Assembly (NCBI GenBank): GCA_023512015.1
Contig: JAIMAI010000003.1
Coordinates: 1 to 64,000, forward strand
Direction of reading: 5' to 3'
Source: Acidothermus sp.
GTDB taxonomy: Bacteria; Actinomycetota; Actinomycetes; Acidothermales; Acidothermaceae
DNA: 64,000 nucleotides
This document shows positions 1-64,000 of the stretch, in pieces (positions within the stretch are counted from its first letter, which is position 1; the number at the start of each line of letters is the position of its first letter). The notes under the pieces were generated by a model. That model made no database searches and was not told where the DNA came from. It was given only the letters and a program-made list of their open reading frames with translations. The position numbers and the translations under genes are program-made.

Positions 1-1973
1 AGACGAATGATTACTCGTATGGGACGAACACGGTCTACCAGGATTGGTCGCGGGTGACGGTGTATGTGGGTGGGGTGTTGGTGTGGGGGACCGAGCCTAC
101 CGGCGCCACCGCCTCCCCCAGCCCGACGTCCAGTCCGAGCCCGTCGAGCTCGCCCAGCCCGACGCCGACCATCCCGGCTAACCAGATCATCACTATCGAC
201 GGCAACACGAGGCTGCAGACCATCGATGGTTTCGGGATCTCCGAGGCGTTCGGCCAGGCGAGTGCCGTCATGGCCGCTCCGACGAACGTCCAGGACCAGA
301 TCTTTTCGTTGCTGTTCAGTACGACGACAGGAGCCGGCTTCACCATCCTGCGGAATCTCATCCCGTCCGATCCGAATCACACCATCGAGCCGACGTCCCC
401 CGGGAGCCCTGCGGCGACTCCGAGCTATCGGGATATCGGTGATGACTGGGGACAACTCCCATTCACCCAAAAAGCAATCACGTACGGGGTGGACACCATC
501 TATGCGAACGCATGGGGTGCTCCAGGATTCATGAAGACCAACGGAAGCGATTCCAACGGCGGGACGCTCTGCGGCGTCCCCAACGCTACCTGCGCGAGCG
601 GAGATTGGCGTCAGGCGTACGCCAACTACCTCGTCCAATATCTGCGGGATTACAAGAATGCCGGCATCGACATCGACTACGTCGGTTTCGAGAACGAACC
701 CAACCTCCAAGTGAGCTACTCCGGAATGCTCATGACGCCGGAGCAGTCCGCCGACTTCGTCAAGGTCTTCGGGCCTACCCTTGCACAGTCCGGCCTGGCG
801 ACCAAGATGACATGCTGTGACGCGGAGGGTTGGCAGCAAGCCCCAAGCTACGCCAACGCGATCATCAGCGACTCAGTAGCGAACGGCTACGTCTCACTGA
901 TTACGAGCCACGGCTACACCGGTGCTCCGACGAGTCCGCTTCCAAGCGGTGGCAAACATGTCTGGCAAACGGAGTGGTCGACGTTCGAGAGTTGGGATCC
1001 CGCGTGGGATGACAACTCGGCAGCCTCCGGCTTGACATGGGCAGATCACATCTACGTGGCGTTGACGGCGGCCAATCTCAACGGGTTCCTTTATTGGTGG
1101 GGAACGGCCACGCCGCAGACCAACGGCGACAACGAGAGCCTCATCCTGCTCAACGGAACTACGGTCACCCCTGCAGCACGATTGTGGGCCATGGCCGGGT
1201 TCTCGCGTTTCGTACGCCCCGGTTCCGTCCGATTGGGGACGACGAACCAGAACGGCAACCTCGACGCGGTCGCCTTCCAAACACCGGCAGGTCAGACGGT
1301 GCTCGTCGTCCTCAACAAAGCGAATTCCGCACAGCAGATCGGGATATCGCCGACGAATCTCGGTAACCCGACCACTGCCGTGGGATATCTCACCAACACC
1401 GCGAATACCCTGACGCAACAGCCGACACTCAGTCGAAGCGCGGGAGGGATTTTCGTCGACACGGTCCCGGCTCGCTCGATGGAGACGTACGTGATCGGAG
1501 GTGCCACCGCGTCGCCCACGCCGAGCCCGTCACCGACTTCCAGTCCGACGCCGAGCCCGACGCCGACACCGACACCGACGCCCACACCGTCTTCGACGCC
1601 GAGCCCCACGCCGTCGCCCACTCCAAGCGCGAGCCCGACGCCGACTCCCACGCCGAGCCCGACGTCAGGGGTGTCGTGCACGGCGACGTACAGCGTGAGC
1701 AACGACTGGGGGACCGGCTTCACCGCGAACGTGACCGTTACCAACGCCGGCTCGAAACCCACAAGCGGGTGGATGGTGACCTGGACCTTCGCGGGCAATC
1801 AGACGGTCACCAATTACTGGAACACGGCGCTTGCGCAGTCCGGGAAGTCCGTGACGGCGAAGAACCTCAGCTACAACAACGTGATCCAACCCGGTCAGTC
1901 GACCACCTTCGGATTCAACGGTGCGTACTCAGGAAGTAATTCACCCCCCACGCTGTCCTGTAGTGCGACCTGA
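1..1973 (+). CDS. Secreted GH30 glycoside hydrolase with CBM3 and CBM2 (5' end outside window)
   Basis: This is the 3' part of a multidomain exported plant-polysaccharide hydrolase. The frame is open through the left edge. Its first ~34 residues ([24 protein letters not shown]) are the last strands of a CBM3 cellulose-binding module, so the GTG at 54 is not the real start. After a Ser/Pro linker comes a GH30 catalytic domain. Counting from the GTG at 54, E215 in GFENEPN is the expected acid/base and E307 in WQTEWS the expected nucleophile. A ~55-residue Pro/Thr/Ser linker leads to a C-terminal CBM2 from about residue 540 ([16 protein letters not shown]). GH30 enzymes attack glucuronoxylan, beta-1,6-glucan or related polymers; I cannot fix the subfamily. 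The next gene encodes a GH12 enzyme with a closely similar CBM2, so a cellulase/hemicellulase cluster probably extends leftward. Confidence 0.9.
1510..1668 (+). repeat. Pro/Thr/Ser linker-coding repeat
   Basis: Degenerate tandem repeats built on CCGACGCCGAGC-like units encode alternating Pro-Thr/Pro-Ser. They form the flexible linker between the GH30 domain and CBM2. Reading frame is kept throughout, which marks it as a protein linker and not a DNA element. A shorter version lies in the GH12 gene around 3180-3265. Confidence 0.85.
1881..1920 (+). repeat. 40-base identity with the GH12 gene's CBM2 (copy 1)
   Basis: The stretch encoding [13 protein letters not shown] in this CBM2 is identical at all 40 bases to the equivalent stretch of the neighbouring GH12 gene, while the flanking codons differ. 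This suggests recent duplication or gene conversion between the two binding-module coding sequences. Confidence 0.8.
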
Positions 1974-2379
1974 CGACCAGGAAACTGGCCGGCGGATGGC
2001 TTCTCCGTCCGCCGGCCAGCCGCGTGCGCCCCGGCACTAGATCGGGCGTCGCGAAGCGGAGCCCGATCGGAGATCGTTCTCGCGCCCGACGCGGCGGGCC
2101 GTCGTCCGATCGACCGATCCGAGGGGAGCCGCCTGGCCGACGGGCACGCGGCGCTTTGCCTAATAGGAATGGCGCCATCCGGTCCTTTGCACATCGTGCT
2201 GATCACGTCACACTCAGTTACTAAGAGCCGGTAGGCCGGAGGTGACCCATGCACGGTGCGGGCGATCACGGGGGAGCGGTCGCACGGACGCGACTGCCCG
2301 CAGCCGGCATTCTTCCGGGCTCCTCGCCATCCGCGGGTCACCCGGTGGCACTCGACCAACCATCCGGAAGGAGCCGATC
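1974..2379 (+). other. Intergenic region and probable leader of the GH12 gene
   Basis: About 400 bases without a convincing gene. It holds the hairpin at 1985-2019, a second inverted repeat (GATCGGGC at 2040-2047 with its complement at 2061-2068) and a purine-rich GGAAGGAG ribosome site at the right end. An open frame from 2242 runs into the GH12 gene but its first 46 codons look non-coding. I saw no 14-base CelR-type palindrome and no riboswitch I could recognise. Confidence 0.4.
1985..2019 (+). terminator. Hairpin after the GH30 gene
   Basis: A 12-base perfect inverted repeat (CTGGCCGGCGGA and its complement) extends to about 15 pairs with one G-U pair and closes on a short loop. It lies 12 bases after the stop codon. 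No T-run follows, as is common in high-GC actinobacteria. Confidence 0.6.
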
Positions 2380-3573
2380 ATGGTAGCTCTCCCCATCCGG
2401 CGATGGCAGGCCCTCATCGTCGGAATCGCAGTGGGGACGACGGTCGCGGCCGGTGTGCTCGCGCTCGGCGGCCCCGCGTACGGTGCCACTACCACGACCT
2501 GTTCGCCGACCAGCGTGACGAGCGTGGCCGGTGACGAGTATCGCGTCCAAGCCAACGAGTGGAATTCGTCGGCGCAGCAATGCTTGACCATCGACACCAC
2601 GACGGGGGCGTGGTCGGTGAGCACAGCCAATTTCAACTTGCCGACCAATGGCGCCCCGGCGACTTACCCTGCCATTTACAAGGGATGCCACTGGGGTAAC
2701 TGCACGACCGTCAACGTCGGTATGCCCATTCAAGTCAGTAAGATCGGATCGGCGACGACCTCGTGGAGCACCACCCAGGTGTCGTCGGGTGCCTACGACG
2801 TCGCATACGACGTCTGGACCAATACCACACCTACGACGTCGGGCCAGCCGAATGGGACCGAGGTGATGATCTGGTTGAATTCCCGCGGCGGCGTCCAGCC
2901 TTTCGGGTCGCAGACGGCCACCGGGGTGAACGTCGCGGGCCACACCTGGAATGTCTGGCAGGGCCAGCAAACCTCCTGGAAAATCATCTCGTATGTGCTC
3001 ACCCCAGGGGCGACCTCGATCAGTAATCTCGACCTGAAAGCAATCATGTTGGACGCCGCGGCGCGTGGATCCCTCAACACGTCGGATTATCTGATCGACG
3101 TCGAGGCCGGGTTCGAAATCTGGCAAGGCGGCCAGGGGCTGGCGAGCAATTCGTTCAGCGTCTCGGTCTCCGCGGGTTCGTCGACTTCCTCGCCGACACC
3201 CAGCCCGACTCCCACCCAGTCATCGAGTCCGTCGCCGACTCCCTCTCCGACGTCGACCTCGTCGTCGGGCGCCGGATGCAAGGCCACGTATTCGGTGAGC
3301 AACGACTGGGGCACCGGATTCACCGCCAACGTCACCGTCGCGAACACCGGCAGCAAAGCCACCTCCGGATGGACGGTGAGCTGGTCCTTCGGAGGAAACC
3401 AGGTGGTCACCAATTACTGGAGCACCGCTCTCACGCAATCCGGGAAATCGGTGACCGCGCGTAACGTCGATTACAACGGAGTGATCCAACCCGGTCAGTC
3501 GACCACCTTCGGATTCAACGCGAACTACTCGGGCAGCAACTCCGTGCCGACGCTCACCTGCACGGCGAGCTGA
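2380..3573 (+). CDS. Secreted GH12 endoglucanase with C-terminal CBM2
   Basis: A 397-residue exported endo-beta-1,4-glucanase/xyloglucanase-type enzyme. The ATG is chosen because GGAAGGAG lies 7 bases upstream and a signal peptide begins at once: a basic start, the hydrophobic core ALIVGIAVGTTVAAGVLAL, and a likely cut after PAYGA near residue 35. The GH12 domain spans about 38-270. E161 in GTEVMIWL is the expected nucleophile and E246 in EAGFEIWQGG the expected acid/base. A Ser/Thr/Pro linker then joins a CBM2 (about 300-397, [14 protein letters not shown]) that shares most residues with the CBM2 of the upstream GH30 protein. GH12 enzymes cut cellulose or xyloglucan with retention; which substrate applies here cannot be read from sequence. 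Confidence 0.93.
   Translation: MVALPIRRWQALIVGIAVGTTVAAGVLALGGPAYGATTTTCSPTSVTSVAGDEYRVQANEWNSSAQQCLTIDTTTGAWSVSTANFNLPTNGAPATYPAIYKGCHWGNCTTVNVGMPIQVSKIGSATTSWSTTQVSSGAYDVAYDVWTNTTPTTSGQPNGTEVMIWLNSRGGVQPFGSQTATGVNVAGHTWNVWQGQQTSWKIISYVLTPGATSISNLDLKAIMLDAAARGSLNTSDYLIDVEAGFEIWQGGQGLASNSFSVSVSAGSSTSSPTPSPTPTQSSSPSPTPSPTSTSSSGAGCKATYSVSNDWGTGFTANVTVANTGSKATSGWTVSWSFGGNQVVTNYWSTALTQSGKSVTARNVDYNGVIQPGQSTTFGFNANYSGSNSVPTLTCTAS
3481..3520 (+). repeat. 40-base identity with the GH30 gene's CBM2 (copy 2)
   Basis: This is the partner of the identical stretch in the GH30 gene and encodes the same [13 protein letters not shown] segment. The two stretches are 1600 bases apart in direct orientation, so they could also support recombination. 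Confidence 0.8.
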
Positions 3574-3578
3574 GCAAC

Positions 3579-3601
3579 GGACGCCGTCAACTCCGGCGTC
3601 C
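3579..3601. terminator. Hairpin between convergent GH12 and GGDEF genes
   Basis: GGACGCCG and its complement CGGCGTCC pair over 8 bases with a 7-base loop. It starts 5 bases after the GH12 stop and ends 9 bases before the stop of the convergent gene, so it could serve both strands. Confidence 0.5.
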
Positions 3602-3610
3602 GCGTTCCGA

Positions 3611-5160
3611 TCAAAGCGGTTGTGGGGAGCGGGTCGATGGCTCGCTCCCCACCGTCGCGACCGTGACCCTATTGCGACCCGATTCCTTGGACTGGTAAAG
3701 AGCAGCGTCGGCGACCGAGAGGACCTGGTCGGGAGTCCCTCCGTGAAGGGGGAAGGTGGCAACCCCGAGGCTTGCCGTCACGCGAGGCTCTTCCTCCAGC
3801 GCCTGAATGCGTTGCCGCAGGGTCTCGGCGACTACCGCCGCGCCGTCGCAGTCGGTGTCCGGCAGCACCACGACGAATTCCTCTCCTCCGTAGCGTGCGA
3901 CCAGATCGGAGGACCGGCAGGACGAACGGAGCACCTGCGCGACCCGCTGCAGCGTGCGGTCGCCTACCTGATGGCCGTACGTATCGTTGATGCGTTTGAA
4001 GTGGTCGATGTCCACCATGATGAGAGAAATCGGCCGCATCCCCCGGCCCGCAAGCGCGAACATCCGATCGAGGTTTTGTTCGAGCGTGCGTCGATTCGCT
4101 ACGCCGGTGAGCATGTCGGTCGCCGCAAGATGGGAAATCTGCTCCAGGAGCCAGCTATTGACCAGGGCGAGCGCCGTCTGCGATGCGTAGCGTTCGAGCA
4201 TCGTGACGACACGCCGGTCGACCCGCGAACCGAATCGCGGGTTGTGTTCGGCGACGAGCACACCGTTGACGGTATTGCCGGCAAGCAGGGGAACGAGCAG
4301 GAGTCGGCGGGCTCGCGGGAAGAGCTGCGCCAACCACGGGTCGAGGTCGGCGCGCAGCACGCCCAGCCGGACCGTGCGCCGCTCGCGGACGGCGATGTGC
4401 ACCGAGTGATCCATCAGCGGGGAGAGGTTCGTCGTCCCCGTGTTGACCGACGCGACCAACGTCCAGGTGTCGCGACCAACCGCGATGGCGACCCTCGGTG
4501 CGAGGAAATCGTCGTGGACGGCGTCCACCAACCGCTGGCAGATCTGCTCGGCTCGCGGTGTTTCCTCCAAGCGGCGAGAGAGGTTCGCAAGACCCTGCAG
4601 GTCGTAATTCCGGCGCCGCAGCTCCCGCTCGTTCACCGAGGCGAAAGCCGCGGTGGCGAGGGTGACGAGCCAGACCGCCAGCACGAACGCGATCACATCA
4701 CGGATCGTCGAGCGGTGAATGGGATGGATGAGCTCGGCGCCTGCGTATTGGTAGACGACGAAGCCGAGCATCGAATGCCAGACCGCCGTCTTCAGCCCCG
4801 TGCGAAACGAGGCCAGCAACGTCACGGCGACGATTTGTACCAGGACGAGCGTCACCTGCGGGAAACGAAACCCGCCGTCGCGTAGCTCGCGAAAGCGAGG
4901 TAGATGCCGTCGACGACCAGGGTGGCGTTGAAAATCGTGAGTACCGTACGCCGCGGCAACCGCGAGACGTGGCCGGAGGGCGCCGTGACCGCCAAATAGG
5001 CGGCGGTCGCCACAACGAGGGCTCCGAGTGACGTCCCGCGGTACTGCGGCACCGCGTACCACAGCACCACCATGAGGGTGCCGATGACGTAGCGGCAGAG
5101 TTGAGCAGTCCGCAGCCGCTCCCCAAGCGGTACGAGCTCGACGTCAACCGGGCGGTTCAT
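3611..5160 (-). CDS. Membrane GAF-GGDEF diguanylate cyclase, interrupted by a frameshift
   Basis: A membrane-bound signalling enzyme expected to make cyclic di-GMP. It is readable only in two frames. From the ATG at 5160 (MNRPVDVELV) come ~98 residues with the first membrane helices, ending at a TGA at 4852. A -1 shift at 4867-4873 joins them smoothly to 418 further residues: more helices, a GAF-like domain (about 190-330), and GGDEF. The bridged product is 516 residues. GGEEF begins near residue 425 (RYGGEEF), and an inhibitory-site RxxD (RSSD) sits at the standard spacing before it, so activity and product inhibition both look possible. The start overlaps the upstream gene's TGA (ATGA). The shift could be a real mutation, a sequence error or programmed; the slippery heptamer makes the last worth testing. 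Confidence 0.8.
4867..4873 (-). other. Candidate -1 slippery heptamer at the GGDEF frameshift
   Basis: On the coding strand the zero-frame codons GGT TTC are preceded by G, giving G GGT TTC. This fits the X XXY YYZ pattern for tandem -1 slippage. After slipping, reading continues CGT TTC CCG into the frame that encodes the remaining helices, GAF and GGDEF. A small hairpin (CTCGC-TTTC-GCGAG) lies just 5' of it. I did not find a convincing downstream pseudoknot. Confidence 0.4.
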
Positions 5161-6140
5161 CCTGCCTCCTGATCGGGGAGGTGATGAGCCGCCGGATCGT
5201 CGTCGAAGGGAAGGGTCTGGTCGCGATATACCGGAGCCTCCGCCAGCTTCGGATCTCGGCGGTCGATTCGGTGCTGCAGCAGCAAGAAAAGGAGGGGAAT
5301 CGGCGTCACGAGGACCGTCCAGGAAATCCCTTTCACCGTGGGCGCGGCCGCCGGTGCGACGGCGCGCACGATACGCCCGGCAACTGCGCCGAGCCGGCCG
5401 AGCCAGGCGGAGAAGCCGCTCGGGTGGGAGGTGTTGCCGGTCAGGGGGACCTCCACGGTTTGGCGTGGCGGCACGACCGGTGTCGTCGGCGGCTGGGAAG
5501 GCGGCGTCGACGTCCGAACCTCCCCTGAGGACGGCGACGGTGTCGGGATCGCAGCAGACGACGGCGAAGGACTGGGGGTCACAGCCGCGTTATCGGGGGC
5601 GGTGAGGGCGAAGCTGAACATCGCCGATGCCGACTTGCCCTGCGCTCCATTGTCATCGGCGAGGCGTACGGCGATGGAAACCGTGAGCGAACCGGCCGAT
5701 CCGGAGGTCTCCGCCAGCACCACCTGGTGCGAAAGATCAGCGTGCTGAGCGGCGAGATCCGCCAGAGTGCCCGAATAGACCGTCGTCCCGGAAAATCCGC
5801 TGCAATCGCCGTAGCCTCCGCCGTCCCCAGCGGCGACCTCGACGAGGAGGTAGGGCGCAAGGCCCCCGGTCGCGGAGACCGTCATCCCGAGCGTCCCCGT
5901 GCCGGTGAGGTCTTGGTAGCTGAGTCGGACACAGTTGTGGGCGGTCGTGCCCGGCGACAGGTCGGTGACCCCGGCAAACATGGGACCCGTCGCGTCGCTG
6001 GCGAGGGAGGGATCGGCGGCATGCGCGGGGTGGTTCACGGTCGCGAGCAGGGTCCCGGCCACGGCCAGACATAGGCCGACGAAGCGCACGGCTCGGGTAG
6101 CCAGCGTGGCCCGCGTGGACGGCATGGCGCGCGGTACCAC
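5157..6140 (-). CDS. Exported protein with Pro-rich linker and C-terminal membrane anchor
   Basis: I do not recognise the family. The 327-residue reading starts at a GTG (MVPRAMPSTRA) preceded by GGAGGG at good spacing; the ATG 15 bases inside is the alternative. Residues ~15-42 form a signal peptide (FVGLCLAVAGTLLA, then AHA). An extracellular beta-rich region of about 160 residues follows, containing two Cys. Then come a Ser/Pro/Thr linker, one hydrophobic helix (WTVLVTPIPLLFLLL) and a ~37-residue acidic cytoplasmic tail. It looks like a surface sensor or anchored cell-wall protein. Its TGA overlaps the ATG of the GGDEF gene, so the two are translationally coupled and it may pass a signal to that cyclase. 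That link is inference. Confidence 0.75.
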   Translation of the reverse strand: MVPRAMPSTRATLATRAVRFVGLCLAVAGTLLATVNHPAHAADPSLASDATGPMFAGVTDLSPGTTAHNCVRLSYQDLTGTGTLGMTVSATGGLAPYLLVEVAAGDGGGYGDCSGFSGTTVYSGTLADLAAQHADLSHQVVLAETSGSAGSLTVSIAVRLADDNGAQGKSASAMFSFALTAPDNAAVTPSPSPSSAAIPTPSPSSGEVRTSTPPSQPPTTPVVPPRQTVEVPLTGNTSHPSGFSAWLGRLGAVAGRIVRAVAPAAAPTVKGISWTVLVTPIPLLFLLLQHRIDRRDPKLAEAPVYRDQTLPFDDDPAAHHLPDQEAG

Positions 6141-6339
6141 CGGCCCTCCTCGGTCGCCTTCGGCCGGCTCCTCCGACCTCCTGTGATCTATCGGCCGCTG
6201 CCGGGCAAAACTGAGCCCCGGGGTGCCCCGAGCCGCTGCCGGGCGGAGCGCAGTCGCAAGGTGCATCCCCGACCGTCCGGATAGACTCGGCGCGGGCGGC
6301 CGCAGCAACGACGAAGTCTCCTCAACGGAAGAGGCTCCA

Positions 6340-7407
6340 GTGATCGGTCGCGTCGCGAAGTTGTGGGGCGCGGGGCTTGCGTTTCTCGCCGTCGGTTCGT
6401 GCACCGCCCACCCGAGCGGGTCCGCACCGACCGCCTCACCAATCCTCTCGCCGTCCCCGCCTTCGCCGGTCGTCTCGTCGGTGCCTACTTCTTCTTCGCT
6501 GCAGTCTCCGGCAACGACGCCGACCCCGCTTCGAGTCTCCGCGATCCCCGGAATTTCGGTGAGTCCAGGCTTCGAATCGGAGCCGACGATTACCGTGGAC
6601 CCCTCCGTCCGGCCTCCCGATCGCACCGAGGTGGTCGTCGTCCAGCAAGGGCCCGGTATCGCGCTGCAACGGGGATATCTCGCCGTCACCGACGATGTGG
6701 CCCGCACGTGGCGCAGTTCGGCGGTTTACGAGAATACGTATTTTCTCGGACAGGCTCCCCATGTCTTCCCGGTCGGGACGGCGCCCCTGGCCCTTCCGGG
6801 CTTGGTGCACGCCCTCGAAGGGATTCCCGTTGGGAGCAGGGTTTTGGTGGTCGTACCGCCGTCCGAAGGATTCGGGGTGAGCCCGAATCGCCCTCGCGGT
6901 GTGACGGCAACCGATACCGCCGTGGTCGTCTTCGACATCATCGGCGGGTACGCCGGGAACGCCGGACCCCAAGGGGCCGTGGTTTCCCACGGAGGCGGAA
7001 CGCTCCCGCAGGTCTCCTGGTCCGACCTGCGAAGCGCACCGACCGTGACGATTCCGCACGGCTCCCCGCCGTCGAAGCGGGTGGTCGAAACCCTCGTGAA
7101 AGGCGCCGGACCCGCTCTCCAGCAAGGAAATCTCGCGATCGTCCAGTATCTGGAGGTGACCTGGTCGGACGGGAAGGTGCGGAATTCGTCGTGGCGGACC
7201 CCCCTTCCCGTGCCTCTTCCCATCGGTACCGGGGCGCTCCTTCCCGGTCTCGACCAGGGGCTGGTCGGGGTGACGGTCGGCAGTCGGGTGCTCATCGTCG
7301 TCCCGCCGTCGCAGGGATATGGGGCAAGCGGTGCCCCCTCCGTCGGAGTCTCGGCCAGTGAAACGCTCGTCTTCGTGGTGGACGTGCTCGGCGCCTACAA
7401 CACGTGA
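6340..7407 (+). CDS. Lipoprotein with two FKBP-type domains
   Basis: A 355-residue lipoprotein placed outside the membrane. The GTG start follows GGAAGAGG. The lipobox LAVGSC puts the lipid-bearing Cys at residue 21, followed by a Ser/Pro-rich spacer. Two FKBP peptidyl-prolyl isomerase folds follow (about 75-205 and 225-355), each ending in the family pattern GSRVLVVVPPSEGFG or GSRVLIVVPPSQGYG. Both domains have lost the conserved FDSS segment (TWRSS and RNSSW instead) and the Trp of the PGW motif (PGL). Isomerase activity may therefore be weak and a chaperone role is possible. It is divergent from the exported-protein/GGDEF pair and converges with the DUF488 gene. Confidence 0.85.
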   Translation: MIGRVAKLWGAGLAFLAVGSCTAHPSGSAPTASPILSPSPPSPVVSSVPTSSSLQSPATTPTPLRVSAIPGISVSPGFESEPTITVDPSVRPPDRTEVVVVQQGPGIALQRGYLAVTDDVARTWRSSAVYENTYFLGQAPHVFPVGTAPLALPGLVHALEGIPVGSRVLVVVPPSEGFGVSPNRPRGVTATDTAVVVFDIIGGYAGNAGPQGAVVSHGGGTLPQVSWSDLRSAPTVTIPHGSPPSKRVVETLVKGAGPALQQGNLAIVQYLEVTWSDGKVRNSSWRTPLPVPLPIGTGALLPGLDQGLVGVTVGSRVLIVVPPSQGYGASGAPSVGVSASETLVFVVDVLGAYNT

Positions 7408-7413
7408 GAGCCC

Positions 7414-7779
7414 TCAGGGGCGGTGTCTCGATTTCTTCTGCAGGAATTCGCGTAAGACCAACGCACCGTTGTGTTCGGTGTCGCGCGCGGCGTAGAGCAG
7501 CACCACGTCGTGGTCGCGTGCGGCGTCGAGAAGCGGCCGCCACACCTCCGGTTTCGCCTGAAGTTCCTCGAGGTACCGACGGCGGAATTCTTCCCAGCGT
7601 GCAGGATCGTGGTTGAACCAGCGGCGCAATTCCGTGCTCGGAGCGACGTCCTTGAGCCACCCGTCGAGGGGAAGGTCTTCTTTTCGGACGCCGCGTGGCC
7701 AGAGTCGCTCCACGAGGTATCTCTTCTCGCCGGCGCGGGGGGTATCGTCGTACACTCGTCGGATCGAAATACGGCCCAT
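7414..7779 (-). CDS. DUF488 family protein
   Basis: A 121-residue soluble protein matching the DUF488 family: start MGRISIRRVYD, the LVERLWPRG motif, ELRRWFNHDPARWEEF in the middle, and LLYAARDTEHNGALVLREFL near the end. The family is widespread in bacteria and has no firmly established reaction; some members sit near stress or redox genes. The start has no ribosome site. It lies 6 bases after TAGTCT, the spacing expected of a leaderless transcript. Only 6 bases separate its stop from that of the convergent FKBP gene. Confidence 0.85.
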   Translation of the reverse strand: MGRISIRRVYDDTPRAGEKRYLVERLWPRGVRKEDLPLDGWLKDVAPSTELRRWFNHDPARWEEFRRRYLEELQAKPEVWRPLLDAARDHDVVLLYAARDTEHNGALVLREFLQKKSRHRP

Positions 7780-7785
7780 GTCAGC

Positions 7786-7791
7786 AGACTA
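7786..7791 (-). promoter_or_regulatory. Putative -10 box for a leaderless DUF488 transcript
   Basis: TAGTCT on the minus strand ends 6 bases before the ATG. If transcription starts at the A of ATG, this is a canonical TANNNT -10 element. Confidence 0.45.
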
Positions 7792-7808
7792 GATCCCGAT
7801 GTGCGGTC

Positions 7809-8765
7809 TTAGCGTTCGATCGAAAAAGCGGTGTGGAGTAGCTCGACGAATCGGCGTCCGTCGGCGTGGAGGGCGACCGTGCAGTTCGGTGGTTGCCCGT
7901 CCGGCCGGGTGTCCATCACCGTGTGCCCGCGGGTGAGCCGGCCTTCCGTCTCGACGTCCACGTGCAGTCGGCGGGTGCGGACGACGTCCGGATCGACGAG
8001 GAGCGCGGTACACAAAGCGTCGGGCACGGGAGCGGCGTCCGGGACGTCGACCGCGTGGCCGGCGGTGTAGGCGTCGATCCGATGGCGGATCAGTTCGGCG
8101 GCGGTGCGCCCGGCAGGGGTGTCGAGGGCGGCCAAACGATCGCAGTCCGCGCGGCTTACCAGCGCCTGGCAGGTGGCGTCGAGGGGAACGAGCGTGACGT
8201 CACGGAATCCCGCGGTGAGGACGACGTGTGCCGCCTCGGGGTCCGCCCATATGTTGAATTCCGCGGCCGGTGTTTCGTTTCCCATCGCGTGACCGCCGCC
8301 CATGATGACCAGGCGAGGGACGAGGTCCCGCAGCCGGGGTTCGAGGGCGAGTGCCGCTCCGAGATTGCTCAGCGGAGCGACGGCGACGAGGGTGATTTCG
8401 TCGCTTGCCCCTCGGTAGGTTTCGATGAGGAATTCCACAGCGCCGATAGTGCTCGCTTTGCTGGTGGCCGCCGGGAGGGGTAGATACGTGCCGTGCATGT
8501 TGCGCGTGGGGTCGGTGAGCAGATGCCGGCGAACGGGTGTATTCCAACGTGCGAGCGGATGAGTGAGGCCGGGATGTACACCGATATCCCCTCTACCGAT
8601 GGTGTCGAGGACGCGGAGCGAATTCTCCGTCGAACACTCGACCGGCACGTTGCCGCTCACCGTCGTCACCCCCACCAGCTCCAACTCCGGGTGGAGCGCC
8701 GCGAACATGAGGGCTACTGCATCGTCGGTACCGGTATCCACATCGAGGATGAGTTTGGTCGTCAC
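7809..8765 (-). CDS. Nucleoside hydrolase (IUNH family), copy 1
   Basis: A 318-residue cytoplasmic inosine/uridine-preferring nucleoside hydrolase homologue, expected to split ribonucleosides into base and ribose. The GTG start (MTTKLILDVDTG) follows GGAGGTGG. The Ca-binding DVDTGTDD motif occupies residues 8-15, and PAAEFNIWADPEAA, a family signature, lies in the second half. The C-terminal segment reads PVPDALCTALLVDP where family members with a catalytic His have HD; here the position is Pro-Asp. Substrate range may therefore differ. It is divergent from the PfkB kinase gene and paired with a second hydrolase beyond it. Confidence 0.88.
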   Translation of the reverse strand: MTTKLILDVDTGTDDAVALMFAALHPELELVGVTTVSGNVPVECSTENSLRVLDTIGRGDIGVHPGLTHPLARWNTPVRRHLLTDPTRNMHGTYLPLPAATSKASTIGAVEFLIETYRGASDEITLVAVAPLSNLGAALALEPRLRDLVPRLVIMGGGHAMGNETPAAEFNIWADPEAAHVVLTAGFRDVTLVPLDATCQALVSRADCDRLAALDTPAGRTAAELIRHRIDAYTAGHAVDVPDAAPVPDALCTALLVDPDVVRTRRLHVDVETEGRLTRGHTVMDTRPDGQPPNCTVALHADGRRFVELLHTAFSIER

Positions 8766-8841
8766 GACTCCACCTCCCGAGTCGTAGTATCGAACCCGCC
8801 TTCGCCCGCTTGGGACATCGGACGGCGAAACGAGTGCAAAA

Positions 8842-9786
8842 ATGCCTGACGTCGCAAACACCACGCAGCCGCGGGATCGACCCCGAGTGATCGTCGTCGG
8901 CTCGGTGAACGAAGATCTTCTTATTTCCGTGGAACATCTCCCGCGGCCCGGAGAGACGGTCGCGGCCCACTCAATGCGGGTTCTGCCGGGCGGTAAGAGC
9001 GCCAACCAAGCGGTCGCGGCGGCCCGAGCCGGAGCGGTGGTCTGCTTCATCGGGGCGGTCGGTGCCGACGTTGCCGGGAAGCAGGCGCTCGACGCCCTGG
9101 GAGACGAGGGCGTCGACACCTCGCAGACCGTCGTCGTCGAGGGTTCGCCGACCGGGAAAGCCTTGGTATTGGTGGAGGAATCCGGGGAGAACGAAATCGT
9201 CATCGTCGCCGGCGCGAACGCGCAATTATCGGGCGGCCACGTCGGTGCGGCCTTGAAGGCGTTGAACGTGACCACATGCGATGTCCTGCTCGTGGGTTTC
9301 GAAATCGACGACGATCCGGTTCTCGCGAGTGCCCGATACGCCGAGGAGGCAGGGTGCACATTCTTGGTGAATCCGGCTCCGGTCAGGGGCCTTCCCGAGG
9401 GTCTGGTTGCCGTTCACCCGATTCTTGTGCTCAACCGCTCGGAGGCCTCCCTCCTTGCCGGCGAAGACGATGTGGAGGACGCCGCACGGTCTCTGACGCG
9501 TAGTACCGGTGCTCCGGTGGTAGTCACCCTGGGTGCGGCGGGAGCTCTCGTCGTCCACGGCGCCGTGCTGCACGTGCCGGCTCCATCGGTACCCGCCGTG
9601 GATACCACCGGAGCGGGCGATACTTTTGCAGGCGTGTGCGCCGCCGCCTTGACTGCCGGACTCGATCTGGTGGCGGCCGCACGCCGCGCGGTAGCCGCGG
9701 CGGCGCTTTCGGTCACCGCCGTCGGGGCACGTAGTGCGATGCCGCATGCGCAGGAAATAGACGCCGCGATATCCGGCCTTCGGTAG
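8842..9786 (+). CDS. rbsK: PfkB-family sugar kinase, probable ribokinase
   Basis: A 314-residue carbohydrate kinase. It has the N-terminal GSVNEDL strand, the substrate GGKSANQAVAAAR segment near residue 50, and the DTTGAGDTFAG anion-hole motif with catalytic base D260. Ribokinase phosphorylates ribose to ribose-5-phosphate. Its place between two nucleoside hydrolases, which release ribose, supports that substrate over fructose or adenosine. The start codon lacks a clear ribosome site and could lie elsewhere by a few codons. Only 5 bases separate it from the second hydrolase gene, so they are likely co-transcribed. Confidence 0.85.
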   Translation: MPDVANTTQPRDRPRVIVVGSVNEDLLISVEHLPRPGETVAAHSMRVLPGGKSANQAVAAARAGAVVCFIGAVGADVAGKQALDALGDEGVDTSQTVVVEGSPTGKALVLVEESGENEIVIVAGANAQLSGGHVGAALKALNVTTCDVLLVGFEIDDDPVLASARYAEEAGCTFLVNPAPVRGLPEGLVAVHPILVLNRSEASLLAGEDDVEDAARSLTRSTGAPVVVTLGAAGALVVHGAVLHVPAPSVPAVDTTGAGDTFAGVCAAALTAGLDLVAAARRAVAAAALSVTAVGARSAMPHAQEIDAAISGLR

Positions 9787-9791
9787 CCCCT

Positions 9792-10715
9792 ATGCGACGA
9801 TTCCTCATCGATACCGATACGGCTTCTGACGACGCTCTTGCGTTGGTCATGGCCCTGCGTCACCCCGATATCCGGGTCGAGGCCATCACCGTCGTCGCCG
9901 GAAACGTACCGGTCGATCAGGCCGTGCAGAACGCTCTGTACGTCGTGGAGCTCTGTGGTGCGTCGGTACCCGTCCATGCGGGAGCGGTCAAGCCTTTGAC
10001 GCGTGCCCTCCAGACCGCGCAGCACGTGCACGGAAAAGATGGCATGGGTGACGTGGGTCTTCCGCTTCGGGGTCGGACGCCGGCGCCTTTGCCCGCCGTG
10101 GAGGCGATCGTCCGTGCCGTTCGCGCCTTTCCTCACGAACTGACGCTGGTGACTCTCGGCCCGCTGACCAATGTGGCGCTCGCCCTCTGCGTCGCGCCGG
10201 AGATAGCCGCGCTGATTTCCCGGGTGGTGGTGATGGGCGGCGTTGCCGGTGGCTCGGGAAACGTCACGCCTGCGGCCGAATTCAACGTCTGGGTCGATCC
10301 AGAAGCCGCACGGATCGTCTTCGAATCGGGATTGCCGATCGAGATGGTGGGGTGGGATGTGTCGGTCCGCTACGCGACCCTCGAAGCCGCGGAGGTGGAT
10401 CGCTTCCGGTCACTGGGTCCGTTCGGCGCTTTCTGCATGGATATTCAGCGTGTGCTCGCCGATTTCGCATTCCGTACACGGGGTGCGGCCGGTCCCGACG
10501 AACCGGACCCATTGGCGATGGCGATTGCCCTCGATCCGTCGATCGTCACGGAGTCGGTCGCACGGTACGTAGCCGTCGAGACGGGCGGGGAATATACCCG
10601 GGGAGCAACGGTTGTGGACCATCACGGCGTATGGAAAACAGCCCCCAATGCGAGAGTGGTCCTTGCGGTGGATCGCCGACGTTTCCTCGACCTCGTGGCC
10701 GCTGCTTTAGCGTGA
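9792..10715 (+). CDS. Nucleoside hydrolase (IUNH family), copy 2
   Basis: A 307-residue paralogue of the hydrolase on the other side of the kinase. The Ca-binding motif DTDTASDD spans residues 7-14, VVVMGGVAGGSGN is in mid-protein, and PAAEFNVWVDPEAA is the family signature. As in copy 1, the position of the usual late catalytic His is not His (EPDPLAMAIALDP). The ATG follows the kinase stop closely. Together the three genes make a nucleoside-to-ribose-phosphate salvage unit. The last 9 bases overlap the end of the convergent arsC gene. Confidence 0.87.
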   Translation: MRRFLIDTDTASDDALALVMALRHPDIRVEAITVVAGNVPVDQAVQNALYVVELCGASVPVHAGAVKPLTRALQTAQHVHGKDGMGDVGLPLRGRTPAPLPAVEAIVRAVRAFPHELTLVTLGPLTNVALALCVAPEIAALISRVVVMGGVAGGSGNVTPAAEFNVWVDPEAARIVFESGLPIEMVGWDVSVRYATLEAAEVDRFRSLGPFGAFCMDIQRVLADFAFRTRGAAGPDEPDPLAMAIALDPSIVTESVARYVAVETGGEYTRGATVVDHHGVWKTAPNARVVLAVDRRRFLDLVAAALA

Positions 10716-11120
10716 CGGCTGGGGGAGTAGTTCGGCGAGCAGCGCGCGGACGCGGCCGTCGAGGTCGTTGCGTATGCGTCGGACGGCTTCGATGTCTTTT
10801 CCCGCGGGATCTTCGACGTCCCAATCGAGATATCGCTTTCCGGGGAACACGGGGCAGGTGTCGCCGCAGCCCATGGTGATGACGACGTCGGCGGTGCGTA
10901 CGGCGTCGGTGGTCAGCAGGCGGGGTACTCTCGCCGAGAGGTCGATTCCGATCTCTCGCATCGCTTGGACGACCGCGGGATGGATTGCCTCGGCGGGAGT
11001 CGAGCCGGCGCAACGCACCATCACTTTGCCGCGAGCGTAATGCTCGAGGAGTGCTGCCGCCATTTGTGAACGGCCCGCATTGTGCACGCACACGAGGAGC
11101 ACTTCGGGGATTTCCGGCAC
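10707..11120 (-). CDS. arsC: Arsenate reductase, low-molecular-weight phosphatase type
   Basis: A 137-residue cytoplasmic enzyme that reduces arsenate to arsenite through a Cys relay. The phosphatase loop C-x5-R is C11-R17 (CVHNAGRS). The two resolving Cys of the thioredoxin-coupled class are C85 and C89 (MGCGDTCP). The general-acid region reads DWDVEDPAGK near 99-108. These features separate it from ordinary protein tyrosine phosphatases, which lack the Cys pair. No arsenite exporter or ArsR regulator is adjacent, so it stands alone here. Confidence 0.88.
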   Translation of the reverse strand: MPEIPEVLLVCVHNAGRSQMAAALLEHYARGKVMVRCAGSTPAEAIHPAVVQAMREIGIDLSARVPRLLTTDAVRTADVVITMGCGDTCPVFPGKRYLDWDVEDPAGKDIEAVRRIRNDLDGRVRALLAELLPQPSR

Positions 11121-11272
11121 GACACTCCTCCTCAGGCCCTCGCAGGGGATCGTGTGCGCACGTCCGATCAGGACGTATCGCGTATTGCTTTACGGTTCGC
11201 AGCAATTACTCGACGCGTCGCAGTAGCCACGCCCCGAACGGGTGATCGAAAACACGTCGGAAGACTGCGCCG

Positions 11273-11344
11273 TGCCCCCGGCAGGATTCGAACCTGCGCC
11301 CCTGCCTCCGGAGGGCAGTGCTCTCTCCCCTGAGCTACGGGGGC
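11273..11344 (-). tRNA. tRNA-Arg (anticodon CCG)
   Basis: Reading the minus strand, a 72-base cloverleaf is complete. The acceptor stem GCCCCCG pairs with CGGGGGC, the D arm contains AGCTCAGGGG, the anticodon stem CTGCC/GGCAG encloses CTCCGGA with anticodon CCG, and the T loop is GGTTCGAATCC. The discriminator base is A. The CCA end is not encoded. It decodes CGG, a codon frequent in this genome, and lies about 630 bases from argS, whose product would charge it. Confidence 0.95.
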
Positions 11345-11421
11345 CTTACCGCGCCGTCAGACGTCCGCGCGCACCGCGCCACGCTTCGGCGAAAGCGAGC
11401 CTACCAGCGCCTGCCGTCCAC

Positions 11422-11427
11422 TAGGCT
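11422..11427 (+). promoter_or_regulatory. Putative -10 box for a leaderless receiver-protein transcript
   Basis: TAGGCT ends 7 bases before the GTG start of the response regulator, which has no ribosome site. Confidence 0.4.
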
Positions 11428-11434
11428 GCGCAGA

Positions 11435-11884
11435 GTGGGAGGGGATCCGGGCCGGGTATTGATCGTTGACGACGATGACGTCATTCGCCGGCTGATGCGG
11501 GTCAACCTCGAGCTGGAGGGTTTCGTCGTCGACGAGGCGGCGGACGCCGAGCAGTGTCTGTCGATTCTTCGGGGCGCTCGTCCCGACGTCCTCGTGGTCG
11601 ACGTCGCCATGCCGGGGATCGACGGGATCACGTTGACCCAGATGCTGCGGGCCGATCCGGCCACCGCGGGCATCCGGATCCTCATCGTCTCGGCCCTCGC
11701 CCAACGCGACGACGTCGAGCGGGGGTTGCAGGCAGGCGCCGACGCCTATCTCACCAAACCGTTCGATCCCGATGCCTTCGTTGCGCAGGTGCGGCGGCTC
11801 TCCCGGCCCGCTGATTCCACTCGAGGCGCGGATCCCTCCAGCGGCGCTTCGGGTCATCCGCGGCGCCGGTTCGCCACCGGCTGA
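11435..11884 (+). CDS. Stand-alone response-regulator receiver protein
   Basis: A 149-residue protein that is essentially one CheY-like receiver domain. It shows the acidic cluster D12-D15 (LIVDDDD), phospho-acceptor D56 (VVDVAMPG), and the conserved Lys near 106 in YLTKPFD. About 25 disordered residues follow, with no DNA-binding or enzymatic output domain. It probably acts by protein contact. No histidine kinase is nearby. The open frame extends upstream into the tRNA gene, so the GTG at a leaderless-type -10 spacing is the better start. Confidence 0.82.
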   Translation: MGGDPGRVLIVDDDDVIRRLMRVNLELEGFVVDEAADAEQCLSILRGARPDVLVVDVAMPGIDGITLTQMLRADPATAGIRILIVSALAQRDDVERGLQAGADAYLTKPFDPDAFVAQVRRLSRPADSTRGADPSSGASGHPRRRFATG

Positions 11885-11957
11885 TCGGGCACCGACCACC
11901 CGCCGTCCGCTGATCGGACGCCGACCACCGCCGCGAACGGTCGGCCCATCGCTGCGG

Positions 11958-11963
11958 TAGCCT
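11958..11963 (+). promoter_or_regulatory. Putative -10 box for leaderless argS
   Basis: TAGCCT ends 7 bases before the argS GTG. No Shine-Dalgarno-like sequence lies between them. Confidence 0.4.
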
Positions 11964-11970
11964 CGCGCCC

Positions 11971-13623
11971 GTGACTCCCGCCGAGCTCACCGATGCGATT
12001 CGTGCCGCCGTCCGCGCCGCGGTGGACGACGGTCGGCTTGCCGTCGAGGTCCCCGGCGACGTGGTCGTCGAACGTCCCAAGCGCAAGGAATTCGGCGACT
12101 ATGCCACCAACGTTGCCCTGCAGTTGGCCAAGGCCGCACGGCGGCCCCCGCGCGAGGTGGCGGAGATCATCGCCGGTTACCTCGCCGGGCGGGCGGGAAT
12201 CGGGTCCGTGGAGGTCGCGGGCCCGGGATTCCTCAACATCCGCCTGCAGGCCGGGGCGCAGGGTGAACTCGTCCGCACGATCATCGAGCAGGGGTCTCGT
12301 TACGGCAATGGCGACACCCTGCGCGGCCAGCGGATCAACGTTGAATTCGTCTCGGCGAATCCGACCGGTCCGTTGCACCTCGGGCACACCCGGTGGGCCG
12401 CGGTCGGTGACGCGCTCGCTCGGGTTCTCGCGGCCGCGGGAGCGGAAGTGACCCGGGAGTTCTACATCAACGACCGTGGCTCCCAGATGGATAAATTCGG
12501 GGAGTCGCTTGCCGCCGCTGCGGCCGGAGAGCCCATTCCGGACGACGGCTACCACGGCGACTACATCTACGAGCTGGCCAAGGAAATTGCCACCGACCAC
12601 CCGGAATTCCTTACGCTTCCTGCGGACCAACGGAGAGTCGCCTTCCGGGAAGCCGGCTACGAACGCCAGCTCGCCCGGCAGCGGCGAGCGTTGGAGAATT
12701 TCCGGGTTCATTTCGACGTTTGGTTTTCCGAGCGGACGTTGCACGACTCGGGCGCGGTGGACGACGCCATCGAGACGCTGCGCCGCCAGGGACACGTTTT
12801 CGACCACGACGGCGCGACGTGGCTGCGCACCACGGATTTCGGCGACGACCGGGACCGCGTGCTGATCCGCAGCAACGGGGAGAAGACGTATTTCGCGGCC
12901 GACGCCGCGTACTACCTCGACAAGCGGCGCCGCGGTTTCACCCGCTGCATCTACCTCCTCGGTGCCGACCACCACGGCTACGTCGCCCGCCTGCGGGCGA
13001 TCGCAGCCTGCGCTGGTGACGACCCCGACCAGACGCTCGACATCCTCATCGGGCAATTGGTGAAAATCGTCAAGGACGGCGCCGAGGTGCGGCTCTCCAA
13101 GCGGGCCGGGGAAATCGTGACGCTGGAGGATTTCGTCGACTTGGCCGGGCTGGACGCCGTCCGCTACTCGCTCGCCCGGTATCCCGCCGACTCCCCGCTC
13201 GTCCTGGACGTCGACCTCATCACCCGGCAGACCAACGACAATCCGGTTTTCTACGTCCAGTACGTGGCGGCGCGGACGGCGTCCGTCTCCCGCCACGCCC
13301 GCGAGCTCGGCATCGAACGGGGGCCGTTCGATCCGGCCCTGCTCACCCACGAACGGGAAAGCGACCTGCTCGGCTCCCTCGGGGAATTCCCCCGCGTCGT
13401 CGCCACCGCCGCCGAGCTGCGGGAACCGCATCGCATCGCCCGCTACCTGGAGGAATTGGCCGGGGTCTACCACCGCTTCTACGATTCCTGCCGCATCCTG
13501 CCGGTCGGCGACGAACCGGTGACCCCTCTCACGCACGCGCGCCTTGCGCTCAACGACGCTACTCGGATCGTCATCGCCCGCGGTCTCGACCTGCTCGGCG
13601 TCTCCGCTCCGGAGCGGATGTAA
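11971..13623 (+). CDS. argS: Arginyl-tRNA synthetase
   Basis: A 550-residue class I aminoacyl-tRNA synthetase that attaches Arg to tRNA-Arg. The N-terminal Arg-tRNA-synthetase additional domain is followed by the catalytic core with the HIGH-type motif [17 protein letters not shown] near residue 135. The KMSKS-equivalent region around [10 protein letters not shown] (about 372-381) and a C-terminal helical anticodon-binding domain ([14 protein letters not shown]) follow. Length is usual for actinobacteria. It opens the argS-lysA-hom-thrC-thrB-rho run and ends 16 bases before lysA. Confidence 0.95.
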
Positions 13624-13639
13624 GGCGGCGGTCGGCGCG

Positions 13640-14980
13640 ATGGCTACAGATCTCGATCCTCGGATTTGGCCGCGTCACGCGACTCGCGGCCCGGACGGCG
13701 AATTACGCCTCGCCGGGGTCGACGTCCGCGATATCGCCGCCGAATTCGGCACCCCCTGTTACGTGGTGGACGAAGCCGATTTTCGCAGCCGGTGTCGGCA
13801 GTGGCGCGCCGCCTTCGATGGGGCCACCGTGTATTACGCGGCGAAAGCTTTTCTCACCGTGGAGGTGGCCCGCTGGGTGGCCGCCGAAGGGCTCGCCCTC
13901 GACGTGTGCACCGGCGAAGAACTCGCCGTCGCCCTCCGCGCGGGTTTCGACCCGAGGCATATCGAATTCCACGGGAACAACAAGTCGGAGGCCGAACTCG
14001 ACGCCGCCCTCCGCGCCGGCGTCGGTCGGATCATCGTCGACGGGTTCTCCGAATTGCGGATGCTGGCCCGGCTCGCCGCGCAGCGCGGCGTGCGGCCGCG
14101 GATCCTGCTGCGGGTCACCGTCGGCGTCGAAGCCCACACCCACGAATTCATCGCCACCGCCCACGAAGACCAGAAATTCGGCTTTTCTCTGGCGGGTGGC
14201 GATGCGCACGCGGCGGTGAAAGAAGCGCTCGGTTGTCCCGACGTCCAGCTGGTCGGCCTGCACTCCCATATCGGCTCGCAGATATTCGACACCGGCGGTT
14301 TCGAAGTTGCGGCGCACCGCCTGGTCGGCCTGCTTCGAGACGTCCGCGACGCCCACCGCATCGAGCTTCCGGAATTGAACCTCGGCGGCGGCGTCGGGGT
14401 GGCCTACGTCGCCGAAGACGATCCCGCCGACGTCACCGATTTCGCCGCCCAGCTCCGTGGCATCGTGACCGCCGAGTGCGCCACCGCCGGCCTCGGCGTC
14501 CCGACGCTCGCCGTCGAACCCGGTCGCGCGATCGCCGGCCCTCCCACCGTCACCCTCTACCGCGTCGGTGCGATCAAACCGGTCGTGCTGGACGGCGGCG
14601 CCGTCCGAACCTACGTCTCGGTGGACGGTGGGATGAGCGACAACATCCGCACCGCGCTCTACGGCGCTGCCTACACCTGCACGCTGGCGAACCGGCTCGC
14701 CCGCGACGGGGGGCTGCGCGCCCGCGTGGTGGGAAGGCATTGCGAATCGGGGGACATCGTCGTCCGCGATACCCAACTGCCTTCCGATATCGCGGACGGC
14801 GATCTGCTCGCCGTAGCGGTGACCGGCGCATACTGCCGGGCGATGGCGAGCAATTACAACTACCTCGGACGTCCGCCGGTGGTCGCGGTCCGTGACGGGA
14901 AGGCGCGGCTGCTCGTGCGGCGCGAAACCGTCGACGACTTGCTCCGGTTCGACCTCGGGGCGTCCGACTCGGCAGAATGA
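13640..14980 (+). CDS. lysA: Diaminopimelate decarboxylase
   Basis: A 446-residue PLP enzyme that converts meso-diaminopimelate to lysine, the last step of the lysine pathway. K69 in YYAAKAF is the expected Schiff-base Lys. The protein also has HSHIGSQI (phosphate and PLP contacts), GGGVGVAY, the EPGRAI motif, and CESGD near residue 376 that supplies the active-site Cys of the partner subunit. An open frame extends 32 codons upstream inside argS, but the ATG at 13640 gives the usual N-terminus. It probably shares a transcript with hom, thrC and thrB. Confidence 0.95.
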   Translation: MATDLDPRIWPRHATRGPDGELRLAGVDVRDIAAEFGTPCYVVDEADFRSRCRQWRAAFDGATVYYAAKAFLTVEVARWVAAEGLALDVCTGEELAVALRAGFDPRHIEFHGNNKSEAELDAALRAGVGRIIVDGFSELRMLARLAAQRGVRPRILLRVTVGVEAHTHEFIATAHEDQKFGFSLAGGDAHAAVKEALGCPDVQLVGLHSHIGSQIFDTGGFEVAAHRLVGLLRDVRDAHRIELPELNLGGGVGVAYVAEDDPADVTDFAAQLRGIVTAECATAGLGVPTLAVEPGRAIAGPPTVTLYRVGAIKPVVLDGGAVRTYVSVDGGMSDNIRTALYGAAYTCTLANRLARDGGLRARVVGRHCESGDIVVRDTQLPSDIADGDLLAVAVTGAYCRAMASNYNYLGRPPVVAVRDGKARLLVRRETVDDLLRFDLGASDSAE

Positions 14981-15128
14981 ACGGCGACGTCGCCGTGCCG
15001 GAAAGGCCGATCCCCGCCCACGCCGGAAGGGCCGCACGTCACCCTGCCGGAAACGCGAAGCACCGCCGCTCCGGGCCGCTGTGGTCGCCCGTCCCGCAGC
15101 GCAGATCACTCGTCGAACGAGGAGACCG

Positions 15129-16424
15129 ATGACACCGCGACCTCTTCGCCTCGCACTCCTCGGCTGCGGCACGGTCGGCACCGAGGTAGTTCGGCAGTTG
15201 AAATCGCGCCACGAGGACCTGGCCGCACGGGTCGGTGCTCCGCTGGAGCTCGTCGGGATCGCCGTCCGCGATCTCACCCGGCCTCGTGACCCCGCGGTGG
15301 ATCCGGCCCTGCTCACCGACGACCCGAGTTCGCTGGTCGGCGCGGGCGAGGCGGATATCGTCGTCGAACTCATCGGAGGTCTGGAGCCGGCGCGGAGCCT
15401 GCTGCTCACCGCGATGAGTCGCGGTGCCTCGGTGGTCACCGCCAACAAGGCCCTGCTCGCCGAAGACGGCGTCACGATCTACGAAGCGGCCGAGAAATAC
15501 GGGGTCGACGTGTATTTCGAAGCGGCGGTGGCCGGCGGAATTCCCCTGATCCGCCCGCTTCGGGAATCGTTGGCCGGCGACACGGTGCGTCGCATCCTCG
15601 GAATCGTCAACGGGACGACGAATTACATCCTGAGCCGGATGGACGAAACCGGGGCCGATTTCGCCACCGCCTTGGCCGAAGCCCGCAGTTTGGGATACGC
15701 CGAAGCCGATCCCACCGCGGACGTGGAGGGCTTCGACGCCGCCGCCAAAGCCGCGATCCTCGGCAGTCTGGCCTTCCACACCCGGATCAGCCTTGGGGAC
15801 GTCCACCGTGAAGGCATCGCGGGCGTGACGGCCGAGGCGGTGGCGGCGGCCCACGACATGGGGTACGTCATCAAGCTGCTTGCGATTTGTGAGCGGACCG
15901 ACCGCGGCATCGGGGTCCGCGTGCACCCCGCGATGATCCCACGCAGCCATCCGCTCGCCGCCGTCCGCGACGCCTACAACGCGGTCTTCGTGGAATGCGA
16001 GGCAGCCGGGCACCTCATGTTCTACGGCCGTGGCGCCGGGGGAGCACCGACCGCCAGCGCCGTCCTCGGCGACATCGTTGCGGTCGGACGCAACCGGGTG
16101 CGTGGCGGTGTCGGGATCGGTGAGTCGGCCTACGCCGACCTCGACGTCCGACCCATCGGGGAAGCGATCACGCGGTATCACGTGAACCTCGACGTCGCGG
16201 ACCGAGCCGGGGTGCTCGCCCAGGTAGCCACCGTCTTCGCCCGCCACGACGTGTCGATCCAGACCGTCCGGCAGTCGGGTCGGGGGGACGACGCCCAGCT
16301 TGCCGTCCTCACCCACACCGCGCCCGACGCGGCGCTCGCCGCCACCGTCGCCGACCTGCGTCGCCTCGACGCCGTGCGGGCGGTGGCGAGCGTCCTGCGC
16401 GTCGAGGGGGAGGAGGGGTTGTGA
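15129..16424 (+). CDS. hom: Homoserine dehydrogenase
   Basis: A 431-residue enzyme reducing aspartate semialdehyde to homoserine, the branch to Thr and Met. The nucleotide-binding GCGTVG lies at residues 12-17, the TANKALLAE segment carries the catalytic Lys, and the homoserine-binding core includes [13 protein letters not shown]-terminal ACT domain from about residue 350 ([19 protein letters not shown]) is where Thr feedback acts in the actinobacterial type. The ATG follows GGAGA at normal spacing. The stop overlaps the thrC start (GTGA). Confidence 0.95.
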
Positions 16425-17521
16425 GCGGGGCGAGCACCACCCACGCGGCAGCCCGGCCGCGGTGGCGGGGACTGATCGAGGAGTACCGGCCGTGGCTCCC
16501 CGTAACCGACACGACCCCGGTGATCACCCTCCAAGAAGGTGGGACGCCGCTGCTGCCCGCGCCGGTGCTCTCGGAGCGGACCGGCTGCGAGGTCTACCTC
16601 AAGGTCGAGGGAGCGAACCCCACCGGGTCGTTCAAGGACCGCGGCATGACCGTTGCGATCAGCAAGGCGGTGGAGGCGGGCTCCCACGCCGTCATCTGCG
16701 CTTCCACCGGGAACACCAGCGCGTCGGCCGCCGCGTACGCCGCGCGGGCCGGGCTGCTGTGCGCCGTGCTGGTACCGCAGGGGAAGATCGCGCTGGGGAA
16801 ATTGGCCCAGGCTCTCGTGCACGGGGCGAAATTGCTGCAGGTCGACGGGAATTTCGACGACTGCCTCGCTTTGGCGAGCAAATTGGCCCAGGAATACCCG
16901 GTCACTTTGGTGAATTCCATCAACCCCGATCGCATCGAGGGGCAGAAGACGGCGGCCTTCGAAATCGTCGACGCCCTCGGGGACGCTCCCGACGTCCATT
17001 GCCTGCCGGTGGGGAATGCCGGGAACATCACCGCCTATTGGAAGGGGTACGTCGAATATTCCGACCCGGCGCGTGGTGGACCGGCCCGGCGTCGTCCGCG
17101 CATGTTCGGCTTCCAAGCGGCGGGAGCCGCCCCCATCGTCTTGGGGCGGGTCGTCGAACGGCCGTCGACCATCGCTACCGCGATCCGGATCGGGAACCCC
17201 GCGAGCTGGACGAAGGCCCTCGAGGCCCGCGACGCCTCCGGCGGGGCGATTCTCTCGGTCACCGACCGCCAAATCCTCGCCGCCTACCGGCTCCTTGCCA
17301 CCAAGGAAGCAGTCTTCGTCGAACCTGCGAGCGCGGCGAGCGTGGCCGGGTTGCTGCACGCTCGCGAGCAGGGACTCCTCGAAGCCGGCCTGCGGGTGGT
17401 CTGCACCGTCACCGGGAACGGATTGAAAGACCCCGACTGGGCGATCGCCGGCGCGCCGGCGCCGCTCACCGTCCCGGTCGATCCCCAAGCCGCCGCCCGC
17501 ACCCTCGGCCTGGAGGGGTGA
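16421..17521 (+). CDS. thrC: Threonine synthase
   Basis: A 366-residue PLP fold-II enzyme that turns phosphohomoserine into threonine. PLP Lys is K72 in [10 protein letters not shown], the phosphate loop reads VGNAGN, and [12 protein letters not shown] closes the site. It is the short class typical of actinobacteria, not the longer plant-type form. It overlaps hom by 4 bases and precedes thrB by 42, completing a hom-thrC-thrB threonine unit. Confidence 0.95.
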
Positions 17522-17563
17522 GCCGGTGCGTCCAGCGCGAGCAACCGCATCGCCTCCGGCGAG

Positions 17564-18541
17564 GTGTCGACCGACACCATGAGCGGCGATCGCAATGGGG
17601 AGCTTCGGACCGCACCGGTTCGGATTCGGGTCCCGGCGACCAGCGCCAACCTCGGACCGGGCTTCGACAGCTTCGGCCTGGCGCTGGGTCTCTACAACGA
17701 GGTCGTGGCACGGGTCGCCGAGGACGGCTTGGCCGTCGAGGTCGTCGGTGAGGGGGCGGAGACGGTCCGACGCGACGAGCACAATCTCGTCGTCCGGGCC
17801 GCGCGGGCCGTGTTCGAGCATCTCGGGGTGAGACCTCGCGGTCTGCATCTGACCTGTACCAACCGGATCCCGCACGGCCGCGGTCTCGGTTCGTCGGCTG
17901 CGGCCATCGTTGCCGGAGTGATCGCCGCTCGGGAACTGGTCGTCGGCGGCAGGGAGAAACTGCCGGACGACGAAGCCCTGCGGCTCGCCGCGCAGTTGGA
18001 GGGCCACCCGGACAACGTGGCCGCCTGTCTCCTGGGCGGTTTCACGATCGTCTGGGAGCCCCAGACCGCGGCTCCCGTTGGTCCCCGCGTGCTCCGGCTG
18101 GAACCCCATCCGGACCTCGCGGCGGTGGCGTTCATCTCCGACCAGGTGGCGGCCACCGCCAAGACTCGGCGCCTGCTCCCCGAACGGGTGCCGCATCGCG
18201 ACGCCGCCCGATCAGCGGCCCACGCCGCCGTTCTCGTCGCTGCGATCACCGGGCGACCCGAGCTCCTCTTCGACGCCACAGTGGATTTCCTCCACCAGCC
18301 TTACCGGGCGCCGGCGATGCCCGAGAGTGCGCGTTTGGTCGACCGGCTCCGCGCCGAGGGCATACCTGCGGTGATCTCCGGAGCCGGCCCGACCGTGCTC
18401 GTCCTGGCCGACCGCGATCGCGCCGATGAGGTCGCGGCTCACCCGGCTCCCGGCTTCACCACCCGACGGTTGGACGTCGATCTCCGTGGCGCCCGGCCGA
18501 TCCCCGAGGCGGACGGCGGGTCGCCGTCCGAGCGGGAGTAG
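17564..18541 (+). CDS. thrB: Homoserine kinase
   Basis: A 325-residue GHMP kinase making O-phosphohomoserine for threonine synthase. The N-terminal substrate loop PATSANLGPGFDSFG and the ATP-binding IPHGRGLGSSAAA (from about residue 102) are clear. ISGAGPTVLVLAD is the third GHMP motif. The GTG is taken as start, but the ATG five codons inside (MSGDRNGEL) is equally possible because neither has a strong ribosome site. Confidence 0.94.
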   Translation: MSTDTMSGDRNGELRTAPVRIRVPATSANLGPGFDSFGLALGLYNEVVARVAEDGLAVEVVGEGAETVRRDEHNLVVRAARAVFEHLGVRPRGLHLTCTNRIPHGRGLGSSAAAIVAGVIAARELVVGGREKLPDDEALRLAAQLEGHPDNVAACLLGGFTIVWEPQTAAPVGPRVLRLEPHPDLAAVAFISDQVAATAKTRRLLPERVPHRDAARSAAHAAVLVAAITGRPELLFDATVDFLHQPYRAPAMPESARLVDRLRAEGIPAVISGAGPTVLVLADRDRADEVAAHPAPGFTTRRLDVDLRGARPIPEADGGSPSERE

Positions 18542-18844
18542 CCGGAAAGTCTGCGTGGTGGAATCCTCCACGCGGCCGTCCGACAGTGCTACGCTGAAGC
18601 CTGCACCGAAGCGCTCAGCGTATGAGAGCAGCCGGTGTTCGCTCCCATCACCTGCCGGTCCGACCGGCCCTGGTCTCCTCGACGGCGTCGACAACGGAAT
18701 TCCCATCGCACGTAGGTACACCTCGGGTGGGTCGACCAGAGCGTCGTCGCGGGCTCCAGTCCCCTGCGGTCTTCTCACCGCGCGGATCCTCAGCCGTGAC
18801 GGAACCGGTCGGGAATTCGGATGACGTTTTCGAAAGGAACCTGA
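18542..18844 (+). other. thrB-rho intergenic region with possible rho promoter
   Basis: About 300 bases with no convincing gene. A 6-pair hairpin (GCGTGG/CCACGC, 18553-18573) follows thrB and may terminate it. TGCTACGCT at 18587-18595 resembles an extended -10 element, which would give rho a leader of more than 200 bases. An open frame from 18622 runs through the leader and ends inside rho in another frame; I do not believe it encodes a protein. The rho start itself has AAAGGA upstream. Confidence 0.35.
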
Positions 18845-20761
18845 GTGACAGACACCACCACAGCACCGGAAACCGTGTCTTCTGAAGCGACGACCACTTT
18901 TTCCGGGGGAGACGACACCCGTAGTCGTCGGCGCAGGAGCGGCGATTCCTCCGCCTCCGGTTCCCTCTCCTCGATGGTCTTGTCGGAGCTGCAGGCACTG
19001 GCCAGCAGCCTGGGAATCACCGGTGTGGCGCGGATGCGCAAGGGCGAGCTGATCGCCGCAATTCAGCAGCGTCAGGGCTCAGGGGAAGCTGCTGCGCAGG
19101 CACCCCAAGTCGCGGCACCGTCCGCCGCTCCCGCTCCGGGCAGTGGCGCGGGTCGGGGTCGTGGTCGACGTCCGGTGGTCCCGGCGCTGGAGACCCCGAC
19201 GCTCGACGTTGCCTTGCCGCCCGCAGAGGCGCAGGAGGCCGGCGGTGCTGCGGCGGGTGCGACGGTGAACGGCGAAGTGCGCGCGGCGCCGTCCGCGACG
19301 GCCGAGGCCGCACCGCAGCGGCGGGCCGGGCGGTTCGGGGGACGCCCCGAGCAGCAGTCCGCGCAGCTTCCGGCACGCCCGACCCCCTCACTTCCCGCCC
19401 AGCCGGTGCCTCCGCCTGCGACGAGCACCCCGCAGCTCGGCGGTAACGGCGGTGCCCGCCCGGAAAGCGCCGGTAATGGGGGAGCCGGCGAGACGGAACG
19501 CCGACGCGACGACGAAGAGCTCGGCGACATCGGCGGACGGCGGCGCCGCGGGCGTTTTCGGGAACGTGGCCGCGCCCGGGTGCGGGAGCGCTACGGCTCC
19601 GACGGGGAGCCGCAGGTCGGTGAGGACGACGTCCTGGTTCCCATCGCCGGAATTCTCGACGTCCTCGACAATTACGCCTTCGTCCGTACCTCGGGGTATT
19701 TGCCGGGACCGAACGACGTGTACGTCTCGCTCGCCCAGGTGCGCCGCTACGGTTTGCGGAAGGGTGATGCCATCACCGGAATGGTCCGTCAGCCGCGTGA
19801 AGGGGAACGGCGGGAGAAATTCAACCCGCTGGTGCGCCTGGACACCGTCAACGGCATGGATCCGGAATCCGCGCGCAATCGCGTGGAATTCGCGAAACTG
19901 ACCCCGCTGTATCCGCAGGAGCGGCTGCGCTTGGAGACCGATCCGCAGCAGCTCACCACCCGAATCATCGATCTCATCGCCCCCATTGGAAAAGGACAGC
20001 GCGGCCTCATCGTCTCCCCGCCGAAGGCGGGCAAGACGATGGTGCTGCAAGCCATCGCCAACGCCATCACCCGCAACAATCCGGAGTGCCACCTCATCGT
20101 GGTGCTCGTCGACGAACGCCCGGAAGAAGTCACCGACATGCAGCGGTCGGTGAAGGGCGAGGTCATCTCCTCGACCTTCGACCGTCCCGCCGAGGACCAC
20201 ACGATGGTGGCGGAACTGTCCATCGAGCGGGCCAAGAGGCTGGTCGAGTTGGGCCACGACGTGGTCGTGCTGCTCGATTCGATAACCCGTCTGGGGCGCG
20301 CGTACAACACGGCGGCGCCGGCGTCCGGTCGTATCCTCTCCGGCGGCGTCGACTCGGCCGCTTTGTATCCGCCGAAGAAATTCTTCGGAGCCGCGCGGAA
20401 CATCGAAAACGGCGGCTCGCTCACCATCATCGCAACAGCCCTCGTCGAAACCGGTTCGCGAGGTGACGAAGTCATCTTCGAAGAATTCAAGGGCACCGGG
20501 AACATGGAGCTCAAGCTCGACCGGAAATTCGCCGACAAGCGAATCTTCCCGGCGGTGGACATCAACGCATCCGGGACGCGCAAGGAAGAAATCCTGCTCT
20601 CCCCGGAAGAGCTCCAGATCGTGTGGAGATTGCGCCGCATCCTGCACGCGCTCGAACCGCAACAGGCGTTGGAGTTGCTCATCGAGAAGATGCGGCAGAC
20701 CCGCAGCAACGCGGAGTTCCTGGTGCAGGTCCAAAAGACGATGCCGATGCCCTCGGAGTGA
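18845..20761 (+). CDS. rho: Transcription termination factor Rho
   Basis: A 638-residue hexameric RNA-dependent ATPase that ends transcription. An N-terminal Rho-N helical unit ([18 protein letters not shown]) is followed by ~160 disordered residues rich in Ala, Pro, Gly and Arg. Then come the RNA-binding cold-shock-like domain ([13 protein letters not shown]) and the ATPase core, with Walker A K397 in SPPKAGKT and Walker [13 protein letters not shown]. The long insertion is typical of high-GC actinobacterial Rho and adds RNA contacts. The start is GTG with AAAGGA upstream. In mycobacteria rpmE follows directly; here six other genes intervene. Confidence 0.96.
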
Positions 20762-20937
20762 TCGCCGCGAGCTCGGCCTCCACCGGGCGTCGGACGGGGG
20801 CATTGCGCCGTTCGGCGTGCTCGGTTGGGTCGGTTGGCTGCTTCACTTCCGTGCTCTTGTGCCGACTATCTTCCCGTAATCGGTAACCGGCACCCACGAA
20901 CCAAAGGGTGTCGAACGACGGTCACGCGGAGCGACGC

Positions 20938-21693
20938 ATGAACGTACTCGCGATCGGTGCCCACCCCGACGACATCGAGCTCGGCTGCGGAGGGGCGCTG
21001 CTTCGACACGTCGCCGTCGGAGACAAGGTCACGATGCTCGTGATGACCACCGGCGAGCGCGGCCCGCAGGACTCGGTGTCCCGGGTCCTCGAGCAGGAGA
21101 ACGCAGCGGCCCGGATCGGAGCCGAACTGATCTGGGGCGGATTCCCCGACGGCGCGATCCCGCACAGCCGCGAGACCGTCACCTTCATCGACTCCGTGAT
21201 CGATGCCGTGGGGGCGCAGGTGCTCTACACCCACGGCCAGCACGACACCCACCAGGACCACGTCGCGACCGCGCTCTGCTCGCTGTCCGCAGCCCGTCGG
21301 CTGAACCGCGTGCTGTGCTACCAATCGCCGTCGGCGACCGCGTTCAATCCGGTGGTTTACGTCGACGTCGAAGAGACGATCAAGGGGAAGCTGGACGCGC
21401 TCGCCTGCCATCGGTCGCAGGTGGAGCGGTGCGAGCTCGTCGATCTCGAAGCCGTCGAAGCCGGCGCGCGTTTCTGGGGACACCAGGCGCGGATGCGCTA
21501 CGCGGAAGCCTTCGAGGTGCCGCGGTTCGTCTGGGACATCACCGGCGGTGAGGCCGCCGTCCGCCGCGTGGAGAGCAGCGCAGTCGCCGCAGACGAGCGC
21601 GCGGATCGCCAGCGCCTCGGAGTCATCGACGGCGACCAGAACGGCGCACCTCGGCCGGTCCCGGTGTACCTGGTCGGTGGCCGTCGTCCGTGA
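20938..21693 (+). CDS. PIG-L/LmbE-family zinc deacetylase
   Basis: A 251-residue hydrolase of the family that removes acetyl groups from GlcNAc-containing substrates (PIG-L, MshB, BshB). The zinc motif AHPDD gives ligands H9 and D12, and the later HDTHQDH motif gives the third. The ATG follows GGAG at 6 bases. A frame extension to 20908 is possible but less well supported. Its GTGA overlap with a processive glycosyltransferase suggests it de-N-acetylates a sugar of the polymer or lipid intermediate made by this cassette, and it is less likely to be the mycothiol enzyme. That is inference. Confidence 0.85.
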   Translation: MNVLAIGAHPDDIELGCGGALLRHVAVGDKVTMLVMTTGERGPQDSVSRVLEQENAAARIGAELIWGGFPDGAIPHSRETVTFIDSVIDAVGAQVLYTHGQHDTHQDHVATALCSLSAARRLNRVLCYQSPSATAFNPVVYVDVEETIKGKLDALACHRSQVERCELVDLEAVEAGARFWGHQARMRYAEAFEVPRFVWDITGGEAAVRRVESSAVAADERADRQRLGVIDGDQNGAPRPVPVYLVGGRRP

Positions 21694-23102
21694 CCAGCCG
21701 CGCTCCGGTCACGCCGGTCGCCCAGGTGGCTACCGGCGAGGCGGACGGCGTCCCGTGGACTTTTCTCCTCCTCACCGGCCTGGCGGCCCTCGCCGTCGGT
21801 CTCCTCGGGACCAACCGTGCGATCTTCCTCGGGGTACTGCTGATCAACCTTGTCTTCCTGGTCTTCTTCCTCAGGCATGTGGCGTTCGCCGCGGCCGCCG
21901 CGCGGTGGGCGCCGTCCGATCTCTACGAGGTCCCGGACGTCCCCAGCGACTTCCTGCCGACGGTCAGCGTCCTGGTCGCCTGCCACAACGAGGAAGCCGT
22001 CGTCCCCGGGCTGGTCCGCGGGCTGGTGGCCCTGCACTACCCCCGCTCGCGACTGGAGATCCTGCTGGTGGACGACGGATCCGCCGACCGCACGGGGGAG
22101 TTGCTGGACCGGCTGACCGCCGGGATCGGCCACATGCGGGTCATCCACCGGCCCGCGGGTGCCGGTGGGGGGAAGTCCGGCGCCCTCAACACCGCCCTCG
22201 CCGAGGCCCGCGGGGAGATCGTGGTGGTCTTCGACGCCGACCACATCCCGCGACGCAACGTCATCCATCGCCTGGTCCGCCACTTCCGTGACCCCAGGGT
22301 CGCTGCGGTCCAAGGGCGGTGCATCGTGCGGAACTCAGTGCAATCCACCCTCGCCCGCTCGATCGCCATCGACTACTTCTCGGGGTATCTGGTCAACGAG
22401 TACGGGCGTCAGGCGCTCTTCGGGCTTCCCGCGTACGGCGGCGCCAATTGCGCGATTCGCACCGAGTTGCTCAGAGAATTCGGGGGATGGAACGTCAACA
22501 GCGTGACCGAAGACACCGATATCACGCTACGGCTGGTGCTGGCTGGCTACCGTGTCCGCTACGACATCACCGCGGTCGATACCGAGGAAGGGGCGACGAC
22601 GTTGAACCGCTTCGTCCGCCAGCGGTATCGGTGGGCGCGGGGCCACCAGCAGGTGTGGCGGGATTACCGGTCGAGCGTGTGGAGCTGCCCGCACCTGACG
22701 TTCGGCCAGAAGATCGAGACGACGCTCTTCCTGCTCGTCTACCACGTGCCGGTGCTGTGCACCCTCACGCTGGTGTTGACCCTGCTGCGGCTGGTGGGTA
22801 TCGGCCCCCACGTCAGCGTCCTCGAACTGCTCCCCCTCGCGTCGTTGCTCTTCGCCGGCCCGTTCTGCGAGTTGGCGGTCGGGTTGCTGGTCGGGCGGGC
22901 GCCGCGCCGCGCCGCCTGGTCGGTTGCCTGGATGACCCCGATCTTCCTGGTGTTCATGCTGGTCTGCACCCGCGCGTGGATCGACGGCCTGCTCGGACGC
23001 CCGTACACCTGGGTGAAGACCAAGCGCTCCCAATGGAGCGCCCTGCACGGGCGGGAAACCACCGGGGACGTCGACCGGGTACTCGGCGGGGAGAGCACGT
23101 GA
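21690..23102 (+). CDS. Processive membrane glycosyltransferase, GT2 (cellulose/hyaluronan-synthase-like)
   Basis: A 470-residue membrane enzyme. Two N-terminal helices (residues ~22-62) precede a cytoplasmic GT2 domain with VDDGS near 128, the DAD metal motif near 183, TEDTD near 274 and QRYRW near 312. This full D, D, D, QxxRW set marks processive synthases. C-terminal helices follow (~345-430). It may polymerise and extrude a beta-linked surface glycan. It overlaps the deacetylase before it and the exosortase-like gene after it by 4 bases each. A GT2 beside an exosortase recalls the XrtG cassettes of other Gram-positive bacteria. Confidence 0.87.
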   Translation: MTSRAPVTPVAQVATGEADGVPWTFLLLTGLAALAVGLLGTNRAIFLGVLLINLVFLVFFLRHVAFAAAAARWAPSDLYEVPDVPSDFLPTVSVLVACHNEEAVVPGLVRGLVALHYPRSRLEILLVDDGSADRTGELLDRLTAGIGHMRVIHRPAGAGGGKSGALNTALAEARGEIVVVFDADHIPRRNVIHRLVRHFRDPRVAAVQGRCIVRNSVQSTLARSIAIDYFSGYLVNEYGRQALFGLPAYGGANCAIRTELLREFGGWNVNSVTEDTDITLRLVLAGYRVRYDITAVDTEEGATTLNRFVRQRYRWARGHQQVWRDYRSSVWSCPHLTFGQKIETTLFLLVYHVPVLCTLTLVLTLLRLVGIGPHVSVLELLPLASLLFAGPFCELAVGLLVGRAPRRAAWSVAWMTPIFLVFMLVCTRAWIDGLLGRPYTWVKTKRSQWSALHGRETTGDVDRVLGGEST

Positions 23103-23632
23103 TCCGCCGTCGCGTCACCATCGCTGCGCTGCTGGCCGCGTCGCTGATCGTGGCCTTCGGTGGTTTTCTGCTGCTCTCGGAGCCGCTGCGCCATCTCGAA
23201 GAGCGCCTCGTCCTCGACGTCCTGCGCTCCGGGAATCGGGTGACCCTCTTCGGCGATCACGACTTCCAGGTGCTGCCCCCACACCACGCCGCCTTCCGGG
23301 CCCAGCTCACCCCCTTCTGCTCTTCCCTGGTCCCCGTCCTGGCGCTTGCGGCGATCGCGGCGTTCGTCGTCCACGGGCATTGGCTGCGGCGGTCGGTCGC
23401 GTGGGGTTGTGCCGCCGGGCTGGTGGTGGCCTGCAACGTGCTGCGGATCGCCGGCTCCCTCTGGGTGGGCCTCGAACTCGGGCCCAGCGGACTCGTCCTC
23501 TTCCACGACTGGGTCGGCACGATCTTCGGTCTCGGGTACACGATGGTCGGCTTCTTCCTGATGCTCTATCTGCTGCTCCCGCGGGCCACCACCCGCATCC
23601 CGCGGGCGGCGCGGGTCAGCGACGTGTTGTGA
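23099..23632 (+). CDS. Exosortase/archaeosortase-family protein
   Basis: A 177-residue polytopic membrane protein, about five helices, short for the family. The three family residues are present in order. C74 lies in LTPFCSSLVPV at a helix start, R116 in CNVLRIAGSLWVG, and H136 in LFHDWVGTIFGLGY. Exosortases and archaeosortases are proposed Cys transpeptidases that cut a C-terminal sorting signal and join the protein to a lipid or glycan. Embedded in a glycan cassette and coupled by GTGA to a GT2, it might attach proteins to that glycan or act on the glycan itself. I found no protein with a matching sorting tail in the window. Catalytic assignment is from motif pattern only. Confidence 0.75.
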   Translation: MIRRRVTIAALLAASLIVAFGGFLLLSEPLRHLEERLVLDVLRSGNRVTLFGDHDFQVLPPHHAAFRAQLTPFCSSLVPVLALAAIAAFVVHGHWLRRSVAWGCAAGLVVACNVLRIAGSLWVGLELGPSGLVLFHDWVGTIFGLGYTMVGFFLMLYLLLPRATTRIPRAARVSDVL

Positions 23633-23640
23633 GTTGACCC

Positions 23641-25086
23641 ATGAGTGAAGCCATTCGTCTCATCGCTCTCGCGCTCGGGGTCGCCCTCATCGCCGCGGGG
23701 GTCGCCTGGCGGATGATCCGGTCTGCGCGGGTTCGCCAGGGAATCCGCCGTGGCCTGGCCGACCCGGATCCGGCGGTGCGCATCGCCGCCGTCCGTCAAG
23801 CCGCCGAGATCGGGTTGGCCAGTACGGCTCCCGCGCTGCTCCGGGCCGTGCGAACCGAGACGGATCCGGCGGTGCGCGCCGCGGTGGTCGACTGCGTGGC
23901 CGCCCATCAGTGGGAACCGGCGTCCACAGCCGCGATCGTGGAGTTGCGCTTGTGGGCCAAGGCGTACGTCGCCTCCCGTCCCGATCTGGCCCGCCCTACC
24001 GGCCTGCTGCACCCCGGCGTTCCCGGCACGGTCCCGTCGCCGTCGCTGCACCCGGCCCGCGAGCACGAATTTCGCCGCCGCACCGCCACCGACGTCCATC
24101 TCGACGAGCGCAGCCCGCTCGGCCCTCCGGCGGACGACGACCCGCTCACCCCGGTGCGGGTCGTGGTCACCGGCGTCGGGGGGGCGGCGGGAGTGGCGGT
24201 GCTGCGGGCGCTGCGCGCCGCCGGTCACGTGGTGATCGGGGTGGACGCCGACCCCGACGCCGTCGGAATCCGGCTCGCCGACCACGGTCATCCCGTCCCC
24301 CGTTGCGACGACCCCACCTACCTGGTCTCGCTCATCCACGTCGCCACCCTCTTCGACGCCGAAGCGATCATCGGTACGGTCACCGAGGAATTCCCGGCGC
24401 TCATCGCCGGGGCCGAATTCCTCCGCGACGCGGGGTTGCGCTTCGTCTTCCCCGACCTCGCGACGGTCCAGACCTGCCGCGACAAATGGGCGTTCTTCCA
24501 GGCCATGCGGCAGGCCGGGGTGCCGGTTCCCGCGACCTCCCTAGGCGGCGCGGACGGCGTCCCCGGCCCGTGGATCGTCAAACCGCGTTTCGGTCGGGGC
24601 TCCCGCCAGGTGCACGCTGTCGCCGCGCTGGCCGAACTCGACGCCGCGCTGGCCCTGGTGGACGAACCGTTGGTGCAGACCGCGGTGTGCGGCCGGGAAT
24701 TCACCGCCGACGCGCTGGTGTGGCCCTCCGGGACGTTGGCCGGCGTCGTCCCCCGGTGGCGGATCGCCACCAAGGGCGGTATTTCCACGGTCGGTGAGAC
24801 GTTCGAAGACGACCGGGTCGTCGAAACCGTCGGGCTGGCGCTGAAAGCCGTGGGGCATATCGGGCCGGCCAACGTGCAAGGCTTCGTCGACGACGACGGA
24901 TCGGTGACCGTCATCGAAGTGAATCCGCGTTTCTCCGGGGGCTTGCCGCTGTCGCTCGCCGCGGGAGCCGATTTCGTCGGCGAATTCCTACGCGCAGTCA
25001 TGGGTCGCCAGGTGCGCCCGGAAAGGTTGGTCGGCCGCCCCGGGGTGCGTATGCACCGCTATTTCGACGAGGTGTACCAGGCATGA
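23641..25086 (+). CDS. Membrane-anchored ATP-grasp ligase with HEAT-like region
   Basis: A 481-residue protein of unusual order. It has one N-terminal membrane helix (LIALALGVALIAAGVAW), then two to three short helical repeats resembling HEAT units (DPDPAVRIAAVRQAAE, TDPAVRAAVVDCVAAH). A Rossmann-like segment (VVVTGVGGAAGVAVLRAL, residues ~177-195) and an ATP-grasp domain related to carbamoyl-phosphate-synthase-type ligases follow, with IVKPRFGRGSRQV near 316 and the metal site VIEVNPRFSGG near 423. ATP-grasp enzymes activate a carboxylate and join it to an amine or thiol. Here the target could be an amino sugar or the surface polymer. It begins 8 bases after the exosortase stop. Substrate is unknown. 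Confidence 0.78.
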   Translation: MSEAIRLIALALGVALIAAGVAWRMIRSARVRQGIRRGLADPDPAVRIAAVRQAAEIGLASTAPALLRAVRTETDPAVRAAVVDCVAAHQWEPASTAAIVELRLWAKAYVASRPDLARPTGLLHPGVPGTVPSPSLHPAREHEFRRRTATDVHLDERSPLGPPADDDPLTPVRVVVTGVGGAAGVAVLRALRAAGHVVIGVDADPDAVGIRLADHGHPVPRCDDPTYLVSLIHVATLFDAEAIIGTVTEEFPALIAGAEFLRDAGLRFVFPDLATVQTCRDKWAFFQAMRQAGVPVPATSLGGADGVPGPWIVKPRFGRGSRQVHAVAALAELDAALALVDEPLVQTAVCGREFTADALVWPSGTLAGVVPRWRIATKGGISTVGETFEDDRVVETVGLALKAVGHIGPANVQGFVDDDGSVTVIEVNPRFSGGLPLSLAAGADFVGEFLRAVMGRQVRPERLVGRPGVRMHRYFDEVYQA

Positions 25087-25099
25087 GGATCGCCGTCCT

Positions 25100-26236
25100 A
25101 TGAGGCTCACCGTCGGACTTGGGACCCGGCCGGAAATCGTCAAACTCGCCGGCGTCGTGCGGGCGCTGCGGTCGCGCGGCCACGAGGTGCGAATCGTCGC
25201 GACCGGCCAGCACGTCGATCCGCGGCTCGCCGGGGATTTCTTCGCGGAATTGGGATTCACCCCCGACGCGACCTGGAATCTGCCTGCCGGGGAAGCCGAT
25301 CGCGTCGGAGCGATGCTCGCTGCGGCTTTCCGCGAATTCGCCGCACACCGACCGGATGCCGCCGTCGTCCTCGGTGACACCTACACCGCACCTCTCGTTG
25401 CGATGGGGGCCCGCCGTTTCGGGGTGGGGGTGGTGCACGTCGAGGCCGGCCTGCGCTCCTTCAACGACGTCTCCATGGAGGAGGTCCACCGGCGCATGAT
25501 GGTGGGGCTGGCCACCTTTCATTTCGCCCCGACCCCGCTCGCCGCGGAATTCCTGCGCACCGAGGGAGTTGCCGATGAACGCATTCGGGTCGTCGGCAAC
25601 CCCGTGATCGATGTGCTGGTCGAAAGCGGGGTCACGCGCATGCCGTGGCAGCGCCGACACGGCGTCCTGCTCACCGCGCACCGCGCAGGCAACGTCGACG
25701 ATCCCGAGCGACTGGACCAACTGATCCGGTTGCTGCGGGCCCTGGGGCGCGTTCAACCACCTGTGATCTTCCCGGTGCATCCGCGGACCCGTGACCGCCT
25801 GCTCGCCGCCGGTCGTTTCGAGGAGGCCGCCGCGTTGGACGGCGTCCGGCTCGTCGAGCCGCTGCCCTACCACGCGTTGTTGGAGACCTTGGCCCGTAGC
25901 CGGGTGGTGGTGACCGACAGCGGCGGCCTGCAGGAGGAGGCCGCGTGGTTCGGCGTCCCTGCCGTGGTGTTGCGGACCACGACCCCACGCTGGGAGAGCG
26001 TCGAAGCCGGCATCGCGGTGCTCACCGGCATGGACGCCGACCGGGCGCTCGCCGCGGTCGAGCGGTTCACCGATCCGGCCGAGCTCGCCCGGGTCGATGC
26101 ATCGGCGTGCCCGTACGGTGACGGGCGTGCGGGGGAGCGGATCGCCGAGGCACTGGCCGACCCCCACCTGCTGAGCCTGATCGTCCCCCGGGAGCCTGAG
26201 GTAGGTGCGATGCCGGTGCTGGAGGGGCTGCGGTGA
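25100..26236 (+). CDS. wecB: UDP-N-acetylglucosamine 2-epimerase family
   Basis: A 378-residue GT-B-fold enzyme interconverting UDP-GlcNAc and UDP-ManNAc. It has GTRPEIVK at the N-terminus, VVLGDT near 92, HVEAGLRSF near 113, LTAHRAGNVDD near 192 and TDSGGLQEEA near 272, all family signatures. Length is typical. It would supply ManNAc units to the glycan built by the cassette's glycosyltransferase. It is coupled downstream to the HAD gene by a GTGA overlap. Confidence 0.9.
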   Translation: MRLTVGLGTRPEIVKLAGVVRALRSRGHEVRIVATGQHVDPRLAGDFFAELGFTPDATWNLPAGEADRVGAMLAAAFREFAAHRPDAAVVLGDTYTAPLVAMGARRFGVGVVHVEAGLRSFNDVSMEEVHRRMMVGLATFHFAPTPLAAEFLRTEGVADERIRVVGNPVIDVLVESGVTRMPWQRRHGVLLTAHRAGNVDDPERLDQLIRLLRALGRVQPPVIFPVHPRTRDRLLAAGRFEEAAALDGVRLVEPLPYHALLETLARSRVVVTDSGGLQEEAAWFGVPAVVLRTTTPRWESVEAGIAVLTGMDADRALAAVERFTDPAELARVDASACPYGDGRAGERIAEALADPHLLSLIVPREPEVGAMPVLEGLR

Positions 26237-27000
26237 CCGCCGTCCGCGAGCCGACGTCGGGGGAAAAGGTGCCGAGCGGTCAGATCGCAGCGGTGACCAT
26301 CGATCTCGACGACACGCTCTTCGACCAGCGGCTCTGGCTGGACGGCGCGTGGCAGGCGGTGGGCACCGCAGGAGCGGTGTTCGGCCTCGACCCCGAGGCG
26401 TTGATCTCACGGCTGCGGGTGATCGCAGCGGAGGGAAGCGACCGCGGGAGGATCATCGATCGCGCCTTGCTCGACCTCGGGGTACCGCAGTGGGAGCTGC
26501 CGGCCGTCGTACCCGGGCTGGTCGCCGCGTTCCGCTCTCATGCCCCGGCGTCGCTGCCGTGCTATCCGGGGGTGGGCGAAGCGCTGGAGGCGGTGCGCCG
26601 CTGGGTCCCCGTCGGATTGATCACCGACGGGGATCCTCACGTGCAGCGGGCGAAACTGCGGGCCCTCGGCCTCCGCGACGCCTTCGATGTCATCGTCTTC
26701 TCCGACGAACTCGGCCGTCGCCACCGCAAGCCCTCCCCGGAGCCTTTCCTGCGGGCGCTGCGCGAGCTGGGAGTCGAGCCGGCCCACGCCGTGCACATCG
26801 GTGATCGACCGGCCAAGGATGTCGCCGGTGCCCGGGGTGTGGGCATGCGGGCGATCCGGGTGCGCACCGGGGAGTATCGGGACCACCCCGACGACCCGCA
26901 GGCTGCTCCGTGGCGAGTCTTCGACCGTGCCACCGAGGCGCTGCACTGGCTTGCCGTCCAACTCGCGGCGACCCGCCCGAGTCGCCTTCTGGCAGACTGA
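26233..27000 (+). CDS. HAD-superfamily phosphatase
   Basis: A 255-residue hydrolase. The HAD motif I nucleophile and acid are D24 and D26 (TIDLDDTLFD), motif II is LITDG, and motif III/IV is KPSPEPF followed by HIGDRPAKDVAGARGVGM. A helical cap lies between motifs I and II. It probably dephosphorylates a small phosphate ester such as a sugar phosphate. As last gene of the cassette it may act on a phosphosugar precursor. A strong hairpin starts 6 bases after its stop and closes the unit. Confidence 0.85.
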   Translation: MTAVREPTSGEKVPSGQIAAVTIDLDDTLFDQRLWLDGAWQAVGTAGAVFGLDPEALISRLRVIAAEGSDRGRIIDRALLDLGVPQWELPAVVPGLVAAFRSHAPASLPCYPGVGEALEAVRRWVPVGLITDGDPHVQRAKLRALGLRDAFDVIVFSDELGRRHRKPSPEPFLRALRELGVEPAHAVHIGDRPAKDVAGARGVGMRAIRVRTGEYRDHPDDPQAAPWRVFDRATEALHWLAVQLAATRPSRLLAD

Positions 27001-27005
27001 GAGGC

Positions 27006-27029
27006 CGGACGGCGTCCTCTCGCCGTCCG
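27006..27029 (+). terminator. Hairpin closing the glycan cassette
   Basis: CGGACGGCG and CGCCGTCCG form a perfect 9-base stem with a 6-base loop right after the HAD gene. It marks a transcript end between the cassette and rpmE, so rpmE is probably expressed from its own promoter. Confidence 0.6.
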
Positions 27030-27094
27030 CGTGAAAGCAGGTACCGGTTCACGCCATGCTCGGCGACCCGGCGACCCGAGAGCAGGAGATCGCG

Positions 27095-27355
27095 TTGAAG
27101 CCCGACATCCATCCCGAGTACCGAGAGACCACCGTGATCTGCAGCTGTGGGAACACCTTCACCACCCGCAGCACCGCCAAGAACGGCGTCATCCACGCCG
27201 AGGTCTGCTCGAATTGCCACCCCTTCTACACCGGCAAGCAGAAGATTCTGGACGTCGGCGGCCGGGTGCAGAAGTTCGAAAAGCGTTTCGGCCAGGTCAC
27301 CGGAGCCGTGCGCACCGCCGCATCCCGCGCAGGCCGCAAGGCCGGCCGCAAGTAG
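27095..27355 (+). CDS. rpmE: 50S ribosomal protein L31, zinc-binding form
   Basis: An 86-residue ribosomal protein. The TTG start is chosen because AGGAG lies 6 bases upstream and the translated start reads [11 protein letters not shown], the usual L31 N-terminus; the ATG 13 codons earlier gives an extra segment unlike the family. C16, C18, C38 and C41 (CSCGN, CSNCHPF) form the zinc site, so this is the zinc-containing and not the zinc-independent paralogue. The C-terminus is extended with basic residues ([12 protein letters not shown]). Confidence 0.93.
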
Positions 27356-27363
27356 CCGTCGAG

Positions 27364-27389
27364 GGGCGTCGGCCGGGTGGCCGACGCCC
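27364..27389 (+). terminator. Terminator between rpmE and prfA
   Basis: GGGCGTCGGCC and its complement form an 11-base perfect stem with a 4-base loop, followed by TTT. It starts 8 bases after the rpmE stop. Confidence 0.75.
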
Positions 27390-27449
27390 TTTCGCGTGTC
27401 GGTACGCGCCGGAACCATCGGGTGCGGCTCGTGGGCGAGGAGATGAGGG

Positions 27450-28544
27450 ATGTTCGAAGCGGTCGAGGAGGTACTCGCAGAACACGCGGAGCTGGAGCGC
27501 CGGCTCGCCGACCCGGCGGTGCACGCCGATCCGCGTACCGCGCGTGCCCTCGGGCGCCGCTACGCCCAGCTCGGCGCCGTGGTCGAGGCCTACCGACGTT
27601 GGAAGGCGTTGGACGACGACCTGGCCGCCGCCCACGAACTCGCCGCGTCGGATCCCAGTTTCCGGGGGGAAATCCCGGAACTCGAAGCGAGACGGGAGGA
27701 AGCGGCGGCCCGGCTGCGGGCCTTGCTCGCACCGTCGGATCCCAACGACGGCAAGGACGTCATCCTGCAGATCAAAGCGGGCGAGGGTGGGGAGGAATCC
27801 GCTCTCTTCGCCGGGGATTTGTTACGCATGTACCTGCGGTATGCCGAACGCCACGGTTGGAAGACCGAAATCCTCGATGCCACCGAATCGGATTTGGGTG
27901 GGTACAAGGACGTGACAATTGCCGTTCGTGCCGAGGGGTCGGAGGGCGCGTGGAGCAGGCTCAAGTTCGAAGGCGGCGTGCACCGCGTCCAGCGGGTGCC
28001 GGTCACCGAGTCGCAGGGACGAATTCACACCTCTGCCGTCGGGGTTGTCGTCCTTCCCGAAGCCGAGGAGGTGGACGTCGAGATCGACCCGAATGACCTG
28101 CGCATCGATGTCTTCCGTTCCTCTGGACCGGGCGGTCAGAGCGTGAACACCACCGATTCGGCGGTCCGCATCACGCATCTGCCCACCGGTGTGGTGGTCA
28201 GTTGCCAGAACGAAAAAAGCCAATTGCAGAACAAGGAAACCGCCCTGCGTATCCTGCGTGCGCGACTGCTGGCCATGGCACAAGAAGAGGCGGATGCCAA
28301 GGCCAGCGCACAGCGGCGTAGCCAGGTTCGCACCGTCGATCGTTCCGAACGCATTCGCACGTACAATTTCCCGGAGAATCGCATTTCCGACCACCGGGTG
28401 AATTACAAGGCGTACAACCTCGACCAGGTGTTGGACGGCGAATTGGACGGCGTCATCCAGGCGTTGCTCGACGCCGAGGCGGCGGCGCGGCTCGCTTCCG
28501 CCGACACCGATCCGACCAGACCCGTCTTGAGTAGGCAGCGGTGA
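27450..28544 (+). CDS. prfA: Peptide chain release factor 1
   Basis: A 364-residue class I release factor reading UAA and UAG. The tripeptide anticodon region carries P184-V185-T186 ([12 protein letters not shown]), the form typical of RF1 and not the SPF of RF2. The GGQ motif that triggers peptide release is at 228-230 ([10 protein letters not shown]). Its Gln is the site methylated by PrmC, encoded next with a 4-base overlap (GTGA). An N-terminal coiled-coil helical domain spans residues ~1-100. Confidence 0.96.
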
Positions 28545-30112
28545 GCACGCCCACCCTCCGGCGTCCCCCCGATGCCGTTCCACTGCGGGCCGCGCTCACG
28601 GAGGCGACGGCGCTGCTCGCGGCGGCCGGCGTCCCGAGCCCGCGAGCCGATGCCGAGCAGCTCGCGGCGTTCGTCCTCGGCTGCCCGCGAACCCACTTGC
28701 TCGCGGCCGGGGTTTTCCCCGCCGGGAGGCACGAATTGTTCCGGCGGTTGGTCGCCAAACGGGCCGAGCGCATCCCCCTCCAGCACCTGACCGGCAGCGT
28801 GGGTTTTCGCCGACTGGAACTCGCCGTCGGGCCCGGTGTCTTCATCCCCCGCCCGGAAACCGAAGTGCTCGCCGAGTGGGTGATTCGCCGACTCCGCGCG
28901 TTCGATAGCGGGAAAGCGGCCGAGCCGTTGGTCGTCGACTTGTGTACCGGGTCGGGGGCGCTTGCCATCGCGATCGCCACCGAGGTTCCGGGTGCTCGGG
29001 TGCACGCGGTGGACGACGATCCCGCCGCGCTCGCCTGGGCCGAACGCAACGTTGCGGGCACCGGAGCCCGCGTGTTCCTGCACCTGGGCGACGCCGCCCA
29101 CGCATTGCCGGAATTGAACGGGCTGGTCGACGTGGTGGTGGGCAATCCTCCTTATCTCGCCGAATCCCAGCGGGCCCTGCTGGACCCCGAAGTAGCCGAT
29201 CACGATCCGCCGCGGGCGTTATGGTCGGCCGAGGAAGGGCTGGCCGGCCCACGAATGGTGATCGAGAGTGCCCGCCGGCTGCTCCGCCACGGCGGGTGGC
29301 TGGCGATCGAGCACGGCGACGACCAGGGACCGGCGGTGCGAGCGCTCCTCGCCGCCGGATGGATGGACGTCGAAGGGCACGTCGATTTGAGCGGGCGCGC
29401 TCGGTTCGTCACGGCGCGTCGGGTGCGAGGGAAAGGGTGCGAGGGAAAGGGTGAGCGGATGCAGGTCTTCGACTGTACGAATCCGGCCGAGCGGGACGCC
29501 GGATTGGCCGCTGCCGCCGAGGCCGTGCGGCGGGGTGAGTTGGTGGTGCTTCCGACGGACACGGTCTACGGCATCGGCGCCGACGCCTTCACCCCGGCAG
29601 CGGTCGCCGCGCTGCTCGCCGCGAAGGGCCGCGGCCGGGACATGCCGGTGCCGGTGCTCATCGGGGAGCAGCGGGTCTTCGACGCGCTGGTCGCCGACGT
29701 CCCCCCCGGCGCCCGCGAACTGATCGACCGGTTCTGGCCCGGCGCGCTCACCATCGTCGTCCGCTCCAACCCCTCGCTGGCTTGGGATCTCGGCGACACC
29801 GCGGGAACGGTGGCGCTGCGGATGCCGGGAGAGGAGCTTGCCCTTGACCTGCTGCGCCGCACGGGTCCGATGGCGGTGAGCAGCGCCAACCGGTCCGGCC
29901 TGCCGCCCGCGACCACCTGCGCCAACGCCCGCGCCCAGCTCGGCGAGTCGGTCTCGGTGTACCTCGACGGTGGTCCCACCACCTCAACGGTTCCGTCGTC
30001 GATCGTGGACCTCACCGGGGAGACGCCGGTTCTGCTGCGCCGCGGTGCGCTGAGCGAGGAGCAACTCCGCGAGGTCGTGCCGACGCTGCGGGTCACCCAC
30101 CCCGCGTCGTAG
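28541..30112 (+). CDS. prmC: Fused frame: PrmC release-factor methyltransferase plus Sua5/TsaC threonylcarbamoyl-AMP synthase
   Basis: One 523-codon frame holds two proteins that are normally separate neighbours. Residues 1-295 are PrmC/HemK, which methylates the GGQ Gln of release factors: a helical N-domain, [14 protein letters not shown] for SAM, and NPPY at 202-205. After a short Gly/Lys-rich joint, residues 307-523 are a Sua5/YrdC domain ([27 protein letters not shown]) that makes threonylcarbamoyl-AMP for t6A in tRNA. The joint is a 14-base tandem duplication; removing one copy restores a TGA stop for prmC four bases before an ATG at 29459. That ATG has a GGGAAAGGG ribosome site, so Sua5 may still be made separately. 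The start overlaps prfA. Confidence 0.88.
29421..29448 (+). repeat. 14-base tandem duplication at the prmC-sua5 joint
   Basis: The unit GGGTGCGAGGGAAA occurs twice without gap, then GGGTG begins a third time. Fourteen bases is not a multiple of three, so the second copy moves the prmC frame off its TGA (at 29452) and into the sua5 frame. Confidence 0.85.
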
Positions 30113-30147
30113 GGTTCGATCAGCGGCCGTACGGCGGGAGGCGGCGG

Positions 30148-31254
30148 GTGCGCGAGTATCTGATCACCCTTCTCGTCGCCGCCGGCGTTACGTACCTCAC
30201 CACGCCGGTAGCGCGACGGTTCGCGATGCGGGTCGGCGCGTTGACGGTGGTCCGCGACCGCGACGTGCACACGATCCCGACACCCCGTCTCGGCGGATTG
30301 GCGATGTTCCTCGGGGTCGGCGCCGCGCTGTTGGTCGCCTCCCGACTTCCCACCTTGGAAGCCGTCAACCAGCGCTTCCTCGAACCGCGCGCGCTGCTGT
30401 TCGGCGGCCTGATCGTCGTCGTGATCGGTGCGTTGGACGACCGGTTCGGTCTGGACGCCGTGACCAAGCTCGCCGGTCAGGTGCTGGCGGCGGCGGTCGT
30501 CGTCCTCCAGGGAGTGCAACTCCTTTGGCTACCGATCCCGGCCTACGGCACGCTGATCCTCGGCCAGGACTGGTCGGTGATCTTGACGGTGACGTTCATC
30601 GTCGTCGTCATCAACGCGGTGAATTTCATCGACGGCCTGGACGGTCTGGCGGCCGGCATCGTGGGAATCGCGGCGTTGGCGTTCTTCGCTCTCTCCTACC
30701 AAATGTCCGCCGAACTGCACCTCTCGCGGGCGCTACCGCCGCTGCTCCTCGCGGTGGTGGTGGCCGGGGTGTGTATCGGTTTCCTGCCCCACAACTTCCA
30801 CCCGGCGCGGGTCTTCATGGGGGACAGCGGATCGATGCTCATCGGTTTGCTGCTGGCGGCTGCCACGGTGTCGCTCACCGGGCAGGTTTCGCCGGCTGAC
30901 CAATACCAGCAGTACGGCACTTTTCTCCCGTTGCTTTTGCCGTTCGTCGTGCTCTTCGTTCCCTTCGCCGATCTGGTGGCCGCCGTGGTGCGACGCACCC
31001 GCGCGGGCCGGGTTCCTTGGGCGCCCGACAAGCAGCACCTGCACCACCGCCTGCTGGAACTCGGCCATTCCCAGCGTCGCGCCGTCTTGATCATGTACGG
31101 ATGGTCGGCGATCTTCTCTGCGGGCGTGGTGGGGTTGGCCATCACGCAGGCCCCGATGGTGGTGGCAGCCGCGGCGGGGGCGGTCGTCGTCCTCGCCCTG
31201 TTGGGTCTCGGCCTGCCGAGGCTGCGGGCGGCAAGGGCCGGACGCGCCGAGTGA
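30148..31254 (+). CDS. wecA: UDP-GlcNAc:undecaprenyl-phosphate GlcNAc-1-phosphate transferase family
   Basis: A 368-residue polytopic membrane enzyme of the WecA/MraY family, about 10 helices. It begins lipid-linked glycan synthesis by moving a sugar-1-phosphate onto undecaprenyl or decaprenyl phosphate. Family signatures are TPRLGGLAMFLG, ALDDRFGL near residue 96, NAVNFIDGLDGLAAG near 157-171, MGDSGSMLIGLLLA, and the cytoplasmic HHRLLELGHSQRRAV loop. The place just before atp genes matches mycobacterial rfe. It could start the glycan extended by the rho-rpmE cassette, or arabinogalactan-like wall polymers. Confidence 0.9.
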   Translation: MREYLITLLVAAGVTYLTTPVARRFAMRVGALTVVRDRDVHTIPTPRLGGLAMFLGVGAALLVASRLPTLEAVNQRFLEPRALLFGGLIVVVIGALDDRFGLDAVTKLAGQVLAAAVVVLQGVQLLWLPIPAYGTLILGQDWSVILTVTFIVVVINAVNFIDGLDGLAAGIVGIAALAFFALSYQMSAELHLSRALPPLLLAVVVAGVCIGFLPHNFHPARVFMGDSGSMLIGLLLAAATVSLTGQVSPADQYQQYGTFLPLLLPFVVLFVPFADLVAAVVRRTRAGRVPWAPDKQHLHHRLLELGHSQRRAVLIMYGWSAIFSAGVVGLAITQAPMVVAAAAGAVVVLALLGLGLPRLRAARAGRAE

Positions 31255-31382
31255 CTAGAGGGCCGAGATTGCGTGACGGAACGCACAGACTCCCCGGGCC
31301 GGTGGGCCGATGTGCCTGTGGTAACGTGCGCGTCAACCCCACGAAATCTGGGAGTCTTACGTGTCCGTGACGGGTCCGTAGG

Positions 31383-31655
31383 ATGAGCCAGGACCGTGGG
31401 AGGCCGCAGCTGGGTCTCTACGCCCTGGTCGGCATCGGCTCGCTCAACGTCGGGTCGTTGTTGGCCGGGCTAGGGATCGGCTGGTTCATCGACAGTCGGC
31501 TCGGGTCGTTTCCCGCTCTCACCCTCATCGGGCTCGGAGTCGGGATCGCCGCCGGGTTGACCGCGAGCTGGCTTCGAATCCGCGCATATCTCGCCCACCC
31601 CGAGCCGGTCAGCCGCACCCCGGGCAACCCGGTCGAGTGGGACGACGAGGAGTAG
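31383..31655 (+). CDS. atpZ: Small AtpZ/AtpI-type membrane protein
   Basis: A 90-residue protein with two membrane helices (ALVGIGSLNVGSLLAGLGIGW and ALTLIGLGVGIAAGLTASW) and an acidic tail. Such proteins at the head of ATP synthase operons are thought to help c-ring assembly or Mg handling. No strong ribosome site precedes the ATG. The ~125 bases before it probably hold the atp promoter, with TAACGT at 31322-31327 as a possible -10 element, but I saw no good -35. Confidence 0.75.
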   Translation: MSQDRGRPQLGLYALVGIGSLNVGSLLAGLGIGWFIDSRLGSFPALTLIGLGVGIAAGLTASWLRIRAYLAHPEPVSRTPGNPVEWDDEE

Positions 31656-31700
31656 AGCCGCATCCGAGGGTGACCGGAGGTGCGGCACGAGAGGAGCAGG

Positions 31701-32096
31701 ATGACCACCAGCGGACCGTTGATGGTGCCTGTCGGCACTCCGCGGCGGGTCTTCGTCGTCGCGTTGATCCTGGGCGGGGTGGTCCTGGCTGCGGCCAGCC
31801 TGCTCGGGTACGCCTTGATCGGTGGGCTTTTCGTGGTCGGGCTCGCCCTCGGGGTGGTCAACAACGTCATGACGGTCCGCTCGATCCTCCGGCACACCGA
31901 ACACGGAGATCCGGATCGCAAGCGCTATACGAAATCGGCTCTGATCCGCCTCGGCTACATCTCCCTCATCGCCGGTGTTTTCGTCGTGGCGTTCCGCGGC
32001 GCGGGAATTGCGGTCTTGGTGGGCCTCGCCGTCTTCCATCTGCTGGCCTCGCTGGCCAGCGCGCTTCCGCTGTTGAAGGAGTTCCGTAAGGTATGA
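31701..32096 (+). CDS. atpI: ATP synthase subunit I
   Basis: A 131-residue membrane protein with four helices in two hairpins, homologous in place and character to AtpI of other actinobacteria. AtpI is an accessory factor for assembly of the c-ring. The ATG is chosen because GGAG is well placed before it; an in-frame GTG lies 21 bases upstream. Its stop overlaps the atpB start by 4 bases (ATGA). Confidence 0.8.
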   Translation: MTTSGPLMVPVGTPRRVFVVALILGGVVLAAASLLGYALIGGLFVVGLALGVVNNVMTVRSILRHTEHGDPDRKRYTKSALIRLGYISLIAGVFVVAFRGAGIAVLVGLAVFHLLASLASALPLLKEFRKV

Positions 32097-32917
32097 GCGC
32101 GCTGACCTCTCCGCACGTGCTCGCCGTCGAGGTGGACGTCGGCACCCACCAGACCGTCAAACTTTTCGGCCTCACCTGGCATTGGGACACGATTCTCAGT
32201 TCGGTGGTCGCCGGCATCATCGTGGTCGGCCTCGGCTTGTATTTGCGGGCGACGGCACGTGCGGCCACCCCGAGCAAATTGCAGCTGCTCTTCGAGATGC
32301 TCGTCGGGTGGGTCAACAAACAGGTCGAGGAGAGCATGGGCCTGCGGGTGGCTCCCTTCGTCGCCCCCATGGCGGTCACGCTTTTCGTCTATATCTTGCT
32401 GTGCAACTGGATCGGCGTCATTCCGAGCGGTCATCCGGAGCGCTTCCCGCCGCCGACCGCTGACATCAACCTGACGCTCACCTTGGCATTGGTGGTCATC
32501 ATCCCCATGCATTTGGTGAGTCTGCGTCGGCGCGGGGTGCGCGGGTACATCCGGCACTATTTCGAGCCTTACAAAATACTTTTCCCGTTGGAAGTGGTCC
32601 AGGAGCTGTCGAAGCCGATCACTTTAGCGCTCCGGCTCTTCGGCAACATCTTCTCCGGCGTCATCATGGTCGCGCTGCTCGCGAACCTGCCGGCTTTCCT
32701 GCTCTGGGTGCCACAAGGGATCTGGAAGCTCTTCGATTTGTTCATCGGAGTCATCCAGGCGTTCATCTTCGCGCTCCTGACGATCCTGTACTACGCGTTC
32801 GCGACCAGCACCGAGGGCCACGAGGCCGAGCAATCCCACGATGAGGAAAGCTCGTCGGGCTCGGTGCCGCAAGCTCAACGATCCCCAACCCCTGTGCCGG
32901 CCAGCCAGAGCCGGTGA
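32093..32917 (+). CDS. atpB: ATP synthase F0 subunit a
   Basis: A 274-residue membrane subunit forming the proton half-channels. R181 in LALRLFGN is the essential Arg that faces the c-ring. YILLCNWIGVIPSGHP and the final helix IQAFIFALLTILYY are family features. The ~35-residue Ser/Glu/Pro-rich C-terminal tail is longer than in most species. It opens the eight-gene operon atpBEFHAGDC. Confidence 0.95.
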   Translation: MSALTSPHVLAVEVDVGTHQTVKLFGLTWHWDTILSSVVAGIIVVGLGLYLRATARAATPSKLQLLFEMLVGWVNKQVEESMGLRVAPFVAPMAVTLFVYILLCNWIGVIPSGHPERFPPPTADINLTLTLALVVIIPMHLVSLRRRGVRGYIRHYFEPYKILFPLEVVQELSKPITLALRLFGNIFSGVIMVALLANLPAFLLWVPQGIWKLFDLFIGVIQAFIFALLTILYYAFATSTEGHEAEQSHDEESSSGSVPQAQRSPTPVPASQSR

Positions 32918-32950
32918 CGACCAAACCCTGCGGAAAAGATCGGAGAAACG

Positions 32951-33211
32951 ATGGCTGCAAGCAACATCGAGAGTGCGGTGAAGACGGCGGGCGCCTTCAT
33001 CGGCGGTGGGCTGGCCCTGGCAGGCGGCGCCATTGGTGCGGCGATCGGTGACGGTCTCGCCGGTGCTCAGACCATCGCCGGAGTCGCCCGTCAACCGGAG
33101 GCCCAGCCCCGCCTCATGCCGCTCTTCTTCCTTACTGTGGGTCTGGTGGAGGCCATGTACTTCATCAACCTCGCGTTCATGGCCTTGTTCGTCTTCGTCC
33201 TCGGAAAGTAG
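32951..33211 (+). CDS. atpE: ATP synthase F0 subunit c
   Basis: An 86-residue hairpin proteolipid. Helix 1 is Gly/Ala-rich, the polar loop is ARQPEAQ, and helix 2 carries the proton-binding E67 (GLVEAMYF). The residues around E67 and in helix 1 lack the Gln/Ser-Thr set typical of sodium-coupled rings, so proton coupling is expected. Confidence 0.95.
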
Positions 33212-33777
<566 letters not shown>

Positions 33778-33778
<1 letters not shown>

Positions 33779-34602
33779 TGCAAGGCGCCAGTCGCGAAGC
33801 GTTGGCCGCCGCGTGGCGGGAGACCGAAGAACTGCTCGTACGGGCCCCCCTGGACTCCGCCGCCCTCGCAGGGATCGGCGAGCAACTCTTCGCGGTCACC
33901 GACGTGCTCGACGAAAACCCCGCTCTGCGGCGCGCGCTGTCCGACCCAGCCGTCGAACCGGGGCGCAAGACGTCGTTGGCCGACCGGGTCTTCTCGAACC
34001 GCATCGCCTCCGAGGCAAGAGAGATCGTCGGGCTGGCGGTACGTGCGCGATGGTCGCGTATGCGGGATCTCCCGGATGCCGTGGAAATCCTCGGCGTCCT
34101 GGCGTTACTCGTCGCGGCCGAGAAGGAGCGGGTGGTCGACGACGTCGAAGACGAGTTCTTCCGTTTCGGTCGCATCGTCGCGAGCGTTCCCGACCTGCGG
34201 GATGCGCTCGCGAACCGTACGTTGCCGGTGGAAAACAAAATTCGCTTGGTGGAGCGGTTGCTGGCGGGCAAGAGTCGGCCGATGACGGTCATCCTCGTCG
34301 AACAACTCGTCCGGCATCCGCGGGGGCGGACTCCCGAGGAGGGCTTCGCCGAGTTCAGCGGGATCGTCGCCCGGTTTCGGCAGCGGCTCGTCGCCCGCGT
34401 CGTGGTCGCCGTCCCCCTTACCGACGACGAACGAGCCCGACTTCGCCGAGCCCTTTCGGATATCTACGGCCGCGACGTCCACCTGCACGTCGAGGTGGAC
34501 GGACGAATCGGCGGCGGCGTCGTCGTCCAACTCGGTGATGAAGTCATCGACGGGTCGATCGCGAGCGTCCTCGCGGCGGCTCGACAGAAACTTGCGAGCT
34601 GA
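33778..34602 (+). CDS. atpH: ATP synthase F1 subunit delta
   Basis: A 274-residue stator subunit joining b to the top of F1. The first ~95 residues precede the usual delta domain, giving the long form seen in Streptomyces-type actinobacteria. The C-terminal region [20 protein letters not shown] and DPSVIDGS-like [17 protein letters not shown] are family traits. It is translationally coupled to atpF. Confidence 0.92.
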
Positions 34603-34637
34603 CCAGAAGACCAGTAGGAGAAACGGACCGAGGAACC

Positions 34638-36305
34638 ATGTCTGAACTCACGATTCGCCCCGAGGAGATTCGCGAAGCGCTGGAGGAATTCGTCGCCTCC
34701 TACACGCCGGATGTCGCTTCCCGCGAAGAGATCGGTCGGGTCACCGAAGCCGGTGACGGGATCGCGCGTATCGAAGGACTGCCGTCCACGATGGCCAACG
34801 AGCTGCTGCGCTTCGAAGACGGCACGCTCGGTTTGGCCCTCAACCTCGACGTGCGGGAAATCGGCGCGGTCATCCTCGGACCGTTCGAGGGAATCGAGGA
34901 AGGCCAGACCGTCAAGCGGACCGGGGAGATTCTCTCGGTCCCGGTGGGCGACGGCTTCCTCGGTCGCGTGGTGAATCCGCTGGGAGAACCGCTCGACGGT
35001 AAAGGGGAAATCGTCGCGGAGACCCGCCGGGCGCTGGAATTGCAGGCTCCGAGCGTGGTCCAGCGCCAACCGGTGAAGGAACCGCTGCAAACCGGCATCA
35101 AGGCCATCGACGCTATGACCGCCATCGGGCGGGGCCAGCGTGAGCTCATCATCGGGGACCGGCAGACCGGTAAAACCGCGGTGGCGATCGACACCATCAT
35201 CAATCAGCGGGCGAATTGGGAGAGTGGCGATCCCAAACTGCAGGTGAAGTGCATTTACGTCGCGATCGGCCAGAAGGGCTCGACGATCGCCGCCGTCCGC
35301 AGCGCCCTCGAAGCCGCCGGAGCGATGGAGTACACCACGATCGTCGCTGCCCCGGCCTCCGATCCCGCGGGCTTCAAGTACCTGGCGCCGTACACCGGAT
35401 CTGCCATCGGTCAGCACTGGATGTACAAAGGGCAGCACGCGCTCATCGTTTTCGACGACCTGTCCAAGCAGGCCGAGGCGTATCGAGCGATTTCCCTGCT
35501 ACTGCGCCGTCCTCCGGGCCGGGAAGCCTACCCGGGTGACGTCTTCTACCTGCACTCCCGTCTGCTGGAGCGGTGCGCGAAACTCTCCGACGAGATGGGA
35601 GGGGGTTCGCTCACCGGGCTCCCCATCATCGAGACCAAAGGCAACGACGTTTCGGCGTACATCCCCACCAACGTCATCTCCATCACCGACGGCCAGATCT
35701 TCCTGGAGACCGACCTGTTCAACTCCGGGGTACGGCCGGCCATCAACGTCGGTATCTCGGTTTCGCGGGTCGGTGGCAACGCCCAGCTCAAGGCGATGAA
35801 GCAGGTCGCCGGTCGGCTCCGCCTGGACCTCGCCCAGTACCGGGAACTCGAAGCGTTCGCAGCGTTCGGCTCCGACCTGGACGCCGCCAGTCGCGCACAG
35901 CTCGAACGCGGTGCGCGACTCGTCGAACTGCTCAAGCAGCCGCAGTACTCCCCGTACCCGGTGGAAGAGCAGGTCGTGTCACTGTGGGCCGGCACGACGG
36001 GTCAGCTCGACGACGTGCCGGTCGCCGACATCCGGCGCTTCGAGCGGGATTTCCTCGAATACGTGCGACTCCATCACCACGGCATTTTCGACGAGATCCT
36101 GCAGACCAAGGAACTCACCGACAACGTGGTGGAGGCCCTCACCCTCGCCATCACCGAGTTCAAGAAGACCTTCGAGACGCACGAAGGGAAAATCCTGGGC
36201 CACGAGGAGGCGCCCGAGCTCGACGAGTCCCACCTGGCCGCCGAGAAGGTGCGCAAACACGTTCCTCCGGAGAAGAAGCCGCAGGCCACCGGCGCGTCCC
36301 GCTGA
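34638..36305 (+). CDS. atpA: ATP synthase F1 subunit alpha
   Basis: A 555-residue regulatory nucleotide-binding subunit. The P-loop GDRQTGKT includes K179. The family signature [14 protein letters not shown] lies near residue 369. The C-terminal ~30 residues are a Lys/Pro-rich extension, as often found in actinobacteria. Good spacing from atpH and TAGGAG upstream of the ATG support the start. Confidence 0.97.
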
Positions 36306-36329
36306 GCCGTCGAGCGGAGAGTTTCGGGA

Positions 36330-38707
<2,378 letters not shown>

Positions 38708-38719
38708 GGGAGCCCGCAG

Positions 38720-39097
38720 ATGCCTTTGCAGGTAGACCTCGTCTCCGCCGAACGGCGGCTGTGGTCCGGGGCGGCGGATTTCGTCGTCGCCCGCACCCTC
38801 GACGGTGAACTCGGCATCCTCCCCGGGCACGTGCCGCTGCTCGGAGTACTCGCCGAAGGATTCACCGTGAAAATCACCGGCCGTGATGCGGGAACCGGAA
38901 TCGTGGCCGCCGTCCACGGAGGGTTCCTCTCGGTCGCCAACGACGAGGTGACGATCCTCACCGAGGTCGCCGAGCTCTCCGGTGAGATCGACGTTGCGCG
39001 CGCCCGGGCCGCTCTCGATCGCGCCACCGCCGAAGGCGACGAACAAGCCGCCGCTCGCTCGCGGGCCAGGCTGGCCGCGGCAGGTCAACCGGTCTGA
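38720..39097 (+). CDS. atpC: ATP synthase F1 subunit epsilon
   Basis: A 125-residue subunit: an N-terminal beta-sandwich ([29 protein letters not shown]) and a C-terminal helical hairpin that in other species can inhibit ATP hydrolysis. It is the last subunit gene of the operon and lies 14 bases before the DUF2550 gene. Confidence 0.95.
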
Positions 39098-39111
39098 TCG
39101 GCGGGCCGGCG

Positions 39112-39678
39112 ATGCTGATCGAAGCGTTCGACATCGCCGGCCTCGTCGTGACCGGTGTGATCGCTTGTGCTGCGGCGTTCGTCGTCGCCGTCCTGATTCG
39201 CCAGACCATGCTGCAACGCCGGGGAGCCGGGGTGCTCTGTGCGATGCGGACCGGTTCCAGCTGGCATCTGGGTGTGGTTCGCTACGGGTCCAAGACCCTG
39301 CAGTGGTACCGCTTGATCAGCCTCACTCCACGGCCGTCGGTGGTCTTCGTCCGCGGGGGGACGACGGTGCTGGCGCGTCGACCGGCTGGGATCGGGGTTC
39401 GCCACCTATTGCCCCACGCTGCGCTCATCGCCCGCTGCCGCGCCCGCAGCGCTGCCGGGAACACGGTCGACGTCGAGCTGGCCTTCTCCGCGGCCGGCTG
39501 GACGGGCTTCCTCGCTTGGCTGGAATCCGCGCCGCCGGCGACCGTCGATCCGTCGCCGACCGCCGTCGCGCCGACGATCGCCGTCCCGTCAGGCCCCACC
39601 GCGGGAACCGGCGGGCCGCCAGAGCACGTCCCCGGCGCCGGCGACCGCATTGACCCGCCTGGCCAGCACGAACAGTAG
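39112..39678 (+). CDS. DUF2550 family membrane protein
   Basis: A 188-residue protein with one N-terminal helix (AGLVVTGVIACAAAFVVAVLI) and a cytoplasmic beta-rich domain (AMRTGSSWHLGVVRYGSKTLQWYR), ending in a Pro/Thr-rich tail. Its place right after atpC is conserved in actinobacteria (mycobacterial DUF2550 gene). Function is not established. Its last 90 bases overlap the convergent pduO gene. Confidence 0.85.
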   Translation: MLIEAFDIAGLVVTGVIACAAAFVVAVLIRQTMLQRRGAGVLCAMRTGSSWHLGVVRYGSKTLQWYRLISLTPRPSVVFVRGGTTVLARRPAGIGVRHLLPHAALIARCRARSAAGNTVDVELAFSAAGWTGFLAWLESAPPATVDPSPTAVAPTIAVPSGPTAGTGGPPEHVPGAGDRIDPPGQHEQ

Positions 39679-40179
39679 GTCGGAAAGCCGGTTGAGGTAG
39701 CGCGCGGCGGTCGGGTTCATCGCGGATCCGTGGACGGCGATCGCGGCCCAGGTCGCCCGCTCCGCCCTCCGCACCACGGCGCGGGCCTGGTGGAGCAGCG
39801 CCGCCGCGAGGGTGCCCCCGGGGAGCACGAAGCTGTCTAGCGGGGGCAGCGCGGCGTTGGCGGCGTCGATGGCGGCTTCGAGCCGGCTCACGTCCTCCTC
39901 GACCACCCGCAGCGGGGGATGAGTCGGATGCGGTTCCACCGGCGTGGCGAGGTCGGCGCCGACGTCGAAGAGGTCGTTTTGCACGCGCCGCAGAATGCCC
40001 GCGATCTCCGCGGGAAACTCGGCCGCTGCCAAAGCCACCCCGATGATCGTATTCGCTTCGTCGCACGAACCGATCGCTTCGAGGCGCGGATCCGTCTTGG
40101 CCACCCGGCCGCTGCCGGCGAGCGCCGTCGTCCCGTCGTCGCCGGTACGGGTGTAGATGCGGGTGAGGTGGACGGCCAC
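39589..40179 (-). CDS. pduO: Cob(I)alamin adenosyltransferase, PduO type
   Basis: A 196-residue trimeric enzyme that makes adenosylcobalamin from cob(I)alamin and ATP. The N-terminal ATP site is YTRTGDDGTTALAGSGRVAK, a mid-protein signature reads IGSCDEANTIIG, and RAERATWA plus NRLSDLLFVLAR are C-terminal motifs. The cofactor is needed by the mutase at 56.7 kb. The GTG start lies 6 bases after TAGGCT and has no ribosome site. It is divergent from murA and overlaps the DUF2550 gene tail to tail. Confidence 0.93.
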   Translation of the reverse strand: MAVHLTRIYTRTGDDGTTALAGSGRVAKTDPRLEAIGSCDEANTIIGVALAAAEFPAEIAGILRRVQNDLFDVGADLATPVEPHPTHPPLRVVEEDVSRLEAAIDAANAALPPLDSFVLPGGTLAAALLHQARAVVRRAERATWAAIAVHGSAMNPTAARYLNRLSDLLFVLARRVNAVAGAGDVLWRPAGSRGGA

Positions 40180-40185
40180 GCGATG

Positions 40186-40191
40186 AGCCTA
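40186..40191 (-). promoter_or_regulatory. Putative -10 box for leaderless pduO
   Basis: TAGGCT on the minus strand ends 6 bases before the GTG start. It shares the 47-base divergent gap with the murA -10 box. Confidence 0.45.
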
Positions 40192-40214
40192 CGCGGGGTG
40201 GATCGATCAAGGGT

Positions 40215-40220
40215 TAGCAT
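40215..40220 (+). promoter_or_regulatory. Putative -10 box for leaderless murA
   Basis: TAGCAT ends 6 bases before the murA ATG, and no ribosome site is present. Confidence 0.45.
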
Positions 40221-40226
40221 GCAGCG

Positions 40227-41495
40227 ATGACCGAACGCATCGTCGTCCACGGCGGCCGTCCGCTTCTCGGTGAGGTCACCGTTTCCGGGGCCAAGAACAG
40301 CGTGCTCAAGCTCATGGCGGCCGCTCTGCTCGCGCCCGGGCGCAGCGTCGTCCGCAACGTCCCCGCCATCCTCGACGTGAAGATCATGTCTGAGTTGCTG
40401 TGCCGGTTGGGGTGTGAGGTGACGGCGGACGGCGACACCTTGCGCCTCGACGTCCCCGATCGGGTCGGCCACGAGGCCGATTACGACCTGGTGCGGCGGC
40501 TGCGGGCGTCGATTTGCGTCCTCGGGCCGCTCCTCGCCCGCTGCGGTGAGGCGAAAGTCGCACTCCCCGGAGGTGACAACATCGGTTCGCGCGGCCTGGA
40601 TCTGCACGTCGCGGGCCTGCAACGGATGGGTGCGGAGATCGAAAGCGAGCACGGCTTCCTGGTGGCGCGAGCACCGCACGGGCTGCGGGGAACCACCGTC
40701 TGGCTGGATTTCCCGAGCGTCGGAGCCACCGAGAACCTACTCATGGCCGCGGTCCTCGCCGAGGGAACCACGGTCATCGACAACGCCGCTCGCGAGCCGG
40801 AAATCGCCGACCTCGCCTCCATGCTCCAGGAGATGGGGGCCAAAGTGGACGGCGCAGGCTCCTCGACGATCGAAATTCAGGGTGTCGGGGAGTTACAACC
40901 GGTCACGCACACCACCGTTCCCGATCGGATCGTCGCCGGTACCTTCGCGATCGCCACCGTCATGACCGGAGGGTCGGTTCGCATCCTGCGATGCCGGCCC
41001 GAGCACCTAGAGATCGTGCTGGATCGGTTGGTGTCGTGCGGAGCTGAGGTGGAGGCCTCCGACACCGTGCTCCAGGTGACGATGGACCGGCGTCCGGCCG
41101 CCGTCGACGTGGTGACCCTTCCGTATCCGGGGTTCGCCACCGATTTCCTCCCGATGGTCATCGCCTTGAATTCGGTCGCCGACGGGGTGGCGATGGTGAC
41201 CGAAAACGTCTTCGAGGGGCGTTTCCGTTTCATCCAGGAATTGGTGCGCCTCGGCGCGGATATTCGCACCGACGGCCACCACGCCGTCGTCCGCGGACGG
41301 CCGCGGCTGTCCGGGGCACCGGTCGAGGCGACGGATATTCGCGCAGGCGCGGCCCTGGTCCTCGCCGGATTGGTGGCCGACTGCACGACGACGGTGGCCG
41401 AGGTACACCACATCGACCGCGGGTACGCCGGTTTCGTCGGGCAGCTTCGCAGCCTCGGAGCGGAGGTCGTTCGGGAGGTGGTCTCCGATGAGTGA
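40227..41495 (+). CDS. murA: UDP-N-acetylglucosamine 1-carboxyvinyltransferase with Asp at the active-site Cys position
   Basis: A 422-residue enzyme for the first committed step of peptidoglycan synthesis, adding enolpyruvate from PEP to UDP-GlcNAc. Family motifs are [12 protein letters not shown] near residue 20 and [14 protein letters not shown]. In most bacteria the mobile loop has Cys in PGGCAIGSRP; here it reads [11 protein letters not shown] with D117. The same Cys-to-Asp change in mycobacterial MurA gives natural fosfomycin resistance, and that is expected here. The Pro after SR is also replaced, by Gly. It overlaps the next gene by 8 bases. Confidence 0.95.
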
Positions 41496-42348
41496 GCTGG
41501 TTGTCGGGGTGGTCGGCGCCGGGCTCATGGGATCGGGAATCGCCCAGGTAGCGGCGAGTGCCGGCTATCGGGTGCGCCTGCACGACGTCGACGCATCCGC
41601 GCTGGACCGCGGACTCGCGGCCATCGACGCGTCGCTGAACCGTTTCGTTTCCAAGGAGAAGATGACGGCGGACGACGCCCGCGCCGCCCGCGACCGAATC
41701 CGCACCACCACTCGTTTGGCCGATTTCACCGACTGCGATTTCGTCGTAGAAGCGGTCTTCGAGGACCTCGACGTCAAGCGCGTGGTCTTCGCGGAACTCG
41801 CCGCCATCGTTCGGCCGGACACCGTTCTCGCGTCGAACACCACGGCCATTCCCATCACCCGGATCGCCGCCGGTGTGAACAGACCCGAACGGGTCGTCGG
41901 GACGCATTTCTTTTCTCCGGTCCAGGTGATGCAGCTCTGCGAAATCGTCAGAGGTTTTCACACCGACGACGCCACGGTCGCGCGGGCACGGGATTTCGCC
42001 GAGTCGTTGGGAAAGACCTGCATCGTGGTCAATCGCGACATCGCCGGATTCGTGACGTCGCGATTGCTCGTGGCGTTCGTCAACGAGGCGGTCCGGCTCG
42101 TGGAGAGCGGGGTGGCGAGCGCCGAGGATATCGATACCGCCTGTCGCCTCGGCTTCGGCCATCCGATGGGGCCGCTCGCCACCTTGGACCTGACCGGACT
42201 CGACGTCATCGCGCATGCGGCAGAGGCGATCTACGAGGCCACGCGGGATGCGAAATTCGCCCCGCCGGAGCTGATGACCCGCATGGTCGCCGCCGGCAGG
42301 TTGGGCCGGAAAACCGGCCAGGGCTTCTACCACTACCCCGCACCCTGA
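41488..42348 (+). CDS. 3-hydroxyacyl-CoA (3-hydroxybutyryl-CoA) dehydrogenase
   Basis: A 286-residue NAD-dependent dehydrogenase. The nucleotide fold starts [18 protein letters not shown], the catalytic His lies in [11 protein letters not shown], and SNTTAIPI and [12 protein letters not shown] are family motifs. The C-terminal domain with [18 protein letters not shown] binds the CoA substrate. Size and single-domain form suit 3-hydroxybutyryl-CoA over multifunctional FadB. It may work with the thiolase at 54.7 kb. Its 8-base overlap with murA is an odd functional pairing. Confidence 0.92.
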
Positions 42349-42458
42349 TCGATCCACCTCCGCACCGATCCCTGCACCGATCGGCGCGCCGGGCTGCCTC
42401 AGCTCCCGACCGACCCCGCCGACAGGAAGGGCGGAGCACAGGGACGGGCTCCCCTCGG

Positions 42459-42481
42459 CGCGTCCGGGTCGACCGGACGCG
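42459..42481 (+). terminator. Hairpin between the dehydrogenase gene and moxR
   Basis: CGCGTCCGG and CCGGACGCG form a 9-base stem with loop GTCGA. It lies about 110 bases after the previous stop and 27 bases before moxR, so it could be a terminator or a leader structure. Confidence 0.4.
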
Positions 42482-42508
42482 ACGCGGACGCAAGGAGGCG
42501 GGTGCGGC

Positions 42509-43516
42509 ATGGCGTTCGACCGGGACGTCCTCGTTGACGATCTTTTCCCCGACGGCTACGCCCTGGAATCTCGGCTGCTGGCGAGCGGAATGGCGACCAA
42601 GCTCATCGCCAACGTCGAAAACGTGATCCGCGGCAGGCGTACGGCCGTCGAGATCGTCGCGATCGGTCTGCTCTCCGGGGGGCACGTGCTCATCCAGGAC
42701 ATCCCCGGCAGCGGGAAGACCACCCTCGCCCACGCGTTCGCACAATCCCTCGGCGGGAAATTCCGGCGCGTCCAAGGCACCGCCGACCTGCTGCCCTCCG
42801 ATATCACCGGTTCGTCGCTGTGGGATCCGGCGCACCAGGAATTCCGCTTCGTTCCGGGGCCGGTCTTCACCAACGTGCTCCTCGTCGACGAATTGAACCG
42901 CGCGACCCCGCGTGCCCAGTCGGCTTTGTTGGAAGCCATGGACGAACGGGCGGTCACCGTGGACGGCGTCCGCCACGAGCTCCCCGATCCGTTCTTCGTC
43001 GTCGCGACGCAGAATCCCGTCGACCAATACGGCACTTTTCCGTTGCCGGAGAGCCAACTCGACCGTTTCGCGGTGTGTCTGGCGCTCGGGTTCAACGACG
43101 TCGCCACCGAACGACAGGTGATGCGTGACCAGCTGGTCCGTCCGACGGTCGGTGACCTCAAACCGGTACTCACCCCCGAGGAATTGCGGTGGCTGCAACT
43201 CGAGGTGCGCCGGACGTTCATCGCGGATCCGGTCCTCGATTTCGCGCTGCGAATCCTCGCCGGAACCCGCCAGCATCCCTCGGTGACCGTCGGGGCGAGT
43301 TCCCGTGCCGGCCTCTCCCTGCTGCGCTGCGCTCAGGCGCGGGCCCTGCTCGCCGGGCGCAACTACGTCGTGCCGGACGACGTCCGGCTGCTCGCCCCGA
43401 GTGTGCTCGGGCATCGGCTCGTGCTGAGCGGGGGCGGAGCCGAGAGGGGGACCAGCGCCGGGGTCGCCGTCGTCCACGAGATCGTGGCGAACGTCCCGGC
43501 GCCGCTCCCGGGATGA
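42509..43516 (+). CDS. MoxR-family AAA+ ATPase
   Basis: A 335-residue ATPase, chaperone-like. Walker A is DIPGSGKTTLAHA with K70, Walker B LLVDELNRATPRAQSALLEAM, and sensor 1 VATQNPVDQYGTFPLPESQLDRF is characteristic of MoxR. MoxR proteins usually act with a DUF58 partner. Here a DUF58 and a transglutaminase gene follow with 4-base overlaps. The ATG follows AAGGAGG closely. Confidence 0.92.
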   Translation: MAFDRDVLVDDLFPDGYALESRLLASGMATKLIANVENVIRGRRTAVEIVAIGLLSGGHVLIQDIPGSGKTTLAHAFAQSLGGKFRRVQGTADLLPSDITGSSLWDPAHQEFRFVPGPVFTNVLLVDELNRATPRAQSALLEAMDERAVTVDGVRHELPDPFFVVATQNPVDQYGTFPLPESQLDRFAVCLALGFNDVATERQVMRDQLVRPTVGDLKPVLTPEELRWLQLEVRRTFIADPVLDFALRILAGTRQHPSVTVGASSRAGLSLLRCAQARALLAGRNYVVPDDVRLLAPSVLGHRLVLSGGGAERGTSAGVAVVHEIVANVPAPLPG

Positions 43517-44565
43517 GCGCGCTCTCCGCCCCGACTCTCCGGGCTCGACGCCGGTCCTCGGGGCGAATCCGGGCGGCGCCGGGGTTCGGTGTCCTCACGA
43601 TGACCGCGGCGGGGTGTCTGGCGTGGTCGACCGTGAGTTCGTGGGTCTGGCCCCGAGTGGTGGGGGCGCTGCTCGGCGGCGTCGTCCTCCTCTCGGCGTG
43701 CGACGTCCTGCCCGCTTTGCGGTTGCACGTCGAGGTCACCGCGCCGGAGCGGGTCACCGTCGGCGCCAGCGCACCCACGACCGTGCGGCTGGTGAACCGG
43801 AGCCGCTTCCCGGTGCGCGCGCTGGCCGTCGTCCACCGGGTGGCCGACCTGCGGGGGCCGTTGGTCGAGGACGCGCAGTGGTGGGTGGAGAAGCTCCCCG
43901 GCCGCGGTGAGCGGACCCTCAGCGGCTCCCGACGGGTCCTGCTCCGCGGGGTGGTGAGCGCGAGCGACCTCGAACTGCGCACGGTCGGCCCCTTCGGCTT
44001 GCTGTCCCGAACGCTGCGCTACCGGGTCCCGGCCACCATGCGCTGTCGCCCGGGCTCGGGCGGCCTGCCGACCCAGCCTGCGCCGAGCGGAGGGCGCGAC
44101 GCCGTCGGAGGTGTCCGGGAGTGGCGGCCCGGGGACGCCGCCCGCGACCTCCACTGGAGATCGACCTTGAGGGTCGGCCGCCCCCTCGTGGTACAGCGGG
44201 ACGCCGCCGCGGAGGCCGTCCTTGGGGTGATCGTGGCCTCCTCGGGTGCGGCGGATTTCGAGGACGCCGTCCGCCGGGTCGCGGCGCTGGGTCTGCGTTT
44301 CCTCGACGGCGGCGGTTCGATCTGCCTGGTCGAGGGGGACGCCGTGCACCACTCCCTCGATCGAGAGAGCTGGCTCGATCTGCTCGCCGGGGTCGGGACG
44401 TCGGTGGCATCCCGGCAGAGCGGGCCGCAGCCCCTCGATCACCTGGAGACCCACGTTGCCGGCGGACGCATCGTCGTGCTCGGGGACCGGACCTCCGCGG
44501 CCGCCTTGGAGCGGCGGTTCGCCGGGCGCCTCGAATGGCTCGGCGAGCCCGGAGGCGCGGCGTGA
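43513..44565 (+). CDS. DUF58 domain membrane protein
   Basis: A 350-residue protein with two N-terminal helices (FGVLTMTAAGCLAW; VGALLGGVVLLSAC). A beta-rich region follows, then the DUF58 core, REWRPGDAARDLHWRSTLR with a von Willebrand-like fold after it. The ATG overlaps the moxR stop (ATGA). The MoxR-DUF58-transglutaminase trio is widespread and its role is thought to concern envelope protein maturation, but the reaction is not known. Confidence 0.88.
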   Translation: MSALSAPTLRARRRSSGRIRAAPGFGVLTMTAAGCLAWSTVSSWVWPRVVGALLGGVVLLSACDVLPALRLHVEVTAPERVTVGASAPTTVRLVNRSRFPVRALAVVHRVADLRGPLVEDAQWWVEKLPGRGERTLSGSRRVLLRGVVSASDLELRTVGPFGLLSRTLRYRVPATMRCRPGSGGLPTQPAPSGGRDAVGGVREWRPGDAARDLHWRSTLRVGRPLVVQRDAAAEAVLGVIVASSGAADFEDAVRRVAALGLRFLDGGGSICLVEGDAVHHSLDRESWLDLLAGVGTSVASRQSGPQPLDHLETHVAGGRIVVLGDRTSAAALERRFAGRLEWLGEPGGAA

Positions 44566-46631
44566 GCGGCGGCACGGGACGCGGACCGGTAGTCGGCGGA
44601 CGAGGTCGTGATCTCGTCGCCGGCGGGTGGTTGGTCGCTTCGGCGATCGTCGCCGACCTTGCCGTCTGGGGGGTGCGTGGCGACCCGGCAGCCGCCCTCG
44701 CCGTCCCGCTGTTGGCTGCTGCCTGGTGGGCGGGCTTCAGCGGACGCCGGGAGGCATCCGCGGGGCGCGTGCGGCGAGCCGTGGCCGGCCCGCGCCTGCG
44801 GCGAGGCATTCGCGTGCTGGCCGCGGTCGGCGCAGCCGGGTGCGCCGCGCTCGCGGTCCGCGGACACCCCGGCGAAGGATGGACCGGCTCGGTGGCGACC
44901 GGGGTGCTGCTCGCCGTCCAGGTGCTGGTGGTCGCCGCCGCGACCGACCCGCGTGATCTGCGGTATTCGGTGCCGAGCACCGCGCTCCTCGCTCTGCAGC
45001 CCGCAGCGGTCGCGCCGACGGTAGGGGTGCCGGTCGTCGTCGTGACCTCGAGCCTCGTGTTGATCGCGCTGGCCTGGAACGCTCAGGCCGGACGGACTCG
45101 CGGGCTCGTTCACCTCGGTCGCGCCGTGCTCGCCGCGGGCCTGGTGTTCGCGGTGACGCCCGGCCACCTCTCGGCGCATCCGCGGCCCTCGTCCACCCGC
45201 GTGGTGCCGACCCAGCATCCGTCCGAGGGGGCGCAGCCGGTCGGCGGGCCGCAGACCGCGGGCGAGTCTCGCGGGCTCGGGGCCCATGCCGCGACGCTGG
45301 TCGGGGGAGCGGCGACCGGGGTCGACCTGCGGGTGCGCGGCGTGCTGCCCGCGGTTCCCGTGCTCGCCGTCCCTGCCGATGCTCCCGATCACTGGCGGGG
45401 GATGGTGTACGACGCGTTCGACGGGCGGACCTGGACGGTCTCCGATCCGACGTGGCGGACGTGGACGCCGTCCCCCCTCCCGGGTCCTCGGCGCACCGAT
45501 ACGGTCGACCCGCAGGTCGACACCGGCGGTGTGATCTTCACGCCGGGTCCGGTGGTCGGGTACTCCGGGGCCGACGGGTTGGTCGGTGACGGTGACGGCA
45601 ACCTCCGCTCGGCGGACGGTGCGACCGGCCAATATGCGGTGATCTGGGCGGCGCCCGCTTCGCCGGCTCCGAGCCCGCAGGGGCGGGTTTCGACGGCCGA
45701 CCCTGCGGTGGAGGCGAAGTGGACGGCGCTGCCGGCGGGGTTGAGTCCCCGGGTGCGGGCCCTCGCGGCGAGCCTGCGCCGACCCTCCCTTGCCGAAACC
45801 GTCGCCGCGGTCAACGACTATCTGCGCACCCACGAGACCTACCGGCTCGACGCCCCGGTGTCGGCAAATCCCGATCAAGTCGACGCTTTCCTCTTCGAGA
45901 CCCACGTCGGGTTCTGCGAGCAGTTCGCCGCTGCCGAGGTGGTGTTGCTGCGAGCGAGCGGTATCCCGGCCCGTTTCGTCACCGGCTTCGCGTTCGGCGA
46001 GGTCAGCGGCTCACGCCGCATCTTCCGGGCGAGCGACGCCCACGCCTGGGTGCAGGTGTGGTACCCCGGCGTCGGGTGGGTGGACGACGACCCGACCCCG
46101 CCGTCGAATCTCGTCGGTTCGGCACCCGACTCGACCGCCGCTCCGGGGTTGACTGGCGGCCCCTCGGCCTCGCCGACGGGGGCTGCGCCGACGTCGACCC
46201 CGTCGGCGTCGCCCGCGGCGCACAAAGCTCTCCGCCGCGGCTGGCTCCTCCCCGACGCCGGCTGGAGGCTGCCGCTCGTCGTCGCGCTGCTCGGCGTCGT
46301 GGCCGCTGCGGCCGCCGTCGGGCGGCTGCGTCGGCCGCGGCGTCCGGGCATGCACGACTCCGTCCCGGTCGGGGAGTCTCGCCGCCCGTCGCGCGGCGGA
46401 CCGGTGCTGGCGGCCTACCAACAGCTCCTCGACTCGGCCGGGTTGGCCGACGTCCGAAGCCCGCGGGAAGCACTGGACGCCCTCGGTATCCGGGCCGACC
46501 CGGAGGTGGAGGCGGCCCTGGCCGTCTTGGAGCAGGAGTGCTTCGGGCTGGAGCCGCCCACCGAGGCCGAAGCCGCCGCTGCGGTGGCCGTCTTCAGCCG
46601 TTTGCGAGATTTGCACTATTTCATACGCTGA
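44562..46631 (+). CDS. TgpA-like membrane transglutaminase
   Basis: A 689-residue protein with about six N-terminal helices, then an extracellular transglutaminase-like domain with the triad C452 (HVGFCEQFA), H494 (DAHAWVQVW) and D508 (GWVDDDPTPP). A Ser/Thr/Pro linker, another helix (LPLVVALLGVVAAAAAVGRL) and a C-terminal DUF4129-like cytoplasmic part follow. Such proteins may crosslink or cleave surface proteins. The GTG overlaps the DUF58 stop. The camelysin-like gene downstream encodes a possible envelope substrate, though no sequence feature proves that. Confidence 0.88.
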   Translation: MSGGTGRGPVVGGRGRDLVAGGWLVASAIVADLAVWGVRGDPAAALAVPLLAAAWWAGFSGRREASAGRVRRAVAGPRLRRGIRVLAAVGAAGCAALAVRGHPGEGWTGSVATGVLLAVQVLVVAAATDPRDLRYSVPSTALLALQPAAVAPTVGVPVVVVTSSLVLIALAWNAQAGRTRGLVHLGRAVLAAGLVFAVTPGHLSAHPRPSSTRVVPTQHPSEGAQPVGGPQTAGESRGLGAHAATLVGGAATGVDLRVRGVLPAVPVLAVPADAPDHWRGMVYDAFDGRTWTVSDPTWRTWTPSPLPGPRRTDTVDPQVDTGGVIFTPGPVVGYSGADGLVGDGDGNLRSADGATGQYAVIWAAPASPAPSPQGRVSTADPAVEAKWTALPAGLSPRVRALAASLRRPSLAETVAAVNDYLRTHETYRLDAPVSANPDQVDAFLFETHVGFCEQFAAAEVVLLRASGIPARFVTGFAFGEVSGSRRIFRASDAHAWVQVWYPGVGWVDDDPTPPSNLVGSAPDSTAAPGLTGGPSASPTGAAPTSTPSASPAAHKALRRGWLLPDAGWRLPLVVALLGVVAAAAAVGRLRRPRRPGMHDSVPVGESRRPSRGGPVLAAYQQLLDSAGLADVRSPREALDALGIRADPEVEAALAVLEQECFGLEPPTEAEAAAAVAVFSRLRDLHYFIR

Positions 46632-46676
46632 CAACAAATTCATTCTCATTTGCGGAAATTCGGCTTCGTCCGATTC

Positions 46677-46693
46677 GCGCACCTCTGGTGCGC
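46677..46693 (+). terminator. Hairpin after the transglutaminase gene
   Basis: GCGCACC and GGTGCGC form a 7-base stem with a 3-base loop about 45 bases after the stop. The remaining ~130 bases to the camelysin-like gene hold a second GC-rich repeat (GGCCG/CGGCC near 46730) and TATGCT at 46781-46786 as a possible -10 element. Confidence 0.4.
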
Positions 46694-46828
46694 ATTCGGA
46701 GTAGCTGGGATCGGACGTCCGGGCAGATTTGGCCGGCGAACGGCCGGAATTTCGCCCGGGCGTGTCAACCTTTTTCCCTTATGCTCCGAGGACGGTGACG
46801 TCGACCCCGATTCGTGGAGGAGAAATCC

Positions 46829-47452
46829 ATGACCACAGCAGCCCTTCGTCGGCGGCGTCTCGCCCGTGCATTGGCGCCGGCCGTCGGTCTGCTAGCCGCT
46901 GGCCTACTCGTCTGGCAGGGCAGCTACGCAGCTTTCTCGGCCAATACCGATGCCACCAACAACGTCTGGCAGGCCGGCCAACTCGTGCTCACCAACAACG
47001 GCGGCGGCACCACCTATGCCGCGACCACTACCGCAGTGTTCGGTGGAAATCCGATTCGTCCGGGTGACACCGGCACGACGTGTCTCACCGTGAAGAGCAC
47101 CGGCAACTTGAGCGGCACCCTCAAGATGTATCTCGCCTCGCTGGCGGATTCGACGCCGTCTCTCGGGAGTCAAATCCTGCTCACCGTCGACGAGGCGGCG
47201 GTCAGCAGCGACGTCCAAGCCAACTGCACCGGCTTCCCGAGCACCGGGGTGACCAACGTGGCCACCAACGTCTCGCTGACGTCGTTCCCGACTACGTACA
47301 CGACCGCCGGCGGCGGTGTCGCGATCGCCGGAGGCACGGTGCTGGAGGCCTACCGGGTGACCTGGACCTTCCAGACCACTGGGAGCAACGCCAACGACAA
47401 CAACCTGCAAGGAAAGTCCGTCACGGCGGCGTTCCGATGGGAAATCCAGTAA
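46829..47452 (+). CDS. Camelysin/TasA-like secreted protein with SipW-type signal
   Basis: A 207-residue exported protein. The ATG follows GGAGG at 8 bases. An Arg-rich start (LRRRRLARALAPAVG) and a hydrophobic segment lead to SYAAFSANTDATNNVWQAG at residues 32-50. This is the kind of processing region found in TasA and camelysin proteins cleaved by SipW peptidases. The mature part is beta-rich, polar and rich in Thr, Ser, Asn and Gly. In Bacillus such proteins form biofilm fibres; in actinobacteria the role is little known. The next gene encodes a SipW-like peptidase with almost the same processing motif inside it. Family membership rests on the signal region, size and neighbour. Confidence 0.78.
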   Translation: MTTAALRRRRLARALAPAVGLLAAGLLVWQGSYAAFSANTDATNNVWQAGQLVLTNNGGGTTYAATTTAVFGGNPIRPGDTGTTCLTVKSTGNLSGTLKMYLASLADSTPSLGSQILLTVDEAAVSSDVQANCTGFPSTGVTNVATNVSLTSFPTTYTTAGGGVAIAGGTVLEAYRVTWTFQTTGSNANDNNLQGKSVTAAFRWEIQ

Positions 47453-47474
47453 TCACCGACGCAAGAGGCGTGAT

Positions 47475-47504
47475 GGCTCCCGGCCCCGAGGGGGACCGGG
47501 AGCC
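47475..47504 (+). terminator. Strong hairpin between the camelysin-like and signal-peptidase genes
   Basis: GGCTCCCGG and CCGGGAGCC form a 9-base stem that continues inward with CCC/GGG after one mismatch, followed by ACGACTTTCT. It would give more transcript of the secreted protein than of the downstream peptidase if partly read through. Confidence 0.65.
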
Positions 47505-47542
47505 CACGACTTTCTCGGGCCTGATTTAGGGAGGGGGCGGCC

Positions 47543-49255
47543 GTGGCGGTCACCGCCGAACCGATCGACGTCGGCAGGGACGACGCCCGACGCCCTTCCG
47601 GCGGCCGCGCTTGGTTGGTCGGCGGTTTCCTCGCCCGGGCCTGGCTCTGGTTCCTCGCCGGATGCGTTGCCGTGACGTTCGTACCGCTCGCGTTCGGCTG
47701 GCACCCGTACCTGGTCCAGACGGGTTCGATGAAGCCCCGGATTCAGCCGGGGGACGTCGTGTTGGCGGCGCCGCAGCACGATCCGCGAAAACTCGTCGGG
47801 CACGTCACCGTCTTCGTCGACCCCACCCGTCACGGTGAGATCGTCACCCACCGGGTGCTCCGCCTGAACCCCGACGGAACGTTGCTCACCAAAGGGGACG
47901 CGAACCAGAGTCCGGATTCCGCCCCGGTGGCGATGAGCCAGGTTCGCGGCATGGGCCGACTGTTGGTCCGCTGGATCGGACTTCCGGTGCTCTGGGCCAA
48001 GGAGGGCCGGTGGGTGCCGCTCGCCGGCGTCGTGGTGAGCGTGTTGCTGGCCGCCGCTCTGGTGGTCCGGGACCGGGACGAGGACGCCGACGAGGACGAC
48101 GCCGAGCCGCCGTCGCTTCCGGCGCCTCCGGAGGTCCGCGCGGGAGAGGACCACGGCGCCGCCGACTATCGCCCGGTGACCGGGCTCCCCCGGCAGCAGG
48201 ACGACGAGGAGACGGGCGAGCTCGATCCCGGAGTCGCGATGACCTCGGGCGCAGTGGCCGCAGTTGCGTCGGCTCGATCGCGGCGCGGCTACGTCGGTCG
48301 GCATCGCCGTCCCCGGCGAGCGTTCGCGGGAGGGCTTCCGCGGTGGCGGCGGGCGGCGGCCACCATCGGCGTGGCGGGGGTCGGGGGGGCCGGGCTCACC
48401 ATCCCCACCACGCAGGCGGCCTTCTCCGCGGCCACCTCGGCGACGTCCAACACTTGGACGGCGGGGAGCGGCTACAACTACACGGCCGAAGTCAACGCGC
48501 TCGGCCCCTGGCTGTACTGGAAATTGGACGACGCGAACACCACCGCCGCGGATGCCTCGGGGAATGGGCGCCCCGGGGTGTACAACCGCAACAATCGCTG
48601 GACCCATCAGGTGGTCGGCGCGCTTCCCGACCAGACCCCCAACCTTGCGGCCACCAGCGCGGGTTCGGCTCCCGGGGGCAACGTGCCGTGTATTTTCACC
48701 GCGCAGAACGCCGATTTCCTCCCGCCTCCCGGGCCGAGTGTCTACAGTCTCGTCGTCTGGTTCCGGACCGCCCCCGGGTATTCCAACGGGGGAAAGCTGA
48801 TCGGCCTGGAGTCTTCCCGCGGCGCGGTCTCCGACAGCACCGCCGGCGGACAGTACGACCGGATGGTGTACATGGACGGCGCCGGGCATTTGTGGTTCGG
48901 TGTTTGGAAAACCAACCCGGGGGTCGCGGTGGCGGTGCAGTCACCAGCCACCTACAACGACGGGGCGTGGCACATGGCGGTTGCCGTCATGAATGCGACG
49001 ACCGGCATGACCCTCTACGTCGACGGCCAACCGGTGGCCGCCAATGCCAACACGGTCTCCGAGACGGACAACCAGAACATGTACTGGCGGGCCGGATGCG
49101 GCAACCTCGCCGGATGGGGAGCGTACTGGACCGGTCCGAACAATCCCGGGACGACGCAGGCCAATTACCCCTTCGCCGGCAGCCTCGATGAGGTCGCGGT
49201 GTTCTTGACCGCCCTCACCCAGACGCAGATAGCCGATCTGTACTTCTATCGGTGA
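47543..49255 (+). CDS. SipW-like signal peptidase fused to an internal signal sequence and a LamG domain
   Basis: A 570-residue protein of unusual order. Residues ~24-50 are a membrane helix. An S26B signal-peptidase domain follows with nucleophile S62 (QTGSMKPRIQPGDVV) and general base H103 (THRVL), the Ser/His pair of the SipW/ER class, and GDANQSPD further on. A second helix (~157-174) leads to an acidic, probably cytoplasmic stretch. An Arg-rich segment and third hydrophobic helix (~270-289) then end in TQAAFSAATSATSNTWTAG (290-308), almost the motif of the upstream camelysin-like protein. The last ~260 residues are a concanavalin-like LamG domain (LYWKLDD, DGAWHMAVAVM, LDEVAVF). Topology would put the internal site on the same side as the active site, so self-release of LamG is conceivable. 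The start is GTG with GGAGG upstream. Confidence 0.88.
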   Translation: MAVTAEPIDVGRDDARRPSGGRAWLVGGFLARAWLWFLAGCVAVTFVPLAFGWHPYLVQTGSMKPRIQPGDVVLAAPQHDPRKLVGHVTVFVDPTRHGEIVTHRVLRLNPDGTLLTKGDANQSPDSAPVAMSQVRGMGRLLVRWIGLPVLWAKEGRWVPLAGVVVSVLLAAALVVRDRDEDADEDDAEPPSLPAPPEVRAGEDHGAADYRPVTGLPRQQDDEETGELDPGVAMTSGAVAAVASARSRRGYVGRHRRPRRAFAGGLPRWRRAAATIGVAGVGGAGLTIPTTQAAFSAATSATSNTWTAGSGYNYTAEVNALGPWLYWKLDDANTTAADASGNGRPGVYNRNNRWTHQVVGALPDQTPNLAATSAGSAPGGNVPCIFTAQNADFLPPPGPSVYSLVVWFRTAPGYSNGGKLIGLESSRGAVSDSTAGGQYDRMVYMDGAGHLWFGVWKTNPGVAVAVQSPATYNDGAWHMAVAVMNATTGMTLYVDGQPVAANANTVSETDNQNMYWRAGCGNLAGWGAYWTGPNNPGTTQANYPFAGSLDEVAVFLTALTQTQIADLYFYR

Positions 49256-49289
49256 GGCCGGCGCACGTTTGTCCCGGCAGAAAAGGCGC

Positions 49290-49949
49290 TCAAAAAAGCC
49301 GACTGCTCGGGTCGTCGAGGCCGCGCAGAGCCTCGTAATCGACCGCGACACACGTGATTCCCCGGTCCAGGGCGAGGACCCGCGCCTGCGGGCGGAACTG
49401 TCGTGCGGCGAGAATTCCGCGGACCGGAGCCAGCAAGGGGTCGCGGTTCAGCAATTCGAGGTAGCGGCTGAGCTGTTCCACGCCGTCCAATTCGGCGACA
49501 CGTTTGACCTCCACCGCGACGGTGCGACCCATCGCGTCGCGGCAGAGCAGATCCACCGGACCGATCGCCGTGGGATATTCCCGCTGGAGGAGCCGCAGGC
49601 CGTCTTCCAGGGCGTGCGGATTGTCCGCCAGTAATTCCTGCAGGTGAGCCTCGACGCCGTCCTTGGTCAGTCCCGGATCGGTGCCGAGTTCGTGGCGGGA
49701 ATCGTGCAGGATTTCCTCCAGCTCAATGACCAATTGCTCGCCCGCGGGATTGCACACCCGCCACACCCCGGGGGCTTCCTCGATGGTGCACGGAGGGCTC
49801 ATCCAATTCAGCGGTTTGTACGCACGATCGTCGGCATGGATCGACACCGATCCGTCGGCTTTGAGCAGGATGAGCCGGGTGGCGCTCGGCAGATGCGCGG
49901 TGAGCCTACCCCGGTAGTCGACCCGGCACCGGGCGATGACGAGACGCAC
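49290..49949 (-). CDS. nucS: Endonuclease NucS (mismatch-specific)
   Basis: A 219-residue nuclease. In actinobacteria lacking MutS/MutL, NucS cuts both strands at mismatches. An N-terminal DNA-binding beta domain is followed by the RecB-like nuclease core with GPVDLLCRD and AVEVKR (the D and E-x-K metal residues). The C-terminus SSRLF ends in the short hydrophobic motif used to bind the sliding clamp. The GTG lies 6 bases after TAGCGT without a ribosome site. It is divergent from mobA. Confidence 0.93.
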
Positions 49950-49955
49950 GGCCCA

Positions 49956-49961
49956 ACGCTA
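49956..49961 (-). promoter_or_regulatory. Putative -10 box for leaderless nucS
   Basis: TAGCGT on the minus strand ends 6 bases before the nucS GTG. Confidence 0.45.
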
Positions 49962-49973
49962 GCCAACCGCGTC

Positions 49974-49979
49974 TACCGT
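49974..49979 (+). promoter_or_regulatory. Putative -10 box for leaderless mobA
   Basis: TACCGT ends 7 bases before the GTG at 49987. This favours that start over the GTG at 49978, which lies inside the box. Confidence 0.35.
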
Positions 49980-49986
49980 GGCCGTC

Positions 49987-50619
49987 GTGGACCGCTACGA
50001 CGCGATCGTGCTGGCGGGCGGCCGAAGCGAACGGATGGGCCGGGACAAGACCACCCTGCGGGTCGGCGGCGCCCGGCTCCTCGACCGCGCGCTCGGTGCC
50101 GTCCGTGATGCCCAGCGGATCGTGGTGGTGGGTCCCAAGCGCCGCATCGCCGCGCCGCCCCGCGGCGAGCTGATCTGGACGACGGAGCGTCCGCGTTTCG
50201 CCGGCCCTGCGGCCGCGATCGCCCGGGGGATACGCACTCTCGACGGAGAGGGGCGACTTTCCCCCGGTGCGAACGCTGGGGAATTTCCGGATCGAGCGGA
50301 CGTGGTCGTCGTCCTGGCCGTCGATCACCCTTTCGCGGCGGCCGCCGTCCCGCGTCTGATCGAGGCGCTCGCTCCCGGGGTCGACGCCGCGATGCTCACC
50401 GATTCCGACGGCCGTCGCCAACCACTGCTGGCCGCCTACCGCCGATCCGCGCTGCGCGCCGCCGTTGCGGACGGCGATTGGCTGAACCGCTCGGTTCGCG
50501 CGCTGGTCGCCGACCTGCGGGTGGTGGAGGTCAGCGGGCGCGAAGGAGAAATCCTCGACTGCGACACCCCCGAAGCGCTGCACGAGGCTCGGCGGATCGA
50601 CCGGCGGTCGGGAGGCTGA
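49987..50619 (+). CDS. mobA: Molybdenum cofactor guanylyltransferase
   Basis: A ~210-residue nucleotidyltransferase that adds GMP to molybdopterin to form the bis-MGD cofactor of enzymes such as formate dehydrogenase. The N-terminal nucleotide motif is VLAGGRSERMGRDKTTL, and VVVLAVDHPF corresponds to the metal-binding Asp segment. The C-terminus is short. A start three codons earlier (49978) is possible. fdhD, also for formate dehydrogenase, lies 400 bases on. The two are separated by a small gene on the other strand. Confidence 0.87.
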   Translation: MDRYDAIVLAGGRSERMGRDKTTLRVGGARLLDRALGAVRDAQRIVVVGPKRRIAAPPRGELIWTTERPRFAGPAAAIARGIRTLDGEGRLSPGANAGEFPDRADVVVVLAVDHPFAAAAVPRLIEALAPGVDAAMLTDSDGRRQPLLAAYRRSALRAAVADGDWLNRSVRALVADLRVVEVSGREGEILDCDTPEALHEARRIDRRSGG

Positions 50620-50634
50620 TTCCGCAGCGCCCGG

Positions 50635-50895
50635 TCAGGAGGCCGATTCGGGTTGCGTGGTATTCCATTCGGCGGCGAGTCGGCGGACCGTTTCCACGGC
50701 GTCCTCCAGCGGTCGGCCGGCGCCCACGGCCAGGCCCACCAAGAAAGCGGTGAGCGGAGCGGCCGGGCGGGCGACGTCGTGAGCGACGTCCCGGGTGAGG
50801 TCGAGGAGGCGGTCGCGCGCGTCCGCAGGCAGCGCGTCATCCCCGATCGCGAGGCGGCGGCGCACCGTTTCGAACCATCGCTGCAATTCGTCCAT
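50635..50895 (-). CDS. Small DUF6457-like helical protein
   Basis: An 86-residue soluble, mostly helical protein (LQRWFETVRRRLAIGDD; LLDLTRDVAHDVARPAAPL; FLVGLAVGAGRP). Small proteins of this type occur beside mobA or fdhD in many actinobacteria, which suggests a molybdenum-enzyme link, but no function is known. It converges with mobA, with 15 bases between stops. Confidence 0.72.
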   Translation of the reverse strand: MDELQRWFETVRRRLAIGDDALPADARDRLLDLTRDVAHDVARPAAPLTAFLVGLAVGAGRPLEDAVETVRRLAAEWNTTQPESAS

Positions 50896-50991
50896 GGCGT
50901 AAGCCTGTCAGCCCGCCGTCACGGCGTTTCGGACGGCCGGCGGGGGTGGTGGGACCGACGTACGCGGCCTCGGGGCGGCGCGGCGCGCGAT

Positions 50992-50997
50992 TAGGCT
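50992..50997 (+). promoter_or_regulatory. Putative -10 box for leaderless fdhD
   Basis: TAGGCT ends 7 bases before the fdhD GTG; no ribosome site is visible. Confidence 0.4.
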
Positions 50998-51004
50998 GGC
51001 AGGC

Positions 51005-51829
51005 GTGTCCCGGTTGACGCTTCGCCAGCCTGTTCTCGTCATCCGCGGGGGTGAACGTACCTCGCGTTTCGACGAGGTCGCCGGGGAGGAGCCGCTGGAA
51101 ATACGGTTCGCCGGTCGTCCGCTCGCGGTCACGATGCGCACCCCCGGCGACGATTTCGATCTGGTAGCCGGTTTTTGTTGGAGCGAGGGCATCATCACCG
51201 ATGCGGATGCGTCTTTCCGGATGCGCTACGGTTGCAGCTGCGCCTTGGAGGAGGACGTCGACCCTTACAACGTCGTCGACGTGCTGACGGAAGACGACCA
51301 TTTCGTTCTCCCGCGCCGTTCGGTGCCGGTGTCGAGCGCCTGCGGGGTGTGTGGGACGCCGAGTATTCACGACGTGCGACGCAGCGGGAATTTCGCCGTC
51401 GCGGATGATCCCACCCGCTTTTCTTCCCGTGTTCTCATGGGTTTTCCCGCCCGGCTGCGGGAAGCCCAGGTCCTCTTCGCTCGGACCGGCGGGGTACACG
51501 CCGCGGGATTGTTCGGCGCGGACGGCGCATTGCTCGCCGTCCGTGAAGATGTCGGCCGCCACAACGCGGTGGACAAAATCGTCGGATGGGCGGTACGCGA
51601 GCGCCGACTTCCGCTCTCCGGAACCGCCCTCATGGTGAGCGGACGGGCCTCCTACGAACTCGTGCAGAAGGCCTATCTCGCCGGTATTCCCCTGCTTGTC
51701 GCGGTTTCCGCGCCCTCCTCGGCCGCCGTCCGCTTGGCGCACGACGTGGGGATGAGCCTCGTCGGTTTTCTTCGGGACGGCGGGATGAACGTCTACGCCG
51801 GGGCGCAGCGCATCGTGGAGGATCGATGA
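51005..51829 (+). CDS. fdhD: Formate dehydrogenase accessory sulfurtransferase
   Basis: A 274-residue protein that transfers sulfur to the molybdenum cofactor before its insertion into formate dehydrogenase. The catalytic Cys pair is C113 and C116 (SSACGVCGT). GGVHAAGLF, REDVGRHNAVDK and VSGRASYELVQKA are family motifs. No formate dehydrogenase gene lies in the window. The stop overlaps a small zinc-ribbon gene (ATGA). Confidence 0.94.
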   Translation: MSRLTLRQPVLVIRGGERTSRFDEVAGEEPLEIRFAGRPLAVTMRTPGDDFDLVAGFCWSEGIITDADASFRMRYGCSCALEEDVDPYNVVDVLTEDDHFVLPRRSVPVSSACGVCGTPSIHDVRRSGNFAVADDPTRFSSRVLMGFPARLREAQVLFARTGGVHAAGLFGADGALLAVREDVGRHNAVDKIVGWAVRERRLPLSGTALMVSGRASYELVQKAYLAGIPLLVAVSAPSSAAVRLAHDVGMSLVGFLRDGGMNVYAGAQRIVEDR

Positions 51830-52098
51830 GCCCGCGTCGGGGGCGGGTCGTCGGCCGGACGACGCCGCCTCCCCAGGTAGAGAGCATCGAAACCGGGCCG
51901 GACGGTGAGGAGTGGGTGGTGCGGCGGATCACCGGGTCGTCTTCGGTGAAGACGTATCGCTGCCCGGGGTGCGATCAGGAAATTCGGCCCGCGACGCCGC
52001 ATATCGTGGCCTGGCCGCAGGGAAATCTGGAGGACCGCCGGCATTGGCACACCGCGTGCTGGCGGGCCCGCGGACGCCGTTCCCCCGCCCGGCGCTGA
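51826..52098 (+). CDS. Small zinc-ribbon protein coupled to fdhD
   Basis: A 90-residue protein I cannot name. After ~30 polar residues come VVRRITGSSSVKTYRCPGC, then HIVAW and HWHTACW. The Cys-x2-Cys with a later His and Cys would bind one zinc. The C-terminus is Arg-rich, so nucleic-acid or protein binding is possible. Its ATGA overlap with fdhD is the only functional hint. It is too short and too regular in motif to dismiss as chance. Confidence 0.75.
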   Translation: MSPRRGRVVGRTTPPPQVESIETGPDGEEWVVRRITGSSSVKTYRCPGCDQEIRPATPHIVAWPQGNLEDRRHWHTACWRARGRRSPARR

Positions 52099-52106
52099 CC
52101 GCCGTC

Positions 52107-53543
52107 TCAGGAACGGTGCTTCGCGATCCAGGTCTGCAGGGCATCGACGGTTCGCGGCAGGGAAGCGGTGAGACTGCGGTACCCGCTCGGAGTCACGACG
52201 ACGTCGTCCTCGATGCGTACCCCGATGCCGCGCAGTTCCGGGGGGACTGTGAGGTCGTCGGGCTGGAAATACAGCCCGGGCTCCACGGTGAGCACGTGCC
52301 CGGGTTCGAGGAATCCTTCGTGGTACCGCGCCCGCCGGGCACGCGCGCAATCGTGGACATCCAAGCCCAACATGTGCCCCGGGTTGTGCAGGGTGTAGCG
52401 GCGGTGGAGGTCGCCGGTCGGACCATCGAGATCGGTCGCAGACGCCGGCAACAAACCCATGTCGACGAGACCATCGGCGAGTACCTGGGCCGAGGCTCGG
52501 TAATAGTCGCGAAACGCGGCTCCCGGTTTTATCGCCGCCAGTGCCGCTTCTTGTGCGGCCAGCACGAGCTCGTAGACCCGCCGCTGCGGCTCGCTGAAAA
52601 CCCCGGAGACCGGCATGGTCCGCGTCACGTCGGCCGTGTAGCCGAAGGCGGTTTCCACCCCCGCGTCGACGAGCAGGAGCTGGCCTTCGTGCACCGGGCC
52701 GTCGTTGCGGGTCCAGTGGAGTACGCAGGCGTGTGCCCCGGCAGCGGCGATCGTCGGGTATCCGACGTCCCCTCCGTCGTGGCGGGCCCGCCGCCAGAAG
52801 GTGCCCTCCACCCACCGTTCGTCCAGCTCGGGCGAGCCGAATTCGCCGACGACGTCGGCGAAACCGCGCATGGTCGCTTCGGCGGCCGCGGTGAGTTCGG
52901 CGATTTCCCACTCGTCTTTGAGCAGCCGCAGTTCGGCCAGGGTGGTCGCGAGTGTGGACCCGTCGTCGGAGGAATCCAGGGTTTCATCGATACGGGGGTC
53001 GACACCGCGGAGCACGAAGGTACGGGCGGGATCGAGCCGGGCGAGTCGACCCGGCAATTCGTCGAGCGGGCGGGTATCGATGTCGAGGAGGGCCGAGGTC
53101 TCGCGGAGACTGGGCTGCGGACCGGTCCACAATTCCCCGTACACCCGGTCCCGGAAGAATTCGTCGCTGTCGTGCCGCGATTTCGGGCTGCGCAGATAGA
53201 GCGTGGCCTCGGTTCCTTCCAGGACCAAAACGGCGTCCGGGAGATTCGCCCCGGTGCACCAGAGGAAATCGCTGCTTGCTCGGAAGGGATAGTGCACGTC
53301 GTTGTTGCGGGTTCGGCGCGGTCCGGCGGGGATGACCGCGGCGCGTCCCCCGAGCGCGTGGGCGAGCGCGCGGCGGCGGCGCGCGGTGTAGGGCGCGAGG
53401 GGCAGCGGATTGTGCAGGGCCGTTGCGGAGTGTGGGGCCCATCCCTGGCGCATGAAATCGAGGAGGGCCGGCGACGGCTCGGAATCGTGGCTCGCAGTGG
53501 TGGGAGAGCGGTCGGGGGAGGGGTCGGTGCTCACGTCTTCCAT
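52107..53543 (-). CDS. pepP: Xaa-Pro aminopeptidase (M24B)
   Basis: A 478-residue metallopeptidase removing N-terminal residues next to Pro. An N-terminal creatinase-like domain (residues ~50-190, NDVHYPFRASSDFLWCTG) precedes the pita-bread catalytic domain. Metal ligands are the two Asp of LLVDAGVETAFGYTADVTRT, the His of LHNPGHMLG, and the Glu of LTVEPGLYF and RIEDDVVV. The open frame extends far upstream on this strand, across the hydrolase gene, but MEDVSTDP at 53543 is the natural start. Confidence 0.93.
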   Translation of the reverse strand: MEDVSTDPSPDRSPTTASHDSEPSPALLDFMRQGWAPHSATALHNPLPLAPYTARRRRALAHALGGRAAVIPAGPRRTRNNDVHYPFRASSDFLWCTGANLPDAVLVLEGTEATLYLRSPKSRHDSDEFFRDRVYGELWTGPQPSLRETSALLDIDTRPLDELPGRLARLDPARTFVLRGVDPRIDETLDSSDDGSTLATTLAELRLLKDEWEIAELTAAAEATMRGFADVVGEFGSPELDERWVEGTFWRRARHDGGDVGYPTIAAAGAHACVLHWTRNDGPVHEGQLLLVDAGVETAFGYTADVTRTMPVSGVFSEPQRRVYELVLAAQEAALAAIKPGAAFRDYYRASAQVLADGLVDMGLLPASATDLDGPTGDLHRRYTLHNPGHMLGLDVHDCARARRARYHEGFLEPGHVLTVEPGLYFQPDDLTVPPELRGIGVRIEDDVVVTPSGYRSLTASLPRTVDALQTWIAKHRS

Positions 53544-53609
53544 GGAACACCACCCACGCCGAGCCACCGTCGCAGCCGGCCGTACCGATCGCCGCGGGCG
53601 CTCGGCGCG

Positions 53610-53615
53610 TAGCGT
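53610..53615 (+). promoter_or_regulatory. Putative -10 box for a leaderless hydrolase transcript
   Basis: TAGCGT ends 6 bases before the GTG start of the alpha/beta hydrolase. Confidence 0.45.
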
Positions 53616-53621
53616 GGGTTC

Positions 53622-54386
53622 GTGCGCCGAACCCCGGTCTGCGTGCTGTTGCACGCCTTTCCGCTGACCTCTCGGATGTGGGCGAAGGTCCGCCCCTTGC
53701 TTGCCGACCGCGAGCTGCACACCCCCGATTACCGGGGAGTCACCCGGCCCGAGGAGCTGGACGGCGTTCCGCCGTCCCTCGACGTCCTCGCCGACGACGT
53801 CGCGGCGCTGCTCGACCAAGCCGGAGTGGAGCGTGCGGTGGTCGGCGGGGTCTCGATGGGTGGGTACGTGGCGATGGCGTTTGCCCGCCGGCATCCTGCG
53901 CGGCTGGCCGGTCTGGTGCTCGCCGACACCCGGTCGAGTGCCGACAGCGAAGAAGGGCGGGCGGGCCGGCTGGCGATTGCGGAGGAATTGGAGTCCGCGG
54001 GGCATGTCGGGGTACTGCTGGAGAAGACCGTCCCGGGGCTGCTCGGCGTCTCGACGAAGCTCAGCAAGCCCGAGGTCGTCGAGGAGGTCCGGGCGATCGT
54101 CTCCTCGGTGCCGCCGCGGACGGCGGCGTGGTGGCAGCGGGCGATGGCGGCCCGCCCCGATTCGACGCCGACCCTGCGGACGTTGGCCGTGCCCGCGTTG
54201 GTGGTGGTCGGATCCGAGGACACTCTCGCGACCCCCGACGACGCGGCGGCGATGGCGATGGCCATTCCCGACGCGCGGCTGGTCACGATCCCGGACGCCG
54301 GCCACCTCCCGCCGCTCGAAGCACCGGAGCCTTTTGCCGACGCGCTGCGGTCGTTCCTGGACGAGCTCAGCGGGTCTGCTCGATGA
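53622..54386 (+). CDS. Alpha/beta-fold hydrolase
   Basis: A 254-residue soluble hydrolase. The nucleophile elbow GVSMGGY carries the Ser near residue 79, the acid is in GSEDTLATPDD, and the His in DAGHLPPLEAPE. The overall pattern resembles 3-oxoadipate enol-lactonase and related esterases, but no catabolic neighbours support that substrate. It is divergent from pepP, and its last 20 bases overlap a small convergent gene. Confidence 0.85.
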   Translation: MRRTPVCVLLHAFPLTSRMWAKVRPLLADRELHTPDYRGVTRPEELDGVPPSLDVLADDVAALLDQAGVERAVVGGVSMGGYVAMAFARRHPARLAGLVLADTRSSADSEEGRAGRLAIAEELESAGHVGVLLEKTVPGLLGVSTKLSKPEVVEEVRAIVSSVPPRTAAWWQRAMAARPDSTPTLRTLAVPALVVVGSEDTLATPDDAAAMAMAIPDARLVTIPDAGHLPPLEAPEPFADALRSFLDELSGSAR

Positions 54387-54594
54387 CCTGCTTGCCTTTG
54401 TCCACCCAGTGGTCGAACGCGCCGGATTGGTAGGCGATGAAGACCGCCGCGATGACCGCGGCGATGACGGCAAGACCGATCAATTTGCGGAGCAGGGCGA
54501 TCGCCGCGAGGATCGCGAAGACCACGACGATCGGGATCGTGAAGCTCGTCTTCGGCACCGGCAGGACCCCGGCGGCCAGATGGATCACGGACAT
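54367..54594 (-). CDS. Small membrane protein
   Basis: A 75-residue protein of unknown function with two adjacent hydrophobic stretches ([18 protein letters not shown] and [18 protein letters not shown]) and a charged C-terminus ([15 protein letters not shown]). It is convergent with the hydrolase gene and overlaps its end. Coding character is supported by the helix pattern and a plausible ATG; there is no family recognition. Confidence 0.6.
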
Positions 54595-54656
54595 GGCGCA
54601 AGGATCTCAAGGATTCGCCCGCAACGGAAGACCGACACGCACCCTGCGATCGGCGT

Positions 54657-54662
54657 TATGGT
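54657..54662 (+). promoter_or_regulatory. Putative -10 box for a leaderless thiolase transcript
   Basis: TATGGT ends 6 bases before the thiolase ATG and no ribosome site is visible. Confidence 0.45.
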
Positions 54663-54668
54663 CGCCTC

Positions 54669-55841
54669 ATGGCAGTCCTCGTCTCCGGGGCCCGCACCCC
54701 GATCGGGAGGCTGCTCGGTGCGCTGGCGGATCTCAGTGCGGTTCAGCTCGGCGGGGTGGCGATCCGGGGCGCTTTGGAGCGCGGCGGCGTGGCTCCTACC
54801 GACGTCCAATACGTGATCATGGGGCAGGTTTTGACCGCGGGGGTGGGTCAGATCCCGGCGCGCCAGGCGGCGGTGGCCGCGGGAATCCCGATGGACGTCC
54901 CGGCCTTGTCCATCAACAAAGTGTGCCTGTCCGGATTGGATGCCATCGCGCTCGCCGGCCAGCTCGTCGACGCCGGTGAATTCGACGTCGTCGTCGCCGG
55001 AGGCATGGAGTCGATGACGAACGCTCCGCATTTGATTCCCGGAGCACGTCGCGGTTTTCGGTACGGCGACGGAAAAATCCTGGACGCCATGGCGGTCGAC
55101 GGCTTGGTGGACGCCTTCGACCACTCCTCCATGGGGGAATCCACCGAGCGGCACAACGCCCGTTACGGGATAACCCGCGAGGACCAAGACGCTTACGCGG
55201 CCTGCTCTCACCAACGTGCGGCGCGGGCGCGCGCCGAAGGGTGGTTCGCGGAAGAAATCGTCCCCGTCGAGGTACCGGGTCGCGGCGGCCCGGCGGTCGT
55301 CGATGCCGACGAAGGTATTCGCCCCGACACCACCGTCGAGGTGTTGGCCACTTTGCGCCCCGCGTTCCGCGCGGACGGCACCATCACGGCGGGAAATGCC
55401 TCCCAGATTTCGGACGGCGCGGCCGCCGTCGTCGTCGCGGCCCGTGCGGTGGCCGAAGAACGCGGCTGGCCGATTCTCGCCGAACTGGGCGCGCACGGAG
55501 TGGTGGCCGGCCCCGACAATTCCCTGCATTCCCAGCCGGCACGAGCCATCCTGCGGGCCCTGGAGCGCGAGAAGCTCGCGGTGGACGACGTCGCGCTCTT
55601 CGAAATCAACGAAGCCTTTGCAGCGGTGGTGTTGGCGTCGATGCGCGAACTCGGAATCGACGCCACCCGCGTCAACGTGGACGGCGGTGCCATCGCGCTC
55701 GGTCATCCGATCGGAGCGTCCGGCGCGCGCTTGGTCCTGCATTTGGCGACGGCGCTGCGTCGCCGCGGCGGCGGGGTCGGAGTGGCCGGGCTCTGCGGGG
55801 GCGGCGGGCAGGGAGACGCGCTCGTCGTCCGAGTGTCGTGA
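54669..55841 (+). CDS. Acetyl-CoA C-acetyltransferase (thiolase)
   Basis: A 390-residue thiolase. The acylated Cys is C86 ([11 protein letters not shown]). The second half has [22 protein letters not shown] with the catalytic His, and [10 protein letters not shown], where the usual second Cys is in the LCGG stretch. Size and motifs fit a biosynthetic type that makes acetoacetyl-CoA or the reverse. In mycobacteria fadA4 occupies the same place. It lies 10 bases before meaB and may feed the acyl-CoA metabolism served by the mutase. Confidence 0.93.
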
Positions 55842-55851
55842 AAGTGCCCCC

Positions 55852-56625
55852 ATGACGGCGGGAAATGGGCTCGCTGCGGTGGTGTCGAGCGCGCGTCGCG
55901 GCGACGTGCGGGCGGTGGCTCGCCTCGTGTCGACTCTGGAAAATTTGACGGAGGCGCCGGACGGCGAGGCGGTCCACCTCGAATCGCTGCTGGATTCGGC
56001 CGACGGCTACGTCGTCGGGATCACCGGCCCTCCGGGTGTGGGGAAATCGACGCTCACCGCCGCTCTCGTCCGACATTTCCGGCGGAATGGTGAGCGAGTC
56101 GCCGTGGTCGCGGTGGACCCGTCATCTCCGGTGACCGGAGGGGCGCTGCTCGGCGACCGGATTCGGATGCAGGAATTCGCCGACGACCAGGGGGTTTTCA
56201 TCCGCTCGATGGCTGCCCGCGGACATCTGGGGGGATTGGCCCCGGCGACTCCGCGCGTGGTCCGCCTGCTGCAGAACGTGGGTTTCCCGGTCGTGCTCGT
56301 CGAGACCGTCGGGGTCGGCCAGCAGGACGTCGCCGTCGCCTCGGTGGCCGACACCGTCGTCGTCGTGCAGGAACCGGGTGCGGGTGACGCGGTGCAGGCC
56401 GCGAAAGCCGGAATTCTCGAAATAGCCGACATCGTCGTGGTGAACAAAGCCGATTGGCCGCACGCCGCGGAGACCGCACGTGATCTTCGGGAGGCCGTCG
56501 GGCCGCGCGGCGAGGGTTGGCGGGTGCCGGTGGTACGGACGGTGGCGAGCCGCGGCGAACTCGACGAACTACTTGAAGCCCTGGCCGCCCATCGCGTCTG
56601 GCTCGGCACCAGCGGACGTCGGTGA
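55852..56625 (+). CDS. meaB: MeaB/ArgK-family GTPase, mutase chaperone
   Basis: A 257-residue G3E GTPase that protects and reloads adenosylcobalamin-dependent acyl-CoA mutases. The P-loop is GPPGVGKST at residues 59-67, the switch region is VDPSSPVTGGALLGDR, ETVGVGQ is a hallmark of this group, and NKAD gives guanine specificity. It is shorter than many MeaB proteins (~320), with a trimmed C-terminal dimerisation part. It precedes and nearly overlaps the mutase gene, which fixes its partner. Confidence 0.92.
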   Translation: MTAGNGLAAVVSSARRGDVRAVARLVSTLENLTEAPDGEAVHLESLLDSADGYVVGITGPPGVGKSTLTAALVRHFRRNGERVAVVAVDPSSPVTGGALLGDRIRMQEFADDQGVFIRSMAARGHLGGLAPATPRVVRLLQNVGFPVVLVETVGVGQQDVAVASVADTVVVVQEPGAGDAVQAAKAGILEIADIVVVNKADWPHAAETARDLREAVGPRGEGWRVPVVRTVASRGELDELLEALAAHRVWLGTSGRR

Positions 56626-56678
56626 GGCCGCGGGAAGAAGTCGGTGAGCGGTGTGGGAGGGCAGTGAGGGAGGCCGCA

Positions 56679-58346
56679 GTGGACGCAGCGGACATCGAAG
56701 CCGGTCGGCATCGGTGGCGGGAGAAATACGAAGCCGCGGGATTACCGGAGCGAACCACCCTCTCCGGAATCCCCCTGGACGCCGTCTACGGCCCGCCTCC
56801 CGGTACCGATGACCCTCGGTTCGATCGAATCGGCTGGCCCGGGGAATTCCCGTTCACCCGCGGCTTGTACCCGACGGGTTACCGCGGTCGACCGTGGACC
56901 ATCCGTCAATTCGCCGGTTTCGGGAACGCGCGGCAGACCAACCAGCGGTACCGGATGATTCTCGCCGAAGGTGGGGGAGGACTGTCGGTGGCCTTCGACA
57001 TGCCGACCCTCATGGGGCGTGACTCCGACGACCCCCGAGCGCTCGGCGAGGTCGGCCACTGCGGGGTCGCGATCGATTCGGCCGCCGACATGGAGCTGCT
57101 CTTCGAAGGCATCCCGCTCGGCGAGGTCACCGTCTCAATGACGATCAGCGGTCCCGCGGTCCCGATTTTCTGCATGTACGTCGTGGCGGCGGAGCGCCAA
57201 GGTGTTCCGCGGAGCGCGTTGAACGGTACGTTGCAGACCGACATCTTCAAGGAATACATCGCACAGAAGGAATGGCTCTACCCTCCGGAGCCGCACCTGC
57301 GGCTCATCGGCGACCTCTTGGAGTTCTGCACCGCAGAGATGCCGTCGTACAAACCGCTGTCGGTCTCCGGATATCACATCCGCGAGGCCGGGGCGACCGC
57401 CGTCCAGGAATTGGCCTTCACCCTCGCCGATGGTTTCGGGTACGTGGAGCTCGGGAAATCCCGTGGATTGGACGTCGACCGCTTCGCGCCCAACCTCTCG
57501 TTCTTCTTCGACGCTCACATCGATTTCTTCGAGGAAATCGCGAAATTCCGCGCGGCCCGCCGGATCTGGGCGCGCTGGATGCGCGACGTCTACGGCGCGC
57601 GCACCGATCGGGCATGTTGGCTGCGCTTCCACACCCAGACCGCCGGGGTCTCGCTCACCGCTCAGCAACCGGAGAACAACGTGGTCCGCACCGCGATCGA
57701 GGCGCTGGCCGCCGTCCTGGGAGGGACGAATTCGCTGCACACCAACGCCCTCGACGAGGTCCTGGCCCTTCCAACAGAACGTGCCGCGCAGATTGCGCTG
57801 CGTACCCAGCAGATCCTCGCGGAGGAGACCGGGGTCACCAGCGTCATCGATCCGCTCGGGGGTTCGTGGTACGTCGAGGCGTTGACCGACCGGCTCGACG
57901 AGGAGGCCGAGCGTCTGCTGGCGGCGATCGCCGCGCTCGGCACGGATGGTTCGATGACCTCGGGCATTCTCCGCGGTATCGCCACCGGATGGTTCACCGG
58001 CCAGATCGCCGAGTCCGCATACGCCCAGCAGGCGGCCGTGGAATCCGGGGCGCGGCGCATCGTGGGGGTCAACGCTTATCGGGAATCGGTGGAGCCACCG
58101 CTGGAAATCCTGCGCATTTCCTCGGAGGTGGAGGTCGAACAGCGGGAGGCGCTCGCCGAACGGCGGGCCCGTCGGGATGCCACCGCCGTCGCGACCGCGC
58201 TGGCCCGCCTGCGGGACGCCGCCCGCACCGCGGAGAACCTCCTGCCGCCGATGTTGGACGCCGTCCGGGCCGAAGCCACCCTGGGGGAGATCTGCGGCCT
58301 GCTCCGCGAAGAATGGGGCGAGTACGTCGAACCGCCCCGCTGGTAG
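56679..58346 (+). CDS. icmA: Acyl-CoA mutase large subunit, isobutyryl-CoA mutase type
   Basis: A 555-residue catalytic (beta/alpha)8 subunit of a B12-dependent mutase without the C-terminal cobalamin-binding domain, so it needs a separate small subunit. The residue in TIRQ-x-AGF is F78, and 118 residues later IAQKEWLYPP has Q196. That Phe/Gln pair at this spacing is the isobutyryl-CoA mutase signature; methylmalonyl-CoA mutase has Tyr/Arg. The expected reaction is isobutyryl-CoA to n-butyryl-CoA and back. The GTG is chosen for a GGGAGG site and a start MDAADIEAGRHRW; an earlier GTG at 56622 overlapping meaB extends it by 19 residues. No small subunit is in the window. Confidence 0.85.
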   Translation: MDAADIEAGRHRWREKYEAAGLPERTTLSGIPLDAVYGPPPGTDDPRFDRIGWPGEFPFTRGLYPTGYRGRPWTIRQFAGFGNARQTNQRYRMILAEGGGGLSVAFDMPTLMGRDSDDPRALGEVGHCGVAIDSAADMELLFEGIPLGEVTVSMTISGPAVPIFCMYVVAAERQGVPRSALNGTLQTDIFKEYIAQKEWLYPPEPHLRLIGDLLEFCTAEMPSYKPLSVSGYHIREAGATAVQELAFTLADGFGYVELGKSRGLDVDRFAPNLSFFFDAHIDFFEEIAKFRAARRIWARWMRDVYGARTDRACWLRFHTQTAGVSLTAQQPENNVVRTAIEALAAVLGGTNSLHTNALDEVLALPTERAAQIALRTQQILAEETGVTSVIDPLGGSWYVEALTDRLDEEAERLLAAIAALGTDGSMTSGILRGIATGWFTGQIAESAYAQQAAVESGARRIVGVNAYRESVEPPLEILRISSEVEVEQREALAERRARRDATAVATALARLRDAARTAENLLPPMLDAVRAEATLGEICGLLREEWGEYVEPPRW

Positions 58347-58373
58347 GAAACGCGAACGGGAGAAGATGGCCTC

Positions 58374-59261
58374 ATGAGCACGGAGTTCTCCGCTGGACGT
58401 TTCGCCGGCGCGGTCCCGTTGGACGGGCTGGCCCGGCGCTCGTCGAACACTCAGGCCGCTTCCGCGCAGACGTCGGCGGTCGGCGAGCAGCCGACCGTGG
58501 TGGACGTCACCGAGGCCACCTTCCAACGCGAGGTCGTCGAGCGATCCCTGTCCGTTCCGGTGGTCCTCGATTTCTGGGCCGCCTGGTGCGGGCCGTGCCG
58601 CCAACTCAGCCCCATCCTGGAGCGGCTTGCGGCCGAAGGGCGAGGGTCCTGGGTGCTCGCGAAGATCGACGTCGATGCGAACCAGCGGTTGGCCGCGGCG
58701 GCCGGGGTGCAGGGAATTCCCGCCGTCAAGGCCGTCTGGCAAGGCCAGATCATCGGGGAGTTCACCGGGGCCATTCCGGAGAGCCAGGTGCGGGCGTGGA
58801 TCGCCGAACTGCTCTCCGTCACCGGCATCGGTCAGCCGTCCCCGGCGGCCGACCCCGGGTATGTCCAGGCCCAGCAAGCCCTCGATTCCGGTGATTTCGA
58901 GGCCGCGATCGCGGCGTTCGAGAAACTGCTGGCCGACAATCCCGCCGACGCCGCCGCGAAAACCGGGCTCGCCCGCGCGAAATTGCGGCAGCGGGTCTCC
59001 GGGCTCGATCGCGGCGCGGTGCGGGCCGCGGCCCAGGCTCGTCCGGACGACGTCGCGGCCCAGTGTGCGCTCGCCGACGTCGAGGTGGCGGACGGCGCGG
59101 TAGGAAGCGGGCTGCGTCGCCTCGTCGAATTGGTGGCGCGGCTCTCCGGTTCGGAGCGCGACGCCGCGCGGGTGCACCTGTTGGAGCTCTTCGACGCGGT
59201 CGGCCCGGACGACCCGGAGGTGGTCGCCGCCCGAACGGCCCTCAACCGCGTGCTCTTCTGA
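58374..59261 (+). CDS. CnoX/YbbN-like thioredoxin-TPR protein
   Basis: A 295-residue cytoplasmic protein. After a ~45-residue leader comes a thioredoxin fold with WAAWCGPCRQL (C72, C75), keeping both redox Cys. The second half (~155-295) is TPR-like helices (GYVQAQQALDSGDFEAAIAAFEKLL). Members of this family act as chaperedoxins that hold unfolding proteins. The conserved actinobacterial place is just before glgB, with which it converges here. Confidence 0.88.
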   Translation: MSTEFSAGRFAGAVPLDGLARRSSNTQAASAQTSAVGEQPTVVDVTEATFQREVVERSLSVPVVLDFWAAWCGPCRQLSPILERLAAEGRGSWVLAKIDVDANQRLAAAAGVQGIPAVKAVWQGQIIGEFTGAIPESQVRAWIAELLSVTGIGQPSPAADPGYVQAQQALDSGDFEAAIAAFEKLLADNPADAAAKTGLARAKLRQRVSGLDRGAVRAAAQARPDDVAAQCALADVEVADGAVGSGLRRLVELVARLSGSERDAARVHLLELFDAVGPDDPEVVAARTALNRVLF

Positions 59262-59332
59262 AGCGGTTCTGAAACGGTCCGTCGGCTCTTGCACGCGGCG
59301 TGCCCACTATCCGAGGTCGTCGGAGCCGGCCT

Positions 59333-61516
59333 TCAGGGCTGAGCGAACCAGACCGTCGCCAGCGGCGGCACACGGATCACGGCGGATGCGGGGAGCCCGT
59401 GGCTCGGTTCGTCCACCGCATCGATGCCTCCGAGGTTGCCGACCCCGCTTCCGTTGTAGATCGGGGCATCGGTGTTCAGCACTTCCCGCCAGCGGCCCGG
59501 GGCGGGGAATCCGAGCCGGTAATCCTCGTGTGGGACGCCGGCGAAGTTGCTCACGCAGACGACGCAGGAACCGTCCGGTGCGAAGCGGGCGAAAGCCAGC
59601 GTGTTGTTCGCCGAATCGTTCGCGTCGATCCAGCGGAAAGCGGAAGGATCGTCTTCACTCTTCCACAGCGCGGGCAGCGCGCGGTAGAAAGTGTTGAGGT
59701 CGCGGACCAGGTGTTGCACGCTCGAATGCTCGAAATACTGCAGAAGCCACCAATCGAGGGAGCGTTCCTCGGACCACTCGTTGTCCTGGGCGAATTCGCC
59801 TCCCATGAACAGCAGTTGTTTGCCGGGATGGGCCCACATGAAGCCTAGGTAGGCACGGAGGTTGGCCATCTGCTGCCAGCGGTCACCCGGCATCTTGTGC
59901 AGCAGGGATCCCTTGCCGTGTACCACCTCGTCGTGCGAGAGCGGCAAGATGAAGTTCTCCGAGTAGGCGTACATCATCGCGAAGGTCATCTCGTTGTGGT
60001 GGTACGACCGGTAGATGGGATCCCGGCTCATGTACTGCAGGGTGTCGTGCATCCACCCCATATTCCATTTGAAGCCGAATCCCAGTCCGCCGAGATAGGT
60101 GGGGCGCGTGACCCCCGGCCAGGCCGTCGATTCCTCGGCGACCGTGACGATTCCGGGGACCCGTTTGTACGCGGTGGCGTTGACCTCCTGCAAGAAAGAA
60201 ATGGCTTCGAGGTTCTCCCGTCCCCCGTAGATGTTCGGCCGCCACTTACCCGGCGGACGGGAGTAGTCCAGGTAGAGCATGGACGCGACGGCATCCACCC
60301 GCAGACCGTCCACGTGCATCTCCTCCAGCCAGAACAGTGCGCTGGCGACGAGGAAGTTGCGGACCTCGCGGCGTCCGAAGTTGAAGACCAGCGTTCCCCA
60401 ATCGGGGTGCTCCCCGAGTTCGGGATCCTCGTGCTCGTACAGCGCCGTCCCATCGAATCGCGCGAGCGCCCAGGCGTCCTTCGGGAAGTGCGCCGGCACC
60501 CAGTCCACGATGACCCCGATTCCGGCTTGATGGAAGCGGTCCACCAGGAACCGGAAGTCGTCGGGTGAGCCATATCGGGCGGTGGGCGCGAAATACGACG
60601 TCACCTGGTATCCCCACGATCCCCCGAAGGGATGCTCCGCCACCGGGAGGAATTCGACGTGGGTGAACCCCATTTCCGCTACGTAACGGACCAGTTCGTC
60701 CGCGAGCTCCCGATAGCCGAGCCCGGCGCGCCAAGAGCCGAGGTGGACCTCGTAGATGCTCATGGGCTCGTGCAGCCAATCGGTTTGGGCGCGGCGGGCG
60801 AGCCACTCGTCGTCCCCCCACGTGTACTGGGACGTGAAGACGACGGATGCCTGCGCGGGGGGCACTTCGGTGGCGAGGGCCAGCGGATCGGCTTTTTCCC
60901 GCCACACGCCGTCGATACCGAGAACGTGGTACTTGTATTTGGTGCCGCCCCCGACGCCGGGTATGAAAATCTCCCACACCCCGCTCGAACCGAGGCTCCG
61001 CATCGGGTGGGCTTGGGGATTCCAGTGGTTGAAATCCCCGGCGACCCGGACTCCGCGGGCATTCGGCGCCCAGACCGCGAACGACGTCCCCGTCACGACC
61101 CCCGTCGGGGTGTCGTAACGGCGTTCGTGGGCGCCGAGGACTTGCCAGAGCTGTTCGTGGCGTCCTTCTCCGATGAGATGGAGGTCGAGTTCTCCGAGGG
61201 TAGGGAGGTAGCGGTACGGGTCGTCCACCAGGTGCGGGAATCCGTCGTCGTAGACCACCTCCAGCCGGTAGTCCGGTGCGGTCGGTGACGGCCACGCGGC
61301 GACCCATATGCCCCCGTGTTCGTGCGTCATGGGGATGCGGTGCGAGCCCGCCAGCACCGTCACCCGGCGGGCGAACGGCTTGAGGGTGCGGACCGTCACC
61401 ACCCCGTCACGCGGGTGCGCGCCGAGGATGGCATGGGGGTCGTGGTGGGCGCCGGCAAGCAGCCGGTCCAGTTCCGCCGTCGACACCGGGATCGGGTCGC
61501 ATCGTGCCACGTCCAC
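59333..61516 (-). CDS. glgB: 1,4-alpha-glucan branching enzyme
   Basis: A 727-residue GH13 enzyme that puts alpha-1,6 branches into glycogen-like glucan. It has two N-terminal carbohydrate-binding beta modules (residues ~10-110 and ~115-230), then the catalytic barrel. [13 protein letters not shown] gives the nucleophile Asp, [11 protein letters not shown] the acid/base Glu, and [13 protein letters not shown] the third acid. The GTG start follows GGAGG. It is third in a leftward treS-maltokinase-glgB group that converts trehalose-derived maltose-1-phosphate products into branched alpha-glucan. No glgE is seen in the window. Confidence 0.96.
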
Positions 61517-61611
61517 GTCGATTCCTCCGCATCCTCATTCGTCGTCGCATCGCAGAGTCTTCCCGCTTTGCGCCGGATACTCGTACCCGGCACGACGCGG
61601 GCGGACGGCGT

Positions 61612-62952
61612 TCACTGGGTGAGCAGGCGCTCCAACGTGCGGAGCGGGATCGACACCCAGTCGGGTCGGTTCCGTTTCTCGTAGGCGACCTCGTAGACGG
61701 CCTTGTCCAATTCGAACGCCCGCAGCGTGGCGTGTTCCTCCCGTGGATCGCGATCGGCGACCTTCGCGTAGCCGATGCAGAAGGCGGTCCGGTTACGGTT
61801 GGACCACTCGGTCGCTCGGTACACCAAATGAGGGCTCACCGATTGCCCGGCGAGGAGGTAGTGGGCGGCGTAATCGAAGGACCGCAGCATCCCGGCGACG
61901 TCGCGCAAAGGGCTGGACGGCGCACTCCGCGCGTCGATGGGTGCCCCCGGTTCCCCCTCGAAATCGAAGAGCACCCATCCTCGTTCGGTGCGCATCACCT
62001 GACCCAGGTGCAAATCCCCGTGGATGCGCTGGAGCGGCAATTCATGGACCGTCGCCGCGAATTCGTCGAAGGCTTCCCGTACGGTCCGGGCGTACTCGCC
62101 GAGTTCGGGGGCCACCTCCAGCGCGGCGTCCAGGCGCCGTCGCATGCCTTCCGCCAGTTGTCGCACCTGGGCACCGTTGGCGATATGCGTCGGCAGCACC
62201 CGCCGCAACGTCAGGTGCACGTCCGCGGTCGCCATCCCGAGCCGCTCGGCTTCCGCAGCGAAGTCACCGCCGACTTCACCCGCGTGTAGGTCGCCTTCGG
62301 CGAACAAATCGCGCACACTGGTGAGCGCCAGTGACCAGCCGTCGGAGCCGGTACGCAAGTATTCCTGAAGGAGCCCGAGAGTACAGGAACCGAGACCGAG
62401 GGCGGCCTCGATCCACCCGTACAGCGGAGCGATGTGGGGGTTGTCGGCGTCGGTGAGGGCCTGGGTGATTTCGAGATCGGGGTTGGTACCGGGGACGAGA
62501 ATCCGGAAAATTTTCAGCAATGCTTCTTCGCCGAACACGACCGAGGAATTGGACTGTTCGACTCCGAGCATCCGAGGCGGGGCGTCGGTGTCGATGTGCG
62601 CCTGCGGATGGGCCTGAAACGAGAATCCGTCGCGTTCAGCGTTCTCCGCAATCCAGTAGAGGACTCTGGTCATCAGCTCGCCGTCGGCGAGGGCGTCGTA
62701 GAGCTCACCACGCTCGGGGTCGGTTCCGATGCGGGCGTGGTCCAGGTGGCTGGGGAGGCTGGGACGCGCGCCTATCAGCAGTTGGTAGGCGGTGGTGCGT
62801 CGATCCGTGACGGCCTCCACGACGGCGTGGAGCAGGCTCGGATCGCCGGAGTGCAGCTCGTGAATCTCCACGACGCGAATCGCTGTGAGGTCGTCGTGTT
62901 TCCCAGCGAACCATCGCTGCCGGGGGAGCCATTCACGCAGCGCGCTCTCCAT
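61612..62952 (-). CDS. mak: Maltokinase (Pep2/Mak)
   Basis: A 446-residue kinase phosphorylating maltose to maltose-1-phosphate, the substrate of GlgE. The N-terminus REWLPRQRWFAGK is typical, and the kinase-like lobe holds HGDLHLGQVM and FDFEGEP, the catalytic and metal Asp segments. The ATG at 62952 is supported by AAGGAGG 5 bases upstream; the frame continues 44 codons further but without family-like residues. In many actinobacteria this protein pairs with or is fused to TreS, encoded just upstream. Confidence 0.93.
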   Translation of the reverse strand: MESALREWLPRQRWFAGKHDDLTAIRVVEIHELHSGDPSLLHAVVEAVTDRRTTAYQLLIGARPSLPSHLDHARIGTDPERGELYDALADGELMTRVLYWIAENAERDGFSFQAHPQAHIDTDAPPRMLGVEQSNSSVVFGEEALLKIFRILVPGTNPDLEITQALTDADNPHIAPLYGWIEAALGLGSCTLGLLQEYLRTGSDGWSLALTSVRDLFAEGDLHAGEVGGDFAAEAERLGMATADVHLTLRRVLPTHIANGAQVRQLAEGMRRRLDAALEVAPELGEYARTVREAFDEFAATVHELPLQRIHGDLHLGQVMRTERGWVLFDFEGEPGAPIDARSAPSSPLRDVAGMLRSFDYAAHYLLAGQSVSPHLVYRATEWSNRNRTAFCIGYAKVADRDPREEHATLRAFELDKAVYEVAYEKRNRPDWVSIPLRTLERLLTQ

Positions 62953-63037
62953 CGGCACCTCCTTACGCATCGTGCTCCTCGATGCCTTGCGATTTTCCGT
63001 ACTCCGTGCCGTCAGTCCCCGGCGACCATGCTCCGGC

Positions 63038-64000
63038 TCAATGGGGAGTTTCGTGAGTCGGCAGCATGAACCAGTAGAAGCCATGTCCCGGCAAGGTGAG
63101 CAAATAAGGCAGCTCGCCGATGCGTGGGAACGGCATGCCGCCGGTCATCTCGATGGGCACCACCCCTTCGTAGCGACGCAGGTCCAGCTCGACCGGCTGA
63201 GGGAATCGGGAGAGATTGTTCACACACATCACGCGGTCGTCGCCGAACTCCCGAACGAACGCCAGGATACTCGGATTCGACGCGCTGAGCTCGGTGTAGG
63301 TCCCGCAACCGAACGTCGGATGCCGTTTACGGATGTCAATCATCTTGCGTACCCAGTGCAACAGCGAATGTGGGCTGCGCATCTGGGCTTCGACGTTGAG
63401 TCCTTGATACCCGTAGATGGGGTCCATGATGACCGGCAGATACAGTCGGCCGGGATCGCACTGGGAGAAGCCGGCGTTGCGATCCGGCGTCCACTGCATG
63501 GGGGTTCGCACGCTGTCGCGGTCCCCGAGCCAGATGTTGTCTCCCATGCCGATCTCGTCCCCGTAGTACATCACCGGAGATCCGGGCAGCGAGAGCAGCA
63601 ACGCGGTGAACAGTTCCATCTGGTCGCGGGAGTTGTCGAGCAGCGGGGCGAGGCGGCGCCGGATGCCGATGTTCGCTTTCATGCGCGGGTCTTGCGCGTA
63701 CTCGCGGTACATGTAGTCGCGCTCTTCGTCGGTCACCATCTCCAAGGTGAGCTCATCGTGATTGCGCAAGAAGATGCCCCACTGGCAGTTGGGGGGAATC
63801 GGCGGCGTCTGCGCGAGGATTTCCGAGATCGGGAACCGCTGCTCGCGCCGTACCGCCATGAAGATTCGGGGCATCAGGGGGAAGTGGAACGCCATGTGGC
63901 ATTCGTCGCCCTCCCCGAAGTACTGCACGACGTCCGCCGGCCATTGATTGGCTTCGGCCAGCAGGACCCGGTCGGGATACAGCGAGTCGACTTCCTTGCG
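63038..64000 (-). CDS. treS: Trehalose synthase / maltose isomerase, C-terminal part (5' end outside window)
   Basis: The last ~320 residues of a GH13 TreS that interconverts trehalose and maltose. The frame is open to the right edge (RKEVDSLYPDRVLLAEANQW), which holds the acid/base Glu in LLAEANQW. Downstream residues FLRNHDELTLEMV carry the third catalytic Asp, and MYYGDEIGMGDNIWLGDRD and RTPMQWTPDRNAGFS are TreS signatures. The C-terminal beta domain ends GHGFYWFMLP. It is followed by maltokinase after 85 bases, the usual pairing in the TreS-Mak-GlgE route to alpha-glucan. Confidence 0.95.
   Translation of the reverse strand, partial: RKEVDSLYPDRVLLAEANQWPADVVQYFGEGDECHMAFHFPLMPRIFMAVRREQRFPISEILAQTPPIPPNCQWGIFLRNHDELTLEMVTDEERDYMYREYAQDPRMKANIGIRRRLAPLLDNSRDQMELFTALLLSLPGSPVMYYGDEIGMGDNIWLGDRDSVRTPMQWTPDRNAGFSQCDPGRLYLPVIMDPIYGYQGLNVEAQMRSPHSLLHWVRKMIDIRKRHPTFGCGTYTELSASNPSILAFVREFGDDRVMCVNNLSRFPQPVELDLRRYEGVVPIEMTGGMPFPRIGELPYLLTLPGHGFYWFMLPTHETPH

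Follow-up and report, generated by a model that had tools for sequence, protein, structure and literature searches.

A six-gene cassette between rho and rpmE in an Acidothermus sp. combines an exosortase-like protein with candidate amino-sugar enzymes

In actinobacteria, NCBIfam models describe a system in which a short exosortase, XrtP, accompanies a family 2 glycosyltransferase (GT2; NF053846) and a choice-of-anchor protein with a tripartite tail (CoaP_CTERM, NF053845), and in Gram-positive bacteria the exosortase-like XrtG (TIGR03110) is likewise paired with a GT2 (TIGR03111). In type IX secretion, the sortase is PorU. The Wbp/Vim linking sugar of that pathway is described as coupling deacetylation, aminoacylation and sortase transfer, so that an amino sugar meets a deacetylase, receives an amino acid and is then joined by the sortase to a protein C-terminus (PMC7468200). 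For EpsH, three conserved motifs (Cys, NxxR and HxxxG) are reported, together with proteins that end in a motif, a helix and a basic stretch, and with a link to polysaccharide genes (PMC1569441). The model given for archaeosortase takes the free amine of ethanolamine as the acceptor (PMC7157517), while the acceptor of bacterial exosortases is called an unidentified compound in a 2020 source (PMC7468200).

We analyzed a 64,000-nucleotide stretch of an Acidothermus sp. genome (the window), in which the interval between rho (18845-20761) and rpmE (about 27096-27355, followed by prfA at 27450-28544) holds six genes on the forward strand, each of them where an earlier note had located it. The first encodes a PIG-L family deacetylase (20938-21693, with a longer GTG start possible at 20908; PF02585, 76.6 bits against a cut-off of 28.2), whose translation carries HPDD and HDTHQDH motifs and whose nearest NCBIfam model is BshB1 (87.9 bits, under the cut-off of 182.5). 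The GT2 that follows (21690-23102; PF13641, 107.4 bits) contains DDGS, DADH, TEDTD and QRYRW motifs, which we take to mark a PgaC/IcaA-like membrane glycosyltransferase, and it scores 146.6 bits against TIGR03937, below that model's cut-off. Next come a 177-residue protein of the exosortase/archaeosortase family (Xrt; 23099-23632) and an ATP-grasp ligase with an N-terminal membrane helix and HEAT repeat (23641-25086), which exceeds the Pfam cut-offs for PF15632 (53 bits), PF02655 (51.6 bits) and PF13646 HEAT_2 (35.1 bits). A non-hydrolysing UDP-GlcNAc 2-epimerase of the WecB type (25100-26236; TIGR00236, 250.7 bits, cut-off 210.15) and a HAD-IA phosphatase (26233-27000; PF00702, 88.5 bits, over the cut-off; TIGR01549, 48.6 bits, cut-off 23.3) complete the set. 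The genes are bound as closely as the earlier note described, with four-base overlaps at PIG-L/GT2, GT2/Xrt and WecB/HAD, and gaps of 8 bp between Xrt and ATP-grasp and 13 bp between ATP-grasp and WecB.

The classification of the 177-residue protein as exosortase-like held up in an HMM search, where it passed the TIGR04178 cut-off of 23 with 34.2 bits (35.9 in another run). The proposed Cys/Arg/His set was also correctly numbered: the window Xrt contains C74, N113xxR116 and H136xxxG140, and C74, N113, R116, H136 and G140 are invariant across an alignment of 10 Xrts. EpsH has the same catalytic Cys, NxxR and HxxxG, but the window Xrt, at 177 residues, is not an eight-helix protein, reads C74-S-S where the EpsH type has C-x-G, and belongs to a system with no PEP motif and one or two putative substrates. 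It falls outside the EpsH-type exosortases with eight transmembrane segments (PF09721/TIGR02602), scoring 17.9 bits against the PF09721 cut-off of 25.7, which the Xrts of two related cassettes (G566 and G603, below) exceed at 37.9 and 27.5 bits. A sequence search of the PDB found no exosortase relative, and an AlphaFold model from a two-sequence input (mean pLDDT 56.8) was too poor for use.

Among NCBIfam models, the window Xrt fits no named exosortase subfamily. For each of the four cassette Xrts, XrtS (NF033767) ranks best or equal best among the named subfamilies, at 36.7-46.9 bits (37.5 for the window) and far from the cut-off of 145, and these four Xrts form one clade in the tree (support 100/100). 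The earlier note had likened the locus to XrtG systems, which we reject as the closest relatives of the cassette: the window Xrt has no XrtG match at E values up to 1, and the window GT2 scores 61.7 bits against the XrtG-associated GT2 model, whose cut-off is 363.95. The nearest NCBIfam systems are instead the actinobacterial XrtP/XrtR/XrtS, the XrtP-associated GT2 and the CoaP tail; at one locus (L021 of G274), Xrt and GT2 genes accompany one for a CoaP_CTERM protein. Even so, the window Xrt has no match to the XrtP model, and the window GT2 reaches 81.5 bits against NF053846, far below its cut-off of 520. The cassette further differs from XrtP/CoaP loci in adding PIG-L, HEAT/ATP-grasp and HAD proteins and in lacking their small LPxTG-like protein. 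We found no convincing candidate for such a protein in the window or in the G035 stretch (the lone match, 32875-33033, is a short antisense frame) and none in G566 or G603. An exosortase with a GT2 and a tailed protein is a known kind of system, as XrtP/CoaP illustrates, whereas the Xrt subfamily and the six-gene set appear new; a literature search in a library that covers few subscription papers listed none describing an actinobacterial exosortase together with such genes.

Starting from Xrt, we identified cassette loci in four genomes: that of the window (G000), G035, G566 and G603. In G035, an actinomycete of another order, all six genes recur in the same order and also at the rho-rpmE site. 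In G603, from another class, the six keep this order away from rho, with the N-terminal part of the ATP-grasp protein as a separate gene, and in G566 PIG-L, GT2, Xrt and ATP-grasp run into a contig end, again not at rho-rpmE. The genes are therefore linked in relatives rather than scattered, so that none of the three outcomes named in the earlier note as refuting its reading came about. The rho-rpmE position is shared by G035 but not by the other two. Since the G603 and G566 units lie elsewhere and unrelated genes occupy the rho-rpmE gap in other actinomycete lineages, the system is not tied to this site. Between the window and G035, the cassette genes other than PIG-L (whose row was out of frame) have pN/pS values of 0.39-0.64, indicating purifying constraint; together with the homologous units in three other genomes, this leads us to reject a chance arrangement or a mis-called reading frame.

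The cassettes are accompanied by candidate substrates. In both G035 and G566, the PIG-L start shares four bases (ATGA and GTGA, respectively) with a gene for a protein that has a signal peptide and a tail composed of a Pro-Val-x-x-x-Gly motif, a helix and an Arg-rich end. These two proteins are unrelated to each other: the G566 protein is a choice-of-anchor P protein (130.2 bits, cut-off 27), the G035 protein matches no family over its cut-off, and neither matches CoaP_CTERM. A 753-residue tailed secreted protein lies beside PIG-L in G603, transcribed divergently, with PLAGSIG in place of PVxxxG. The window itself has no tailed gene adjacent to the cassette, and the G035 protein has two homologues with tails on other contigs of the window's genome, one of them cut by a contig end. 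In three of the four genomes, tailed proteins are thus coupled to the cassette or lie next to it, and among 393 Actinomycetes, tailed members of the G035 family occur only in G000 and G035, with weak, domain-only matches in G031. In the genome-wide search for tails that had been suggested, only the seed tails stand out, and no additional ones were found in any of the four genomes. The tails are few, five in all, and resemble one another loosely. With a profile built from three of them, the G603 tail, which had been held out, was the top non-seed (9.8 bits, E 0.015), and the G566 tail fell outside the top 25. The best non-seed in the genome-wide search (E 0.006) comes from a genome without Xrt, and the weak matches that were inspected, several of them read in the wrong orientation, gave no C-terminal tail. 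We regard the tailed secreted proteins, one or two per genome, as candidate Xrt substrates. Their coupling to the cassette strengthens the earlier idea of protein linking, in which a ManNAc/GlcNAc polymer would be made and proteins may be joined to it.

Together, the TIGR04178 match and conserved C/NxxR/HxxxG residues, the six genes in order in G035 and G603 with four in G566, and the tailed proteins overlapping the PIG-L start in G035 and G566 make it somewhat probable that the cassette is a dedicated exosortase system whose partner genes may make an amino-sugar acceptor for the processed proteins. In support of this reading, a GT2 is adjacent to Xrt in all 10 of the other Xrt-bearing actinomycetes and WecB lies nearby in 8 of them, and a free amine also serves as acceptor in the archaeosortase model (PMC7157517). 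WecB would convert UDP-GlcNAc to UDP-ManNAc, the membrane GT2 would link amino sugars, PIG-L would remove an acetyl group to free an amine, the membrane-tethered ATP-grasp protein may couple an amino acid to it, and HAD would take phosphate off an intermediate. The membrane exosortase, using C74, R116 and H136, would cleave the tailed protein (PVxxxG-type motif, membrane helix, Arg-rich end) close to its motif, keep it as a thioester and pass the new C-terminus to an amine on the sugar. We infer cleavage, acceptor, each sugar step and their order, and for the acceptor chemistry we draw on the Wbp/Vim linking sugar as an analogue. That pathway uses a CE4 deacetylase and the VimA acyltransferase where the cassette has PIG-L and ATP-grasp, and its sortase is not homologous to Xrt, so the likeness is one of analogy only. 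The fuller proposal, a new exosortase subfamily with its own acceptor enzymes in which PIG-L and ATP-grasp amino-acid charging prepare a ManNAc/GlcNAc glycan for joining to a PVxxxG protein, is possible but doubtful; if true, it would represent an actinobacterial linking sugar reached by enzymes unlike those of type IX secretion.

Alternatively, the unit may do two jobs within the same surface layer, in which case the sugar genes would produce a sugar for the matrix or capsule, while the exosortase would anchor its proteins elsewhere, such as on an aminophospholipid. Archaeosortase ArtA is modelled with an ethanolamine lipid (PMC7157517), and in G157 PIG-L and ATP-grasp cluster with a GT2 and a PHP protein but no Xrt, so this portion of the unit is useful without sorting. 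In addition, nine other actinomycete Xrt loci carry a GT2 but have no PIG-L, ATP-grasp or HAD homologue in the stretch examined. Since the tailed protein is translationally coupled to PIG-L in two classes and the linked genes are tightly conserved, we favor a single pathway and regard this division of labor as rather unlikely. It is less probable still that Xrt serves polysaccharide assembly or export without any protein substrate, the tailed proteins being ordinary membrane-anchored surface proteins: NCBIfam does name Xrt-GT2 pairs for XrtG and XrtP (TIGR03111, NF053846) and the tails are weakly alike, but C/R/H is conserved in ten diverse Xrts, tailed secreted proteins in two lineages overlap the cassette's first gene, and tailed members of the G035 family are confined to cassette genomes among the 393. 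Finally, mycothiol and bacillithiol synthesis share the cassette's step order of glycosyltransferase, deacetylase and amino-acid ligase, and BshB1 is the nearest curated model of PIG-L, but a small-molecule pathway with Xrt as passenger is highly improbable given a membrane PgaC/cellulose-synthase-like GT2 rather than the MshA type, an ATP-grasp protein tethered to the membrane in three of the four genomes, and an Xrt within the unit at all four loci (which were found through Xrt).

The favored single-pathway system would comprise a single exosortase, a short putative route to the acceptor and, in each genome, one or two candidate substrates. Since the six-gene unit is small enough to be transferred to a laboratory actinobacterium, one test could take in the enzyme, its substrate and the acceptor, and the cassette could help find what membrane sorting enzymes fasten proteins to.

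Plasmid and phage collections gave no tblastn match to Xrt, which argues against carriage on either, and an Xrt scan of genome contigs returned one locus (L059), very probably G035's own contig, given the identical length of 31,830 bases. At the 3' end of the HAD gene, the perfect 9-bp hairpin with a 6-base loop that had been read as the end of the unit is present on the forward strand (27006-27029), but no T-run follows it and a terminator scan of the window does not call it. Directly after the hairpin, outside the cassette, an Rfam search places the L31-Actinobacteria leader RNA of rpmE (27038-27076, forward strand; RF03158, 45.9 bits, gathering threshold 35).

The earlier note described six co-directional genes between rho and rpmE, and we found these to be real and positioned as first described. 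Pfam and NCBIfam assign their products to a PIG-L protein, a PgaC-like GT2, an exosortase/archaeosortase protein (Xrt), an ATP-grasp enzyme whose N-terminal part has a membrane helix and a HEAT repeat, a WecB-type epimerase (above the curated cut-off), and an HAD phosphatase. Three junctions are four-base overlaps, and at the other two the genes lie 8 and 13 bases apart. The perfect hairpin of 9 bases said to end the unit is present at 27006-27029 but lacks a T-run, and the L31 leader of rpmE starts at 27038. The proposed exosortase likeness of the 177-residue Xrt held in a model search, where the protein passed the superfamily signature (34.2 bits against a cut-off of 23), and the Cys/Arg/His set singled out from the sequence (C74, R116, and H136) is invariant, with N113 and G140, across ten actinobacterial Xrts. 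The window's Xrt falls below the cut-off of the Pfam EpsH model (17.9 versus 25.7), and no named exosortase subfamily fits it, the best being XrtS (37.5 versus 145). It shares the NxxR and HxxxG motifs described for EpsH (PMC1569441), while the C-x-G motif of EpsH is replaced by CSS.

The Xrt signature occurs in one of three genomes of the window's order, 1/8 of the order of G035 (another actinomycete), and 11/393 of the class sample, the window's genome counted. G035 carries the same cassette between rho and rpmE/prfA, with identities to the window of 60% (PIG-L), 73% (GT2), 58% (Xrt), 58% (ATP-grasp), 63% (WecB), and 57% (HAD). A phylum-wide ten-sequence profile matched 4 of 256 genomes, the fourth of which, G471, does not hold a cassette. 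The six genes are also complete and in unchanged order in G603, a member of another class (56, 54, 36, 52, 54, and 51% identity, PIG-L to HAD), where the 19.9 kb fetched gave no rho or prfA match; G566 has PIG-L, GT2, Xrt, and ATP-grasp as far as the contig end (57, 57, 43, and 48%). The Xrts of G566 and G603 exceed the Pfam cut-off (37.9 and 27.5), and in a tree with eight other Xrts, built without that of G471 and the long one of G013, those of the four cassettes group together (100/100). G603 also has a free-standing membrane-HEAT gene on the opposite strand (L115, 6011-6916), homologous to the N-terminus of the window's ATP-grasp protein; this would be a gene fusion or fission, and it marks the helix-HEAT part as a partner module.

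Among 30 genomes surveyed, rho was found in 26. In 16 of these, including G001 of the window's family and four of G035's family, rpmE comes next, within 250 bp, and the two cassette genomes hold the cassette there. In one genome rpmE comes after another gene, at 1330 bp; in a second, prfA lies 297 bp from rho and no rpmE was seen; five show neither gene in the first 1.5 kb or so, and in one a contig end interrupts the stretch. With rpmE usually close, the cassette looks like an insertion, but unrelated genes occupy the gap in several of these genomes, so this site is permissive. Between the window's genome and G035, synonymous divergence is alike in cassette (0.89-1.00) and flanks (1.08 and 1.40) and, being near saturation, does not decide between shared descent and transfer. 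Window positions 20762-20937 and the gaps of L068, L070, L072, L074, L078, and L084 mark a variable spot in Actinomycetes, with unrelated secreted, reductase, or transposase-like ORFs (named by eye) that differ by genome.

Candidate substrates are secreted proteins ending in a short motif, a membrane helix, and an Arg-rich end (signal peptides assigned by eye). Between rho and PIG-L, G035 has a frame of 224 residues, or 182 counted from the likely start, that carries a signal peptide and ends in TPVSVVGS-helix-RRSR; its stop overlaps the PIG-L start (ATGA). The G566 gene that overlaps PIG-L (GTGA) encodes a choice-of-anchor P protein (130.2 bits versus 27) ending in VVPVGTIG-helix-RGYRRR, and in G603 a secreted protein of 753 residues, encoded divergently from PIG-L, ends in APLAGSIG-helix-NRRR. 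The window's genome holds two homologues of the G035 protein, on contigs 13 (KPVPVSGN-helix-HRRLR) and 45 (KPVSLVGS-helix-HRRAR; start lost at the contig end). Across 393 Actinomycetes, tails in this family occur only in the window's genome (two) and G035 (one), and G031 gave weak, domain-only matches. Run against a background of 337 ORFs, mostly from exosortase loci, a profile built on the three close tails ranked the G603 tail, which had been held out, next after the seeds but weakly (E 0.015); its top 25 did not include the G566 tail. No further tails stood out in 22 genomes searched. This small number of tails fits a dedicated system that serves one or two substrates, and a looser motif would fit too.

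Because NCBIfam already has named entries for XrtP, the GT2 associated with it, and the CoaP tail, this kind of system is known, and a protein at the Xrt locus L021 matches choice-of-anchor P and CoaP_CTERM, both above cut-off. None of the models tested represents the cassette's Xrt subfamily, its set of genes, or its set of tails. In type IX secretion, the amino sugar to which a protein's C-terminus becomes linked is reported to be made by the Wbp route together with a putative deacetylase and an amino-acid transferase, and exosortases have been suggested to use something similar (PMC7468200); an archaeosortase has been modelled to transfer onto a free amine (PMC7157517). Since the cassette has possible counterparts for these steps, from different enzyme families, we prefer the reading that its enzymes may build an amino-sugar acceptor, by analogy and with every chemical step inferred. 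That PIG-L and ATP-grasp serve another purpose is a live alternative, favored by G157 (L106, 8230-12044), where PIG-L, ATP-grasp, a PHP-domain protein, and GT2 stand in a row without Xrt; this row may be the cassette's sugar part standing alone. At the ten other actinomycete Xrt loci of the class sample, G035 included, GT2 always adjoins Xrt and WecB lies inside the fetched stretch at eight, while PIG-L, ATP-grasp, and HAD occur in G035 only.

Beside GT2, Xrt, and WecB in G182 is a run of three consecutive genes (L015, 11681-14098) for related secreted proteins, each with an IPxVAPAV-helix-Arg tail. Seven of the ten non-window loci have, beside Xrt, a small protein, mostly of 50-70 residues and often starting MY, with an LPxTG/LAxTG motif, a helix, basic residues, and little else (L014, 9442-9648; L015, 9411-9575; L017, 10407-10619; L018, 3051-3389; L019, from 6614, fused to the Xrt frame; L020, 10260-10412; L021, 11676-11831). 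Two of them give matches to NCBIfam LAXTG_small_WW that stay under the cut-off of that model, and the motif is that of classical sortases, here beside an exosortase.

Follow-up and report, generated by a model that had tools for sequence, protein, structure and literature searches.

Knowledge of SipW-dependent TasA fibres comes mainly from Bacillus and its relatives. Self-cleavage of signal peptidases is known as well: the signal peptidases I Lep of E. coli and SipS of B. subtilis cut at a site within the enzyme, as a side reaction or inactivation. In the tapA-sipW-tasA system of B. subtilis, TasA is processed by the ER-type enzyme SipW (PMC10269814), and the mature protein begins at residue 28, i.e., the cut lies at A27/A28 (PMC10151520). 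In the fibres, residues 28-38, directly after the SipW cut, form the donor strand, and F29, I32 and F39 take part in contacts (PMC9674648, PMC10151520). The mature N-terminus of TapA resembles this donor strand (PMC9674648, PMC10151520), and TapA was proposed as the anchor of TasA fibres (PMC9674648). A dedicated SipW, camelysin/TasA-type polymers and an accessory protein are also combined in B. cereus (sipW-tasA/calY-capP) and C. perfringens (sipW-bsaA) (PMC13082335, PMC7395162).

A locus comparable to these systems was analysed in Acidothermus sp. (GCA_023512015.1, contig JAIMAI010000003.1, positions 1 to 64,000, forward strand). This 64,000-nt stretch is called the window, and all features given below lie on its + strand. 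Two genes, each with a GGAGG-type ribosome site ahead of it, follow one another. The first (46829..47452, ATG at 46829, stop at 47452) encodes a TasA/camelysin-like secreted protein of 207 aa, the presumed main substrate and the presumed subunit of a biofilm-type fibre. The second (47543..49255, GTG at 47543, stop at 49255) starts 90 bases further on and encodes a 570-aa fusion of an S26B signal peptidase, a candidate internal SipW-class signal and a LamG domain, based on TIGR02228 and PF13385. A strong GC hairpin without a U-run (47475..47504, from strand folding) lies between them and is a possible attenuator; the whole spacer folds at -45.1 kcal/mol with a z of -1.2 against shuffles, so its stability is not above what its composition leads one to expect.

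As in B. subtilis, an ER-type signal peptidase adjoins a putative fibre-protein substrate, and the predicted cut falls just before AF. The neighbour may share the TasA fold, and there appears to be a second, minor substrate whose N-terminus is like that of TasA. Unlike in B. subtilis, this second substrate is a LamG ectodomain placed in the peptidase chain behind an internal signal. No TapA homologue is apparent in the locus; the LamG ectodomain appears to be unrelated to TapA and is proposed as a functional analogue only. The B. cereus and C. perfringens clusters share the dedicated peptidase, the polymer-type neighbour and the accessory protein with this locus, but there the latter is separately encoded, without LamG and without fusion. 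The self-cutting proposed here recalls Lep and SipS, with the difference that a conserved cognate signal stands ahead of an ectodomain. A literature search, with most subscription journals outside its scope, found no paper on SipW together with LamG or on a signal peptidase-LamG fusion.

The peptidase part is, judged by its sequence, an S26B, ER-type (SipW-like) signal peptidase. TIGR02228 matches residues 57-138 (47711..47956) with 52.3 bits, just above the cut-off of 51.85, and by this match the NCBIfam label of the fusion would be "signal peptidase I". The Ser-Lys pair is replaced by the Ser-His pair typical of S26B enzymes, Ser62 (47726-47728) and His103 (47849-47851). Together with D119, D125 and the GDxN...D box, both residues are invariant in 14 of 14 aligned fusions. 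The Bacillus SipW equivalog NF046067 matches at 8e-10 with 38.5 bits, below its curated cut-off of 190 bits; the enzyme is therefore related to Bacillus SipW but belongs to a different orthologue group. The LamG domain, of sugar-binding type, spans residues 401-564 (48743-49234; PF13385, 57.5 bits). An earlier sequence-only reading of this DNA had described a SipW-like peptidase with S62/H103 and a LamG domain, and both descriptions hold, as do its coordinates and reading frames for the two ORFs.

The same reading had called the neighbour camelysin-like. The Pfam camelysin family PF12389 matches it only weakly (E 0.0044, 17.3 bits against a gathering threshold of 22.5) and reaches E<=0.01 in 6 of 19 homologues. 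The closest likeness in the PDB appears instead to be TasA: in a Foldseek search with the AF2 model, which is of low confidence (mean pLDDT 58.7), TasA entries took ranks 1, 2 and 4 (5of2, 5of1, 8aur; probability 1.0, TM about 0.4-0.5). The signal peptide region (46889..46972) matches model positions 4-30 of the SipW-cognate class TIGR04088 (cognate_SipW) with 16.8 bits (E 0.022), where the curated threshold is 19 bits. The same model reports no internal site in those fusion genomes that were searched. The predicted cut A34/A35 (46930/46931) stands in the same register as A27/A28 of TasA. In related loci, one or two TasA-like genes lie near the fusion gene, on the opposite strand in the locus G211, and the adjacent TasA-type protein would be cut by the fusion peptidase.

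Hydropathy gives two clear transmembrane segments in the fusion, residues 33-51 (47639..47695, N-in/C-out) and 157-175 (48011..48067, out to in). They are followed by a predicted cytoplasmic linker (48068..48343), first acidic and then an Arg-rich n-region with a charge of +10/-0 over the last 33 residues. Among relatives, the linker varies in length and shows little conservation. The third hydrophobic segment (48347..48409) is short, weakly hydrophobic and terminated by a Pro at residue 288; its maximum KD17 of 1.58 is below the level of transmembrane anchors. A short, Pro-containing h-region behind an Arg-rich n-region resembles a signal peptide more than an anchor. By the positive-inside rule, the catalytic domain, the cleavage site and LamG would share the outer face. 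Hydropathy, linker charge and this rule thus agree with the earlier placement of the internal motif on the side of the active site. The AF2 model of the fusion, with a mean pLDDT of 41.7, is too poor for geometry.

Behind the third segment lies the internal motif, TQA/AFSAATSATSNTWTAG (48410..48466), with the predicted cut A292/A293 at 48418/48419. Residues 32-50 of the TasA-like protein, SYAAFSANTDATNNVWQAG, and residues 290-308 of the fusion, TQAAFSAATSATSNTWTAG, are identical at 12 of 19 positions with equal spacing, as the sequence-only reading had noticed. Chance resemblance of the two motifs was rejected by profile tests with shuffled and reversed sequences and by a position-weight matrix. 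The profiles drew on no sequences other than the N-terminal regions of the 21 TasA-like neighbours; they were run against the remaining 114 predicted proteins in these loci. With the signal-plus-motif profile, 17 of the 19 best matches were peptidase fusions or separate LamG proteins, the match falling on the internal site or on an N-terminal signal of their own. When the post-cleavage motif was used alone, the best 12 of the 114 all belonged to these two groups. Under the TasA-like profile of +1..+18, the window site reached 9.3 bits; among 1400 shuffled fusion proteins the top score was 4.8, and no reversed protein exceeded 0.2. Likewise, with a neighbour-derived profile of the 17 post-cut residues, no other position in the fusion proteins scored as high as the internal site. 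In the position-weight matrix of +1..+17, the window site stood at 25.5, and none of 7188 other positions exceeded 2.7. When the matrix was split, the cleavage side (+1..+4) and +5..+17 each ranked this site first, ahead of more than 7000 others. The hydrophobic helix alone scored no better than shuffles, so that its likeness is indistinguishable from chance and the motif is the significant part. A shared origin of the signal module, rather than function, may lie behind the resemblance over +5..+17.

The position of the predicted cut is conserved in the fusions. Residue -1 is Ala and residue -3 is A, S or T in 14 of 14 aligned fusions, whereas other registers within -14..+17 pass the (-3,-1) test in at most 4 of 14. 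A292 is the sole invariant column between W157 and P322 in these 14 proteins, and its register equals that of A34/A35 in the neighbour and A27/A28 in TasA. Moreover, P2' is aromatic (F, Y or W) in 19 of 20 internal sites and in all 21 TasA-like sites; L056 has Met at P2', and the motif of L063 is degenerate. The P-type enzyme LepB is inefficient on sites with an aromatic P2', a feature absent from all 143 verified LepB substrates (PMC10269814). The aromatic P2' of the internal sites therefore points to SipW-type cleavage. These features support the view that the internal motif is a signal of the SipW class whose cleavage site is under selection. The term "processing signal" used earlier is thus sound for the cleavage determinants but incomplete: the shared stretch runs past them over the donor-strand region of TasA, so processing accounts for only half of the likeness.

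Fusion residues 293-308 resemble a donor strand. Both window proteins carry AF...W at +2/+13, that is, the TasA-type pattern of an aromatic residue at +2 and another at about +12 right after the cut (compare F29 and F39 of TasA). Since the region of the TasA donor strand falls within the motif, LamG, once freed, may initiate or anchor the fibre in the manner of TapA. The simplest reading of the shared stretch is consequently a system like tapA-sipW-tasA in which a LamG accessory substrate is fused to the peptidase. We regard it as fairly probable that this gene pair represents the B. subtilis fibre system in an actinobacterial version, with a self-cutting peptidase and a TapA-like LamG. The first gene product would then be the fibre subunit. 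The fusion chain would leave the cytoplasm with the first transmembrane segment, fold its catalytic domain outside, return with the second, pass through the cytoplasmic linker and cross outwards again with the signal helix, so that LamG lies outside. The peptidase would cut the TasA-like protein after A34 and its own chain after A292, in cis or in a neighbouring copy. The second cut would free the predicted ectodomain, residues 293-570 (48419..49252), with the TasA-donor-strand-like new N-terminus AFSAATSATSNTW, while the peptidase would remain a membrane enzyme. LamG, made 1:1 with the enzyme, would act like TapA, as a minor partner which initiates, caps or anchors the fibre and also contributes adhesion. 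Cleavage, its assignment to the fusion peptidase, the donor-strand function and adhesion are what we infer from these protein comparisons. More tentatively, and with less than even probability, each SipW may carry its own TapA-like initiator. Autocleavage would then tie the assembly of each enzyme in the membrane to the liberation of a single LamG, as starter or tip, whose donor strand is free. Such a self-carried initiator would set the fibre number per enzyme and equip the end of the fibre with an adhesin.

The donor-strand part of the motif, conserved to +17, would also suit a protein that is never cut. The third hydrophobic segment would then be an anchor, and the motif of the whole protein a membrane-tethered donor strand that roots a TasA-like fibre beside the peptidase, in line with the anchoring role proposed for TapA (PMC9674648). 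We consider this unlikely: an anchor needs neither an invariant Ala at -1, nor a small residue at -3, nor a short h-region, and separate LamG genes bear the same segment as an N-terminal signal. Such split forms were found in G369, G043 and G060, where sipW and LamG are separate adjacent genes and the LamG protein has its own signal of SipW class. The LamG protein of G369 starts MSTFAGRHRR...GTHA/SFTAT, and that of G060 carries a TTGA/TYSAS site; in G043 the cleavage site of the separate LamG protein is ambiguous.

The self-processing reading gains from the spread of the architecture. A search for further S26B-LamG fusions, which had been suggested earlier, found them in about 16 actinobacterial loci beside TasA-like genes (genome and related-locus searches), so the protein of the window is no singleton. 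They belong to several families and more than one class: fourteen loci, the window included, are of the same class and two (G479, G527) of another class of the same phylum. An assembly or frameshift artefact was rejected, given about 16 fusions. In G002, of the same family, a possible further fusion is read in two parts, with an N run in the linker. The peptidase-signal layout is kept with other ectodomains in four loci (G077, G093, G437, G474). By eye, L076, L078, L068 and L070 apparently join peptidase and internal signal to FN3-/Ig-like repeats or a short domain. In an S26 tree of 31 rows, the window groups with G029 and G002 (96/94) within a supported clade of nine, and the presence of the extension requires at least 2 changes, counting sampled rows only. 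On these comparisons, the fusion is best described as an old, modular Actinomycetota family with an exchangeable ectodomain. Because many related bacteria share this arrangement, coincidence is improbable and a genuine self-processing protein probable.

The adjacent split genes also allow a plainer history, in which the fusion arose from neighbouring sipW and LamG genes and the signal was kept mainly for LamG export, without a special role in self-processing or fibres. In its favour, the Arg-rich region of the window's fusion is preceded by an in-frame ATG (Met233, 48239-48241), with GGAG five bases upstream, from which a LamG precursor could be translated separately. This ATG is, in the alignment, not conserved among the other fusions, and diverged fusions have kept both the cleavage register and the donor-strand-like residues; we consider this history unlikely as well. 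It is likewise unlikely that a housekeeping P-type signal peptidase, which the genome does encode (TIGR02227, 88.4 bits), cleaves the internal signal and that the fusion merely co-expresses and co-localises two proteins: the -3 and -1 residues would be acceptable to any signal peptidase I, but the aromatic P2', poor for LepB and a mark of SipW substrates (PMC10269814), is present in 19 of 20 sites, which resemble the TasA-like substrate and not generic Sec signals.

The locus suggests that Actinomycetota have a widespread version of the TasA fibre with protease and accessory substrate in one polypeptide. The fusion would be a simple system for the coupling of fibre initiation, surface anchoring and dedicated signal peptidases. 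If autocleavage is true, the locus would hold a conserved fusion of protease and substrate, which might also serve as a tool to release ectodomains.

The LamG part resembles solved LamG/ConA-like domains. In L060, L061 and other fusions it is matched by NF052521, "TafC family fimbrial protein", at best with 7.5e-07 and far below the cut-off. A link of this LamG type to fimbriae is possible on the basis of these matches; the literature search found no paper joining TafC with fimbriae. A close S26B-LamG fusion, L031 (JANWJC010000181.1), is titled as an Acidobacteria MAG but places among the actinobacterial ones and is probably mis-binned. Elsewhere in the window, an L31-Actinobacteria ribosomal protein leader (Rfam RF03158, 45.9 bits) is located at 27038-27076 (+).
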